DNA of 64,000 nt from contig NC_068561.1 of the NCBI RefSeq assembly GCF_022201045.2, forward strand, positions 18,664,501 through 18,728,500. The letters are read 5' to 3'. The stretch is from Citrus sinensis. Its lineage: Eukaryota; Streptophyta; Magnoliopsida; Sapindales; Rutaceae. Position 1 is the first letter of the stretch. Every line of letters begins with the position of its first letter. A model generated the notes under the pieces. That model was not told where the DNA came from. It saw only the letters and a list, made by a program, of their open reading frames with translations, and ran no database searches. Of this stretch, positions 1-64,000 are shown piece by piece. The position numbers and the translations under genes were made by a program.

Positions 1-91
1 CATCAAGTGTAAAGTAAGAAAAAATGATAATATTAAATTCTTTTTTTAAAACTGCTTGAAGCGCGATTTTATTTTCTAGTATATATATAAA

Positions 92-182
92 GCTGAGACT
101 AAAGAAGGTGATGTGACATCAGTATTTCTCATCTTCTTATATTCTCTATTATCTAATAAATTGGTTGAGATTAAAAAAATAA

Positions 183-227
<45 letters not shown>

Positions 228-1046
228 TGGGACTAAATGAGGTGATATGTCATCATTATTTCTCATCTTCTTGTATTTTCTATTATCCAATAAATTAGTT
301 GAGATTAAAAAAAATAAGTACATTACAAAATATTAAAAATAAAAAATTATTATTAAATTATAAAATATTACATGTCTCTTCATCATTCTATTTAAATTCA
401 ATAATATGTAACCATTAATAATAATTAATTATAAGTCGTGAAACATTCAATTATTTTATTATGCTAACAATTAAACTTTAGTAGCTTAAATACATTAATT
501 AATTAATATAGGAAAGAAGGTTCCTTCATCTTCCCTCAACAATGCGATTAGGGTCTAAGTTTAATATTATAATCCCATATTTAATTATGCAATCTTTTGT
601 TTAGTGTCTTTTGACTTCTTCAAACTCTATAAATATTAAGTAGTTAAGATTTGTGGCATTATTATTTTTCATCTTTTTATATTTTCTATTATCTAATATA
701 TTGGTTGAGATTAAAAAATAATTATATTACAAAATATTAAAATAGAAAATAATTATTAGATTACAAAAGATTACATGTCCCTTCCTCTTTTTATTTAAAT
801 TCAACAATATGTAACCATTAATAATAATTAATTATAAGTTTTAAAATATTCATTTATTTTATTAAGTCAACAACTAAACTGGTTTAAAATACATCAACTA
901 ATTAATATATGAAGGAAGATTCCTTCATTTTCCCTCACCAATGCCACAAGGGTCTAATTTTAATATTATAATCTCATATTTAATTATGCAACATTTTGCT
1001 TAGTGTCTTTGGTTTCTTCAAACTCTATAAAATTAAGTATTTAAGA
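92..1046. repeat. Nested tandem duplications, ~400-bp and ~131-bp periods
   Basis: Two levels of direct repetition are visible. A block at about 250-651 recurs at about 652-1046 (period about 402), sharing for example the run around accattaataataatta at 411 and 813 and the motif tccttcat...ttccctca. Within the first part a shorter unit (about 92-186 and 223-318, both holding 'attggttgagatt'-like text) is repeated around a TA microsatellite. No protein-coding signal is present. Copies are diverged, so this is an old tandem duplication. Confidence 0.75.
184..224. repeat. (TA)n microsatellite
   Basis: Uninterrupted alternating TA of about 41 bases. Its six-frame translation is an artefactual Ile-Tyr run, not a gene. 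Confidence 0.95.
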
Positions 1047-1247
1047 TTTGTTATATTTGAGTTTTCTTATTATTTAATCAACACCCTCTTTAGAAATATT
1101 GTTGTGTTTTTATTTTTTGACTTATTTGAATTTTTAGTGTTGTGTGCTTCATAGAGTACTCTTTTATTTTTGTACATGAGTTGTATAATAATAAAGATAG
1201 TTTGATGATAAGGGTAAGATTTTATAAGATGGGGGAGCCTGTTAATA

Positions 1248-1250
<3 letters not shown>

Positions 1251-1320
<70 letters not shown>
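1251..1320. repeat. (AT)n microsatellite, 35 units
   Basis: Seventy bases of pure AT dinucleotide. It is the longest simple repeat in the window and should be highly polymorphic in length. Confidence 0.97.
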
Positions 1321-1323
<3 letters not shown>

Positions 1324-3442
1324 ACTGTCAATAAATTGCAATCGGTCAATGGAAAATTTTTTGGTGGTCCAACATTCAAAGTGTAATAAAATATTAACAA
1401 AGAAATAAATGATAAAACAAATAAGATACTTTTCTAAACTCCGAAGACATTGAAGGCGAGAAGATGTAGCTGAGGGCAGTTCACAAGTCCCAGCCTTCTC
1501 GTTTGAATATTCGTACAATTATTACTTGATTGATCGTTTACTTGTCTCATAATTGTTCTACTTAGAATTAAATGTTGGAAGTTTTGAAATTGATGGATGC
1601 TAGATGTGTCTTTCTCAATGAGCTAAAGTCAAGGCACACCAAATAGCATTGCCCTAAAGTCAATTCTTCTGATAGAACAAGTGTTTCCAGCCATTCCATG
1701 AGGAAATTCCATGTGAATAGGCCAAGTCATCTCATAAGAGAAATCAAGTGGCCCCTGAACTCTGGTTCTTAGGTAGGATGCCTACCTATGCTATGTATGA
1801 TTCATCGGATTCTTCTTATGCTAATTCGGTGGGTGATTTAACTGATCACCTTCTATGACATTGTCTTAGTGTAAAATGGATCACACGACGTTTAATTCTT
1901 GGAGAAATTTTATAATAAAATGGCATAATAATTTCAATCTTTTATAACTCTCGTCTCATAGTTCGTCGTATTAATTCCAACATTAATATATGATTAGACG
2001 ATTATTGTGTATTTTGAAATATTACAACAAAATTTCCAACATTAAATTTTTTTCTTTTTTAGTTCTCATTCAAGAAATGGATTTATATTAGAGTAATTTT
2101 AGAAGTCAATCGAATTGAATATGCTCAAATAAAAATTAAGTCTACTTATTTTTATCGTTATCATCCTACCATTTAATTTTTTAAATGGTAGGATGATGAC
2201 GATAAAAATAAACTCATAGCTTCTTCGAAATTAATGACAGCAAATATAAATGAAATGAAATGATAAACACCTACCATTTAATTTTTTAAACTGAATAAAA
2301 TTGTAAAAACCATGGTTCAAACACAAATGAAAAACAACGATTTTAACTTTCCATAAGCCCATACGTAGAGCATATCCTCCAGATGAAGCTTTGATCGTAT
2401 GCAAGAGAACCGACAGCGACTGATGATGCTTCCTTCTATGGGGTAATATCGAATGAAGATTAATATTAATTATAATTAAATAAGGTAACGGTTGTTTTTT
2501 CTCTGAAATCTTAATGAATCTGAATTTTTCTAAAATATGAATAGGTATGAATATGAATATGTAAATGACATGTTTATTATTTTTTTAATATTTGAATATA
2601 GTGGCAAAAAAATATATTTTAAACATTGTTCTTGACATTTATGTCCTTGTAAAAAAAAAGATTAGATTTTATAGTTTAGAAAGTAAGTATATTATATACA
2701 GATATTTTTATAATATAATATTTACTTCTCATTTATAGTTTGTTCCATTCAGATAAAAGTTAATTTTTTTTCTATTTATATGTAAATGTCTAAAACTCGA
2801 ACATAAGTTAAAAAAAAAAACAAGTAAATTTAGAAAAATCTGAAATTGATAAAATTTAAAACTTCAAATGTTGAACAAATAAGTCCTACGTGATTAATTA
2901 TAATATAAGATAACGCACACTGTAATAATAAAATATTGTACAATGTGTGTTACATTAAACATAAAACAACATTAATGTAATACAATCTAGTTCAATCACC
3001 AAACACGAGACAATATTAGTGTGTTTACTTCTTTTATAGGGGAAATGGAATGAAGGAAGGAGAATGATTTTATTATTTACTTGTTTATTTTGCATTTGGG
3101 AGTAAGAATGAAGTTAGAGGGATCCATCAAATTTAAGAATGAGGAATGAGAATTCTATTTTTACATGGAGGTAAAATGGGATTCTCATTATTTGAATTTA
3201 CAATTCTATCCTCCCATACTTTCTAAAATTTTAATTTTGTCTTTATCACAAAATCTGATGATAATAATAACAATATCAATTACTATAATAATATTAATTA
3301 TATAATAATTATTACTATTATAACATTTATAATAAAAATAATTACTATTACCACTTTATTATTATTATTATTATCATTTATTAATGATAATAATAATAAT
3401 AATAATTAATTTACTCCAAATGCTCAATATTATAATGAACAT
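1321..3442. other. Gene-free AT-rich intergenic stretch
   Basis: No reading frame with coding character was found on either strand. The only structured items are the hairpin at 2149-2208 and an imperfect ATT/AAT-rich tract at about 3250-3415. Confidence 0.6.
2149..2208. repeat. 28-bp inverted repeat with 4-base loop
   Basis: The left arm 2149-2176 (contains atcatcctaccatttaa) is followed by tttt and then its reverse complement at 2181-2208 (contains ttaaatggtaggatgat), with one mismatch in 28 pairs. It would form a very stable foldback in RNA or DNA. A shorter echo of the arm (ctaccatttaattttttaaa) recurs at about 2270-2290. It could be a remnant of a foldback MITE or a small-RNA hairpin; no function can be assigned. 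Confidence 0.85.
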
Positions 3443-3908
3443 TAGGTTGGTAAAACCTAGGCCCGGGTCCGCGATTCACAATGCCTGGACCTGGCCCGGG
3501 TGTAATTTTTAGACACACGAGCTCGGCCTAAAAAGCCCGTCACTGGGCCGGGTTTTCAATACAAGATTTTGTACCCGAATTTTATATTTTTTTAATGTTA
3601 AACATGATATTTTTGTAATTTTTTGTAATTTTATGAATTTTAAATTTATTTCAATGAAATTGGACATGAAAATATAAACTTTAAATGTTTAAAACCTTAC
3701 ATATATGTAATAAATGAGTCAAATAAATATAATTATTTAAAATAATATATATTTTTTAATTTTTTAATAAAATCCGGGCTCCGGGTCACATCTCGGGTTT
3801 ATCAAGTGATGCCCAGGACTAGCTCGGCTTTATATTTGGGCAGGGTATTATCTGGCCCACATTGCCTGGGTTTGAGTCTGGATCGGGCAGTTATTTTTGA
3901 CATCTCGA
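3443..3908. mobile_element. Non-autonomous hAT-type element, 8-bp TSD
   Basis: The 466-bp element is flanked by the 8-bp direct repeat ATGAACAT (3435-3442 and 3909-3916), the target-site length of hAT transposons. Ends read TAGGTTGGTAAAA on the left and, on the opposite strand, TCGAGATGTCAAAA on the right, so the terminal inverted repeats are degenerate. Subterminal regions are rich in GGCCCGGG-like and GCCTGG words while the core is AT-rich, like the elements at 27322 and 29698. It encodes no transposase. Confidence 0.7.
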
Positions 3909-4302
3909 ATGAACATGCATATACTTCCTTTATAAACATTTATTTATTGATTTTCTAAGTGAAAAACATATAATATTAACTAAGGGTGTTTTTGTAAATG
4001 ATTTATTCAGATTATATGATAAAAGTAAACACATTAATTGAAATATTGTTTATTATGATTCATACAATTTAAGTATATAATTTATTTTTATTTTCATTCT
4101 TCATTTTAATTATTACTCATTCCAATTCATGTCTATTCTGATTCCCACAAAGTAAATATATTATAAATATAATTTAATCAAATCTTACCCTATCTTATTG
4201 AGTCTAATCCAATTTTACCTATCAAAAGCACCCTAAATGTGGACTGTAGGTTTTACCATCTAATCATTGATATTAACTTCTGAAAAGATAAATATATTAT
4301 TA

Positions 4303-5059
4303 GGGTCAGTTTGGGATTGCGGAGGCTGATGAAATAAGCTGCTTGTGCTGTGCAAATGAAATAAGCTGCTGATTAAAAAAGTAGCTTAGTGTTTGGTAAA
4401 CTGTGTTGTTGCGATTGCTGTGAGTTTGAAAAGTATAATACATGTGTTTGGTAAATCTTATTACGAAAGTGTTGTTGTATTATATAATGACCCAAATAGA
4501 CATACGTTATAATTGTTTTTTATTTTATGTTTAATAAATTGTTTAGACATTTTTTTTAAATATGTAAAATTACATTAATAAAACTCAATTAAGAAAAATC
4601 TAAAGAACTTCATAATCTGTTACATAGTATATGATAAAAATTTATACTTTTACATAATCTAAATAAAATAAAAAGTAACATGTATTACATTCACAGTAAA
4701 TTTTTTGCAATAAAAATCCTCAAAATTTCCATTTCTTAGGATTCAGAGCCATTAATATTGTGATACTAAATTGTGGCGGTAATATCTAACAATTTATATA
4801 TTATGGTTCATGGATAAATAAGATATAATTGTCTTTTTATTAAAATACTATGGTTATAATAAGTATTTTAAAAAGTTATAGTAGCTTATTGAATAAGCTG
4901 CTTATGAAAAGCAATCTTGTATCTGTTTTTAAAAGCTGCTGACGAAATGGAGAAAATTATGAAATAAGCTGCTTTTACAAATTTTACCAAACACTATTTT
5001 TATCAAAGATTATGAAATAAGCAGTTTATTGAGTTTCAACCTCAATCCCAAATGGGGCC
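4303..5059. mobile_element. Tourist-like PIF/Harbinger MITE, TTA TSD
   Basis: The 757-bp element is bounded by the 3-bp duplication TTA (4300-4302 and 5060-5062). Termini are GGGTCAGTTTGGGATTG and, inverted, GGCCCCATTTGGGATTG, matching the G-rich ...GTTTGGGATTG ends typical of Tourist/Harbinger elements. The motif gaaataagctgctt occurs in several direct and inverted copies near both ends, probably subterminal transposase-binding repeats. It has no coding capacity. Confidence 0.85.
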
Positions 5060-5197
5060 TTAGTCTCTAAAACCTAACGCCTAAGTTTTACTCAAATGTA
5101 CACATAAATCTCTTAATTTCAAAAATTAAAATATATACCATATATTGACTATCATAACTTTTGAGTTTGGTGGAAAGGTAATTAAAAATTTAATAAT

Positions 5198-6157
5198 AAA
5201 TGCAAATACAAATAAAAAGTGGCTTAAGTTTGGAATCAGGGGTTTTAAAAGAAACATGTATCATTAGATCTAATCAATGATACATATTAGCTCTATTAAT
5301 AATTTTTTTAATTATTTTTAAAATAATATAGCCAGTTAATAAACCGATCAAAGGGTGATTTTAAATTTAAAAATAAAAATAATAAGAGATATGATAAAAT
5401 ACAATATCTCAAGTTCTTTTATTTTAAATTGAATTGTTGACAAATTCTTTTATTTGAAATTGAATTCTTGACACAAGAAGTAAGGAAGCTTCATTGCATA
5501 ATGTTTATTTGTGCATTTTTTTTCCAGATAAGGATGTTATATCCATACATAATTGAAAAATAAAGTGGTTTATGATAGTTAGAGGCTACAATTAGTCATG
5601 TGTCATGCTTGCACAGTAATAAGAGACTTATTTCAATGTTTGCATAATAGGAGATTTGCTCTAGCAGTCTAAGAGGAGTAATGGATTTGATTGCATGCCA
5701 AAAAATATTTTGTGTCAATATCATTATCACAGAACATTTGTATTTTCTCTCTCAGTTGCTGGAGTTTAAGTAATTTACTTATGTAATACTCTGAATGCAT
5801 CCTTAGATATTGATTGGATGTAATTAGTTTTTTTTTTAGATTAAAAAAATTTATATTGGAAATTGGTTATTGTATTTGCTAAATGATAAGGCATTTTTAA
5901 ATTGACGAAATATTATTAATAAACCGTGGATGTACAAGTTAGTTAAATGAATTGAAACTTTTCGATTACTTAATTATTTTTTGTCATTATATTAAATTAT
6001 ATTAAATGATTGATTAAAATTAAAACACTTAAATTTAAGTGTCCACAACAATCCTACTATGAATAATTGTAAAAATACACACAGCACATGGATAAATCCT
6101 AAATGCAAATACAAATTAAAAGTGGCTTACGTTTGGAATAAGGGGTTTTAAAAGAAA
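5198..6157. repeat. 57-bp direct repeat pair flanking 846 bp, upstream of FANCD2
   Basis: Positions 5198-5254 and 6101-6157 share about 53 of 57 bases (aaatgcaaatacaaat ... ggttttaaaagaaa). The second copy lies just upstream of the FANCD2 leader. The 846 bases between them look like ordinary AT-rich spacer with no obvious element ends. It may be the remnant of a local duplication. Confidence 0.7.
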
Positions 6158-6435
6158 TTAGCGCAATTTTCAAATACATTTTAATGTGCAAACAAAGAAA
6201 TGCAGGGTTTTTTAGCCCTCCAGGTGGAGAATACGTTCAACTACTGGGCCTGATCCAGCCCATTTCCCAGTCGAAAATTAAAAACTTTCAGAGGAAGCTT
6301 TTGCCGTTCGCTCAAATTTTGGCGCCTTTCCAAATCTCTTCCTCCTACTTCCCATTGAGAGTCTCACTGAGAAAAATTAACATCGACCGAGTCCCCCCAC
6401 AACGACGCCGTTGGCAAAGCCCTTCGTCGAACAAA

Positions 6436-9400
6436 ATGGTGTTCCTTCACCAACAGAAGTCTTCACTCAAAAGAGACTCCTCTTCCTCTTCAAAAAGCAC
6501 ATTCCCCGTTCCTCCTTCCAAAATCCCCAAATCCGTTGATTCAGAAATCGAAAAAATGGTCTCAATTTTAGCAGATGCCGGTTGTACTCTAATGTACCAC
6601 TCGGGGCCACCGTGTCTCCCTTCTGATCCTAACAAGTTCCGTCGCCACCTCACCAATCTCCTCTCTCACGACTCCTCACTTCGCTCCCATTTCCTCGCCG
6701 GCTTCTCTTCTTATGTTCAGTCTCCCAAAAATTTCAACAGGTCAATTACTTTCTCATTTTTTATTTTTAAAATTATTTTTTATTCAATTGTCTGATTAAA
6801 CGACTTCGTTTTGTTTTGATATCAGGGTTCTGAGCTCATTGAGTCCTGGCAGAAGCGACAGCTTAGTTCGACAGCTTTTGCTGGTTCCGTGTATTCAATT
6901 AGACCTAATGCACATGCTTCTCGAGAAACTTCCGGAATATTTTGATGTGAATCCAGAGACACAGACATCATTGTCTTTTGAGGAGGACGTTGGTAGGCTT
7001 ATTATTAGTCAATTTCGGTGGCTTGATTTTCTCGTTGATCCGAAATCCTTTACCGAGAAATTAATGGAAGTACTTTGTATTTGTCCTTCACATTTAAAGA
7101 AAGAGATTATTGGTTCATTGCCTGAGATTATAGGTGATCAAAGCAATAATAAATCCGTTATTGATTCTCTCCAACAAATGCTCAGTGAAGATTCAGCTAT
7201 AATTGTGCCTGTGCTTGACTCCTTTTCGAACTTGAATTTGGATGATGAGCTGCAAGAACAGGTTGTTACCATAGCATTATCGTGTATTAGAACAATTGAT
7301 GCGGAACACATGCCACATTTACTTAGATTCTTATTTCTTTCGGCAACACAATCAAATGTTCGAAGAATTATCTCACACATTCGTCAGCACTTAAAGTTTG
7401 TTGGAGTGTCAAATTCTCGTGCATCACAACAAAATAAACTTAAGGGAAAGTCTCTTGTGGATAATTCGGAGGCGTCCATTCTTGATGCCTTGAGATCAAG
7501 TCTTCGATTTAAGAATGTAAGTCTGTTTGTCTGTCCCATATGATTTTAGAGAGTGTTTGCTCTTATTTAATGTAGCCGGTGTACTTGTGCTTTTGCCTCT
7601 CTGTGTAGATGCTTTGTCAGGAGATTTTAAAAGAAATTGATGGTCTTAAGAAACCTCAGGATCACAAAGTTATAGACATATGGCTTCTTGTTCTCATGTA
7701 TATGAATGGGGATCCCCTACGAAAGAGTGTTTCGAAGATTTTCAAGAAGAAAGTTATTGAAGATTGTATTCACAATGTTATGCTTGATCAGTGCATTCGT
7801 GGGAACAAAGAATTGGTGCAGGTATCTGTGACAATTATCTTGCATGAAGAAATATTCATTTTATATTTACTGTTTCCTGAATTGTTATCAACTTACATTC
7901 ATTCAAGCACTTTTAAAGTTTTCTATTGATTTTGTTAGGATCATTTTCCATCATTTCTTTCTTTGTCCGAGTACTTATTGGCGTGCAAAGAACAAAAGGC
8001 AAGGGAGTTTGGTATTCATGTGTATACTTGCTTGTTTGAAGAGTTTACTGATACATATTCAAGACAGGAAGTAAGCGACCTAAATTTTTATTTGTCACCA
8101 CTGATGATTAGAATACTAGTTGGTGTTTATGATAAGTTGATATGTGGTTTATGCAGGTTCTTGGTGCTCTAATTACGCATGTGGGATCTGGTGTGAGTTT
8201 TGAAGTTAGTTCGGCTCTGGAGACAATGGCTCTGCTGGCATCAGAATATGCATGGGAATTGATTCCACTTTCTTCTCATATAAATGGTATCTCAAGTATC
8301 AACCGCCTTTTCTCACAAATAATTATAAATTTGGAAGTCAGCTTGACATGAAAGTCCAAACACTCAGGTATCTTGGATTACTTGGAGGGTTATAGTGCTC
8401 AAAATTTGCACAAGGTGGGTTGATATATTAAGGTAGTATGGGTTGAATTTTGTACTTGTAAATTTCTCTAGCTCTTGTCATAGCGCAGGTCTATGAGGTT
8501 TTCAGCAGTCTAGCACTGTCAGCTCGAACCAGTGCACCCTGTTATGGAACTTCCATTGCAAATGAACTTCTGATGGTAGTAAGGAAGCAGGTGCAATATG
8601 AATATTCAGTGTCTTCTTAACGTAGATCATCTGCCTAATTGATCTTGCAATCAACTTAGTTCTTTGTCAATGTGGTTATCCATATAAGGAGAGATTTCCT
8701 GATTCTCTGATTTATGCAACTCCTTCCTATTCGACAGGTCAGCCATTCAGAACTGAAGTACAAAAAGATGGGCCTGATTGGAGCCTTGAAGATTGTTTCA
8801 TATCTGGGCGATGCTGGTATTGTTACCAGTACATCTCCATCTCAGGTAGGATTCATTTTGTTGCAAATATGAAACATAGACTCAAGCTGCAACACAAACA
8901 CACACAGACAATGATGACGACGACATGGAGTTTGAAGTTTAAGAGAATTAAAAGCAAGAGAAGAATTCTGTTGGAATCATTCAGCACTTTTCATTAATCT
9001 TTGCTGTTCAATTTAAGTATGCAGAACTAATAAACAACAAAAGTATAGTATTTCATGTTGGTATTCACTTTCGTGACATGACATCCACTTATTGATTGGC
9101 GAGTGTCAATAAATGGCCACGAGCAATCCCAATAACAGTCACATAAGCCACAGCAATGTATGTAACTAGCCTCTGGACCATGTCAACAGATGCTAATGAG
9201 GAGAGTTACCAAGTGATAGCTTCACCAAACCACAACTTTCTAACACACGATATAGACTTCTATAGTCTATATATTGGGTCTTACTACCGAAGAAATCACC
9301 TCTCTAACCCATAACCATAGCTTCCATCCCTCCATGAGATTCTGCACGTCAAGAATTTCAGGGTTCAAATATATGTTGAGGATCCAAATAAAGGGTGCAT

Positions 9401-12400
9401 TTAACAAAGTTGAACAATATCTTTAGTTTTCTGTGAAGAAGTCTTGCCCCAGGGTACCGTGGTGATTTGGAGATTGTTTTACAAGAATAGCCACATTGGC
9501 ATATGTAACTCTTATCTTATGACACATGATGTCTGAGAGGGTGGATATTTGATATGCATGTAAGATTATAATTGGTACAAATGAATTAATGCTGTGTTAG
9601 ATCAATATAAAGAGCATGGTCAATTTCTAGTATTTCAATCTATCATATTATTTCTATGAGATACATTCAGCATTTCTGTACACCTCTTTTAACAGAAATC
9701 GAACGCTGAAGAGGCTGTAGAACTCTTAAAAACATCTCTGAACTGCTGCAAACAGCTATACTTACCTTTGACTCTCTTTTATGATGAGCTAACTGCAATA
9801 CTGAACAGCAGAACACTGCAGCCAGAAATTATAGAATGGTAAGTAAATTTCAGCACATTTTTACCGGGAGATAATTATCTTTTTAAGTGAGAAAGTTATC
9901 TGCACTTTGTAGGATCGTCAAACATGTTGGGGAGTTTGAATCCATATATCTGTCTGATCTGGAATGTGGACAACTATCTAATAAGAACTCATTTTGTGGT
10001 ATAGAAGGTAAGATAGGTTTATGCAATCTATTATTCTGCTGAGAAGTTGGATCATAAATAATTTTGGGATATAGGTTGCAGTTTCTAATCGGGATTTACT
10101 TTTTAGGTGAACTATGGATGAACTTGGATGGAGATATATCTCCAATTTGTTTGAACATTTTGCCATTGGCTTCCTCTTCCTCACAGTAAGTTTTGCCATG
10201 CTCTACTTCCTGTCAGAATCTGTGTGTTTTAACTTGTCTTAATATTTTCGAATGCTGATGTTGAAACCCTGTCTGCAGGTCTGCTTCTCTACAAGTTCTT
10301 CATGCTAACTTCCTTTTACTCTCTACTGTAAGTATGAATGATCCTTTGGGCAATAGATGGACTTTTAAGTAATGGATAAATATTTTGAGTTTTCTCTTAA
10401 TTGTCAGGTTGAGAGGTTGACAAATCAGGGATCTCTTGGAGGAATTGATGCACTGCTTGGTTGCCCTTTACACCTTCCTTCCTCTAAGGTAGAACCTAGT
10501 AGAACATCTGTGGTGACATCTTGTTTTTTTGTTAGTATCTCTTCCTTGTCGAATAATATTGACATCTGCAGAACATTTCTTATCTCAATAGCTGTTTCTG
10601 TTTTGTACAGTGGTCAAACTTCTTCACACCATAGTCTTTTTTCTTTGTTGCTGGTGTCTTCATACCATGGTTATTATTACTTCATTGATGTTTATTGATA
10701 TTGGTCTGAAATTTATGAAGTCTTGGATGGTTTGGCCTTTATGCATTTATTGTTTCCTTGTTTGCTTTCATTGAACTTGAAAAGCATTTGAATGCTGGGA
10801 AACATCAAACGAATTGGAAATTTAACACCTTGGTTTGCACTTCCCTCTTCTTCTTCTTTTCTGGTCAATCAACTTAGGAAAAAGGAAGTACATACTAAAA
10901 TAACTGGTTTATGACCATTGTAAATATAATAACTTCGTCAAGTGTCCATGTCTAAGTTTGGGTCTTTAGAGCAGCCATTCTCATGTGAAAAGTTCAATTT
11001 TTCTCCACTGGTCCCTTGGTTTGTGTAAGAGAGTCTTGAAGTGAAATCCCTCAATCTGCATGTAAAATCAATTTCAATTGTTTCTGTAGACATCCACCAA
11101 ATGGGGACATATATTGCTGTTGATATGCACATGCCCCACCTACATTTTACTTTATTTTATGACACTCAATATGCGCAATTGATTTATTATGTTCTTTTGT
11201 GATTGTATTGCTTGGTTTGGCTTGTATATTTATGTAGGTCATCAAATAGTTTTTTACGTTACCACGTTACCAGTTTGCTGACACTTATTTGGTCTGTGCA
11301 ATGTCAGTGCTTCTCTGTAGCTGGTTGGCAATCTCTCACGGAAAAGCAGAAACAGATTGTGACCCTCTCTCTTTATCATGCAGCAAATTGGATACGGGAA
11401 CTGGTAAGTGCTATAGCTGGCATTTTTATTGTTATGGTTGACAGTAACATACACTATGGTCTGCAATGCTTTTTCTACTGCTTGCAGCTTAATGCCTTCT
11501 GCACGCAAGTTGCTGGAAGACTGGAATGTATAAGTCAGACTACAAAACAGGAGATAATTGCCAAGCTATTGAAGCGAGTGAGGAACCTAGTGTACGTTTG
11601 CACTCTCAGTTCCTAGTGTTGCGGACTTTTAATTGATATTTTCTTATTAAAAATTAAAGCCTGTGGAGCGCCCACACACACATATATATTTTGAATATTT
11701 GGGTGGGCTGGGTAGGGCAGAATTGATTAGAGTATAGAACATGTATATAGTTAGTAATCATTGTTGAAGAGAGTGAGTATTTTCTATCGCTGATTATAAC
11801 TGACACCAGGCTCTCATATGGAGCCTTAACATCAGAAGGTGCACGAGTTTTGAAATGGGAGTGAAGGCAAACCCTCCTAACTTCAATTTGCTTTTTGCTG
11901 ACATGAGATTCAAAAGCCCAAACTTTACAAAGATCATGAAAATGCTGACATTTAGTTGCTTTTAAGTTCAAATTTATCTCTCATTATTCAGGCACTACAA
12001 GTAATTATCCTTTAGAAATGATATACACACTACATGCTGGCGAGTTGCATTATGGGCTACTTCCTCAGTTGAAATGCTGAGCATGGTGAACATGGATCCT
12101 TCAGCTCAAACTTAGGATTGGGCTAGAGATCAACTTGATGGGCAAATCAAATTAACAGGATTGTGGAACCAAATTTTTACTAAAGCTGAATCCATACCTT
12201 TTGTGATGGGCTCAATTCGTTGCCATTTTAGTGGTTTATCATGAGCTTGATTAATTAGCATCCCTGATCAGACTAGAAACATGGAGTGTAGATAATAGCT
12301 TTAGTCTATTTTCTGGCTTAATAGGTTGTTAGATAAAAATTTGCCTGCAAAATGTGGTGCGTATACAAGGGATATAGTAAGGTATTGAGGCTGCTGTTAA

Positions 12401-15400
12401 TTAGAAAGTGAGTACTGAGGGTGGGCAATTGAGTGCATTTTCTTTCTTTGCTGCAACTTGATACCATAGAGAATGGTTTTCACATTTATCAAGTAAATTT
12501 TTATTTTCGCAACATTTACTCAATCACTGAAATTGAAGGATGAGAGCTATATCATTCAAGCTGTTGGTTGATTACCCTACAACATAGTGATAAAACTTGA
12601 ACTTGACTGGGACAAGTGACATTATTTGTCAGTTAGTACTTTCTTGTCTTTTTGGTAATCATTTAAAAGTTTCATTAATCTTGTTTTGCTCAATCATCCT
12701 AAGTGTTAACTATTCTAAGACAATCTGATCCTCATGAAAGGGAGAATCTAAACTTGCAGAGTTCTTGAAAGCTTGTTAAATTATGCCATCAAATGCTGCC
12801 CTCAATCTCTTCCCGATGTCCATCTTCATGTGGAGAAATGTGGATCTTCACTCTTGAGTAAGCCTAATAATATGGGGCACATGGAAAAGAAGAATGAACA
12901 TATTAAAACATACGACAGTGCCTCTCAAGACAAGAAAAGGAGACATAAAAAGATTTCAAAGGCATCAACAATTTCAGATACAAACTGTAAATTGCGTCAG
13001 CCGACAATATTGGATGTTTTGAGAAAGTCAGGAAATCTGACAAGTCAGGGGGTGCTGACTGAGGATGCTTTAAGTACAGTTTCAAACAGCTCAAAATTTG
13101 GGTCCGTAGATGAAACTTCCTGTGGCTCTAATGAGCCAGTAATTGTAGAAGTTTCTGCACTTGCCAAGGTTCTGGAAACCCAAAGGTTTAAATTCAGGCC
13201 TCTTCTCTTTCCATGCCTCTCCATTTTGACATTTTCTAAGGTTTGTCTGCTGTGCTGTAATTGCTCGGTGTTTGTTTGTATAACTTTTGTTCTGTTTATT
13301 TTCTTGAAGCATTTGCTTTGAGTTCACTCATGCTATGTCTTTCCTTATGCAGAACCAAGATTCCTGTTGCTCTGATCCTGCAGCTGAGGTACCATGATAA
13401 TTGCACTGCTCATTACTGATGAGAGTTTTTAATGAATAAATGAAGTCCTCAAGAACAACAATTTTGTTACTTTATGCTAGTTACCTTTGTACCTGTACCT
13501 TCTACGTGATCTTCACTACAAGCTGGATTATTTCTCTCCTCCGAGCAAACTATTATCACCCAGATTCTTTAGTATTCCTGCTGGTTTTACAAGGATGACT
13601 GTGGAAAAATTCTTGAGTGAAGTAAAATCAGTATTGCCATATCTCAGGAAGCATTTTGATAGTGCGGTTACTCTTCTTAAAGAAGGTAAGAAATAGCATT
13701 CAATTTGGTTTGATAAACACTAAGCGCAGCACTTCTATGCTTTTTAGTTCTAAAACAAATATTTTGTAGGTGATGAAACCTGTGAAGATCACTGGAAAGT
13801 GCAGTCTGCTATTACTGGGAATCCTGATATACCAAACCTTATGTTTTCCAAATCTTCTGTTTCCTCTTTGGTCATCAAAGAAGTACTCAATTGTTTCAGT
13901 AAGGTGAAATCTTGACGTGTCTCTGTGTCTTTGATAATTGTTGGCTTCTGAAATTGGCTGCCAGAATTCAAATGTTTCTGATTATTTGCATTGAAGTTCT
14001 CTCTTTACAGGCTTTTACACCATTTTTCTGTTTTGAATTTTTTATTGGTCTGAGTACAGATGCTGAACCTTCCTGAGGCTCAAAAGGACAAATCAGTTCT
14101 CTCTGATTTGCTTCAATCCTTCCAGCCTATTGAAATACCAGCCTCTGTTATTTCAGACATACAACCTATCCCTTTACCTGGGACAATAGACTATTTATAT
14201 CTTGGAGCTTTCTCATTTCTAGAAGGTGTCCTGAATATAGGTATGCGATTTTCCCAAGTTTCCATGCGATTTTCCCAAGTTTCCATTTATTCTCATCACT
14301 CGATTGTCAGTGCACTTAATTTGTAATATATCTGCTCCTTGCAGCCTGTTCTTTCTCCTTTACGCTTGCATCAGAATCCCTTCTTACCCTAGAGTCCATT
14401 GTAATGTCACTTCAAAAGTTCCTTGATAAGTTGGAGGGAAATGGTAAAAGTACACACTCAAAATCTATCGAGGGGTCCCTTCATGTCTTGCATGAAAGAC
14501 TTGGAACTTCTGCTCAGAATCTGTTGCAGTGTAAATGGGATAATGAAAGTCTTGAGAATGGATGGAAGAACAAAGTATGATTATCTACCAAATGGGATTT
14601 TCTGGCTCTAGATATTCATGACTTGTTTCAAACTTAATCTACAAAGTATTTATCCATGAAAAGTGATAATCTTTATGATGTTTGCAGGGAGATATAGTAC
14701 AGAAGATACTATGGATTTATTTGGAACATAGCAAGTCCACTTGTGATTTGTTGCATGAGCTTGCCTGCTCCATCTTGCCTCAGGTGCATGCATTTTCCAA
14801 TTATAAATAGACATACCACTATCGTTTAATGTTGGAATCAATTGCAGTATTTGCAATTTCCTTGCATCTCACTTGAGAACTCAAAATTGCTCATCCTAGA
14901 ATTACTTTGTCAACATTGCTAAGATTGCTGTATCCTGTCCAATACAACACTGACTGTTTATTATGCTTGGCTGGACCGCATGAGGTCACTTCATGTATAA
15001 TATGGCTCCGCGTAATCCAGTTTTCTTGTTTTGCAATCTGGCCATGAAGAGGATCCTCTTTCTGTTTTAGGTTACTCTGCACAGAACAATAATAGAAGAT
15101 AATCATCATGGTTTTCCAACTCTGTGTCCCGCAACATTGTTTGTATGGTACCGGGTACTGGTAAGTCATTTTCATTTATCCACTTCTTTTAGACCACTTT
15201 CAATTTACTAGTGTTATTGGTAGATATGCTTACAGAGATTGATATTTGCAGCATGAAGTCAACCTTTCTATTCTCAACAAATTGGTGAGCTGTAGATTTT
15301 AATGTTCAATCCTCCAAAGTTCATAGATACTATGAGAAAATCCTCTTTGTTCCATAATCATTCTGTATATTTTTCTACCTCCATTTGATTAGATGAAGGA

Positions 15401-16971
15401 AGTTGTTCACTTGGAGAGATGCAAGACTGCTGTTCGACCTGAAACCATTCAATCACATTTAATGAAAATGCACAAGTGTGTGAATGTGGTTGTGTCATTA
15501 GTAAGTATGTGCAGGAATCATGAGAAGGTAACCATACAGAATAGATTTTTGTTTTCATTATTGTTGTTGTTGTTATCTTCTAGCTCCATGGCATGTGGGA
15601 AGATTTTGACACTTGGAAATTGATGTTCAGGTTACTGTGCATGGCATGGCTGTCAAGTATGGTGGGAAGTTTGTTGATTTTTTCCTGAAATGTAAGTTCC
15701 TGACAATTTTAGTATTCTATGTATAAGGAGTTTTTTATTGCTGGGGATGCTGAAATTTATGATGTTCTGCAGCTTTTGACTTCTTGCAGGCCCACTTTCA
15801 AACGCATAATGAAACAATAATCCAATTGGTGAGATTAGATTTACCAAATTTCATTTTTCAGGCTTGATTGGAAGTAAGCTTCCTAGAAATGGAGCTTAAG
15901 TCCTTGTTATGCTTTGTCTACTGATTTAGTTGAAGGAGCTCCAAAAGGCCACAAGAACAATACAGATTCTATGTTCTGAAGCAAAGGTTTCCATTTCATA
16001 TTTCGATCTGTTCCAAGACCAGTTTACATCTTCACTATTATAGTTTAATGTAATTTATTCTCATTTTCTTTGAAGGGTTTGAAGCAAACAGTTATCACTA
16101 GCAAAATTCCTGCTACAAAAAGGTCTATGGAACGTTTTCTATTCCGTGTCAAGGCTCTTCTGCACACAAAATCAAGTGGATGCACTTTCTGGATGGGTAT
16201 GTGTGATGCATTCATTACTAATTTGTCATTGTGAAAATTCCTGTTTATTGACTTTGTTGAAGCTGTAAACCACTGTAGATTATGTGATAGGGCTGATTGT
16301 TGGAGTTAAACTGATGGCTTGGACACCCAGCACTTATTGACTGTGGGATCCACTCAGTGTCTTGTTGAAGCTTGGGTTATCATTCTGCCGTGGGGTTAAA
16401 AGTTCCATGTATTAGCAATGTGTTAACTCTATAATTCTAATTTCAAAAAGACTAAAACTAATATATCTGCAATTTTGTAATATTCTACTAAATTGTAGAG
16501 AATTTTGGATCTTGAAATCTGGCACTTCAAATCAGCAAATTCTGTTCAAATATATTAGAATTACCCAAGTTTGGCAAAATTTGCTTTATTTGGAAATAAT
16601 TGGATTCATTTTGAACATTCCTGGAATAATTGCTAGCTTTTATCTCACTTTCTGGTCTCATATCATGTACCATATAATAGTAATAAATTATTATTTTTCT
16701 TGGGAATTCTCAGGCATACAGTGACCCACTTTATTTAATGATTCCATATTGCGGGCAATCATCATCCATCAGAATGACCTAATTTTCTACCCAACTTCAT
16801 AATCATAACATCTCTCTTTACTTTTTGACAGGGAACTTAAAACACAAAGATTTGATGGGTCAGGTGGTGAGCTCACAGGCATATGTAGATGATCTCAGTA
16901 ACAATGTTGAGGAGGATCTAGAAGGAGCTGTTCATGAGGATCAACCTATTAGTCCCGCGAGTGAGCACTGA
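6436..16971 (+). CDS. FANCD2: Fanconi anemia group D2 protein homologue, 30 exons
   Basis: FANCD2 pairs with FANCI in the nucleus, is monoubiquitinated at stalled forks and interstrand crosslinks, and in plants also affects meiotic crossovers. Exons read: 6436-6740, 6826-7516, 7609-7821, 7939-8070, 8157-8286, 8368-8414, 8489-8590, 8738-8845, 9696-9838, 9913-10007, 10107-10185, 10279-10327, 10408-10488, 11308-11403, 11488-11591, 12760-13240, 13353-13388, 13481-13685, 13770-13903, 14060-14240, 14345-14574, 14688-14783, 15071-15160, 15252-15284, 15393-15527, 15631-15691, 15773-15828, 15930-15986, 16076-16196, 16832-16971. They sum to 4431 nt, 1476 aa, close to human FANCD2. Matching landmarks include EKLPEYF, SLPEIIGD, QEVLGALITH, the KYKKMGLIGA ubiquitination segment (Lys549 aligns with human Lys561) and C-terminal FWMGNLKHKDL. 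The start ATG at 6436 is the first that fits the family N-terminus. Individual exon edges are inferred, especially exons 15 and 18. FANCI was considered and fits much worse. Confidence 0.93.
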
Positions 16972-18668
16972 GAAACAGAATAAAAAGTGCTTTGTCTATA
17001 GAATTCTTCATCTCTCTGTTTGAAAATTTTCAGGTACAGTATCAAGACACCCATATATTACAAAGTTCGTGCAGATATTCATTAGTGTTTGAAGTATTAG
17101 TGACTTATTGTACGTTCAAGGGACCTAGCATGTAATTAATTGTAACTAAATTAGAATACCTAAATCTGTACTAAAACTTTCTATGTGGAGAAGAATCAAG
17201 GCAAAATTATTTTATATAATAGTCGTAAAAATTTAAGAGGCAAAGCAACAAATATTGTGACACTTAAACATGCAGTCATTAGAAGGGATTTCCACAATAT
17301 TTGTGTCTTAAAAATTTTCAAATTATTCTTCAGCTTTCTTTCTATCAATTGAGAGCTCTGCACTCTTGTTTTATTGCCTGATAAATCTTTGAGGCCTATG
17401 GGTGCCTGCACAAGAAAAGAAGGCTTGTCAAGTTATCTTGATAATCTGGGTGCAAAGTGCCTTTATTGGAAACTTATTTTAATAGATTGCCGTTAGTTAC
17501 ATGTTAGGAAAAATATTCTTAATATTCACGAAAATTTTATATCAAGGAACTCAGTACCCTAAATCATTAACTTTCAATTAATTACATCTTAGATGAAAAT
17601 TCTTAATATTCATGGAAATTGTATATCAAGAAACTGAGCACCCTCAATCATATGCATTTTTTAAAACTAGAATATATTATATTGGTCAGTTAATAATTTC
17701 TCCCTTTTGTTCTTGTATTGATCACATCTTGTATCTAGAATAGGGCTATAATAAATTAGATAATTAGATTCTTTAAACTCACTCATGATTATATCTAGGT
17801 TGCCACCAATTATCATGCTGAAAGATTTTCTTTGGTTGATGCGTTTTCACTTTAAAGAAAAGTTCTGCAACTATGCAATAGTAGCAGTAGAAATTCACCT
17901 GTTGCAATCAGCAACAGAGAATAGGGCCAAATCGATGTGGCACTCTCTGGAAAGATCTGAAATTGCACTTTCCTTGATGTTTTCAAAGTAAGAATTTGCT
18001 TCTCTCAAACATTTGCACCTCATTAGCTCATCGGCTGCAGTTGACGAAGTCATTTCCACAATCACTTTAGTGCCACTACAACATGAAGGCAATGGCTTCG
18101 AGTCCTTGCTACTCAAGTAAGCATAGCAGTTGCGAACAACTGGTGCAATGCGAGTGCACTCAAATACGTCTGGACTGATTTCCCTAGTTCCCAGTCACCT
18201 TGAGCTGGCACCACTGCCCAATTCATTGCTACTATCAGGAGTAAAAATGATGCTACAAAGCCCTCCATGGTATTTAATTTGGTTGTTTTGTGGGCTTCAA
18301 GTTTGGAGTGAGCTTGACAACAAATATACGAAGTTTGCGTAGCCTTAAAGAAACTTATGAAGCAAAAAGGATGAGGTTGTTAGTTTGTTATAGCAATATG
18401 CCCAACAATATTTGTTTCTGCCTGGCTTAAAAAGAAAAAATTTATGGTTATGATGACATGTGTACACACACCTGTCCTGTCGTCATCATTTTATCTAATT
18501 GTTATTTTAGAAATGATGGGGCTTTGCTCTGCAGCTGAGAGTGAGATAGATGGATAAGTGAGGTAAGCCAGGAGGAGTTTTTGCAGTTCTTAGAATTTTC
18601 GGTCCAATTTCCTGTTCAATTTAGCATTAGGACCATGGATTGCTTTTCTGGCAGTGTTTTTATTTAAT
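16972..18668. other. Intergenic, FANCD2 3' region and unassigned sequence
   Basis: The first few hundred bases are presumably the FANCD2 3' UTR. Positions 17785-18340 contain short open stretches and splice-like junctions but no family I recognise. I call no gene here. Confidence 0.4.
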
Positions 18669-19185
18669 TTACCAGCTTTTCCAAATTTCTAGATGATCAA
18701 CCATCAGGAGCTGCAGCTTCTTCTGCCAGTTTCTTCCACTGTGGCCTTGTTTTTCATTTGCTAACTCTTTATCTCCCTCTCTCCAGCTTGCCAACTTCTC
18801 CACTTCAATTCTCTTCACTTCGCTAATCTCCAAGCCGTCGCACCATTCTACGCAAGTAGATTTACAATTTGTCATTTGATCTCCCTCAAAAGGCCAACAA
18901 GTCTATTGCACTCCAGCAGATAGAATCTCAGTCATTGAATTCCACTGAGTTAAGATCATCCTATTGACGGGTGGTTGGTTCAAAGCTCTAACCTCAATAT
19001 CAGACAGGAAATCTGCCCTTGTTATTTATCTATAAAATTTGGCGATTGCTATTAACAAGTCCTATTACAACATCAATAGGTTATTGCTTTGTCAGAACTG
19101 CAATGCTGCCAAAATTTATACAAATCACGAGAAGACACTCTTTATAAACTGGAATCTTACTCGACCAATCTGATTCTGGTTGCAC
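18669..19185 (-). pseudogene. UGT85-like glycosyltransferase pseudogene (exon 2 fragment)
   Basis: Translation of the minus strand gives a degraded UGT C-terminus: TNCKSTCVEW, then IEVEKLASW, GNWQKKLQL-type text equivalent to the TNCRYTCNEW...EVEKLVREL...EWKKLAEEAAAP stretch of the neighbouring genes. Further 5' (18900-19185) only scattered matches to the PSPG region and to the FGS...KQQL segment remain, with deletions, frameshifts and stops. Exon 1 is absent. It is the most decayed UGT copy and marks the left edge of the cluster. Confidence 0.8.
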
Positions 19186-19225
19186 TTCATTTTTATTTTT
19201 ATTTTTTGTTTACGTTGTCATAAAA

Positions 19226-19640
19226 CAACACTTTTTGTTTTTGTTTTTGTTTTGGGGTGTTGATGAAGACTTCGTGTCCCAGGAGCAAAATACTCACTGG
19301 CTTTGTTTGAACTATTGATCATTGATTGTTAAATGCAGGCACCAATTGGTTAAATGAGTACAATCAGTAATGGTAGAAAAAGGTTCAAGAGTTCGAATTC
19401 CACTTATATTGGTGGAGAAGAGAATTGGTTACCATCCTATAAAACTCTCAATCAATTTTATCACCGGTTGCTCCTGTGAGAAGAGATTAACCAATTGGCT
19501 TATTCTTTGAGGAATTTGTTCGACATAAAATATGAACCAAATCCAGATTCTGACGAAAGGCTGAACAACAATTGGACTATCCTTCTGGAAAAATATCCAA
19601 TTTCGCTTTGACATGCATATGTATTAACATAATCCTTCCT
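19226..19640. repeat. 3' flank shared with the 31.8-kb UGT gene; tRNA-like motif inside
   Basis: The text gttgatgaagacttcgt...caaaatactcactggct recurs at about 31448-31510, showing that the downstream flanks of the UGT genes at 19749 and 31826 are duplicated together. About 19335-19425 also carries weak pol III box-like words (gagttcgaattcc as a B-box-like sequence), so part may be a decayed SINE. Confidence 0.6.
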
Positions 19641-19748
19641 GATCTTAAACACTAGTACAACCATCACTTTTAAAACAACAAGAAGATCAAGCTCCCATAA
19701 TTCAGTACCACAATGGAAACTTTAAGCTTATACTCCTCATTGGATGCA

Positions 19749-21297
19749 TTAGTTTTTGGATGGTATGAGCCCTTTTGATAAAAGAACTTGGTTCACCAAT
19801 TTTTCCAAATTTGTTGCAGAGGATCCGTCCGGAGCTGCAGCTTCCTCTGCAAATCTCTTCCACTCTGAGGCCTTGTTTCTCATTTGCATACCTTTCTCTC
19901 CCTCCATCAACTCTCCCACCAGCTTCTCAACTTCATTTCTGCCTACTTGATTATCATCTCCACTATTAGTGATGTCCATTCCAACCCCCCATTCATTGCA
20001 AGTATATCTACAATTTGTTGTCTGATCTCCCAAAAAAGGCCAACAAATCATGGGCACACCTGCACATAAACTCTCAATCGTTGAATTCCATCCACTGTGA
20101 GTAAAGAATCCTCCGACTGCTGGGTGGTTCAGAACCTCCTCTTGTGGGCACCATCTTGCGATAAAACCTGTTTCTTTAGCTTTAACCTCAAACTCAGATG
20201 GCATATCTGCTGTCTCACCAGTAACAAGATCAGGCCTAATTATCCATAAAAATGGGCGATTGCTATTAACGAGTCCCATTGCAACCTCAGTAAGTTGCTG
20301 TTTTGTCAGATATACAGAGCTACCAAAATTCACATACACCACCGAATTGGGTAATTCCTTGGAATCAAGCCATTGGAGACACTCTGTTTCTTCTTTCCAA
20401 AGATTGTATTTGTATCCAGTGGAGCTTAAACTGTTGCCAACTTGTTCATTAATTTGATTGAGAAGAAGCTGGAGTGGACCGATGGTGAATAAATTCGGAA
20501 ACACAGCAGAGAGAGCATCCAAAACTTGTCGTTCCAGTGCATCAAATGTATGAATAACTACAGCTGAAGCTTTAGCTGCATTCTTAGCTGCTTCAATGGC
20601 TACCCTTGTTGCGTAGCTATTCAAATCTGTAATTTAACACAGTTAAATTCAATAAATATATAAATTATTAATTCAGTAATGGTAGAGGTCGCAAAATCTT
20701 TGTACAAACTATTGGGTACAAACTGAGGTGACATAAGAGGATTGGTTGAATAATTAGTCTGAGCTTACCTATGAGTGACGTAAGAGTAGTGTTTTCTTCG
20801 AGTGTCCGGAGCTGCATACATCCTTTAAAACTACGTGCGGCGATAGTAAAAAAGAGGGCGATAGGAATTCCAAGTTGTTGAGCAGCTGTGACGGTGAATG
20901 GCATGAAACCATCTGAAATGATACAATTGACTGAATTTGAAGAACTTTTGAGTTTTTGGAGCAGGTCAAGAAATGGCTGCAGCATGACATTATTAGTTAT
21001 GGATTCAAAGAGAGAGTTTGCATCTTGATTGGCGTTTTCATTTGAGGGATCTGGAAGGCCATCTGGGATAGTTTCATATTGAAAGTTGAGCAAGGCATTT
21101 TCTAAATTAGAGTTATGGCGTGGTGAAGATCTTGACTTGAGATAGCGTCTGTGATTGAACTCAGTGTTGACAAAAGTTATGTGAAAACCTTTGAGATGAA
21201 GAAGCCTTGCGAATTTAAGCATTCCTTTTATGTGACTTTGAAATGGGCATGGGATACACACTGCATGACCTCTGTAAGTATAATCACAACCTTCCAT
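19749..21297 (-). CDS. UGT85-like UDP-glycosyltransferase, internally shortened (gene A)
   Basis: Family 1 glycosyltransferase transferring sugar from a UDP-sugar to small hydroxylated acceptors in the cytosol; the acceptor is unknown. Exon 1 is 21297-20769 (529 nt), intron 142 bp (GTAAGC...TTACAG), exon 2 20626-19749 (878 nt); total 468 aa. ATG 21297 is chosen because the protein then starts MEGCDYTYRGHAV like its paralogues; an upstream in-frame ATG at 21333 would add 12 residues. Probable catalytic His is H22 in FQSHIK; the partner Asp lies in CIISDGF. The PSPG donor-binding box is about residues 335-378, [10 protein letters not shown] to FLGDQ, with HSGWNS in place of the usual HCGWNS. 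Odd: the start of exon 2 lacks about 35 residues, including the DWIPGM...RDLPSF segment present in the paralogues. The frame is intact, so it may be expressed, but the fold could be compromised. Confidence 0.85.
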
Positions 21298-21659
21298 CTT
21301 CACTTCCTTGAACGTTTTTGTTACAATACACAATTTTGGTTTTCTGCTGTTGCTTGATTTCTTGCTTGTATTATGTCAAAACAATACCACAACATATATT
21401 TTTTTTCAAGAGTTTCTTTCAATCTTTTTCAACATAGGGATGTAATTTAAAAAATTATTTATCTGATGTAAATGGCTTGAAAGCATTGATTTATTTAATT
21501 TCGTCATTTTGTATTTTTGTCATGTCAAATTAATTTTGACAAATAGTTTGGCTTTATGGTATTATTAATAAAATAATTCATCCATCAGTTGTTTTTTCCA
21601 ATCAATGCATTGGTTTGCGCAGCCAGCCGTGCCGTTACTAAATTTAGGTCTGTCCATTT

Positions 21660-21850
21660 TGTATGGCTTTGTTTTCACGTTACCAAATCCAATAAAATTG
21701 CCAAATCCTATAAAATGACTTAAATACTCTTTAGCATTTAGTTATTATTTAACATTTTGGTGGGCAAATCTCGAATTAGAAGGTAATTTGGTTATGGAAC
21801 AGGGTCGAGACCTGGTTAGTATAACATGCTTTCCTGTGAAAACTATTTCC
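21660..21850. repeat. Direct repeat, copy 1 (partner at 23250-23515)
   Basis: The words ctctttagcatttagttattatttaacattt, aattagaaggtaa and acagggtcgagacct are repeated in the same order at 23250-23515, there with about 90 bases of extra sequence. The two copies flank the LINE remnant. Confidence 0.7.
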
Positions 21851-22980
21851 AAAATTAGCAGCAACATCAATATTAACTTTGAATACATTAGCAGGTGGGG
21901 GACTCCAAATTTGCTGATTCTTTGATTTATGTTTTGCCTCAACCCCAGTCGTTTTACTCTTTTGTAAGCCTCCGCCACAGCCTCAGCTCTTGTAATAGTC
22001 AGCAGTGGTTCCAACGTTTTTCCCTAAAAAGGATACTTATTCTTGCCATACCAAATAGCCCAACAGATAGCTACCATGATTTGAATATCTGACTTTTTCA
22101 ATTTCTTAGCCATCTCAAACATAATATCCAACATGTCTTGGTTAGCAGCATCTGGGAAGCATGTTTCAAAGGGGGTATACCTCCATATCTTTTTGGCAGC
22201 TTTACAGTGTATTAAAGCATGAGCTGTGTTTTCCATACCTTGTTTGCAAATTTGACAAGTAGGTTCATGCCCTATCTCTCTTCTCCATAAATTCTCAGCA
22301 GTAGGCAACAAATTTAAGTTGCTCTCCACATAAAATTTTTATTTTTTTTGGCAATTGAAGAGTCCATAACAGGTTCCAATGATGAAACCCCTTGGATAAA
22401 CAGCCTAGCTTATCTGAATTCTTAATTTTTAACGCCAATTAATATCCACTTTTCACATAATATTACCCTTTTATTATCAAAGTGCCATATAACTTTATCT
22501 ATTCTTGGTCTTCTAGGAAGTAGAATTCGAAGAATCTCATTTGCATCCTCTTCCATAAACCATTGCCTCACCGTCCTTTGATCCTATCGATTTTCACGAC
22601 TAATGAGCTCTGAGATAATAGCTTATGCTGTCACATTTTGAGCTGAGAACAGCTTAAAGGTTTATGGCCTTGGAATCCAATTGTCTTTGCAGATTTGTAT
22701 TTTTTCTCCATTTCAGATCGTCCACTCGATTCCTTTTTGTAGTACTTGTCTTCTCCACAATATAGACCTCCATATGTACGAAGGGTTAGAGCCAACTCGA
22801 GCTTGTAAAAAATCAGTATTCTTGTAATATCTAGCCTTCAGCACTTTGGCAACTAATAATTTCGGATACTGCAGTAATCTCCACCCTTTCTTTGCCACCA
22901 AAGCTCGGTTTAAACTGGACATTTCTCTAAAACCGAGGCCTCTTTTGCTCTTGGCATAACTCATTTTTTCCTATCTTGCC
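21850..22980 (-). mobile_element. LINE-type retrotransposon remnant (RT C-terminus, zf-RVT, RNase H start)
   Basis: In minus-strand order, 22964-22713 encodes MSYAKSKRGLGFREMSSLNR and AKKGWRLLQYP, the diagnostic stretch after the plant LINE reverse transcriptase. Positions 22329-22024 encode WRREIGH...CQICKQGMENTAHALIHC, a zf-RVT zinc-binding module, followed by an aromatic AICWAIWYGKN motif. About 21925-21850 then reads WSPPPANVFKVNIDVAA, the start of an RNase H domain. Frames are broken between these pieces, and the 5' end (endonuclease and most of RT) is missing. It is dead. Confidence 0.9.
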
Positions 22981-23023
22981 CAGTGAATTCCGCGTTTGGC
23001 CTCCTTTGATGGCCTATAGGCAC

Positions 23024-23225
23024 GTACTAATCCACTAGTAAAACGTGTTTATTACGTGCCTTTTCGTGTGTCATGCTTTGCTCTATCTCTAATCGTGTTG
23101 TGCTTTTAAGGCACACGTGCCTAAAATTATAAACCCGACCCAATCCACATGTGTGCATATCGTGCCACGTGCTCGTGTCATGTATGTGTTGTGCCACGTA
23201 CTGCTTGGCCCGTTGGCCATCTTTA
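23024..23225. mobile_element. Degenerate hAT-like repeat
   Basis: A GC-richer island of repeated cacgtgcc / gtgccacgt words ends in a sequence whose complement reads TAAAGATGGCCAACGGGCC, resembling the ends of the TAGGG-TGGCA type elements elsewhere in the window. I could not find matching target-site duplications. Confidence 0.35.
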
Positions 23226-23249
23226 GTTTTCATGTTAATTGATTTGTAA

Positions 23250-23515
23250 GACTAAGTTTTCATGTTACCCAATACTTTATAAAAATGACCGAAATACCCT
23301 TTAGCATTTAATTATTATTTAATATTTCGGTCGCCAAACCTGAAATTAGAAGGGGTTATTTGATTATGGGACAGGGTCGGGACCTATTTGATAAAAATAT
23401 AAAAACAAATAAAAAATTTATGAAAACTCAAGAACCCGATTGTTATTACTCATTAATTGTTCATTAATATAACGTGCTTTCATGAGAAAACTTATTCCTG
23501 ACATAAAGAACAGAA
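23250..23515. repeat. Direct repeat, copy 2 (partner at 21660-21850)
   Basis: Shares ccctttagcatttaattatt, aattagaagggg and acagggtcgggacct with copy 1. About 90 bases are inserted before the shared aacgtgctttcatgagaaaa tail. Confidence 0.65.
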
Positions 23516-23609
23516 AGAAGAAGATTAAAAAAAAAAAAAAGACAGTCGACCAAAAGATACGCGTTAAACTTTTATAAATTTAATATCCTGCATGTAACAA
23601 ACCGTGAGT

Positions 23610-23610
<1 letters not shown>

Positions 23611-23646
<36 letters not shown>

Positions 23647-23647
23647 T
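23611..23647. repeat. Compound (AT)n(AC)n microsatellite
   Basis: About ten AT units run directly into eight or nine AC units. Confidence 0.95.
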
Positions 23648-23690
23648 GCTTTCTCAACTTGCTAACATTGTCAGAATTTTCTTACATATA

Positions 23691-23936
23691 TATTTTTTAT
23701 TTTGACCTTCTTACATATATATTTTTTATTTTGACCACGAGATATCTTGGGGAGGACCCTAACTATAGGAGGTACCTTTAAGCTCGTACCACAACTCAGA
23801 TTAAAAGTCCTCACTCGAACCGAGAGGCACATGTTCTCCCAACAAAGACGACTTCCCTGCGACTCGAATTGGAAAGCAAACCCAATCAAGCTGCTTAAGG
23901 AGACTCCATTGCCAGTGGAGCCAACACTTTGTTGAT
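23691..23936 (-). mobile_element. tRNA-derived SINE, copy 1
   Basis: Flanked by near-identical direct repeats of about 18 bp (agaattttcttacatat at 23673 and agaattttcttacagat at 23937). Read on the minus strand it starts at 23936 with TTGGCTCCACTGGCAATGG (A-box-like), has a B-box-like AATTCGAGTCGC and ends in an A-rich tail (the T-rich run at about 23691-23735). A 27-bp stretch of the tail and TSD is itself duplicated (ttacatatatattttttatt twice). The same element occurs at 38111-38330. Confidence 0.82.
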
Positions 23937-24218
23937 AGAATTTTCTTACAGATATTAGGCAGGCATCGATTATCTTTTTGGGTTATTTGTAGAAAATGAA
24001 AATATTTTATTTTTAGTTTTTAAAAGACTTAGAAGCTCAATTTTGTTACAATGATCACAACTGTAGTGTCAAGAAGTATGACTATACACTATAAGTAGTA
24101 ATTTTTTTTTTTTAAATATTCGTAATGACAAAAGATTTTATTAATTAAACAAACCAGCAACACGAAATCAGTGCAATAATGAAAATACTAAATAATCACG
24201 ATCAGTTAATGTCGTTAA

Positions 24219-25947
24219 TTAGTTTGCAGATGGAATTGATGAGTTGTGCTTATTTGATAAAAGAATTTCATTCACCAGTTTATCCAAATTTAGAGAAGAT
24301 GAGCCATGAGGAGCTGCGGCTTCTTCTGCCAATCCCTTCCACTCCATGGCCTTGTTTCTCATTTGCTTTCCCTTCTCTCCCTCCATCATCTCTCTCACCA
24401 ACTTCTCCACTTCATTTCTGATCACATCCTCATCATCACCATTAATCTCCATTCCAACCCTCCACTCGTTGCAAACGTATCTACCATTTGTGGGTTGATC
24501 TCCAGTGAAAGGCCAACAAATCATAGGAACTCCATTACATAAACTCTCAACTATTGAATTCCATCCACAGTGAGTTAAGAATCCTCCAATTGATGGGTGC
24601 TTAAGTACTTCCTCTTGTGGGCACCAACTTGCTACAAAACCTTTTTCCTTAGCTTTAACTTCAAATTCAGCTGGCAAATCTGCTGTCTCACCAGTAACAA
24701 GATCAGGCCTGATTATCCATAAAAATGGGTGATTGCTATTTACGAGTCCCATTGCAACCTCAATAAGTTGCTGCTTATTCATAAATATAAAACTTCCGAA
24801 ATTTACATAAATCACAGATTTGGGTTCCTTGCAATCGAGCCATTGCAAACACTCTGTTTCTTCTTTCAATAGATTGTAACCAATAGAGTTTAGCATACCA
24901 TCTTGTTCTTCTGTTTGATTGAGAAGAAGCTGAAGTGGGCCGATGGTGAATAAATGATGAGGAAACATAAATGAGAGAGCATTCAAAACTTGTTGTTCCA
25001 ACGCATCGAACGTATGAATAATAATTGCTGAAGCTTTGGATGCATTTTCGGTTGCTTCCACGCACAAGTTGAACATCATATCTTTCGGATCTGTCGATTG
25101 AATAAAACTTGGAAGATCTCTAATTCGGATATCCTTCATCCCTGGAATCCAGTCTATAAGACTGTTCAAGTACTCTTTCGTAAGACAGCTTTTGTCTGCA
25201 AGTACTCAAAAATGAATTAATTCTTTGCTTCCGTCTGCATTCATATTTATACTTGATCGCCAGTGATTCTATGTCACGGCCACTAAAAATTTAAAGTAAC
25301 ATAAATTTAATCCGAAACATTACAAAAAAACATTGAAAATTAATTAGTGCCCAAGGTAGTGATCCCGGAAAAATTGAAAAAAAAAAACAGAAAAAGAAAA
25401 GTTCTGATAATTGCATACCTTTGACTGGGAAAAGACCCTTTTCTTTGAATGTCTGAAATTGTTTAAATCCCATGAAACTACAAGCGGAGATGGTAAAAAA
25501 CAATACAATAGGAAGTCCGAGTTGTTGAGCAGCTGTTATGGTGAAAGGCAAGAAGCCATCTGAGATGATGCAGCTGACAGCAGGATTAACGCTATTTGAA
25601 GAATCATTGAGTTTGGCAAGCAGGTCAAGAAATGGATGCAACAAGACATTATTTATGATGTTTTCACCGAGAGAATACGCGTCTTGAGCAGTGGGGCTTT
25701 CATCTGAAGAAGCTGGAAGCCCATCTGGGATTGCTTCGAATCGAAAACTGGGCAAGCCATCTAAAGAATGTTGGCCTCTTGCTTTGAGTAAGCGTCTGTG
25801 ATTGAACTCTGTGTTGACAAAAGTTATGTGAAAACCTTTGTGATGAAGAAGCTTTGCCAGTTTAAGCATTGCTTTTATGTGGCTTTGAAAGGGGCTCGGG
25901 ATGCAGACCGCATGAACCTTGCTACAAGCTTTAGGTTTTGATTCCAT
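24219..25947 (-). CDS. UGT85-like UDP-glycosyltransferase, intact (gene B)
   Basis: Exon 1 25947-25419 (529 nt), intron 223 bp (GTATGC...TTGCAG), exon 2 25195-24219 (977 nt): 501 aa, the usual length and one-intron structure of the UGT85 family. Probable catalytic His23 lies in FQSHIK and its partner Asp130 in CIISDGF. The UGT85 signature DWIPGM...IRDLPSF is at about 191-207. The PSPG box spans W367 to Q410 with the canonical THCGWNS. Family members glucosylate terpenoid, cyanogenic or phenolic alcohols; nothing in the sequence fixes the substrate. It heads a block shared with the gene at 31826 and faces away from a plus-strand UGT fragment at 28424, so the pair was once divergent. It is the best candidate in the cluster for a normal enzyme. 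Confidence 0.92.
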
Positions 25948-26035
25948 CTTGATCTCTTCTCTCTCTAGGCCTCTGCAACTAGTGATCACCCTTCCATTTT
26001 TTCTTAGCCACGAGTTAAATATCCATTATCCAATA

Positions 26036-26177
26036 GGACTTGACTAGCCTACAGAATCTGTAAGCTACAGACTGCAGCATCAGCCGTTGGATGTGGAGCG
26101 AGAAACTAAACAATAGAAGATCGGATGGTGGGATGACGGGAGATGTTTGTTACAGAATCTGTACCATAGACAGGTCC
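26036..26177. mobile_element. Mutator-type MITE, 142 bp, 9-bp TSD
   Basis: Bounded by TATCCAATA on both sides (26027-26035, 26178-26186). Ends GGACTTGACTAG...TACAGAATCTGTA and, inverted, GGACCTGTCTAT...TACAGATTCTGTA form terminal inverted repeats of about 27 bp. The paralogous site near 33560 reads attatccaataaaatttt with a single copy, a natural empty site. The 9-bp TSD indicates a Mutator-like element; it is non-coding. Confidence 0.88.
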
Positions 26178-26186
26178 TATCCAATA

Positions 26187-27321
26187 TAATTTTCATTTTA
26201 TTTTGTTTTTCCCACCGTCCATTGAAGCCCGACTGAGCGAGACTTTGTCATTAAATAATGTTTCACTCATTGATCAATTTAATTATATGTTTTTTCAAAT
26301 TTAATATTATTCAATATAGCGAAATTTTATTTAAAGAATCTCGATTATGTGTCTTTTAAAATTATTATTTCTGATGTAACGAAGTGAAATCACTCATAAA
26401 GAATTTTTTATAATTGCACTTGCACTCAGTTTTATGTTCTAAATGATATATCTAACTCATCACCCATGGAAAAAATTGTAAAATTAAAAACAGCATGACA
26501 AATATTATTGATAGATGATGAGTTTTTTAGATGCAATAATAATTTTTTTAAATGCTTGTAAGTTGTAACATCAAAGTGGTATATTTATATTGGAGTTGTG
26601 GATTCCAGTGCATTATGTTTATAATAAAAACTAACCGTATCATATTTGTCTTGCCTAATTCTATCTTAATCATATTGATTTGATTAGATCTAGTCAGCGA
26701 TTGTTTCTTTATAAAAGAAAGTGGACAAATGAGTCTAATTGGATCTTAATGGCATTAATTTGATTAGATCTAATCAACGATTTTTTTATTTATAATAAAA
26801 ATAACTGGACAAATGATACACATTAAAGATACTGGAATTACAAAATCGATCTGTAATAATAATTTGTCCACATGCTATATTAAATTTGAAAACTATAATT
26901 AAATTGGTCGATATGAATGAAACATTAGTCAATACATTATTCAATGGCAGAGTCTCGCTAGTCGGATATGGATGGTGGGAAAAATAAAATAAAATGAAAA
27001 ATATTTAATTAAATTATTTATTTAATTTGTTTAAACTATAAACTAAGAGAAATATTTATTTAGTTGAGGTACTTAATTTACATCGAATTGGTATGTTATT
27101 AATGAAATTTTTTATAAGGTACAATAATTCATTATCACTTGAACCAATCAAATAATGACACATTGTTTACTATAATTATTAGATACACTATGTATCATAA
27201 TTAAATAAATATAACATTATTGACAAACTAAACTACTCCGATGTGGCTTTTATTTAGCTTTAGTGAATATGTACCGTATATGAAAAACTAATGAAAATCA
27301 ATGAAGTGGGTTTGGGATGCG
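26187..27321. other. Spacer of the duplicated UGT block (copy 1)
   Basis: Collinear with the spacer at about 33590-35455 (for example aaatgtttcactcat, tctatcttaatcatattgat, atgaaaatcaatgaag). No gene is seen. It presumably contained the two divergent UGT promoters. Confidence 0.75.
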
Positions 27322-28217
27322 TAGGGATGACAATAGGTATCGCCTGCAAGGTATCATTACCAAATTTATATCCATACAAAGTTTAAATTATCAAACTCAC
27401 CCTACTATATGTTTTAATTTTTTTAAGAAAATCCACCTGCTGCGGGTTTTGACAATTACCAAACCCGCAATGGTATCCGGCGATTATTTTACGGGTTTCT
27501 ACATTTAAAATCACAAATGGTCAAAATGTAAATTTATAATAATGACCTATAATTCCACATAAATGTAAATGGAAAATTAAAATTTCAACATCAATCCAAC
27601 ACAAATTCTCAAATTTAAGTATAAAATACACAAATCTATATATATAAAAAAAGCCACAAACTAGTATCTAAACATAATAATTATCATTTCATATTATTAT
27701 TCAACACAAACTCCAAAAGAAGATCTTCATTTCGTTCACCACCACTAGCACCCATCTAACACGATTCCTACAATAATGATTAAGATTAATATTTTCTAAA
27801 GAATAATGCATTTTAAATGCTAATCCATGCATTAAGTTAAAGAAAATTCAATCATAATTATAATAAGTATATTTTTAGATTTAAATATTTTTCTATTCCT
27901 ACAATTTGAAGAACAAAATTATAACAATGAAATAATCCATGCATTAAGTTAACGAAAGTTCAATCAGAATTATAATAAGTATATTTTTAGATTGAAATAT
28001 TTTTCTATTAAAATTAAATTAAAAAATAATTAAAAAAATTACGGTTGGCGGATATCCATACGGGTATCCGTAGGATATTTGGGTAATACTAAACCCAACC
28101 GCAACCTAGTGCATATTTTAATTTATAATACCAAACCTGTCTACAACCCACAAAATTACCTGAGCGGATTTTGGCGGGTGGGTTTAAACGGATTTGTAGG
28201 TACCATTGCCATCGCTA
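27322..28217. mobile_element. Non-autonomous hAT-type element, 896 bp
   Basis: Ends TAGGGATGACAATAGG and, inverted, TAGCGATGGCAATGG; 8-bp TSD GGGATGCG (27314-27321) versus GGTATGCG (28218-28225). The paralogous site at about 35455-35470 (gagcttggtatgtgcggc) has one copy, confirming insertion. Inside, about 27820-27896 and 27930-28010 are direct repeats of each other (ccatgcattaagttaa...). It encodes no transposase. Confidence 0.88.
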
Positions 28218-28423
28218 GGTATGCGCAGCCAAATCAGATTTCTAATTCAAAACTCGGAATGCAACTTGCCCACGACTAATTTCGTCAACTTTTGCTAGTT
28301 AGTCAATTTAACAAAATGATTAAATGACAACTTTCCCATCTTATCCATTCGACCACCTTCAATTTTCATTTTCTTTTTCATTATAAGTAGTTCGCACAAG
28401 CTTTGATGAAGTAAATAAAGAAA

Positions 28424-28948
28424 ATGGAAGCTAATACATGTGGTTACAAGTCTCACGCATTTTGTTTTCCTGGCCCAGGTCAAAGCCACTTAAACTCCAT
28501 GCTTCAATTGGCAAAGCTTCTGCACCACCACAAACAGAGGCGGATTTACCATAGGATCACTGGGGGCTCAAGCCCCCACGAAAAAAAAATCTCTATTTCA
28601 TAAAAAAAATTAACATATTTTTAAATAGTCTTGTTAAATTATTAGATAGTTCCATCCGTTAAAATTTAAATTATTATTTTATTAATTACAAAAGTTATAC
28701 TTTGATTTAAAAATCAAAACCCACAAACTAAAATATTTATAGTTTTTAATTATTGAATTGTGGATGCTACATTTTAACTAGAGATTGCAGTAAATAAAAA
28801 AAAATTACATTCAAGTTTTCAGTTTTTATGTCTAATTATTATTTAATTTAGCCCACGGTAAATTATTTTTTTACATCTAACCACAAAAGTTTCCGCATAA
28901 CTTCTGTAAACTTTGAGATCGTACGCAAACGCTGTCTCGAATCAAGCG
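28424..28948 (+). pseudogene. UGT85-like 5' fragment interrupted by a hAT element
   Basis: Starts at ATG 28424 and reads MEANTCGYKSHAFCFPGPGQ, then SHLNSMLQLAKLLHHHK, the N-terminus of a UGT in frame up to the insertion at 28535. Homology resumes at 28888 (agtttccgcataacttctgtaaac...) and stops abruptly at 28948 where unrelated antisense UGT sequence begins. A TATA-like cattataagtag lies about 40 bp upstream of the ATG, identical in the paralogue at 35664. Everything 3' of about codon 60 is gone. Confidence 0.85.
28535..28879. mobile_element. Non-autonomous hAT-type element in UGT fragment, 345 bp
   Basis: 8-bp TSD ACCACAAA at 28527-28534 and 28880-28887; the undisrupted site is in the paralogue near 35768 (caccaccacaaaggtttcc). 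The left end is CAGAGGCGGATTTACC and the right end in inverse is TAGATGTAAAAAAATAATTTACC, so the TIR is imperfect. A tggggg/cccccac foldback lies near the left end. Non-coding. Confidence 0.82.
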
Positions 28949-28950
28949 GC

Positions 28951-30581
28951 CATCCCTGGAATCCAGTCCATAACTGAGTCCAAATACTCTTTTTTAAGAC
29001 AGCTTTCATCTGCAAATTAATTAACACAATAACTGAATTAATTCTCAGCTTTTGACAAGTAATTAATAGGTAATATGACCACCAACCTGTGCGCTGGTAT
29101 GTTTGGATTGATGAAATCAAAAAAGAGGAGAGGAGAGGATTTGAGAAAAGTAGAAATAAATAAGGGAAGTAAAGATGATTCCATGTTAAGCCAACTAAAT
29201 GAAATTGAGATTGACATCCTCTTTTACTCATTTTTTCTCCTACTCTCTCCTTTCTATTCGTCTCTTCTCCTCCTATGTTTTTCAACCAAACAAGCTATTT
29301 TTAAATACCCCAGACCCAGAGCATGAAAAATTATAATAGGAATGTTGAAATGTCCTAGTACGACAAAAAACTTGAAATTTTTTTTACCTTTTAGTGGGAA
29401 AAGACCCTTTTCTTTCAGTGTCTGAAATTGTTTAAGTCCCTTGAAACTGCAAGCGGAGATTGTGAAAAACAATGCACTAGGAAGTCCAAGTCGTTGAGCA
29501 GCTGTAATGGTGAAAGCCATGAAGTCATCTGAGATGATGCAGCTGACTGCAGGGTTAACATTATTTGAAGAATCACTGAGTTTGGCAAGCAGGTCAAGAA
29601 ATGGCTGCAGCAAGACATCATTTATGATGTTTTCACAGAGAGAATACATGTCTTGAGTAGTGGAGCTTTCATATGAAGAAGCTGGAAGGCCATCTGGTAG
29701 GGGTGGGCACGGGTCCGATTGATTATCAACCCGACCCAACCCGCATGTAGAATGGGTTGAAAATTTTCAATCCGACTCAACCTATTACATATCTTGACCC
29801 AATCCGTAGTTTTGCGAGTTGGGTCAGGTTGGGTTGATTGGGTTGAACTTTTGAAAAAATCTATTTTTATAATCTAATTAAATAGTGAATAAAAATTAAT
29901 TAATTAATTAAAAAAACTAAAAAATATAAATATTAAAATCTTTAGAACAAATCCAACATTTCAAAGTTTTTATATTTATATTTTTTAATTTTTATATGAA
30001 ATATCAAAATTTATATAATAATTTTTACATACATACAGGTTGACCGGTTGGATGAGGTTAATTGAATTGAGCTTTTGAAAAAATCTATTGTTATAGTCTA
30101 ATTAAATAGTGAACAAAAATAAATAAATTAGATAAACTTAAAAAATGTAAATATTAAAATCTTTAGAACTAATCCAACATTTCAAACTTTTCATATTTAT
30201 ATTTTTTAATTTTTATATAAAATATCAAAGTTTATATAATAATTTATATATGTAAATATATAGGGGTTGACGGGTTGAGTTGAGTTAAAAAATTTTAACC
30301 CAACCCAACCCGCAAAAAATCACACGAGTTGGGTGGGTTGATGCCCACCCCTACCATCTGGGATTGCTTCGAATCGAAAATTGGGCAAGCCATCCAAAGA
30401 GTGGTGGCCTCTTGATTTGAGAAAGCATCTATGATTGAACTCTGTGTTGACACAAGTTATGTGAAAGCCTTTGTGATGAAGAAGCTTTGCCGATTGAAGC
30501 ATTGCTTTTATGTGGCTTTGAAAGGGGCTTGGGATGCAGACTGCATGAACCTTGCTACAAGCTTTTAGCTTTTGATTCCAT
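28951..30581 (-). pseudogene. UGT85-like pseudogene split by a hAT element (copy C)
   Basis: The minus strand from ATG 30581 has a one-base insertion within the first eight codons (aaagctaaaagc versus aaacctaaagc), giving a stop. Out of frame it continues [20 protein letters not shown] and so on. Exon 1 is interrupted at 29698-30353 by a transposon and resumes with GLPASSYESSTTQDMYS to KEKGLFPLK, followed by a usable donor. Of exon 2 only about 20 codons remain (to DWIPGM-type text) before the breakpoint at 28951. The PSPG half is missing, so it is non-functional. Confidence 0.92.
29698..30353. mobile_element. Non-autonomous hAT-type element with internal 224-bp duplication
   Basis: Perfect termini TAGGGGTGGGCA / TGCCCACCCCTA; 8-bp TSD CCATCTGG at 29690-29697 and 30354-30361, and removing one copy plus the element restores the UGT reading (ccatctgggattgcttcg as in genes B and D). 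The core holds two copies, offset 224 bp, of a unit beginning near cttttgaaaaaatctatt (29847 and 30071). Subterminal zones are packed with gggttg/caaccc words. No ORF. Confidence 0.93.
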
Positions 30582-31825
30582 CTTGATCTCTTCTCTCTAT
30601 GTCTTTGCAATTAATGATCTAAAAGTACTAAAACGAAAAGTATTGCATCTAACTAAACACTGAGTTCACTCACACATTTACAACCTTTCTTACCTTATTT
30701 AATTTGGAGAGAGTTAATGAGTACGTATATATTAACTTAAAAAAAAAATTAAAGTTGGTTGGTATGAATGGTTCAGCACCCTAATTTCTTAAGAGAGGTC
30801 AAGGGTTCAAGCCCCGCTCTCATATGTACGTATATGTACTAAACTAATTAATTAATGTGTGTATATACTAACCTAATAAAAAGTAATGTCTTTCCCAAAT
30901 ATCTCATGATTTTTCAATAAGGGAATTAAATGCACTCATGCCATAAGTCGGGTGGTGAACACTCTTTCCTCTATGGTGGAGGTATAATTAAGCTGGAGTG
31001 TCTACGAGGGACTCATCCTATCTCATAAATATCATTTGAGTAGGATAAATCACGTTTGTATATATGATCTAGGTAGACCTCTAAATTATACTAATGCAAA
31101 GATATTGCCATATAAAATTGAAGTAAAAACAAAAACTTACGAATCACCTTACCAGTAATTCAGGTAGAACTAATAGCACATTCACATGCATGGAATATAT
31201 AGCACATATATATGTCAACTAATAAAACTTTAATAACTAACCAATTTGGATTTGAGAGAGAAAGGAGCTATACAATAATGTAAAATGATGAGTTTTTAGA
31301 ATGATAAACTTCAATTTACACTCTATTTAGAATGATAATTTGTAATTAACCTCAAAAATGGGAAAATTTTATTTTACCTCATTTACTGTTAAGAAGACAA
31401 AAAGAAAAAAAAAATCATCAACGTGTCTCTTATTTCTCCTCATCTTTTAGTTTACGTTTTGGGTTGTTGATGAAGACTTCGTTTCCCAAGACCAAAATAC
31501 TCACTGGCTCAAACTGATTATGTTTTAACTATTGAACGTTGATTGATAATAAAATGTGGGTGCATGTCAATTGGTGGTTCAATGGGTAAAATCCGTTAAA
31601 TCTCCAATGGTGGTATGAGAAGGTTACTCATATTTGAGGAGAGGATTTTGGTTACAAGAAGTGGACTGTCCTTTGAGAAAAAAACATTCAACATATTAAC
31701 ATAATTCTTATTAATCTTATGCACTAATACTCACCAACAATTATTTTAAAAATGATAAGAAGACCAAGCTCTCATAATGCAGTACAACAATGAAAACATT
31801 TAATTTACACTCCTCATTGGATGCA
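30582..31825. other. Intergenic, with a tRNA-like SINE candidate at ~30745-30830
   Basis: About 30750-30825 reads ggttggtatgaatggttc ... gggttcaagccccgc on the plus strand, resembling pol III A and B boxes of a tRNA-derived SINE head; no TSD was secured. The rest, up to the flank shared with the 19.7-kb gene (from 31448), has no gene. Confidence 0.5.
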
Positions 31826-33483
31826 TTAGTTTTTGGACGGTATGAGCCCTTCTGATAAAAGAACTTGGTTCATCAATTTTTCCAAATTTGTTGCAGAGGA
31901 TCCATCAGGAGCTGTAGCTTCCTCTGCAAATCTCTTCCACTTTGAGGCCTTGTTTCTCATTTGCTTACCTTTCTCTCCCCCCATCAATTCTCTCACCTGC
32001 TTCTCAACCTCATTTCTACTCACTCGATTATCATCTCCACCATTAATGATCTCCAGTCCAACTCCCCACTCGTTGCAAGTGTATCTACAATTTGTGGGTT
32101 GATCTCCCAAAAAAGGCCAACAGATCATCGGCACACCAGCACATAAACTCTCAATCGTTGAATTCCATCCACTGTGAGTAAAGAATCCTCCGATCGCTGG
32201 GTGGTTCAGAACCTCCTCTTGTGGACACCAACTTGCTATGAAACCTTTCTCTTTAGCTTTAACCTCAAACTCAGCTGGCAAGTCGGCCGTCTCACCAGTA
32301 ACAAGATCAGGCCTAATTATCCATAAAAATGGGTGATTGCTATTTACGAGTCCCATTGCAACCTCAATAAGTTGCTGCTTATTCATAATTATAATACTTC
32401 CGAAATTTACATAAATCACAGAGTTGGGTTCCTTGGAATCGAGCCATTGCAAACACTCTGTTTCTTCTTTCAATAGATTGTAACCAATATAGTTTAACAT
32501 ACCATCTTTTTCTTCTATTTGATTGAGAAGAAGCTGAAGTGGGCCGATGGTGAATAACTGAAGAGGAAAAATAAATGAGAGAGCATTTAGAACTTGTTGT
32601 TCCAATGCATCGAACGTATGAATAATAATTGCTGAAGCTTTGGATGCATTTTCCGTTGCTTCCACGCACAAGTTGAACATAATGTCTTTTGAATCAGTCG
32701 ATCGAACAAAACTTGGAAGATCTCTAATTCGGATATCCTTCATCCCTGGAATCCAGTCTATAAGTCTGCTCAAATACTCCTTCGTAAGACAGCTTTTGTC
32801 TGCAAGTGCACAAAACCGAATTATATTTTTGCTTCCGTCTGCATTCATATTTATACTTGATCGCCAGTGATTCTATGTCACAGCTACTAAAGATAACATG
32901 AAAAAACATTGAAACTTTGATTCCAGAAAAAGGAAAAAGAAAAAAGAAAAATACCATTGACTGGGAAAAGACCTTTTTCTTTGAATGTCCGGAATTGTTT
33001 AAATCCCATGAAGCTACAAGCGGAGATGGTGAACAACAGTACAATAGGAAGTCCAAGCTGCTGAGCAGCTGTAACGGTGAAAGGCAAGAAGCCATCTGAG
33101 ATGATGCAGCTGACTGCAGGATTCACAATATTTGAAGAATCGTTGAGTTTGGCAAGCAGGTCAAGAAATGGATGCAACAAGACATTATTCATGATGCTTT
33201 CACAGAGAGAATACATGTCTTGAGTAGTGGAGCTTTCATCTGAAGAAGCTGGAAGGCCATCTGGGATTGCTTCGAATCGAAAGTTGGGCAAGCCATCCAA
33301 AGAGTGTTCGCCTCTTGATTTAAGAAAGCGTCTGTGATTGAACTCTGTGTTGACAAAGGTTATGTGAAAGCCTTTGTGATGAAGAAGCTTTGCCAGTTTA
33401 AGCATTGCTTTTATGTGGCTTTGAAAGGGGATCGGGATGCAGACCGCATGAACCTTGCAACAAGCTTTAGGTTTTGATTCCAT
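31826..33483 (-). CDS. UGT85-like UDP-glycosyltransferase, intact, mosaic (gene D)
   Basis: Exon 1 33483-32955 (529 nt), intron 155 bp (GTATTT...CTTGCAG), exon 2 32799-31826 (974 nt): 500 aa. Probable catalytic His23 in FQSHIK, partner Asp130 in CIISDGF, UGT85 motif DWIPGM...IRDLPSF, PSPG box about 367-410. From the N-terminus to about GFIASWCPQEEVL it is nearly gene B; from there on (NHPAIGGFFTHSGWNS, CAGVPMICWPFLGDQ, ending EGLIPSKN) it is nearly gene A, and its 3' flank also matches that of A. This points to recombination or gene conversion inside exon 2. Like gene A it carries HSGWNS instead of HCGWNS. Probably an active enzyme; acceptor unknown. Confidence 0.92.
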
Positions 33484-34194
33484 CTTGATTCTCTTCTCTC
33501 TCAAGGCCTTTGCAACTAATGATCAACCTTCCATTAGCCACGAGTTAAATTTCCATTATCCAATAAAATTTTCATTTTATTTTGTTTTTCCCACCAGCCA
33601 TTCAAATCCGACCGAGAGAGACTCTGTCATTAAATAATGTTTCACTCATCAACCAATTTAATTTTATGTTTTTCCAAATTTAATGATAGTCGATATAGCG
33701 AAATTTTATTTAAAGAATCTCGATTATGTGTCTTTTTAAATTATTATTTCTATTGTGACGGAGTAAAATCTCTCTTAAAGAATTTTTTTTATAATTGCAC
33801 CTACGCTCAGTTTTATATTCTAAATGATATATCTAACTTGTCACCCATTGATTAAATTGTAAAATTAAAACATTACTACACACGACAAACTGATAGATGA
33901 TGAGTTTTTATAAATGTAATAATAATTTTTTTAAATGGTTGTAAATCGCAGCATCAACGTGATATATTTATATGAGAGTTGTGGATTCCACTACATTATT
34001 TTTATAATAAAAGCAAACCATATCATATTTGTCATGCCTAATTCTATCTTAATCATATTGATTTAATTAGATCTAGTCAACAATTTTTTCTTTATAATAA
34101 AAGAAAGTGGACAAATCAGTCCAATCAGATCTTAATAGTATTGATTTGATTAGATCAAATCAGTGATTTTTGTATTTATAATAAAAGTAAGTAG
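33484..34194. other. Spacer of the duplicated UGT block (copy 2)
   Basis: Aligns with 25948-26820 minus the 142-bp MITE there. No gene seen; it includes the promoter side of gene D. Confidence 0.75.
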
Positions 34195-34210
34195 ACAAAT
34201 GATACACATT

Positions 34211-34552
34211 GTTTTTAAATATTGATTGCATATTATATTATTATATTATACAGATATTTATAATTGTTATAACAGTAGATGATTGTACTAATATTTACAA
34301 TCAAATATATAAATGAGATTTTACATTATTATATTAAATTCTATAAAGTATATGTCTAGACAACTAATCATCACAGACGAGAGATGTTTATGCTCCACTC
34401 GCATTTTGTAAGAAAAAAAACTTGCAAATAAACTCCACACAATTATACTTAATTAAGGGAGGTTGAGTTTATGGGAACTCAAATCACTACTCTCATAGTT
34501 ACGCTTAACTTTGAGGATAGTGATTCACCATTTGGCCAAAGATCAAGTGGCT
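34211..34552 (-). mobile_element. SINE-like insertion with 16-bp TSD
   Basis: Exactly bounded by the 16-bp direct repeat ACAAATGATACACATT (34195-34210 and 34553-34568); the paralogous spacer at about 26815 has it once. Read on the minus strand the element begins AGCCACTTGATCTTTGGCC with an A-box-like TTGGCCAAATGG and a B-box-like TGATTTGAGTTCCC, and ends AT-rich at 34211. Long TSD plus pol III boxes indicate a tRNA-derived SINE, a different family from 23691 and 38111. Confidence 0.8.
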
Positions 34553-34942
34553 ACAAATGATACACATTAAACATACAGAAATTGCGAAATCAATCTGTAT
34601 AGCCACATGCTGTATTAAATTTGAAAAACTATAATTAAATTGGTCAATATGAGTGAAACATTAGTCAATACATTTTTCAATGGTAGAGTGTCCCTCTAGT
34701 CAGATATGGGTGGTGTAAAAAAATAAAATAAAATGAAAAATATTTAATTAATTTCTTTGGCTATAAACTAAGAGTAATGTTTCTTAAGTAGAAATACTTA
34801 ATTTGCATCCCAAATGGCAAATGATACATTATTAATGAAATTTCATCATTTGAATCAGAAGCGATAAGGTGTAATAATTAATTATCGGTTGAATTAATCA
34901 AATAATGAAACAATATCTACTATAATTATTATATACAGACTC

Positions 34943-35336
34943 TGTTGAGAATACAAATTATGAAGAGTCAACAGTTGACCAACAATTGACGCAAAGGCCA
35001 TGCTGGCATGCCACTCGAGCAATCATATCCAGCAACCAACTGATGCAGATGATGAATTGTATTCAATGAGTTGGCAAAACTGTTATGCTGAGGAATATCT
35101 GCAAGCTGGAAATTCTAGAAGCTATTCAATGATTGGTTGATGTAGCTAAGAATTTGTCTTATTCATTTTTGCTACCCCCTTGAGCAAGTTATCATTTTTC
35201 CTCTGCTCAAGTATAAATGTGTGAACACCATGTATATTTCGATCATTCAAGTTATAATATTAAATGAAGAATGTTTGTTTTCAGCTCTGCTTATTTGCAT
35301 GCTTAAGCAATTCATAAGAATTTAAGTGACTCAACA
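34943..35336. mobile_element. Solo-LTR-like insertion, ~394 bp
   Basis: Present here but absent from the collinear spacer near 27190. It begins TGTTGAGAATAC and ends GTGACTCAACA, i.e. TGTTGA...TCAACA inverted ends typical of Copia-type LTRs, with a TATA-like caagtataaatgtg and a following aatattaaatgaag. No clear 5-bp TSD was found, and no internal retroelement genes are present. Confidence 0.6.
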
Positions 35337-35663
35337 TCCTAATTACATAAAACATAACATTATTGACAAACTAAAGTGCTCCTACATGGCTTTTATTTAT
35401 CTTTAGTAAATATGTATCATATTTGAAAAACTAATGAAAATCAATGAAGCGAGCTTGGTATGTGCGGCTAAATTAGATTTCTAATTCAAAACTCGTAATG
35501 CAACTTGCCCACGACTAATTTCGTCATCGTTTTGCTAGTTAGTCAATTTAACAAAATGATTAAATGACAACTTTCCCATCTTATCCATTCGACCACCTTC
35601 AATTTTCATTTTCTTTTTCATTATAAGTAGTTCGCACAGGCTTTGATGAAGTAAATAAAGAAA

Positions 35664-37237
35664 ATGGAAGCTAATACATGTGGTTACAAGCCTCACAGTT
35701 TGTTTTCCTTGCCCATATCAAAGCCACTTAAACCCCATGCTTCAATTGGCAAAGCTTCCACACCACCACAAAGGTTTCCACATAACTTTTGTAAACTTTG
35801 AGAACGTACACAAACGCTGCCTCGATTCAAGCGTTCATAAACTCTTCAGAAGAAGAATATGGCTTCCCAAGCTTTAGATTTGAAACACTCCCGGATAGTC
35901 TTTTACATCGATCACAACAGGGCGTTTATTCTTTTCGTAAATTAGTTAGAAACAATATGATGTTGGATAAATTTCTTGATTTGCTCACCAAACTCAACGA
36001 TTCTTCTTCAAGAAATGGCAATCAACCCGCAGTGAGTTGCATAATCTCAGATGGGTTCATGCCATTCACTATTGAAGCTGCTCAACAACTTGGACTTTCT
36101 GTTGTTATGTTCCTCACCATCTCTGCTTGTAGTTTCATGGGATACAAACAGTTTCGGACTCTCAAAGAGGAAGGGCTTGTACCACTCAAAGGAAAAAGAC
36201 AGAAAAGATTCATCTTCAATTCTGAAATATACCCATTAATTTAATTCTACTTGTGTTAATTAATTTGCAGATGAAAGCTGTTTTACAAGAGAGTATTTGG
36301 ATACTGTTATTGACTGGATTCCTGGTATGAATATTCGAATAAGGGACCTTCCAAGCTTTTCTCGAATAACTGATCCAAATGATCATATGTTTAACTTCAC
36401 CTTGGATTTAGCTGAGGTTGCATCTAAAGCTTCGGGAATTATCTTTCATACATTTGATGCATTAGAAGTACAAGTTTTAGATGCTATCTCAGCTATGTTT
36501 CCGAATTTATTTACCATTGGACTCCTTCAGCTTCTTCTCAATCAGGTAGAACAACAAAATTGTACGTTGAATTCTATTGGATACAATCTGTGGAAAAAAG
36601 AAACTGAGTGTTTGCGATGGCTTGATTCAAAAGTACCCAACTCTGTGATTTACGTAAATTTCGGAATCGCTATAGTTGTGAAGAAGCAACAATTTATTGA
36701 GGTTGTTGCAATGGGACTTGAAAATAGCAATCACCCGTTTTTGTGGATAATTAGGCCTGACCTTGTCACTGGTGGTGGTGACACAACAATGTTGCCATCT
36801 GAGTTTGAGGCTAAAGCTAAAGGAAAGGGTTTTATAGCAAGGTAGTTCCCACAAGAGGAAGTCTTGAACCACCCATCAATCGGAGGATTCTTAACTCACA
36901 GTGGGTGGGGTTCAACTATTGAGGGTTTGTGTGCAGGAGTACCTATGTTTGTTGGCCTTTCGAGGGTGATCAAATGACTAATTGTAGATACACTTGCAAG
37001 GAATGGGGCGTTGGCATGGAGATCAATGGTGATGAAGATAGGATTAGAAATGAGATTCAGAAGTCGGTGAGAGAGTTACTGGAGGGAGAGAAGGGTAAGC
37101 AAATGAGAAACAAGGCCTCAGGGTGGAAGAAATTGGCAGTAGAAGCTGCAGCTCCTGATGGACCTTCATCTAAAAATTTGGAAAAGTTGGTGAATGAAAT
37201 TCTTTTGCCAAAAGAGCATATACCAGCCGAAATTTAA
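35664..37237 (+). pseudogene. UGT85-like pseudogene, nearly full length (copy E)
   Basis: A plus-strand UGT with the family exon layout but several lesions: a small deletion after codon 10 (frameshift near 35695), another frame change near 35835, the exon 1 donor changed from GGT to GGA at 36194 (caaaggaaaaag), a premature TAG at 36843 replacing the first Trp of the PSPG box, a one-base deletion near 36945 (cctatgtttgttggcc), and GWGS for GWNS. The acceptor gcag before exon 2 (36271) is intact. Recognisable segments include GFPSFRFETLPD, CIISDGFMPFT, DWIPGMNIRIRDLPSF and VNFG. It corresponds to the truncated copy at 28424. Confidence 0.93.
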
Positions 37238-37317
37238 TACACTGCAATTTGGATGAATAAAGTTAAGCGTCTTAATTGTATTGCTTGTTGATGTTGTAAT
37301 ATAAACTTTTTGGTAAT

Positions 37318-37385
37318 CATTGGGCCTTCCGTCCAGTGGACAGGACCCTGCACTCACAATCGTGAGGGCAGCGGTTCGAGCTCTC
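37318..37385 (+). repeat. tRNA-like sequence, probable SINE head
   Basis: ccgtccagtggacagg resembles an A box and gcagcggttcgagctc a B box about 35 bases later. It does not fold into a complete tRNA with acceptor stem, so it is more likely a SINE head than a tRNA gene. Confidence 0.5.
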
Positions 37386-37510
37386 ATGATGCATATAAGG
37401 GCTTATTTCCTTATTTAATTATGGTATATTATTAAGTGAAGACATTCTTTTCCCTTCAAAATATGAGTAGAGTAACAGGGTTTTCAAAATATGAGTGGAG
37501 TAATGGGGTA

Positions 37511-37740
37511 GTGGAGTAGACACTTCTCGAATATGGACAATGCTATATAAGAATTAATAAACACGTAAAAGTGGGGTAATGGAGTAGACACTCCTCGAAT
37601 ATGGAGTAATGGAGTTGTGGAGTAGACACTTCTCGAATATGGACAATGCTATATAAGAATTAATAAACACGTAAAAGTGAGATAGTGGAGTAGATATTCC
37701 TCGAATATGGACAGTGTTATATAAGAATTAATTAGTCCTA
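37511..37740. repeat. Minisatellite, ~106-bp unit, about two copies
   Basis: The unit starts gtggagtagacacttctcg at 37511 and again at 37617 and contains ggacaatgctatataag and aacacgtaaaagtg; a sub-repeat (ggagtagacactcctcgaat) occurs inside each unit and partial copies precede it from 37440. Confidence 0.85.
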
Positions 37741-37797
37741 GTAATTATCTGATTATAAATATCATATCAGTTGTAATTTGAGCATTAGTCTCAAATT

Positions 37798-37800
<3 letters not shown>

Positions 37801-37837
<37 letters not shown>
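37801..37837. repeat. (AT)n microsatellite
   Basis: Pure AT dinucleotide of about 37 bases. Confidence 0.95.
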
Positions 37838-37842
<5 letters not shown>

Positions 37843-38110
37843 AAACACTGGAAATCAGTTTCTGGAATACATGGGTGTCGTAGTTGCAGCTTATGTGGAG
37901 GATAAGGATCGAAAAGATAAGAGAAAACAAGCGCTCATTTAATATTATATCGTACAGGTAGTGCTTAGATAGCTGCACAAAACTTTATATCAGCAAGTTC
38001 TTTTTAAGGAAAAATACAAAAGCTACGGACCTTATTTCCAGCGTCGTCTGTTTTTTTTACATATATAGACAATCTTGAATGTAAAACATCATCCTTTCGT
38101 TAACTATTTT

Positions 38111-38330
38111 TTTTTTTTTGGTCTTATCTACGAGGTATTTTGGGGAGGGCCTCAATTGTGGGAGACACCTTTAAGCCCGTACCACAACTCAGACTAGAAG
38201 TCCCCGCTCGAACCGGGAGGCACAGGTTCTCCCAACAAAGGCGACTTCCCTGCGACTCGAACTGGGGAGCAAACCCAGTCAAGCCACTTAAGGGGACTCC
38301 ATTGCCAGTGGAGCCAACACTTTATTGGTA
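38111..38330 (-). mobile_element. tRNA-derived SINE, copy 2
   Basis: Flanked by the 16-bp duplication TTTCGTTAACTATTTT (38095-38110 and 38331-38346). On the minus strand: A-box-like TGGCTCCACTGGCAATGG, B-box-like AGTTCGAGTCGC, and an A tail (plus-strand T run at 38107-38119). It is clearly the same family as 23691-23936. It sits at the 5' edge of the UGT remnant at 38342, probably inserted into it. Confidence 0.88.
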
Positions 38331-38341
38331 TTTCGTTAACT

Positions 38342-39062
38342 ATTTTGATGCATGAGAGGGGCAAGTTTTGGATGCCTTCTCATCTATGTTTCCAAATTTA
38401 TTTTCCATCTTTCCACTTCAGCTTCTTCTCAATCAAACGAAAGAACAAGATGGCATTTACACTCCAAGGAACCCAAGTCTGTCATTTATGTAAATTTCGG
38501 CAGTGTTATAGTAATAGCAAAGCAATAACTCATTGAGGTTGCTATGGGACTTGCTAATAGTAGTCACCAACTTTTATGGATAAATGGGTATGACCTTGTC
38601 ACTAGTGACACAACAATTTTGCCATCAGAGTTTGAAGTTAAAGCTAAAGGAAAGGTTTGAATGTTTGATAGCAACTTCAATGTCTACAAAAGGAAGTTCT
38701 GAACAACCCATCAATAGAAGGATTCTTAACTCACAGTGGATAGAATTCAACGATTGAGAGTTTATGTACTGGCGTGCCCATGATTTGCTGGCCTTTTGAG
38801 GGAGATCAAATGTCAAATTGTAGATACACTTGCACTGAATGGGGTGTTGGCATGGAGATTAATGGTGATGAAGATGTGAAAAGAAATGAAGTTGAGAAGT
38901 TGGTGCGAGAGTTGATGGAGGGAGAGAAGAGTGAGAAGATGAGAAACAAGGCCATCGAGTGGAAGAAATTGGCAGACGAAACTACGGCTCGGCGTCTACA
39001 AATTTGGAAAAGCTGTTAAATGAAATTCTTTTCTCAAAAGAGCGTTTGCAAACACAAAATTG
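38342..39062 (+). pseudogene. UGT85-like pseudogene, exon 2 remnant (copy F)
   Basis: Begins with a decayed TFDALE equivalent, then AFSSMFPNLF...QLLLNQTKEQDG, a deletion, and SVIYVNFGSVI. Stops and shifts follow (for example AKQ* near 38527). A longer stretch reads [32 protein letters not shown] and EVEKLVRELMEGEKSEKMRN up to the C-terminus, where a deletion removes the APDGSS region. Exon 1 is absent. Non-functional. Confidence 0.88.
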
Positions 39063-39174
39063 ATACAATCAACTTGTATGAATTTGATGTCAACTTCTGT
39101 CATAAGCTTAAGAATTATGTTAACATTTATGTTACTACAACCAAAATACCAGGTTTCTAAATATATCCCGAGAA

Positions 39175-39265
39175 GAAAAGCGTTCCGATTAGCAATCGAA
39201 CTCTTGCCCTCCGAAATGGGGGACGAGGGTTTGACCACTCGCGCAGTGGCATAGGGAGCATGCTA
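39175..39265 (-). repeat. tRNA-like sequence, possible SINE head
   Basis: On the minus strand a GCGAGTGGTCAAACCC segment and, about 35 bases on, AGAGTTCGATTGC resemble pol III boxes. No TSD confirmed. Confidence 0.35.
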
Positions 39266-39589
39266 TCGTGTGTTGTATCAGAATTCAGAAAGAGAGTTTG
39301 GATCAGTTTATTTAAAATTAAAAAAAAAAAATTTTATGACATGAGTATCATAATAATAAATATGTTCAAATTTTACTTTTCAAATGTCTATTTATTCACC
39401 CACCTATTTTGTAGAAGGGTAAAAAAATAATCTCTCCTCTAAAAGAGTTTTTAAATAAGAAAAGTTAATGATATTTTAATTAAATCTTTCTTTTAATCAA
39501 ATTTAATTACCATTCATTTTATCACTCCAGTTATTTTAGTCAAATCTTAATTAGTTAAGTAATTTTGTGTTAAATTTACACGTCATTAC

Positions 39590-39628
<39 letters not shown>

Positions 39629-40391
39629 GGTGTTTTAAATATGTTTATCTTTTAATAATTTTGTTGATGTCCTCTTAATATGTTTTTTCTATTATGTTTG
39701 CCAATATAATTTAATGCAGCTAATTAAAAAAACTAGTAATTAATAAATTAAACATGTAATATTAAATATAAAATTATTTGAAAACATACAACAATTTAAA
39801 GAAAAAATATTTACCGTGAGATGTGTATGAACTTAATAATATTTAATAGGGTTTAAAAAATATAGATATATATCTATTAATTTTTTTAAAAAAGAAAATA
39901 AATAATAATTATAATTTTTTTATCTCTCCAATAAAAAATAATAAAATATCAATAAAAGAAAAAAATTTACCTGTCAATATTAAAGAGTGAAAAACACATC
40001 TTATTTAAAAAATCCTAATTAAAGTGCCATTTGAAGTATTTTAATGTTGATGTGGTTCTTCAAATAAGATTTTAAATAAATAAAATCTTATTTGAAAAGC
40101 TTTTTAGCGATGCTCTTATTCTTTTTTACTAGGGCATAAGTGTCGAACTTATTTAACATTACTATATATATATATAACGCAAATTAAATCGAGAACAAAT
40201 ACAAGTTAAAGGCCTCTTAAAATCCACCAATTGATGAATGAATAACGAATGTAACTTTTGTTTGCCCAAAACGCTTGATTCTGTGAGCAATTATATTTAA
40301 GCACAATGCTTCTCTCAGAATGAGAGAAAGAACTTACACAGCAACCCACTAAAGAGAGGACAGGTATAAACTATAAAATTCAAGCATGTAG
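39266..40391. other. Intergenic, with (ATT)n microsatellite at 39588-39628
   Basis: AT-rich DNA between the UGT cluster and the 3' end of the methyltransferase gene. Apart from about 13 ATT units, I see nothing functional. Confidence 0.7.
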
Positions 40392-43300
40392 TTATGGTGC
40401 AGCTTGCTCAACTATTGTCACTGATTTCTTTCTCATTGTCCAAAATGCAGTGAAGTAACGGTTCTGCAAAGACGATCAAACATAATGAGGCCAAACAACC
40501 ATAGTTTAGCAGTACCTATTATTACTCAAGGCCTGAAATACAAACACGCATAAGTGTAGATGTCCTTTCGACACATGAAGCATTCAAAACGCAAATTGAC
40601 ACACCTAAAACAGAGCATATGCATCCCCATGCCAACTGAAAAAATAAAATTATAATGTGCACGGCAGAAAGCTTACTTGCATCATAGACCGGGGATTAGT
40701 AGTATAGGTTGTCTCAATGGTCTTTTCCTTCTGCATTCCAGGACCAAGTAAAATTACACATTGCTAAGCAAAAAAGTAATTCATGCAGTTACCAAAAAAC
40801 AGATAAACATGGGCCCAAATTTACCTCAAACTCAAAACCATAATGTAAAGCAACCCGCTTTACATCTTCTAAACTCAGTTCAATCGACATTTCCTAAAGC
40901 AAAGGAAAGGGTGAAAGAAAGAATAAGACAAAAAGCAACAACATTATCATGGTAGTAGTCACTAAAGATATCCACAGCATGTATAGGTGTGAGTTTTAAG
41001 GAAATGAAGCTTACATCTTCCTGCCCATACAAATCTGCAAAGTGATAAAGTAGCGGCCCCAAATTTATCCAAACCTGTCAGCCAAAAAATTTGTCAAGTA
41101 CACCAGAAAGTACTGAGAAACATGACATGATAGAAAAAAGAGAAGGGGAAAAAAATTAAAAAAAATTATTGATCCAAATATAGTAAGAACCTACACCACC
41201 ATCTTTGAGAATTCTTGATATTATTTCAATGTATTCAACAATGTTATGTGCAGTATCAATAAAGAAGCAAGTTACAACTGCATCCCAAGCTCCTGCAGAT
41301 ACCATAAAAAAATGAATAAAAATATGGCAGTGTTTGTATGTCTCTAGTAAAATTCGGGGACAAGATGATGTTCTGGATCAAAATTAAGATGTTATATTGA
41401 ACCAAACATGCAAAGCATGCAGATGCCGTTTTGATGGAGTGGGGTGGCAACACCTGTAAAGTCTTTAAGAAGCATGCAAAGCTGATTCTAATGTCCACAC
41501 TAAAATTTGGCACAGATCAACATTTGGATACATCTCCCTCTTCAATCTCCTAAATAGATAAAGAAGCAAAGGTAGATACCTCTAGGGTTCAAACACTTCA
41601 TACAAGCTTATGATGAGGGAATCCCACGGCAGAAAATTGCAGATAAACTATATCAAAAACTTGGAAATCTGTTAATGCTCAACAAGTCTATAGATAATGA
41701 TTGCAGGAGCTACCATGAGACTGGTATAGCATTCATTAATATTATTAATTGAGTAATGCTAGAGATCCCAATAGTTGAGTCCCAACTTGAATCCCAATTG
41801 ATGTGACATTCATCCATTGTAGAGTATTAATTTTGCCAGTTATAAAATTACTATCCAATAGATGAATGACACATAATAGTTGGGACTCACGTTGAGACTC
41901 AATGTCCCCTTAATTTTATTGTTATTAATATCCATATCAAAAACAATATATATCCAATATTAAGAAATAAGATATATGAGAAAGCAGTCTTTTAGTTTCC
42001 TACCTACTTGGCTTGGGTCACTGTAGACTTCAACAAAGTCACCACCACACATAGAAAAACCTTCAGTAATCCCAGCACTGCTCCCAAGGAAAGTAAATGA
42101 TGCAGATTAGAAATGAAAATGATATCTTTTATCCAAAAGAAAAATGGAGTTGTAGAGAAAAATTTATCCAAAATAAGGAAAAATCAGGTGGCAAGTTTTT
42201 CTAAAATAGGTTACCAAGAATACAAGTGCATTATTTAACTTGTCCACTACCTAGCCATCCATGAAATGAAAATGTCATGCAAATGGAATCATTATACAAA
42301 CTTGGACTAAACAAGCAGCCAGATTCTCCTTACTCTGGGATAATCAGGAGTCAGTTGAGAAGTCTTTGGCTTAGGTAACTCAAGAGAGCCTCCGAAAGGC
42401 CAAATTTTGGGGAAATTACAAAAGTTAAAGATAACAAACTATATGGCAAGTGAAGAATTAGAAAAGAAAAAGAGACATGTACAGCAGTATGAATACCTTG
42501 CCGGATGAATGTCTGGGATTGAAACAGGACGAAGTTGGTCACTGTCAGAAAGTGAATTGCAATTGCTGTGGATCCAAGGATATATATTCCACTCCCCAGC
42601 AGTTTGAGTACTGAAGTGATCAAACAGAAAGGAAAATGTAGCAGAACGTAAATTCTTGTCAGAGATGAATTCTCATTAACTAATGAAAAAAATGCATGAA
42701 GAAGTTCGATGAGGAAAATTTGTCATCAGTTCTTACTGATTAAGAATAAAACTTGAGCATATCATCATGTAGTAGGAAAATTCGTTTCCCTGGCTTATAA
42801 AACCTGGCATGCAGCATGAAAAATGTTGGGTGCTGTTGAAAATTAAGGGTAGTAATTGTAACAATTCAACAGCTAAGGCAAACCTAGACGGGAGATCTCC
42901 AAAGCCAGCCGCCCAAGACCAGCACCAGGGACTAAACAGGCAGGAGGGCTGCAAACAATTTTATAATGTCAATAGAGACTAGAATAGTTGCAACTGTAGT
43001 ACAATACTAAATATTGTTTTGAACATGACATGATCAAGATGAGGTAAAATTATTGCAAGTAAGATCACTTCTCAAAATGAGAAGATCAACAAAGAACTCC
43101 AGTATACCTCTCCTTGGATCGATTTGGGAATAGAGCGTCAAGTTCTTCAAGAATAGGCTTGTAGCATTGATCACGTTCTGTTTTTCCCTGTATCAAACAA
43201 GTAAAATTGCAGAAATGAATAAGGCTTGGCTCCAAGTTGTAATGATAACTGCTAATTTAAAAATCAATTAAAATTAAACGTTACCTCTGCTGCCCAGTCT

Positions 43301-45670
43301 CTAACTATATTCCTTATTATACAACGGACCTGAAAAGACAAAGACAGTTATGGATTTCAGTGAGTATCACATCAATTGTCTTATTTGACAATTTTCTATT
43401 CACGTATTGCTTCTCATTACCTGCAAAATTCATCATAAATTAATATACAAACTATTTATGATTGTTTTTGCGATGATACCCAAACCATTCGTATCCAAGA
43501 CCAATAACTATGGCACGCAAAACAACATAGCCACAAACAGGTCCAGAGACAAAGAATTAATATACCTTATCAACGTCAGCTAACGGAACATTCAACTGAA
43601 TTGACGGATCCAACCAGTCACAAGCCGGTGAAGATGCCTGAATTAATGGCCAGCAAAAAAATAGTTTTACTATGATGCAACTGAACAATTTAAATTACAA
43701 AGTGAAACGAAAGGAGAAAGCAAGCGAGAGAGAGAACAGAATAAACAAATAACTTTCTAGTTGCATCTGAAGGAAAAGAAAGGTGGAAGTGAAGGTAACA
43801 AAACAAATCTATTTGTTTAATATAGCGCAGCAACAATGCAATACTGTATAGACATTTGAGTAACTATGGATCATACCAACTAAAGGAAAAGTTCTTGTAA
43901 ATAGGTTCTATAATCACATATCCCTGCCTATAGGATCTAGATAAAAGAGTAATAGCCTGTAATCTCTGACAGGAAAGCCATACAAATGGCTAGTTTCCAA
44001 GACTGTAGCACAAAGTTGCCATAATTCATTCTTCACAGTACTCATTTTCTCTCTGTGAAAAGTCAATGCATGCAGTTAATCTACTTTTTTACATTCACCA
44101 GATAAAATGCAATACCATTTAATTAGGCACTCCTTACATGGATCATAAATTTAAGCTTTAGGCTCAAGCAATATAACTTTATTAAGCTCAACTTGATCAA
44201 TCTCACAATTGTGTCGAGTCATCCCCAAAAGCAAACAGATACAAAATTCAAAGACTTTAATATATAACAGGGTGATTCTTTTTTTAGGAGGGTGACAGAG
44301 GGTTGGAGAGGGAAGTACAGCATCCAACATAAATCAAAATTTTAGAGAAAAGATACTAAAATATTGTTAAGATGAACAATTGACATTACATTGCCATTGG
44401 AATCAGTGAAATCATTGCTACAACTTTGGTTTGTCTCCTCTCTATTTTCCAATTTCCCAGGGCAGCTTGCAGTTTTATACTCAATGGGACCTTCTGCTTC
44501 TTCCTCCTGTTGTTATCTACATAAGTCAAATTTCATAATGAAAAGGACATAAACGAATAACCAGCAAATGCATCTTCATCTGTTATCATTAATCAAGGAG
44601 TTATCTGATTGTGCAGAGACCTCATTTGTAGTCATCTCGTTTGCAGTCTCAACTACTTTACTCTGTTCATTGCAATTGGCATGATCAGCTTTGGAACAAC
44701 ACATTCTTCCACTGCTTGAGGTAGAGTGACCAGAGCAAACATTCATTCCATCAGATTGATTATCATATTGGGTATGACTAACATGAGAGTCCACACAAAT
44801 ATCCATGTCCTGGCTCATATCCAGCGGCGGATCAAATGCCTGCCAAGTAGATATTTCAAAACATCAAAATAAACAATGTCTAATAAATCTATCACGTCAA
44901 CATAAACAATGTCTGTAAATCTATCACTCTTAGAAAGAAACATGGGCTACAACTCACCTGAAGCATAGCAAATATAAAATACGAATTCATCGAAATACAC
45001 CTGCAAAATCAATAGCCAAACTAGGCAGTCAGCCAAGATGCTTCACTTAAGTCCATCATACAGAAACACAGCAGCTTTCAGTTCCAAAAAACTTCATCAC
45101 ACTTGCACTAATAGCTGCTAAATGCTTAATGCTGGCAAATGCCTAGTTATAATATTGATAAAATAGTACCAATATTCGATAATAATGAAATATTTTACCT
45201 TCTTAGTTTTTTAAACTTCAAAGGGTAGTGGGAAAGTAAAGCCTGTAATGCATTATTAAGAAAAAATTAATCAACAGCAGAAAAGGAAAATAATATTAAT
45301 AATAACAGAAACAGAAGATAAACTACCTTGTGGGAAGGCGGAAGCTTTCTAAATGACTGTTCGTATCTTTTGACATCTTCTTCTGCGGCTTCAGGGTAGC
45401 TGTATTTCGAATAAAGGAGGGGGAGTACATTAAATTATTTGCTAATCAAATTCAAATATAAATTTTTTGACTATTTTTCTTTTTTTTTTAATTTTTAAAA
45501 ATATGACTATGGAGCATAAATAAATAATAAAATAAAAAGGAGTACTTGAGATAGGCGCTGATGATGCGACGAAGGGATTTGACTTCGAGGGCTTCTTCGA
45601 GCTTCCTTTGACGACGTCGTTCCTCGTCTTCCTCTGGCAACTTCACATCAATCTCTCCACCTCCAGACAT
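40392..45670 (-). CDS. CARNMT1: Carnosine N-methyltransferase-like (N2227 family), 18 exons
   Basis: SAM-dependent methyltransferase related to animal CARNMT1, which methylates carnosine; plants lack carnosine, so the true substrate is unknown. Exons (5' to 3'): 45670-45546, 45399-45327, 45242-45199, 45000-44958, 44839-44621, 44506-44390, 43637-43566, 43329-43285, 43187-43108, 42948-42884, 42803-42737, 42610-42497, 42080-42004, 41292-41195, 41074-41015, 40893-40825, 40730-40677, 40463-40392; 1494 nt, 497 aa. SAM motif LVPGAGLGR is at 278-286, followed by [15 protein letters not shown] and [34 protein letters not shown] (419-425) and a [10 protein letters not shown]...HYGF end follow the family order. 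Exons 5-6 add about 112 low-complexity Ser/Asp/Glu/Asn-rich residues (96-207) between the N-terminal helical region and the catalytic domain. The exon 5 donor (GAG|gtctct) is weak and the least certain boundary. Confidence 0.92.
41755..41912. mobile_element. Small MITE in intron 13 of the methyltransferase gene
   Basis: About 45 bases at each end are inverted copies: GAGTCCCAACTTGAATCCCAA...ATTCATCCATTG on the left and, on the other strand, GAGTCTCAACGTGAGTCCCAA...ATTCATCTATTG on the right. Exact ends and TSD could not be fixed, so the superfamily is unassigned. Confidence 0.65.
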
Positions 45671-47640
45671 TTTTCTGATAGCTGCTGCCTGTTCGAGACT
45701 GGAGAATGAGTGTGGTCTGATTTTGCTCGTCTTCTTCTAACTTTCATCGTATAATCACATCGTTCACTAGTCCCACGAGACCTAATCAGAAGTTTGTTGG
45801 GCTTTAACATGGGCTTACTAGCCGGCCCGTCACAGCCCACAAGAAAGTGTTTTAGGGATAAATTTTCATTGATTTTTTCTTCCTTATTATAACATTTCGC
45901 TAAAATATACTCGAAAAAAAAAAACGACAATATTTGGCTAAATCATTTGAAAATTCATTAAAATAAAAATCACAACTGAATTTCATGAAATTTACCATTC
46001 GTGTCGAAAAAAGATATTTATATATCCTTGAGGTGGTTAGATTAAGTTTTAGTCAGGTCAGAAAAACTATCCCTCAATTATCTCAAAAATATAAGTAATC
46101 ACCACGAATTTCTAATAATATATCAGAATCACTCAAGTTTTTGTTTTATAGTAATTAATCAATTTTTGTTAATTCCATTAGTCATTGTTAAATAATTTAT
46201 AATAAAAAATTATTTTTGTCACTTAAGCCTCTCGAAATATCATTATTGTCTTTCTAAATAAATTTAAAGAAAAAATAATCTTTTATCTTAAATTCTTTAA
46301 CAGAGTGATTAATGTTAATGAAAAAATAACCGGTTGATATAAAACTAAAAGTTAAGATAGTTTTAAAATTTTATCAAAAACTCGTAAGGACCACCTATAC
46401 TTTTAATATTCTTGAGATAGTTTAGATATAATTTCTAAAATATTTATATTGTAGTGTTCAAAACTAAAAATATAAGATATAATTCCATCAAGTGAAGTCT
46501 TACCAATGTTATGGAAATTGATTTATTTAATCGATGTTAAAGGTTCATCCTCATCGGAGAGTGTAGCTTTCAAGTTATTGCACCAAACTTGCTATTGTAG
46601 TTCAAAAGTTGCATTTATTTCATCCCACGCTTGTGAATTGTGATACTTAAACTTATCATCATCAATTTTTATTTCACAACTACAACATTTTTCCAAAGGA
46701 AAGCAAATGTAACTTTTTAAGCCATAGCAAGACAAGGCCTCAGCTAATATGATCCATTGTCCCAACGACCAAAAGGGAAAGAACAAGAAGAAGATCGTAT
46801 ACTTGAATTCGTACGCAATGAATATAACAAAACAAACAGAATAATTTACACACGATATTATACAACCTCTTTGACAAATTTGGCTCGGATAAACTTGAAT
46901 GACTTCCAACAATGCAGCAGTTGAATCATCACAAAGCCAAAATGGTATCCAAAGCGAAACGAATATGAAATTATCAATACCCTTTGATGTTAATATCAAT
47001 CTGTCCAGTTATAAAAGGCAGGCAATAACAAGCAAATAATAAGAAGCAAAAGAACATCAGTACGCTGATCTAACAATTGTCAATGTCCGAACAATATTTT
47101 TCAGTTAATACAGGTTTCTAAGAATTCATAACAAACTCCCTCTGTCCCCAAAGAAAATACATTACCTTTGAACATAATCACAGCTGACTTTTGAACAGTA
47201 TGGAACAAAAGTGAGTTTTTGATAAGTTTTCTGAAACCAAACCACCTGTACATATTCTCTATTCCCCCACCTAAGCTTCCAGTACTTTTGTCTGGAGTTT
47301 CATCAAAGAGCACCAAAATAAAGCTCCCCAGAAGATAAAAAACACTTCCAGTCACCAACTCCCATCCATCATTTTCATCATATTACACATTTTTATGCAT
47401 CACCATAAATTCAAGATGAGCATTTAAGTTTTTTTTTTTTTTTTTTTTTAAGAAAAAGGAAAATAAAACATAGAATGCTGAACCCTTAAAATGAACTCCC
47501 TAGTTCAATGCGCAACCTTGCACCTAGTGTATACAGATTCCATCCTTATGCAGATTCAATTTCCCAAAGCATCCAAAGGAATCATACAATGAGATTACCC
47601 AGCAACGGCATTAAGACTTTCAAGACATATCATCCCTTCA
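45671..47640. other. Intergenic: methyltransferase promoter side and PAT1 3' region
   Basis: Tandem-oriented minus-strand genes flank this stretch. Part of 47000-47640 is probably the PAT1 3' UTR. An open stretch on the minus strand at 46999-46592 has no recognisable family and a skewed hydrophobic composition, so I do not call it. Confidence 0.5.
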
Positions 47641-50600
47641 CTAACCTCGCACTGATTCAGAAATTATTTGGTTACCATGGCCAGCACAGGGGATGGATTC
47701 AGCATTGGACTCGCATTGGCTGGCAAAATTTCTTAGAGAATTCAGCTGTTCGTCGTTAGTGTGAGGAAGACTAGCGCGTAGAAGCTCCCTGGGCATCTCT
47801 CGCTTTATAGCCTCTGAATTGTTAACTTCTGTGCTTGGCTGGGACTGCTTTATTGTTTCATATTTACTCATGCAATACTTGGTCAGAAGATCGAAAAAAT
47901 TGTCAAATGAAGCATGCCAAAGGTCAAGATTACGCATGCTACCAGCAGCATGGGCTAGCAGTTCATTTGCTCTATCAAGAACTGATATTAAAATTATGGT
48001 AGCGCTATCACCAGCAGGGCTTCCAAGGGGGCGGAGTGGTGGCTGCTCTGAAGAACAAACAACTGCAATAAGACAAGCACTAAGTGAACGAAGGTCCATG
48101 GTTTTAACACATGTGCATACTGTTTTTGCAAGATTACTTGTTGTCTCAGCTGCAGCAGGATCAGAAGGAAGGCCACCAAACAAAAACCTCAAATGACGGA
48201 AAATAGCCATGCAGACAATTCTTGTAAGCTCACTACCAGGAAAGAGGAGCTTAAGGAACTTGATGAAGAGCTTCCGGCCCTTAGGAAGAGAGACCAACCT
48301 AAGGAACACAATATCATCCTTCAGAGCTAGCCCAACTGGGTGGCCGCTTTTGCCAAGTGGATCAACAAGCTGAAGTGATGCTGCCAATCCTTCCAGCAGG
48401 GCCTGCCGCCTCTGCCTAAGCTGAACACCACCATCTTGAGTCTGACCAGATTGTAAGAGCCGGTCAATATCATCTATATCAAGAAGAAGAGAAAGGCCAT
48501 CTTCAATGGTGATCCTAGCTGCAAGCATTGGTTCCTGTTCCAGAGGCTTCTCTGAGACTTTCTGATCAGTGCTCCCATCAGAAGAACCAGAGGGAGGGTC
48601 CACATCCAGAAGTGGACGAAGCCTACGTATGGAAGAGAGGGGAATTCTCCCAAGAGCATCAGCTTGAAGATGTTCTGTGCTATTGCGAGCTCGAGAAGGG
48701 AGCTCCTTCAAGTGAGACGGACAGAAATGGCTTTTCATCCTTGATCCAGTAGATTTTTTTGCAAGACTAGCTTGGTGGTAATAATCATCTACATATGGGT
48801 CATTGCTATGTGTCGCTGCATGCTGCATTTTAAGAATACTTTCGATCTCTTCAGCTGTCATATACTTGGATCTGAATTGCACCCACCCACTATCACTTTT
48901 CTGACTACTAGCATCGGAGCTTTGATGGGACAAACGCGTACCACCTCTGCTTCTATGCGACGTTTTTGGTTTATGATCCCTAATATCAGCTCCATGCATT
49001 GCCTTGTGGGATGATGAATGATGGGCGCTGTATAGTTGGGGTTGCAAAGCTGAAAAATGGGCCAAAGATGGTGGAACTGGATGGTGCATTCTTTGCTGTT
49101 GCAATTGCTGTTGTGGTGACATCAACTGCGGAGAAATCAGGCCATTTTGATAGGGTAACTGTTGTTGCAGTAAATTGTGCAAGAGGCTGGAGTGATCACC
49201 ATGTAACAGACCAGCATGGCTAACCCAGTGATTTTGCAGCCTGTTATTAAAAGAAAGGCCAGGCGAGGTGATCTGAGACATATTTGCACCATATCGCAAA
49301 CCATGAGATAAGCCAACCATGTGAAGGTTAGAGCTGGATACAGGAGAGAGATTTGGTGCAGTGAAAGGTGACTGAGATCCACCAGATGGAGAGGGAATAT
49401 TCAGATGGCGAGGTGAAGCCTGCTGAGACCTGCTACCTGGAGGAGGGAAAGACGTGAAACTTGATTTGGGAACAAGAATAGGTTCGGTAGAGAAATGATG
49501 CTGTGTTGGCTGCTGGGGATATGAGGATGTTCTGTACAAAGGTTTTGATTCTGAAAAAAGAGCAGAAGAAGGTTGAGGTTGAGACGACCATCTCTTTCCT
49601 TCCTCAGAATTTTCTAAGTCAAGCATTTGCTGATCTAACCAGTTCCCAAATTCTCCATCTTGTGCCCAGTCTGTAGCTGTTGAACCTGAAAAGAATTGAC
49701 ATCAGCTGAGGCAGGAAAGAATCTAAGAAGCTCAAAATATTTAAAGCTGTTGTGAGGAACAAATTCATACAACTGCAATATTGCTTCAAAATCTGGCAAA
49801 TTGAAAACCTTCAAACCATTTGTCAATTAGCATCACTGAACCAATAAAAAGCAGAGCTCAAAATAAACACTTGTAGGTTTAATGCAATGAAATCTACTAA
49901 GCCATAAATTTGTATGCTGCCATAATGTTTTGGAGCCAAATTAGTCTTCTTCCCCCCCCCCCCCCCCCCCAAAAAAAAATATCTGTTATCCAAATTGAAT
50001 TCTGGTTTCTTATACATAAATATCAAAAGGCAATTAGCAAATTCTCAAATTCTACTAATACATAAACATCAAAGGGCAATTAGCAAATCCTCAAATTGTA
50101 CTACACTATAGATAAGAAACTAGACCTTTACTCTTATATTGTATGTATAATTCAACTAGTCCAACATTCTCATTCATAAATAAGAAACTAAACCATTGCG
50201 ATGGAAGAAACAATAGCCAAAAAGCTAAAACCAGCAGAGATGTGAGAGCAGAGAAAAAGTACCCTCAAGTACCCACCTATAGGTTTATGAGTGTCCTTTT
50301 CACTCGTGGGAGAATATAGTATGCATAACATGTCTTTTAAGAGTAGATAAACATGTTAATATTTGTCTTGTGACAGAATCTTAAATGTGCAAAGTAACGA
50401 ATGATGAGATAATGATGCTTTTGGACACAAACAAATTGCATGAGAGTGGACTACAAACCATTAGCTTCAACCCTACTTTTAAGTTGCGATAAATTAGGTG
50501 TTACTGTTAATGGTATGCCAAGTAAAACTACTGTATAGTAGCAAGCAATTAACACAAGTGATACTATAACACATTTATGTATCAGCTTAAAGGTGAATTG

Positions 50601-53340
50601 TCTGATAACTACTAACTTTGAAATAGAGCATTGTTGTACAACATCCAAGAACATTGATAGAGAGACTAGAGAGAGAGGATTGAAGAGACTTCGTCAAATG
50701 ACAGAGCACTAATTTGCTTTACTGTGAAACACTACTGCAGTTTAATTAAGCTCTTAATTCTTCCAGATAGCAATCAGCAGTTGTTGCACGTGTTTACCAA
50801 CTCCTAGTAATCACCAAAACCAACAAATACCACTGACTGGCAGGAAGAAAATTTCCCCCTAACGCACATAAACATGGTTATGTAGAACTTCAGGACTTTT
50901 ACACAACATTTCACATATGTATCATCACAATTGCATTTATGACAACCATTCATAAAGATCTTCAGAAAAAATATAGAAAATATCAAACGCAGATTTCTAA
51001 AATCAGAACATTTTTTACTTGTGTCAAACAATTGACCAAAGCATCCCACTACATTATTCACAGAAGTAAAAGATCACTTCAGACTGACATAGTCTTTCAC
51101 ACATATAGCTTGCAGCTGTGATTTCATAACATACATAAGATAAAAAGAAATAAAGATAAATATAAGAGGTAATTGGCAGAGCAATCTATGAAGACTTGAA
51201 AAATATTCCAAAAGATGAAGGCAGAATAATAGAAAAAATTTCTACTCACTTTCCCTTGAAAATGATCCAGATCTATCACCAATAACTCCTGGGTTTCGTG
51301 GTCCTGTCACAACTCTGTTTAACTGCAAGGCAGAACAACAATTTCAGAATCTACCTTAACAGAAAAACAAATGCAGAATCTACCTCAAAAAGCTGTTTTT
51401 TTTTTTAATTTCCACTGATGCATAAGTGAGAGAGCCATTTCGAACGACAGTAAAAACGACAAAGCAATAGTTAATCATTTGGTGTAGTCATTTAATGTCT
51501 GGATTCCAATTTCAAGCACAACAATCAAAAATCAGTGAGGGAGATCTAATAGACAATAGTTACCTTGAATTTTACCTTCAAACACATGCATGGGCCTCTA
51601 TTAATGCAGGATCTCAGTAACTGCTACTAAAATTTCTTTGTTCCTCACATATATTAGCATGTATAATAGTGTGCCATTTCATATGGGCTCCAAACTTGGC
51701 ATGTATTAGACTATCGTAGAATTAAAAAGAGTAAAAAAATACAGTGCTAATCATTCTTTAAAAAACAACATAAAAATGGAAAATATTCATAGAATTTAAC
51801 ATTGCCAAGCGTTGGAGGCTCCTCAGCCACAACTTTTTTTTCCCTCCTTTTCTCTGTGACTAAATTATGACTCTCAGCTGTACTAGTAGGTGAATTGGGC
51901 TTAAAGTGTAACATGTATACAAGTTTGCATTGAAAATTTGTCATGCATACAGTGAACATATTTTTTAATCAGCATTTGCACCAACAAAAAGGAAAGAGTC
52001 TGACCTTTGCAAACGTAGTAGTCAAATCATCCACATCAGACAAAGAGCCTAAACCTAAACCCTGCAAACCAAATATAAGAAAGAAAAAGTTAGGGCCACC
52101 TCATGAGTGTGTTATGCAGTAGACAGTAAAAGTGAAGTCAAAATTTGAAAAGAAAACATGAATAATTCAGCCTCACAGATAGAAACAATGGCAAATGCCA
52201 TCGATAATTTTCTTTTGACAGCAGCCATCAAAAATTAAATCAAGAAAAAAATTTGCATATCTCATAAATAATCCCAACAAGATACTGCATTTCTCTAAGA
52301 GACACAATATGCAGAAGATAAATTCATGCAACTGCATATGCACCTAAATGTTTATGAAAACTTACTAAAAGTTATCAGAATAAAGAACAATAACTAACAA
52401 CTTAATTTCCACAGCAGACCCCAATTTCCTAGTTGTGATGAACAAAGAAGAAAGAAGTCCGAAGCTAAGCGAGTTGAAAAAAATTGAATTCAGTCCCATA
52501 CAAAATAGAGCATTTTCCTCATTGGAACTTTCAAACCTTCTCCTTATTCTTTCTAACTAAACTACCAATAAATAAATAAACGCCATTGCCACCTATCTAC
52601 CAAGAATAATCATTTACTATTTATCTCAAAAGTTCACTGACAGAATGGATGCCGAAAAATATTTTGTTGCTGTCAGATCTCTAATAAACATGTGGTTTTG
52701 TCCTCTATACGTTCAGTGGGATGGACTCAGCTTAAAAGACAGACACTAATATCCTCCCCAATTTTAATGCAAAATGTTTCGTAGGTTTCAACGCCAACAA
52801 AGAATCAATCACCTTAGTACAAAACACCAGCCAGATCAATTATACAGCTTCCACAGGACTAAAATTACATTGCAATATAAGGCAAGAAAGAAAATCTTAC
52901 TTCTCCTTTGTCGAACAAATGATACTCATCATCAGTTACCGATCCAAAGACAGGAGCATTATTATCTCCCTCATCTTCGAGTCCCCCTAATTCAACTTCC
53001 TCCCCAACATTTTGACCGAAAAATTCATACTGCGACGCATCAAACATCGCACTCCCTGCAACACAAATCATCAGGTAACAAAACCAGTTAACAACTCAAT
53101 GAACAAATCAATACACCCAGCTGCCCAATCAACAAACTTCAATAAACACATACAAGAAACAAAGTCTTTTTTTTTTCTTTTTTTTTGGTTGGGTAAAAAT
53201 TAAAACTTTGGATTTCTAGAAGTGTAAAGAAATGATATTCGAATCAAAGATTTAGGGGTTCAGAGAGATACAAAAAGAGAGAGCTAACCGGAGGAGGTGC
53301 GAGTGAAGTTGAGGAAATCTTTGCCACGGGATCTCTCCAT
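47641..53340 (-). CDS. PAT1: PAT1-homologue mRNA decapping activator, 5 coding exons
   Basis: PAT1 links deadenylation to decapping with LSM1-7 and DCP2 in cytoplasmic P-bodies; Arabidopsis PAT1 is also an MPK4 substrate in immunity. Coding exons: 53340-53289, 53055-52901, 52061-52005, 51322-51250, 49685-47641; 2382 nt, 793 aa, the length expected for plant PAT1. The N-terminus MERSRGKDFLNF and acidic SAMFDASQYEFFG, then EFGNWLDQQM, are typical; a Pro/Ser/Gln/His-rich linker follows. The conserved core carries GWVQFRSKYMTAEEIESIL, the C-terminal alpha-alpha superhelix with IEDGLSLLLDIDDIDRLL and LPKGRKLFIKFLKLLFP. Most of the protein is in the last exon. Intron 4 (49686-51249) holds a C19A9 homopolymer. 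An ATG inside exon 5 (49626) is not the real start. Confidence 0.94.
49952..49979. repeat. C19-A9 homopolymer run in PAT1 intron
   Basis: Nineteen consecutive C followed by nine A. Its length is likely to be unreliable in sequencing. Confidence 0.95.
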
Positions 53341-56300
53341 ATTTACAGAGCAAACCAAAACCCTAAAACGATAAAACAGTGAACTAGAGAGTACGGAACA
53401 TGATCGTTTGTCGGAACCCTAATTAGGGTTTTGGTTCTCTCCCCGAGAGAGAGAAAGGGATGGGAGAGAGATGCTAGAAATGACGAAGATCAGACTTAAG
53501 GCAAATTTTTATTTTTATTTTTATTTTTTACAAAAAAAAAAAGAAGGAAATACTTTAATTTAATTTTCCAAAAAAAAAAATGGGGCGTAAAGGAGACACA
53601 TGTGCACGCTGAAGACAACGACGGTCAAGGGCCAGCCAACGCGTGTTCTCTTCTTCTGTAGTTCGATTCTTGCAAGCAACTACATTACACGCGCACGCCT
53701 CCTTTTCGTTTTTCTTTCAGCTCCCTAGATTTGCACATAATATCATATTTTCCTATACGGTTTTGTATTTCAACATTACAGCCCACTATCGTGGCTTTAT
53801 ATTAGTTAACTTTTGCTGTGCATGTTGACCGACTTTGAACTTATGTAATAAAAGATTTTTCTTTTTTTTAAAAAAAAAGAATACATACGTTGTACTTCAA
53901 TTATTCAATGATATTATGTCATGTGTTTTTGTTGTAAGTTGTAAATATTATAATTCCAAATGTTTTTTTTTTTTTTTTTAAGCATTGTGAATGAGATTTA
54001 CATGATTTCATCCATACAAGCCCTTCCAAAGTTGATCTCTTTTCCACTCTCAAAACCCACACCATTTTATCAAATCAAAACCTAAGAGGTATGTGTGATA
54101 TGCTTCAATTAATCCTCGTGGAAACTTATAGTTTGTTCTTAGCGAATATCGCCTTTTTGCTGGTGATGGAGCACGACGGTAGAGGATGATTTGATCCATT
54201 GGTCCATCTAGCTTTCCAGAATTGAAAAGGATTAATTGCGTTATGCGATTCTTATTCAATATTATCACATAGAATGATAAATTAATAAAAGGATAAAAGT
54301 GTAGCCATTTTTTCGGATTGGTGATGAGTTGTGGGTTGATATTATGATCTATCTTTCGGTTTAATCATTTCCTTTTTTGAATGTTGAGGAATTGAAGTTG
54401 ACACATTATAAAAAAAATGATTTAGAAATAAAAATTGTACGTATCAACTTACATTGAAAAGTCATTTATATATATATATATATATTAAGGTGCGATAATG
54501 AAGTCGAGGAAATCATTTTTTATTTCTAAATTATTTCCTTCGGTATATTGTTTACATACAGATCATGGACTTCCTTTGCATGTGTGTATGCATGAAAAAT
54601 AACGCACGTAGTAATACGTATAAATAATAAAGTCAAAATCCTAAATGATAAATCAGGGTCAACCCATAAATCGTGCTTAGAAAAAGCTCTTTTTAAGGAA
54701 TTTATTAATTACACTTGATGAAATGAAAATTCTACTTCTATATTATTTGATGTGTAGTCTTATGATTTGCGAAGAGTTCACATGCTGAATAATTAGAATA
54801 ATATATAATCCTTACTTACAATAATATAATTTTCACACATAGAATTGACCTAGTTCAAATTTGAGCCGTTATAAAAAAAACACCCTAGTGGTCAATTTGC
54901 TAATATTGTAGTTTTTAAAATAATTATTTTTAATTGTATTGTGAAAATAATCATTTATAAAGAAAATTAGTTAAATATTTGGTAAATTTTATTTTTAAAA
55001 GTTTTGTAAGTTCTAAAGACATCATTTGTCTTATTGTTAAACTATTATAATAATAAAAACAAATGAAATGGACAAAATATTGAATAAAATTTATTTATAT
55101 ATTTATATATATGTATGTATAATATTTTTATGGAATATATATAATAATTGATAATTGAAAAATATTTTTAATTTTATTATTTTTATTTTTATTTTGTTAT
55201 CTTATTATAATTGGTAATAATAATAATCTCTTAAAATTTAATGATTTTATTTCTTAGTTTAATGATCTTAAAATTCAAAATAGTGCTTTTTAAAATATAC
55301 TATAGGATGGAGAGACTTTATCTAAAGTGACTTAAAAAAAATTATCAAACACCAAAATTAATTTTTATCTTTTCAAAATAATTTTTGAGCTTCTCAAAAG
55401 CAATTCCAAACAAGCCTTAAAGAGGATGTGAAAAAGATTGATTCACAGATGGATAACAATAATAACAACAAAAACTATTTTACTTCTGCTATAAGAAGAT
55501 TGAATGTTGGAGTTTTGGAGTAAAGATTGTTGAGATTCTTTTTTTTTTTTGGTATGGATATTCTTACTTAATTTTTTTTACTTAAATTTTTGAATGATTG
55601 ATTTAAAAAATATATATTAATGAATGAATAACCATCAATAAAATATTATTTTGACTTTTAATATCTATTATTGGATTGCTTGAAATCAGTAGCTCAAGAT
55701 TTATGTTAAATTTGAAGTTAAAATAGCCCCCACCTTCTTTTTTTAAAGGTTAATTTCTCTGAAAAGAATTTTATTTTAACGATTTCTTTATTCCCACCTT
55801 AAAAGAAATTGTCTATCAAAATAATTATAATTCTTGTAAAATATATGTATATATATCAGTAGTGGATATCTACAGTTGAAGAACCTCTACTACCGAACGA
55901 GCACTTAAAATCATAGTTAAATTGAAATAACAAATACTTGTGCAAATGTACTTGACTCCTACAACAACACATGAAGAAAAGTTTGATGAGAATTTGGTAT
56001 CAGTCCAAACGTTAACTTTAAGGATCACAAATTAAATGCACCATACATGCAAAAGAGAAAAAAATTTAATTATGAGGAAAATGTGCAGTGTCTAAATGCA
56101 TTAATTTAATTTATTCATATTCGTGTAACAAAGTCAACTCTTCATAATTCATACGTTACCTAACAAAGAGGTGGTTTTGGAATTTTGCCACCAAACAAAG
56201 CATATGTATATGTAAATTTCTCTTCTCCCTCATTTCAAAGGCAGACCCAAGACTCAGTCCAAAAGTGTCTGTGTCCTGTCTCTTTTTCATGTTAATGTAA

Positions 56301-57005
56301 GTTTCAAAGTCGTTTTCATTTCACAAGACATATCGTTCCCCTTACTCATTGTTTTGTCAACTTTTTTCTTTCATCTTGACGCTTGACATTTCAACAATTT
56401 TCTTTCTTTTCAAGTTTCTGCTGCCCTACAATTGCCGCTGCCTTGCATTCTTCTCAATTCGGTTTTATGTTTATAACTTTTGGTAATGTTAGTCTCTTGA
56501 TGTGTATTTCTTTTGGTATGCTATTTATTTACTTTCATGACTCTTGGTATGTGATTTGATTATTTCATTTATGTACTGTTCTTATATGTTATGATCATCT
56601 GGGTATAGTTTTAAAACTGAAATATAATAGCTCTGATCTTTGTGTGACATTGAATTCTTTTTTTATTTTCTGCTTTACAAATAAATTTCACACACTGCGA
56701 CACATCTTTGGTTTTATTGATACAGATTGTAGTTCATCTTCATCGAATGCTTTTCCCGGGTTAAAACAGATAGCACAGGGCAGCACATACCCCTGCATAT
56801 TTTGAAGGTGGGATTTATTTTAAAATATTGTATTTGTTATATGATTTTAGTACCATACATTCGAATGACGCTTGCTTAAAGTTGTTCGCTAAGAAGTTGT
56901 ATGAATAGAAAAACAAGATTGTGAATTGTGATCACATTGCGTCTGAGAAGCTTGCTTCTTCAAATTAAAAAGGCTATTTTGTAATGATTTGTTTTGCTTT
57001 CAGCT
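53341..57005. other. Divergent intergenic region between PAT1 and the epimerase gene
   Basis: About 3.6 kb between divergently transcribed genes. The first 150 bp upstream of 53340 contain the PAT1 leader with aaccctaa / ccctaattagggttt words, which resemble telo-box elements common in plant housekeeping promoters. The last few hundred bases upstream of 57006 (for example splice-like text near 56730-56810) probably hold a 5' UTR exon and intron of the epimerase gene. Otherwise AT-rich, with no gene seen. Confidence 0.5.
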
Positions 57006-59260
57006 ATGGATATTGTGAGTGCAAATCGAAAGAGAAATTTTGCTGGCAGGATTCTGGTGGCTTCTGTCCTCACAGCTGTTTTTATTTTCATGTTCAGTCT
57101 GTCCCCTGATTCTAACAGTACCAAAGCGGTATGTTTCTGATCTTAATAGAAGATAATTTGTGGAAGGTCAATTCTTATTTTAATGTGAATGCAATTGTAC
57201 CTATGGGTCAAAGTTTGAGGATTTAGGCTTCTGTTTTTGTCCTCTAATGTAACATCTTCTTTCATTACATTTCCAGTTTCCCCGGCACGAACCAGGAGTG
57301 ACTCATGTCTTAGTAACCGGAGGTGCTGGCTATATAGGCTCTCATGCTGCTCTTCGACTGCTGAAAGATTCATACCGCGTAACAATAGTGGTATCTGTCA
57401 TTCCAGAAGAAACTTTTCATTGGAACCCAATTTCAGATAAGATACTGTATACAAGAACTTGTTAACTCTTGCTTGTTTTGACAGGACAACCTGTCACGAG
57501 GGAATATGGGTGCTGTTAAAGTTCTGCAAGAGCTATTCCCGCAGCCTGGGCAACTTCAGTTCATTTATGCTGATCTAGGCGATGCAAAAGCGGTACTAAA
57601 TGACATATTATTGACATTAAGACATTTATGGGATAAGAGTCTCATTGAATTTGGCCTTAATCTTTTAATAGCATTAATATTTGACTTCTCTTCTTTCAGG
57701 TCAACAAAATCTTTGCGGAAAATGCATTTGATGCTGTTATGCATTTTGCAGCGGTTGCTTATGTTGGTGAAAGTACACTTGAACCTCTAAGGCATGATTT
57801 ATTCATCTTTAAACTTTAGCTAAAATGGAAACAATAAGACTACTACATTATAGTATTACATCTAATAATCACCATTTCCTGCAGATACTATCACAACATT
57901 ACATCAAACACCTTGGTAATTTTAGAAGCAATGGCAGCACATAAAGTGAAGACATTGATCTATTCGAGTACTTGTGCAACTTATGGAGAGCCTGATAAGA
58001 TGCCGATCACAGAATCAACTCCTCAAGTGAGATTTCCTAAAGCAACTTTTATCAACTGCTAAAAAGAAATTAATATAGGAGTTATGAGAATGATTAGTGA
58101 ATTTGTGTTTTGAACATTTATTTATATTAGTTTATCAATACAGAAACCGATTAATCCATATGGAAAAGCCAAGAAGATGTCAGAAGATATCATAATCGAT
58201 TTCTCCAAAACCACCAATATGGCTGTCATGATCCTGCGGTAAGTGATGCTAGAACTTTTTCTTGGTTTTCTTTTTTCTTGTTCTTTTCATTATTCTTTCT
58301 ACTGTTTTTTGGTTACTTTCAGATGAAGAAGTTTGTCATCTTTTGTTTGAAAAACCTCATGTAAACATTATCAAGCAATTTGTTAGCTAAATCTTATATC
58401 ACGAGTCATAATGGAGGTTCTTTTTTTGTGCCAAGGGACTGACTTCCGTATTGCTGTAATTCAGATACTTTAATGTGATTGGCTCAGACCCGGAAGGAAG
58501 ATTGGGGGAAGCTCCCCATCCAGAACTACGTGAGCATGGCCGGATATCTGGAGCGTGTTTCGATGCAGCGCGAGGGATTATTCCTGGACTTAAGGTCCCC
58601 CTTCTTTTTTATCTTTTTTCTGTTTCCTTTTTTTCCTCCAAACAGTAATAATTGCTTAGCTCATGTTCTTGCCTGGAAGATAATAAATGAAAACAGAAGA
58701 AATGAGATTGCTTAATTATGCAAAAATTTCAGATTAGAGGAACAGACTATAACACCGCTGATGGCACTTGTGTACGCGACTACATTGATGTCACAGACTT
58801 GGTTGATGCTCATGTGCTAGCTCTTGCCAATGCAAAACCTGGGAAAGTTGGCATCTACAATGTTGGCACTGGAAAAGGTTGTTAGCACTTATTTTTTTCT
58901 TAAACCCCGTAAACTTGGTTCCTTTTCTCTTAAACTCATAAACTTGTTTCTTAAATAAGCTTAAATTGCAGTATCCCATAATCTCAAATTCATGCTCTAT
59001 CTGAACCTTGTTTGGTATGAACTGCAGGTAGATCAGTGAAGGAATTTGTGGAGGCCTGTAAGAAGGCAACAGGGGTGAACATAAAGGTTGAATATCTCAG
59101 CCGCCGGCCAGGGGATTATGCTGAGGTTTACAGTGATCCTTCAAAAATAAGGGATGAGCTTAATTGGACAGCAAGGTTTACATATCTCCAAGGGAGTTTA
59201 CAAATTGCATGGAGATGGCAGAAGACGCACATCAATGGATATGGTTCTCATAACAATTAA
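57006..59260 (+). CDS. UDP-arabinose 4-epimerase (MUR4/UXE-like), 9 coding exons
   Basis: Interconverts UDP-xylose and UDP-L-arabinopyranose for cell-wall polysaccharides and arabinogalactan proteins; Golgi type II membrane protein. Exons: 57006-57128, 57277-57390, 57485-57592, 57700-57791, 57885-58026, 58144-58238, 58465-58594, 58733-58877, 59028-59260; 1182 nt, 393 aa. One membrane segment at about 14-32 ([15 protein letters not shown]) precedes the SDR/epimerase domain. NAD-binding GGAGYIG is at 56-62, the SSTCATYG serine/threonine region near 170, and catalytic YGKAK with Tyr199 and Lys203. [11 protein letters not shown] and [13 protein letters not shown] are family hallmarks. The protein is somewhat shorter at the N-terminus than Arabidopsis MUR4, so the cytosolic tail is reduced or an upstream start was missed. 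Intron 4 appears to use a GC donor (CTAAG|gcatga). Confidence 0.93.
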
Positions 59261-59853
59261 ATATACGTCTCTGCTCATTGCAGTAGCTCACCAAGTTTGA
59301 GCTTAAACAAGCTATTCTTTTAGTAGTTGGGGGGTTTGGGCTCAGAAAACAAAGGCATACATAAAATAAGCAGGTGATTTTCTCGACGAACTAAAAACTT
59401 TGTATTAGTAGAGGCTATAGTAGGGAAATGAAATAACAGTTGAAGATCATACACAATCTTTGTTTGGGATAAATACAGAAGCTCTTTTACTATCGAAGCA
59501 CTTTCCATTTTACAACCTTACATAGTTTCAGAACGAAAAATGTTACAACCGACTATTGAGTCATTGGTCATCTGCTAAGGCAAGTAACAGAAGCCTTATG
59601 ATACAGGTTGTCAAAATAGCGGCCTGAGTACCAGATAAATACATACTTAATCAAAGAAAATAGCTCAACCTATGATCACATGTTACTGCACTAAAAGATA
59701 AACACTAAAGAGTCAATGAATCGTGCATATATACAATTGTATAAGCTTGCAAACATTTGACTGACATAACCACAGCATGCAGGGCGCCAATAGTGAACAA
59801 ATGATTAAAACATTATAGATGAGAAAGTGATTTCAGTCATAGATTGTCAAGAG
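59261..59853. other. Convergent 3' region between the epimerase and PPR genes
   Basis: Presumed 3' UTRs of the two facing genes. No further feature seen. Confidence 0.6.
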
Positions 59854-62076
59854 CTAGATAATCACTGCTAGAGGTGTGTTTCTAATCTGGGCAGCTAAAG
59901 TCTTCAATGTATTGCAAATCTCTGCTGTTCTACACTGTTTTGGATCACCTGAAAGAAAAGTATGAATCTGGTTTTTAACCTCTATCCAGCTGCATCCAGG
60001 TTGTTTTTGTGCCCCACTACCTTCCATTGACACCCTCACTTTCTCCACCTCATCCCATCTGCCCGCCTCAGCATGCATGTTGGACAAGAGTGCATAACGG
60101 GAAGTTTTCTGAGGTTCAAGTTCTGAAAGTTTCTCAACGGCGATCCGACCAAGTTTTATATTTTGGTGCATCCGGCAAGCCCCTAGTAACGTACCCCATA
60201 TACCTGCATTTGGCTTGATCTTCATTCCCTTAACCATTTCAAAGGCTTCATCCAACCTCCCGGCACGACTAAGCAAATCAATCATGCATGCATAGTGTTC
60301 CACCAGAGGTTCTATGGCGTATACTTCAGTCATGCATTCAAATAATTTTAAGCCCCAATCAACCAGGCCAACATGACTGCATGCAGAAAGAACCCCAATG
60401 AAGGTTACTGGATCAGGGGCCACCCCTTCCATCACCATCTCCTCAAATAGTTTGATTGCCTCTGTCGCATTCCCATTTATGGCATACCCAGCAATCAAAG
60501 AATTCCAAGAAATCACATCAACTGGATCTGCATCTTTGAATAAAAGTTCAGCATTTTGAATCCTTCCGCACTTAGCGTACATGGTGATCAAGGAATTGCC
60601 AACAAACAGATCATTCACATATCCACTCTTAATAGCCAGATGGTGAATCTGCCTCCCAAGTTGCAGAGCAGCAAGATGGGCACATGCACTTAGTGCGCAT
60701 GCAAGAGTTGAGTGGTCAGCTTTCTTCCCTTCCTGCGTCATCAACACAAAAATCTTCAATGCATCCAAATGGAATTCATTTTGCAGAAAACTTGAAATAA
60801 GTGAATTCCAAGAAACTGTATTCCTCCTCTTCCCCATCTCTTCAAAGATCTTAACTGCATCATCCATTTGTCCGATTTGAGCATAACCAGCAATCATAGT
60901 GTTCCAAGTAACTATGTCTTTGTTGACCATTTGTCTAAATAGATTAATAGCCTCATCCATTCTTCCGCACTGAGCATACCCTTTAATCATGACGTTCCAA
61001 CAAACAACATCATGGGTCCCAATCTTATCAAAAATTTGGTTAGCTTCATCCATTCTTTTATTTTGAACATATCCAGAAATCATAGCAGTTTGGGCAGCAA
61101 TGTTCTTGTAAGGCATCTGATCAAGAAGTCTCCTTGCTTCATCAAGCTTAGCAATAAGAACATAACCATCAATCATTGTAGTCCAAGACACAGGATTCCT
61201 CTCTGGCATTTCTATAAATAGCCTAGCAGCCTCCTCAATTTGTCCTCTTTGAACATAAGCCGCAATCATTGCATTCCAAGCAACCACATTTCTAATTGGC
61301 ATCTGGTCGAATAGTCTCCTAGCCTCAAGCATCCTACCGTTTCGTGCATACCCACTTAACATTGTAACCCAAGAAACAACATTCTGTTCCGGAATCTTTT
61401 GAAAGAACTTCCAAGCAGAATCCAAATCATCTAATTCAACATACCCATCCAACATTAAGTTCCATGAAACCACATCACGTTCTTCCATCGCCTCAAAAAA
61501 TTTCAAAGCTAAATGCATTTCACCATTCTTAGTATACCCGGAGAGCATTGAATTCCACGACACAATATTCTTAGACGGCATTGCATCAAGCAACTTCTTC
61601 GCCTCATTATAATTCCCTATCTTCGCATAACCTGCAACCATCGCATTCCAACATGCAGTATCTTCTTTATTTGGAAGCAAATCAAATAGTTCCCTCGCCT
61701 TTTCAAGCTCGCCTTTACGTGTATAACAAGTAATCATCAAAGCCCATGAAAAGAGATCTGGTCTGAACATTTTATCAAATAGTTCACGGGCTTCTTTGAC
61801 TTTATCATTATGCAAGTACCCAGCTATCATCGAGTTCCAAGAAACCAAGTTTCGTTGAGGCATTTGCTCAAAAAGTTTGCGTGCATCGTTAACTCTACCA
61901 TTCTTAGCATAAGCAGAGATCATGGAATTATATGTTACTGTGTTCTTTTGAGACATTTGTGAGAACATCTTGATGGCTTCTTCAACCCGACCCGACTTCC
62001 CCAATTGGGTAATTTTTTTATTTTGGTTGAAGACATAACTGCCCTTGTTTCCAATTGATTTCAGACTTGCCTTCAT
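59854..62076 (-). CDS. Pentatricopeptide repeat protein, PLS class with E/E+ end, intronless
   Basis: 740 aa in one exon, ATG at 62076. PLS-class PPR proteins bind organellar RNA, one base per repeat, and E-type members usually act in C-to-U editing together with a DYW partner. After a short leader (about 1-22) there are about 13 consecutive 31-residue S-type motifs (pattern NVVSWNxMIxGYxxNGRxxEARxLFxxMPxR) from about residue 23 to 430, then P-L-S triplets (ADHSTLACALSACAHLAALQ, LFVGNSLITMYAKCGR). The E region is near 640-740 with GCSWIEVKNQIHTFLSGD. There is no DYW deaminase domain. The run of S motifs resembles the Arabidopsis At4g02750/At1g09410 group. Organelle targeting is assumed from the family; the leader is short and not strongly presequence-like. 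Confidence 0.94.
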   Translation of the reverse strand: MKASLKSIGNKGSYVFNQNKKITQLGKSGRVEEAIKMFSQMSQKNTVTYNSMISAYAKNGRVNDARKLFEQMPQRNLVSWNSMIAGYLHNDKVKEARELFDKMFRPDLFSWALMITCYTRKGELEKARELFDLLPNKEDTACWNAMVAGYAKIGNYNEAKKLLDAMPSKNIVSWNSMLSGYTKNGEMHLALKFFEAMEERDVVSWNLMLDGYVELDDLDSAWKFFQKIPEQNVVSWVTMLSGYARNGRMLEARRLFDQMPIRNVVAWNAMIAAYVQRGQIEEAARLFIEMPERNPVSWTTMIDGYVLIAKLDEARRLLDQMPYKNIAAQTAMISGYVQNKRMDEANQIFDKIGTHDVVCWNVMIKGYAQCGRMDEAINLFRQMVNKDIVTWNTMIAGYAQIGQMDDAVKIFEEMGKRRNTVSWNSLISSFLQNEFHLDALKIFVLMTQEGKKADHSTLACALSACAHLAALQLGRQIHHLAIKSGYVNDLFVGNSLITMYAKCGRIQNAELLFKDADPVDVISWNSLIAGYAINGNATEAIKLFEEMVMEGVAPDPVTFIGVLSACSHVGLVDWGLKLFECMTEVYAIEPLVEHYACMIDLLSRAGRLDEAFEMVKGMKIKPNAGIWGTLLGACRMHQNIKLGRIAVEKLSELEPQKTSRYALLSNMHAEAGRWDEVEKVRVSMEGSGAQKQPGCSWIEVKNQIHTFLSGDPKQCRTAEICNTLKTLAAQIRNTPLAVII

Positions 62077-63293
62077 GGCTTACAATAACTGTATAAACAG
62101 AACATGCGAACAATGTTCTGTACAATTCACATTGAGCTACAACCATAACAGTTAGTATTTCTATCAAGCACTTTATGCGTCACTTCTGAATAAATATAAC
62201 ATTCGGTCTATTATTTATCACTTTCGAATAAATATGGACGCATCCAAAAATTTATCTAAGATTAAATGACAAATTTTAAATTTATCGTGAAATTTTTTTA
62301 TCTCAAATTAATGAATTATTTTTATCTTATTAATAGTAAATGAGGCTCTAAAAGAAAATTGAAGATTTTCTATGGGTAGACTAAAGTTTCCCATGACATC
62401 TTTAAGATATAAAATATAAGCGGTTATAATTATGTTAGAGCAGATTTATGGTAGAATATGAATCTTAATCACACGTAAAGTGATAAATAGTAAAAATTTT
62501 CATTATAATTTTAATCGTGTAGTTATGAATAAGTGATTTATCTTAGAGCAACTCCAACATAATCAAATCCAAACCCAATATAAGCAATAGTTACCTCGCG
62601 GGGTTATTTGAGTCCCTCTGACAAGAGTTTGAAGCTCATATGTAAATTCTCTTCGCTTAACAAATATCTTTGTAAGATACAATAATAATTTTTAAGCTCG
62701 CCCCTTAAGAAAATAACGAATTTAAATTTTCAGGGCAATATTTTTTGGCTTTGATTCTTTGGCACTCCTTATATTTTTGTCGCACCAGATAAAAGTCTGA
62801 AAAATTAAGATGTATTGTTCATGAGAAAAGAGAAATTTTACAGAAAAAAGGATACCCAATCCGTCGAATTATCAGACTTTCCATATAGCACAAAGAAAAT
62901 TAATAAAAAGAAAAACTACCATTTCTAAATTATGATGATACATGGTCTCACAAAATATGATAATCCCGATCAGATGATACTCGGGACTTCTAGATGATCA
63001 AAACTTCTGCGGGGCCAATAAGTGCCCCTTAATTAAATGGTAATCGTAATTTTAGAAGTCCAATGCCTAAAACGTTTCTTCGAACTACTCTCGACTATAG
63101 GCATTTCTGCCAGCCCAGATAATTAAATCTCCAAAGCAAAAAAACTGCAGCCTTTGTAAATTCGGCTCATTTCCGTATTCTTCAGTTTTTATCTTTGCTA
63201 GAATGCATTGTGCATTTCTACCGGCCTACTTGCATTTTTGAACTATAAAGGAGGATAATCAGTGGTGAATCCAAGCACAATGTATCGATTTGA
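62077..63293. other. Intergenic between the PPR gene and the HSP70-17-like gene
   Basis: AT-rich, no coding signal. It contains the PPR promoter side and, toward 63293, the 3' UTR of the chaperone gene. Confidence 0.6.
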
Positions 63294-63768
63294 TCATAAC
63301 TCATCGTGGACCTCAGGCTGTGGGTCAATCTTCTCCTTTGCTAAGCCATCAGATTCAGATGCTGGCTTGTCGTTTTCTGCATTATTTTTCTCAGATGTTG
63401 TGCTGGAGTCCTTTGTAACTGAGCCATCTGATTCATATGCTGGCTTGTCGTTTTCTGTGTTATTTTTCTCACAAGTTGTGCTGGAGTCCATTGCATCCTC
63501 TGCACTGCTCTCTGTTTCATTCTTTTTGGGCTTCCTCTCAGGTTTAGGCTTTGGCTTGGGAATTCTATTAATACTGTTAATCTGGGAAAAAAAGAGAGGG
63601 GAGGGAAAGAAAAAAAAAAAAAAAAGCTTATTACGACGTACATGACATGTAACCCACATTCAGTAGTTGATCAAGAAAGAGCTTTTCAATAATACCTTGT
63701 CTTGCAGTTTCAATATTTTCTCATATACTTCTTCAGAGGTGAACGCTGGTTTGCTGAACCCAGAAGTC
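63294..63768 (-). CDS. HSP70-17/HYOU1-like ER chaperone, C-terminal two exons (gene runs off the right edge)
   Basis: Exon 63768-63696 (73 nt) encodes TSGFSKPAFTSEEVYEKILK then LQDK. The last exon 63581-63294 (288 nt) encodes INSINRIPKPKPKPERKPKK, an acidic Ser/Asn/Asp tail and the terminal HDEL. The PAF(T/S)SEEVYEK...LQDK...INKIPKPKPK order and HDEL match the plant large HSP70 (GRP170/HYOU1 type), which aids folding in the ER lumen. The tail contains a 26-residue in-frame duplication (63488-63411 and 63410-63333). The donor after LQDK and the acceptor at 63582 are canonical. The ATPase and most of the substrate domain lie beyond the window. Confidence 0.85.
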
Positions 63769-64000
63769 CTGAAATATTGTCCCAAAAAGAATTAAAAAAA
63801 TAAAAGAAACACAACACAAGTATATAATGAATATTGTCATAGGATTAGAAAGCACCTTTTTCATCTTTGATCCTATTATTTTTCTATTTGAGTTGATAGA
63901 AACCCCAATTTCCTTAACAGCGTGTACAAATTTTTGGAAAGAAACATCCTATTTGATCTCCAAGAAATATTCCAGAATTTTTTCTTTAGTTTTAAGATAT
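63769..64000. other. Probable intron of the HSP70-17-like gene; unassigned
   Basis: No continuation of the chaperone is recognisable in either phase. The minus strand has a protein-like stretch (DVSFQKFVHAVKEIGVSINS) preceded by a stop, possibly an old coding fragment inserted in the intron. I cannot name its family. Confidence 0.35.

Follow-up and report, generated by a model that had tools for sequence, protein, structure and literature searches.

The coding region of gene D very probably arose by ectopic homologous recombination in a tandem array of UGT85 genes, with one switch in exon 2 that joins a B-type 5′ part to an A-type 3′ part. A first-pass annotation of the window, the whole 64,000-nucleotide stretch analysed here, had described D as a mosaic of its neighbours B and A that changes over inside exon 2. 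This description was upheld by synonymous distances that swap between the two parts, by a chi-square analysis of informative sites and by opposed trees. Recombination between A-type and B-type paralogues, by crossover or by conversion, is strongly supported by the Ks values and by the chi-square and AU tests. Recombination inside an exon of two tandem genes for enzymes of specialised metabolism would thus have produced a third, intact gene, which has evolved conservatively since.

Contig C6 (26.2 Mb), on which the window lies, belongs to the genome that was searched (299.7 Mb in 11 contigs). The UGT85 cluster spans 18.6–39.1 kb of the window, with an exon 2 remnant and genes A, B, C and D on the minus strand and E and F on the plus strand (Table 1). 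The spliced frames of A, B and D were open, all with GT-AG introns. Exon 2 of A was 96 bases shorter than that of D because A is without most of the stretch at the exon 2 start that is common to B and D. The stretch around WIPGMKDIRIRDLPSF, missing from A (19749–21297), was present in B, D and E; the frame of A was open and its splice sites were usable. Without this stretch, gene A may be losing function. In and after the PSPG box, gene B (24219–25947) carried CNGVP and NEWRVG, as against CAGVP and NEWGVG in A and D, and B may be drifting.

Other features of the window were also recorded. At 28948–28951, an E-like exon 1 fragment on the plus strand adjoins the C exon 2 start on the minus strand, forming an inverted rearrangement joint. 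Dispersed repeats were found between C and D at 30715–30828 and 31300–31450, with 36 and 4, respectively, among the 40 non-self genome matches listed. A 179-base sequence occurs twice in direct orientation at 336–917, the copies being 81% identical.

Table 1. Features of the UGT85 cluster and of mosaic gene D, in window coordinates
Feature	Position	Strand	Details
UGT85 exon 2 remnant, downstream of A	18662–19128	−	
Gene A, parent type of the 3′ half of D	19749–21297	−	468 residues
Gene B, parent type of the 5′ half of D	24219–25947	−	501 residues, open
Gene C remnant, B/D-like	28951–30619	−	exon 1 pieces and exon 2 start
Dispersed repeat	31300–31450		A-like flank homology ends there
Second A-like 3′ flank block	31445–31549	−	79% to 19238–19332, K2P 0.138 (95 bases)
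A-like 3′ flank of D	31694–31825	−	78% to 19622–19748, K2P 0.223 (127 bases)
Gene D, coding region	31826–33483	−	500 residues, two exons
D exon 2, whole	31826–32799	−	
D exon 2, A-type part	31826–32212	−	PSPG box from about residue 7, C-terminal tail, stop
Switch interval	32213–32275	−	last B-D derived site 32275, first A-D derived site 32213; residues 352–372
D exon 2, B-type part	32276–32799	−	end of acceptor domain and first part of C-terminal domain; informative sites mostly B-like
Longest A=B identical run of exon 2	32282–32314	−	33 nt, beside switch interval
D intron, B-type	32800–32954	−	phase 1, GT-AG, 155 bases; D-B K2P 0.175
D exon 1, B/C-type	32955–33483	−	ATG at 33483, open frame, GT donor
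B-like 5′ flank and upstream block	33484–35833		collinear pieces, reaching into E exon 1
D upstream piece	33557–34210		matches 26178–26824
D upstream piece	34553–34937		matches 26809–27187
D upstream piece	35336–35462		matches 27194–27319
D upstream piece	35453–35772		matches 28214–28534
D upstream piece	35765–35833		matches 28880–28948
Gene E pseudogene, used as outgroup	about 35660–37279	+	stop at PSPG box position 1, frameshifts
Gene F remnant	38344–39083	+	exon 2 only

By its sequence, D is a UGT85-type plant family-1 glycosyltransferase gene. No internal stop occurred over its 500 residues, and the UDPGT domain (PF00201) scored 87.7 bits against a cut-off of 19.5. The nearest solved relatives, from the best 60 of 89 distinct sequences, were 2pq6 (E 5.6e-162), which we take to be Medicago UGT85H2, followed by 7zer (E 3.7e-115), presumably sorghum UGT85B1. 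Putative catalytic residues His 23 and Asp 130 were present, placed by analogy with the His/Asp pair given in the available part of PMC5397973. The structure of exon 2, predicted from three window proteins, had a mean pLDDT of 37.3, and the model was dropped.

Comparison of the exons showed a reversal in the resemblance of D to its neighbours. Upstream of 32222, D had 75 differences from B in 1106 exon bases and 231 from A in 996; within 31826–32222, the counts were 33/397 against A and 79/391 against B. Sliding windows of 100 exon columns, with at least 85 bases aligned across A, B and D, gave the same pattern. The 16 windows upstream of the switch had D=B identities of 0.91–0.98 and D=A identities of 0.68–0.90, while the eight downstream had 0.76–0.85 and 0.85–0.94, respectively. 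The first-pass annotation had assigned exon 1, the intron junctions and the early part of exon 2 to B. This was borne out, except that in exon 1 the fragmentary gene C was almost as near to D as B was: over 529 bases, differences numbered 38 for B-D, 48 for C-B and 51 for C-D, and the C+B grouping in the exon 1 tree had a support of just 0.48. On these counts the 5′ donor is best called B/C-type. The A-like character proposed for the remainder of exon 2 and the 3′ flank agreed with the few differences from A there and with the flank identities in Table 1.

Synonymous distances were determined by the Nei-Gojobori method with bootstrap 95% ranges, using 457 of the 500 D codons (41 had no counterpart in A and 2 had none in B). 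In the 5′ part, Ks was 0.19 (0.13–0.26) for D-B, 0.66 (0.49–0.83) for D-A and 0.59 (0.46–0.77) for A-B. In the 3′ part, the values were 0.25 (0.14–0.38) for D-A, 0.63 (0.42–0.96) for D-B and 0.67 (0.42–0.96) for A-B. As the A-B distance was uniform and both D distances swapped, D is the recombinant, rather than A or B.

The same division was found in the order of informative sites. Across 331 such exon sites, the best split left 224 of 245 sites B-like upstream and 19 of 86 downstream, with a maximum chi-square of 156.8. The highest value in 20000 permutations of site order was 26.4 (p = 5e-5, the floor for this number of permutations). Restriction to well-aligned exon 2, omitting exon 1 and the poorly aligned start of A exon 2, left 148 sites and the same split (57/62 versus 19/86; chi-square 70.3, permutation maximum 23.1). 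Sites were also polarised with E, itself a pseudogene, as the main outgroup. These comprised 53 B-D, 5 A-D and 6 A-B sites on the 5′ side, and 22 A-D, 3 B-D and 2 A-B sites on the 3′ side, where the segment is only 397 bases long.

Trees of the two segments placed D with different sisters. In the 5′ segment D grouped with B (ultrafast support 100), and in the 3′ segment with A (ultrafast support 94; FastTree 0.999). An AU test among three fixed topologies rejected the A+D pairing for the 5′ segment (p 0.0006) and, for the 3′ segment, the pairing B+D (p 0.0025). The placement of A, B and E among themselves was weakly supported in both trees. The trees took in E and the UGT85 loci L050–L053 (contig C5) and L055 (C7), with F in the 3′ tree only, C in the exon 1 tree only, and the remnant at 18662–19128 in none. 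From the ten outgroup loci, L056–L059 were left out as too distant (25–39% protein identity); L054, in which no exon 1 was found, was kept out of the trees yet entered in the exon 2 site table. Among the best-scoring candidates of a genome-wide DNA search, the best full-length match was B for the 5′ part of D and A for the 3′ part. No relative closer to D was found outside the cluster among these candidates, where identity to D did not exceed 77%. Mosaic members such as D can be misplaced when whole UGT genes are put into a single tree.

The switch interval, bounded by outgroup-polarised sites (Table 1), overlaps the stretch of 32220–32330 in which the changeover had been placed from the letters alone. 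Discounting each single boundary site gave a cautious interval of 32192–32378. The likelihood of the split was at its maximum at 32275/32270, with alternatives within 2 lnL up to 32345. Besides the long A=B identical run next to the interval, a further run of 17 bases was present at 32230–32214, and such runs are natural places for pairing. A two-breakpoint model gained 5.5 lnL, the extra break merely separating a final stretch without B-like sites. The B-like patch at 32069–32099 contains six sites, of which three were private to A by outgroup majority, two were common to B and D, and one was ambiguous. From this pattern, a second small exchange at the patch may or may not have occurred.

The flanks of D follow the parent type on each side. 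B-like sequence continues from the 5′ end to 35833, and A-like sequence from the 3′ end to 31445. When the DNA 3′ of D was compared with the 3′ flank of B, no return to B-like sequence was seen, just short, weak matches (12–30 bases, best E 0.010). The A-like tract shows a single boundary, at the switch; its left end is hidden by the dispersed repeat at 31300–31450. Divergence between D and B (K2P) was 0.144 in the 5′ flank (647 bases), 0.157 and 0.150 further upstream and 0.175 in the intron. Lower values were obtained for 72 bases by the start codon (0.073), for 35453–35772 (0.052, 319 bases) and for 35765–35833 (0.110, 69 bases). One age fits most of the non-coding comparisons, at 0.14–0.18 for D-B and 0.14–0.22 for D-A, the D-A pieces being short and three D-B pieces lying lower.

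One of these pieces was a separate observation. The segments 28214–28534 and 35453–35772 are two copies of the 5′ end of E and its upstream region, with 99% identity over 167 bases, and their K2P of 0.052 compares with 0.14–0.16 in the larger adjoining pieces of the same duplicated block. A genome search for this sequence found no places beyond these two. The low divergence perhaps reflects a second, younger exchange or a conserved promoter.

These observations can be assembled into a mechanism. A B-type gene would have contributed the 5′ flank, exon 1, the intron and the first 54–60% of exon 2, and an A-type gene the remainder of exon 2 together with the 3′ flank. An unequal crossover, or a template switch during replication with the same outcome, would have produced an A-3′/B-5′ fusion. 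This fusion would later have come to stand in tandem beside an unfused copy. The second step is needed because, in a B × A crossover, only the chromosome from which the intervening DNA is lost carries the fusion. We consider this sequence of events, crossover or template switch followed by tandem placement, moderately probable. The simplest account is a single exchange event that left the flank of either parent on its respective side.

The main competitor is gene conversion, in which D would be a full tandem copy of the B block that A later overwrote from 32275 to 31445, about 0.83 kb, or further. A and B both survive, which a non-reciprocal copy would explain with no further rearrangement. 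The B-like sequence that runs upstream as far as 35833 also shows that the B block was copied as a segment, and the repeat conceals the left end of the tract, where a second boundary may lie. Under conversion, however, B-like flank would resume beyond the A-like tract, and no such return is seen. The similar ages on the two sides would in addition have to be accidental, although the age intervals are broad and not all pieces conform. We regard conversion as possible but short of probable. A crossover-like origin is favoured over long-tract conversion, though not decisively, because D keeps the 3′ flank of A as far as it can be traced and has just short, weak matches to that of B.

Explanations that leave D undisturbed or unreal fare much worse. 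The weak grouping of B with E and F in the 3′ tree (59) would suit a replacement of the 3′ half of B by a more distant paralogue. An undisturbed D should, however, keep a uniform distance to A, and its Ks to A fell from 0.66 to 0.25 while that of A-B was 0.59 and 0.67. The best full-length match to the 5′ part of D was also B itself, and this reading is very unlikely. Tandem paralogues are a usual place for assembly errors, which raises the question of a chimera of A and B reads. A real chimera would be nearly identical to its sources, whereas D had 75/1106 differences from B and 33/397 from A, with private changes in both parts, and its flanks and intron differed from the sources by 5–19%; an assembly error is accordingly given almost no credence. 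The PSPG region is conserved in general, so that likeness to A there might reflect unequal constraint or chance with no recombination at all. The signal lies, however, in synonymous sites, the intron and both flanks, and the split of the exon sites was not matched in any permutation (p = 5e-5), making this equally negligible. Recombination between a B-type and an A-type gene remains the preferred explanation.

The PSPG box of D comprises 44 residues, W367–Q410, running from Trp to Asp-Gln. Plant UGTs carry this box in the C-terminal domain, as 44 residues from Trp to an acidic residue and Gln, according to the available text of PMC11096472. D differed from A at one of the 44 positions and from B at eight, with nine differences between A and B. 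Positions 22, 43 and 44, which the same part of PMC11096472 ties to sugar recognition, were identical in A, B and D (Trp and Asp-Gln). A change of sugar donor in D is for this reason not expected, and D is expected to use UDP-glucose. At box position 41, A and D share Leu, whereas B has Thr. As far as the accessible portion of PMC11096472 reports, a UGT74AN2 mutant at positions 41 and 42 and a third residue showed donor changes. An effect of the A-type Leu at box position 41 on substrate use by D is conceivable.

The mosaic had been read as a natural domain swap, joining the acceptor-binding half of one UGT to the donor-binding half of another. This holds in that D has an A-type PSPG box and a B-type N-terminal domain. 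The joint, however, lies within the C-terminal domain, around the start of the PSPG box, away from the boundary between the domains. The domains of UGT74F2 are given as 1–245 and 246–449, with the UDP-glucose site at 332–362, in the available section of PMC5397973. By offset from the UGT74F2 numbering, and not from a structure of D itself, the joint (residues 352–372) falls roughly 60–90 residues into the C-terminal domain. As an exchange of donor halves, the claim is likewise only partly sustained: position 41 is A-type, but positions 22, 43 and 44 do not differ between A, B and D.

D's own branch carried 19 non-synonymous changes in about 1083 sites and 24 synonymous changes in about 288, which gives a per-site ratio of about 0.2. 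Within the short 3′ part, 9 non-synonymous and 7 synonymous changes were counted (ratio about 0.33). This conservative pattern of change points to coding constraint on D after the fusion. The predicted function, as judged from the protein family, is that of a UDP-glucose-dependent small-molecule glucosyltransferase, with an acceptor preference expected to be mainly B-like because the N-terminal domain is B-type. It is also conceivable, if unlikely, that D kept its A-type PSPG and C-terminal end on a B-type acceptor domain since the combination made a useful new enzyme, while A decayed. If so, the rate, regioselectivity or substrate range would have changed, for example via the Leu at box position 41, and D would represent a natural part-rescue and new function by recombination. 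Since both parent types still adjoin D, the effect of the joint on enzyme function is directly testable.

Tandem paralogues regularly give rise to mosaic genes through unequal exchange or gene conversion, and D is a new example of this well-documented, ordinary way in which gene clusters evolve. Laboratory domain swaps similarly join two UGTs in one enzyme, and such a swap between UGT74F1 and UGT74F2 was reportedly described by Cartwright in 2008; D, in contrast, is natural and has its joint inside the C-terminal domain. The solved UGT85 relatives (2pq6, 7zer) resemble D in their nearly full-length matches, 44-residue PSPG box and catalytic His/Asp, and differ from it in that D was assembled from two paralogues. 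In open-licence literature, as far as its available text extends, no report of a natural UGT85 mosaic was found, and the accessible parts of PMC7402084 and PMC7871599 do not describe UGT mosaics. Gene conversion was not predominant in the vertebrate Ugt1 and Ugt2 clusters, according to the available part of PMC1885805, so exchange events in UGT clusters are worth recording. Gene conversion of duplicated genes, as treated in the available parts of PMC3924818 and, for rice, PMC2277409, would give the same mosaic outcome, but in D only one tract boundary is visible. The CYP21A1P/CYP21A2 chimeras, as presented in the accessible part of PMC3161346, also join neighbouring paralogues by homologous exchange within the coding region. 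Those chimeras are disease alleles, whereas D is an additional gene, old and diverged, that has been retained next to both parent types.
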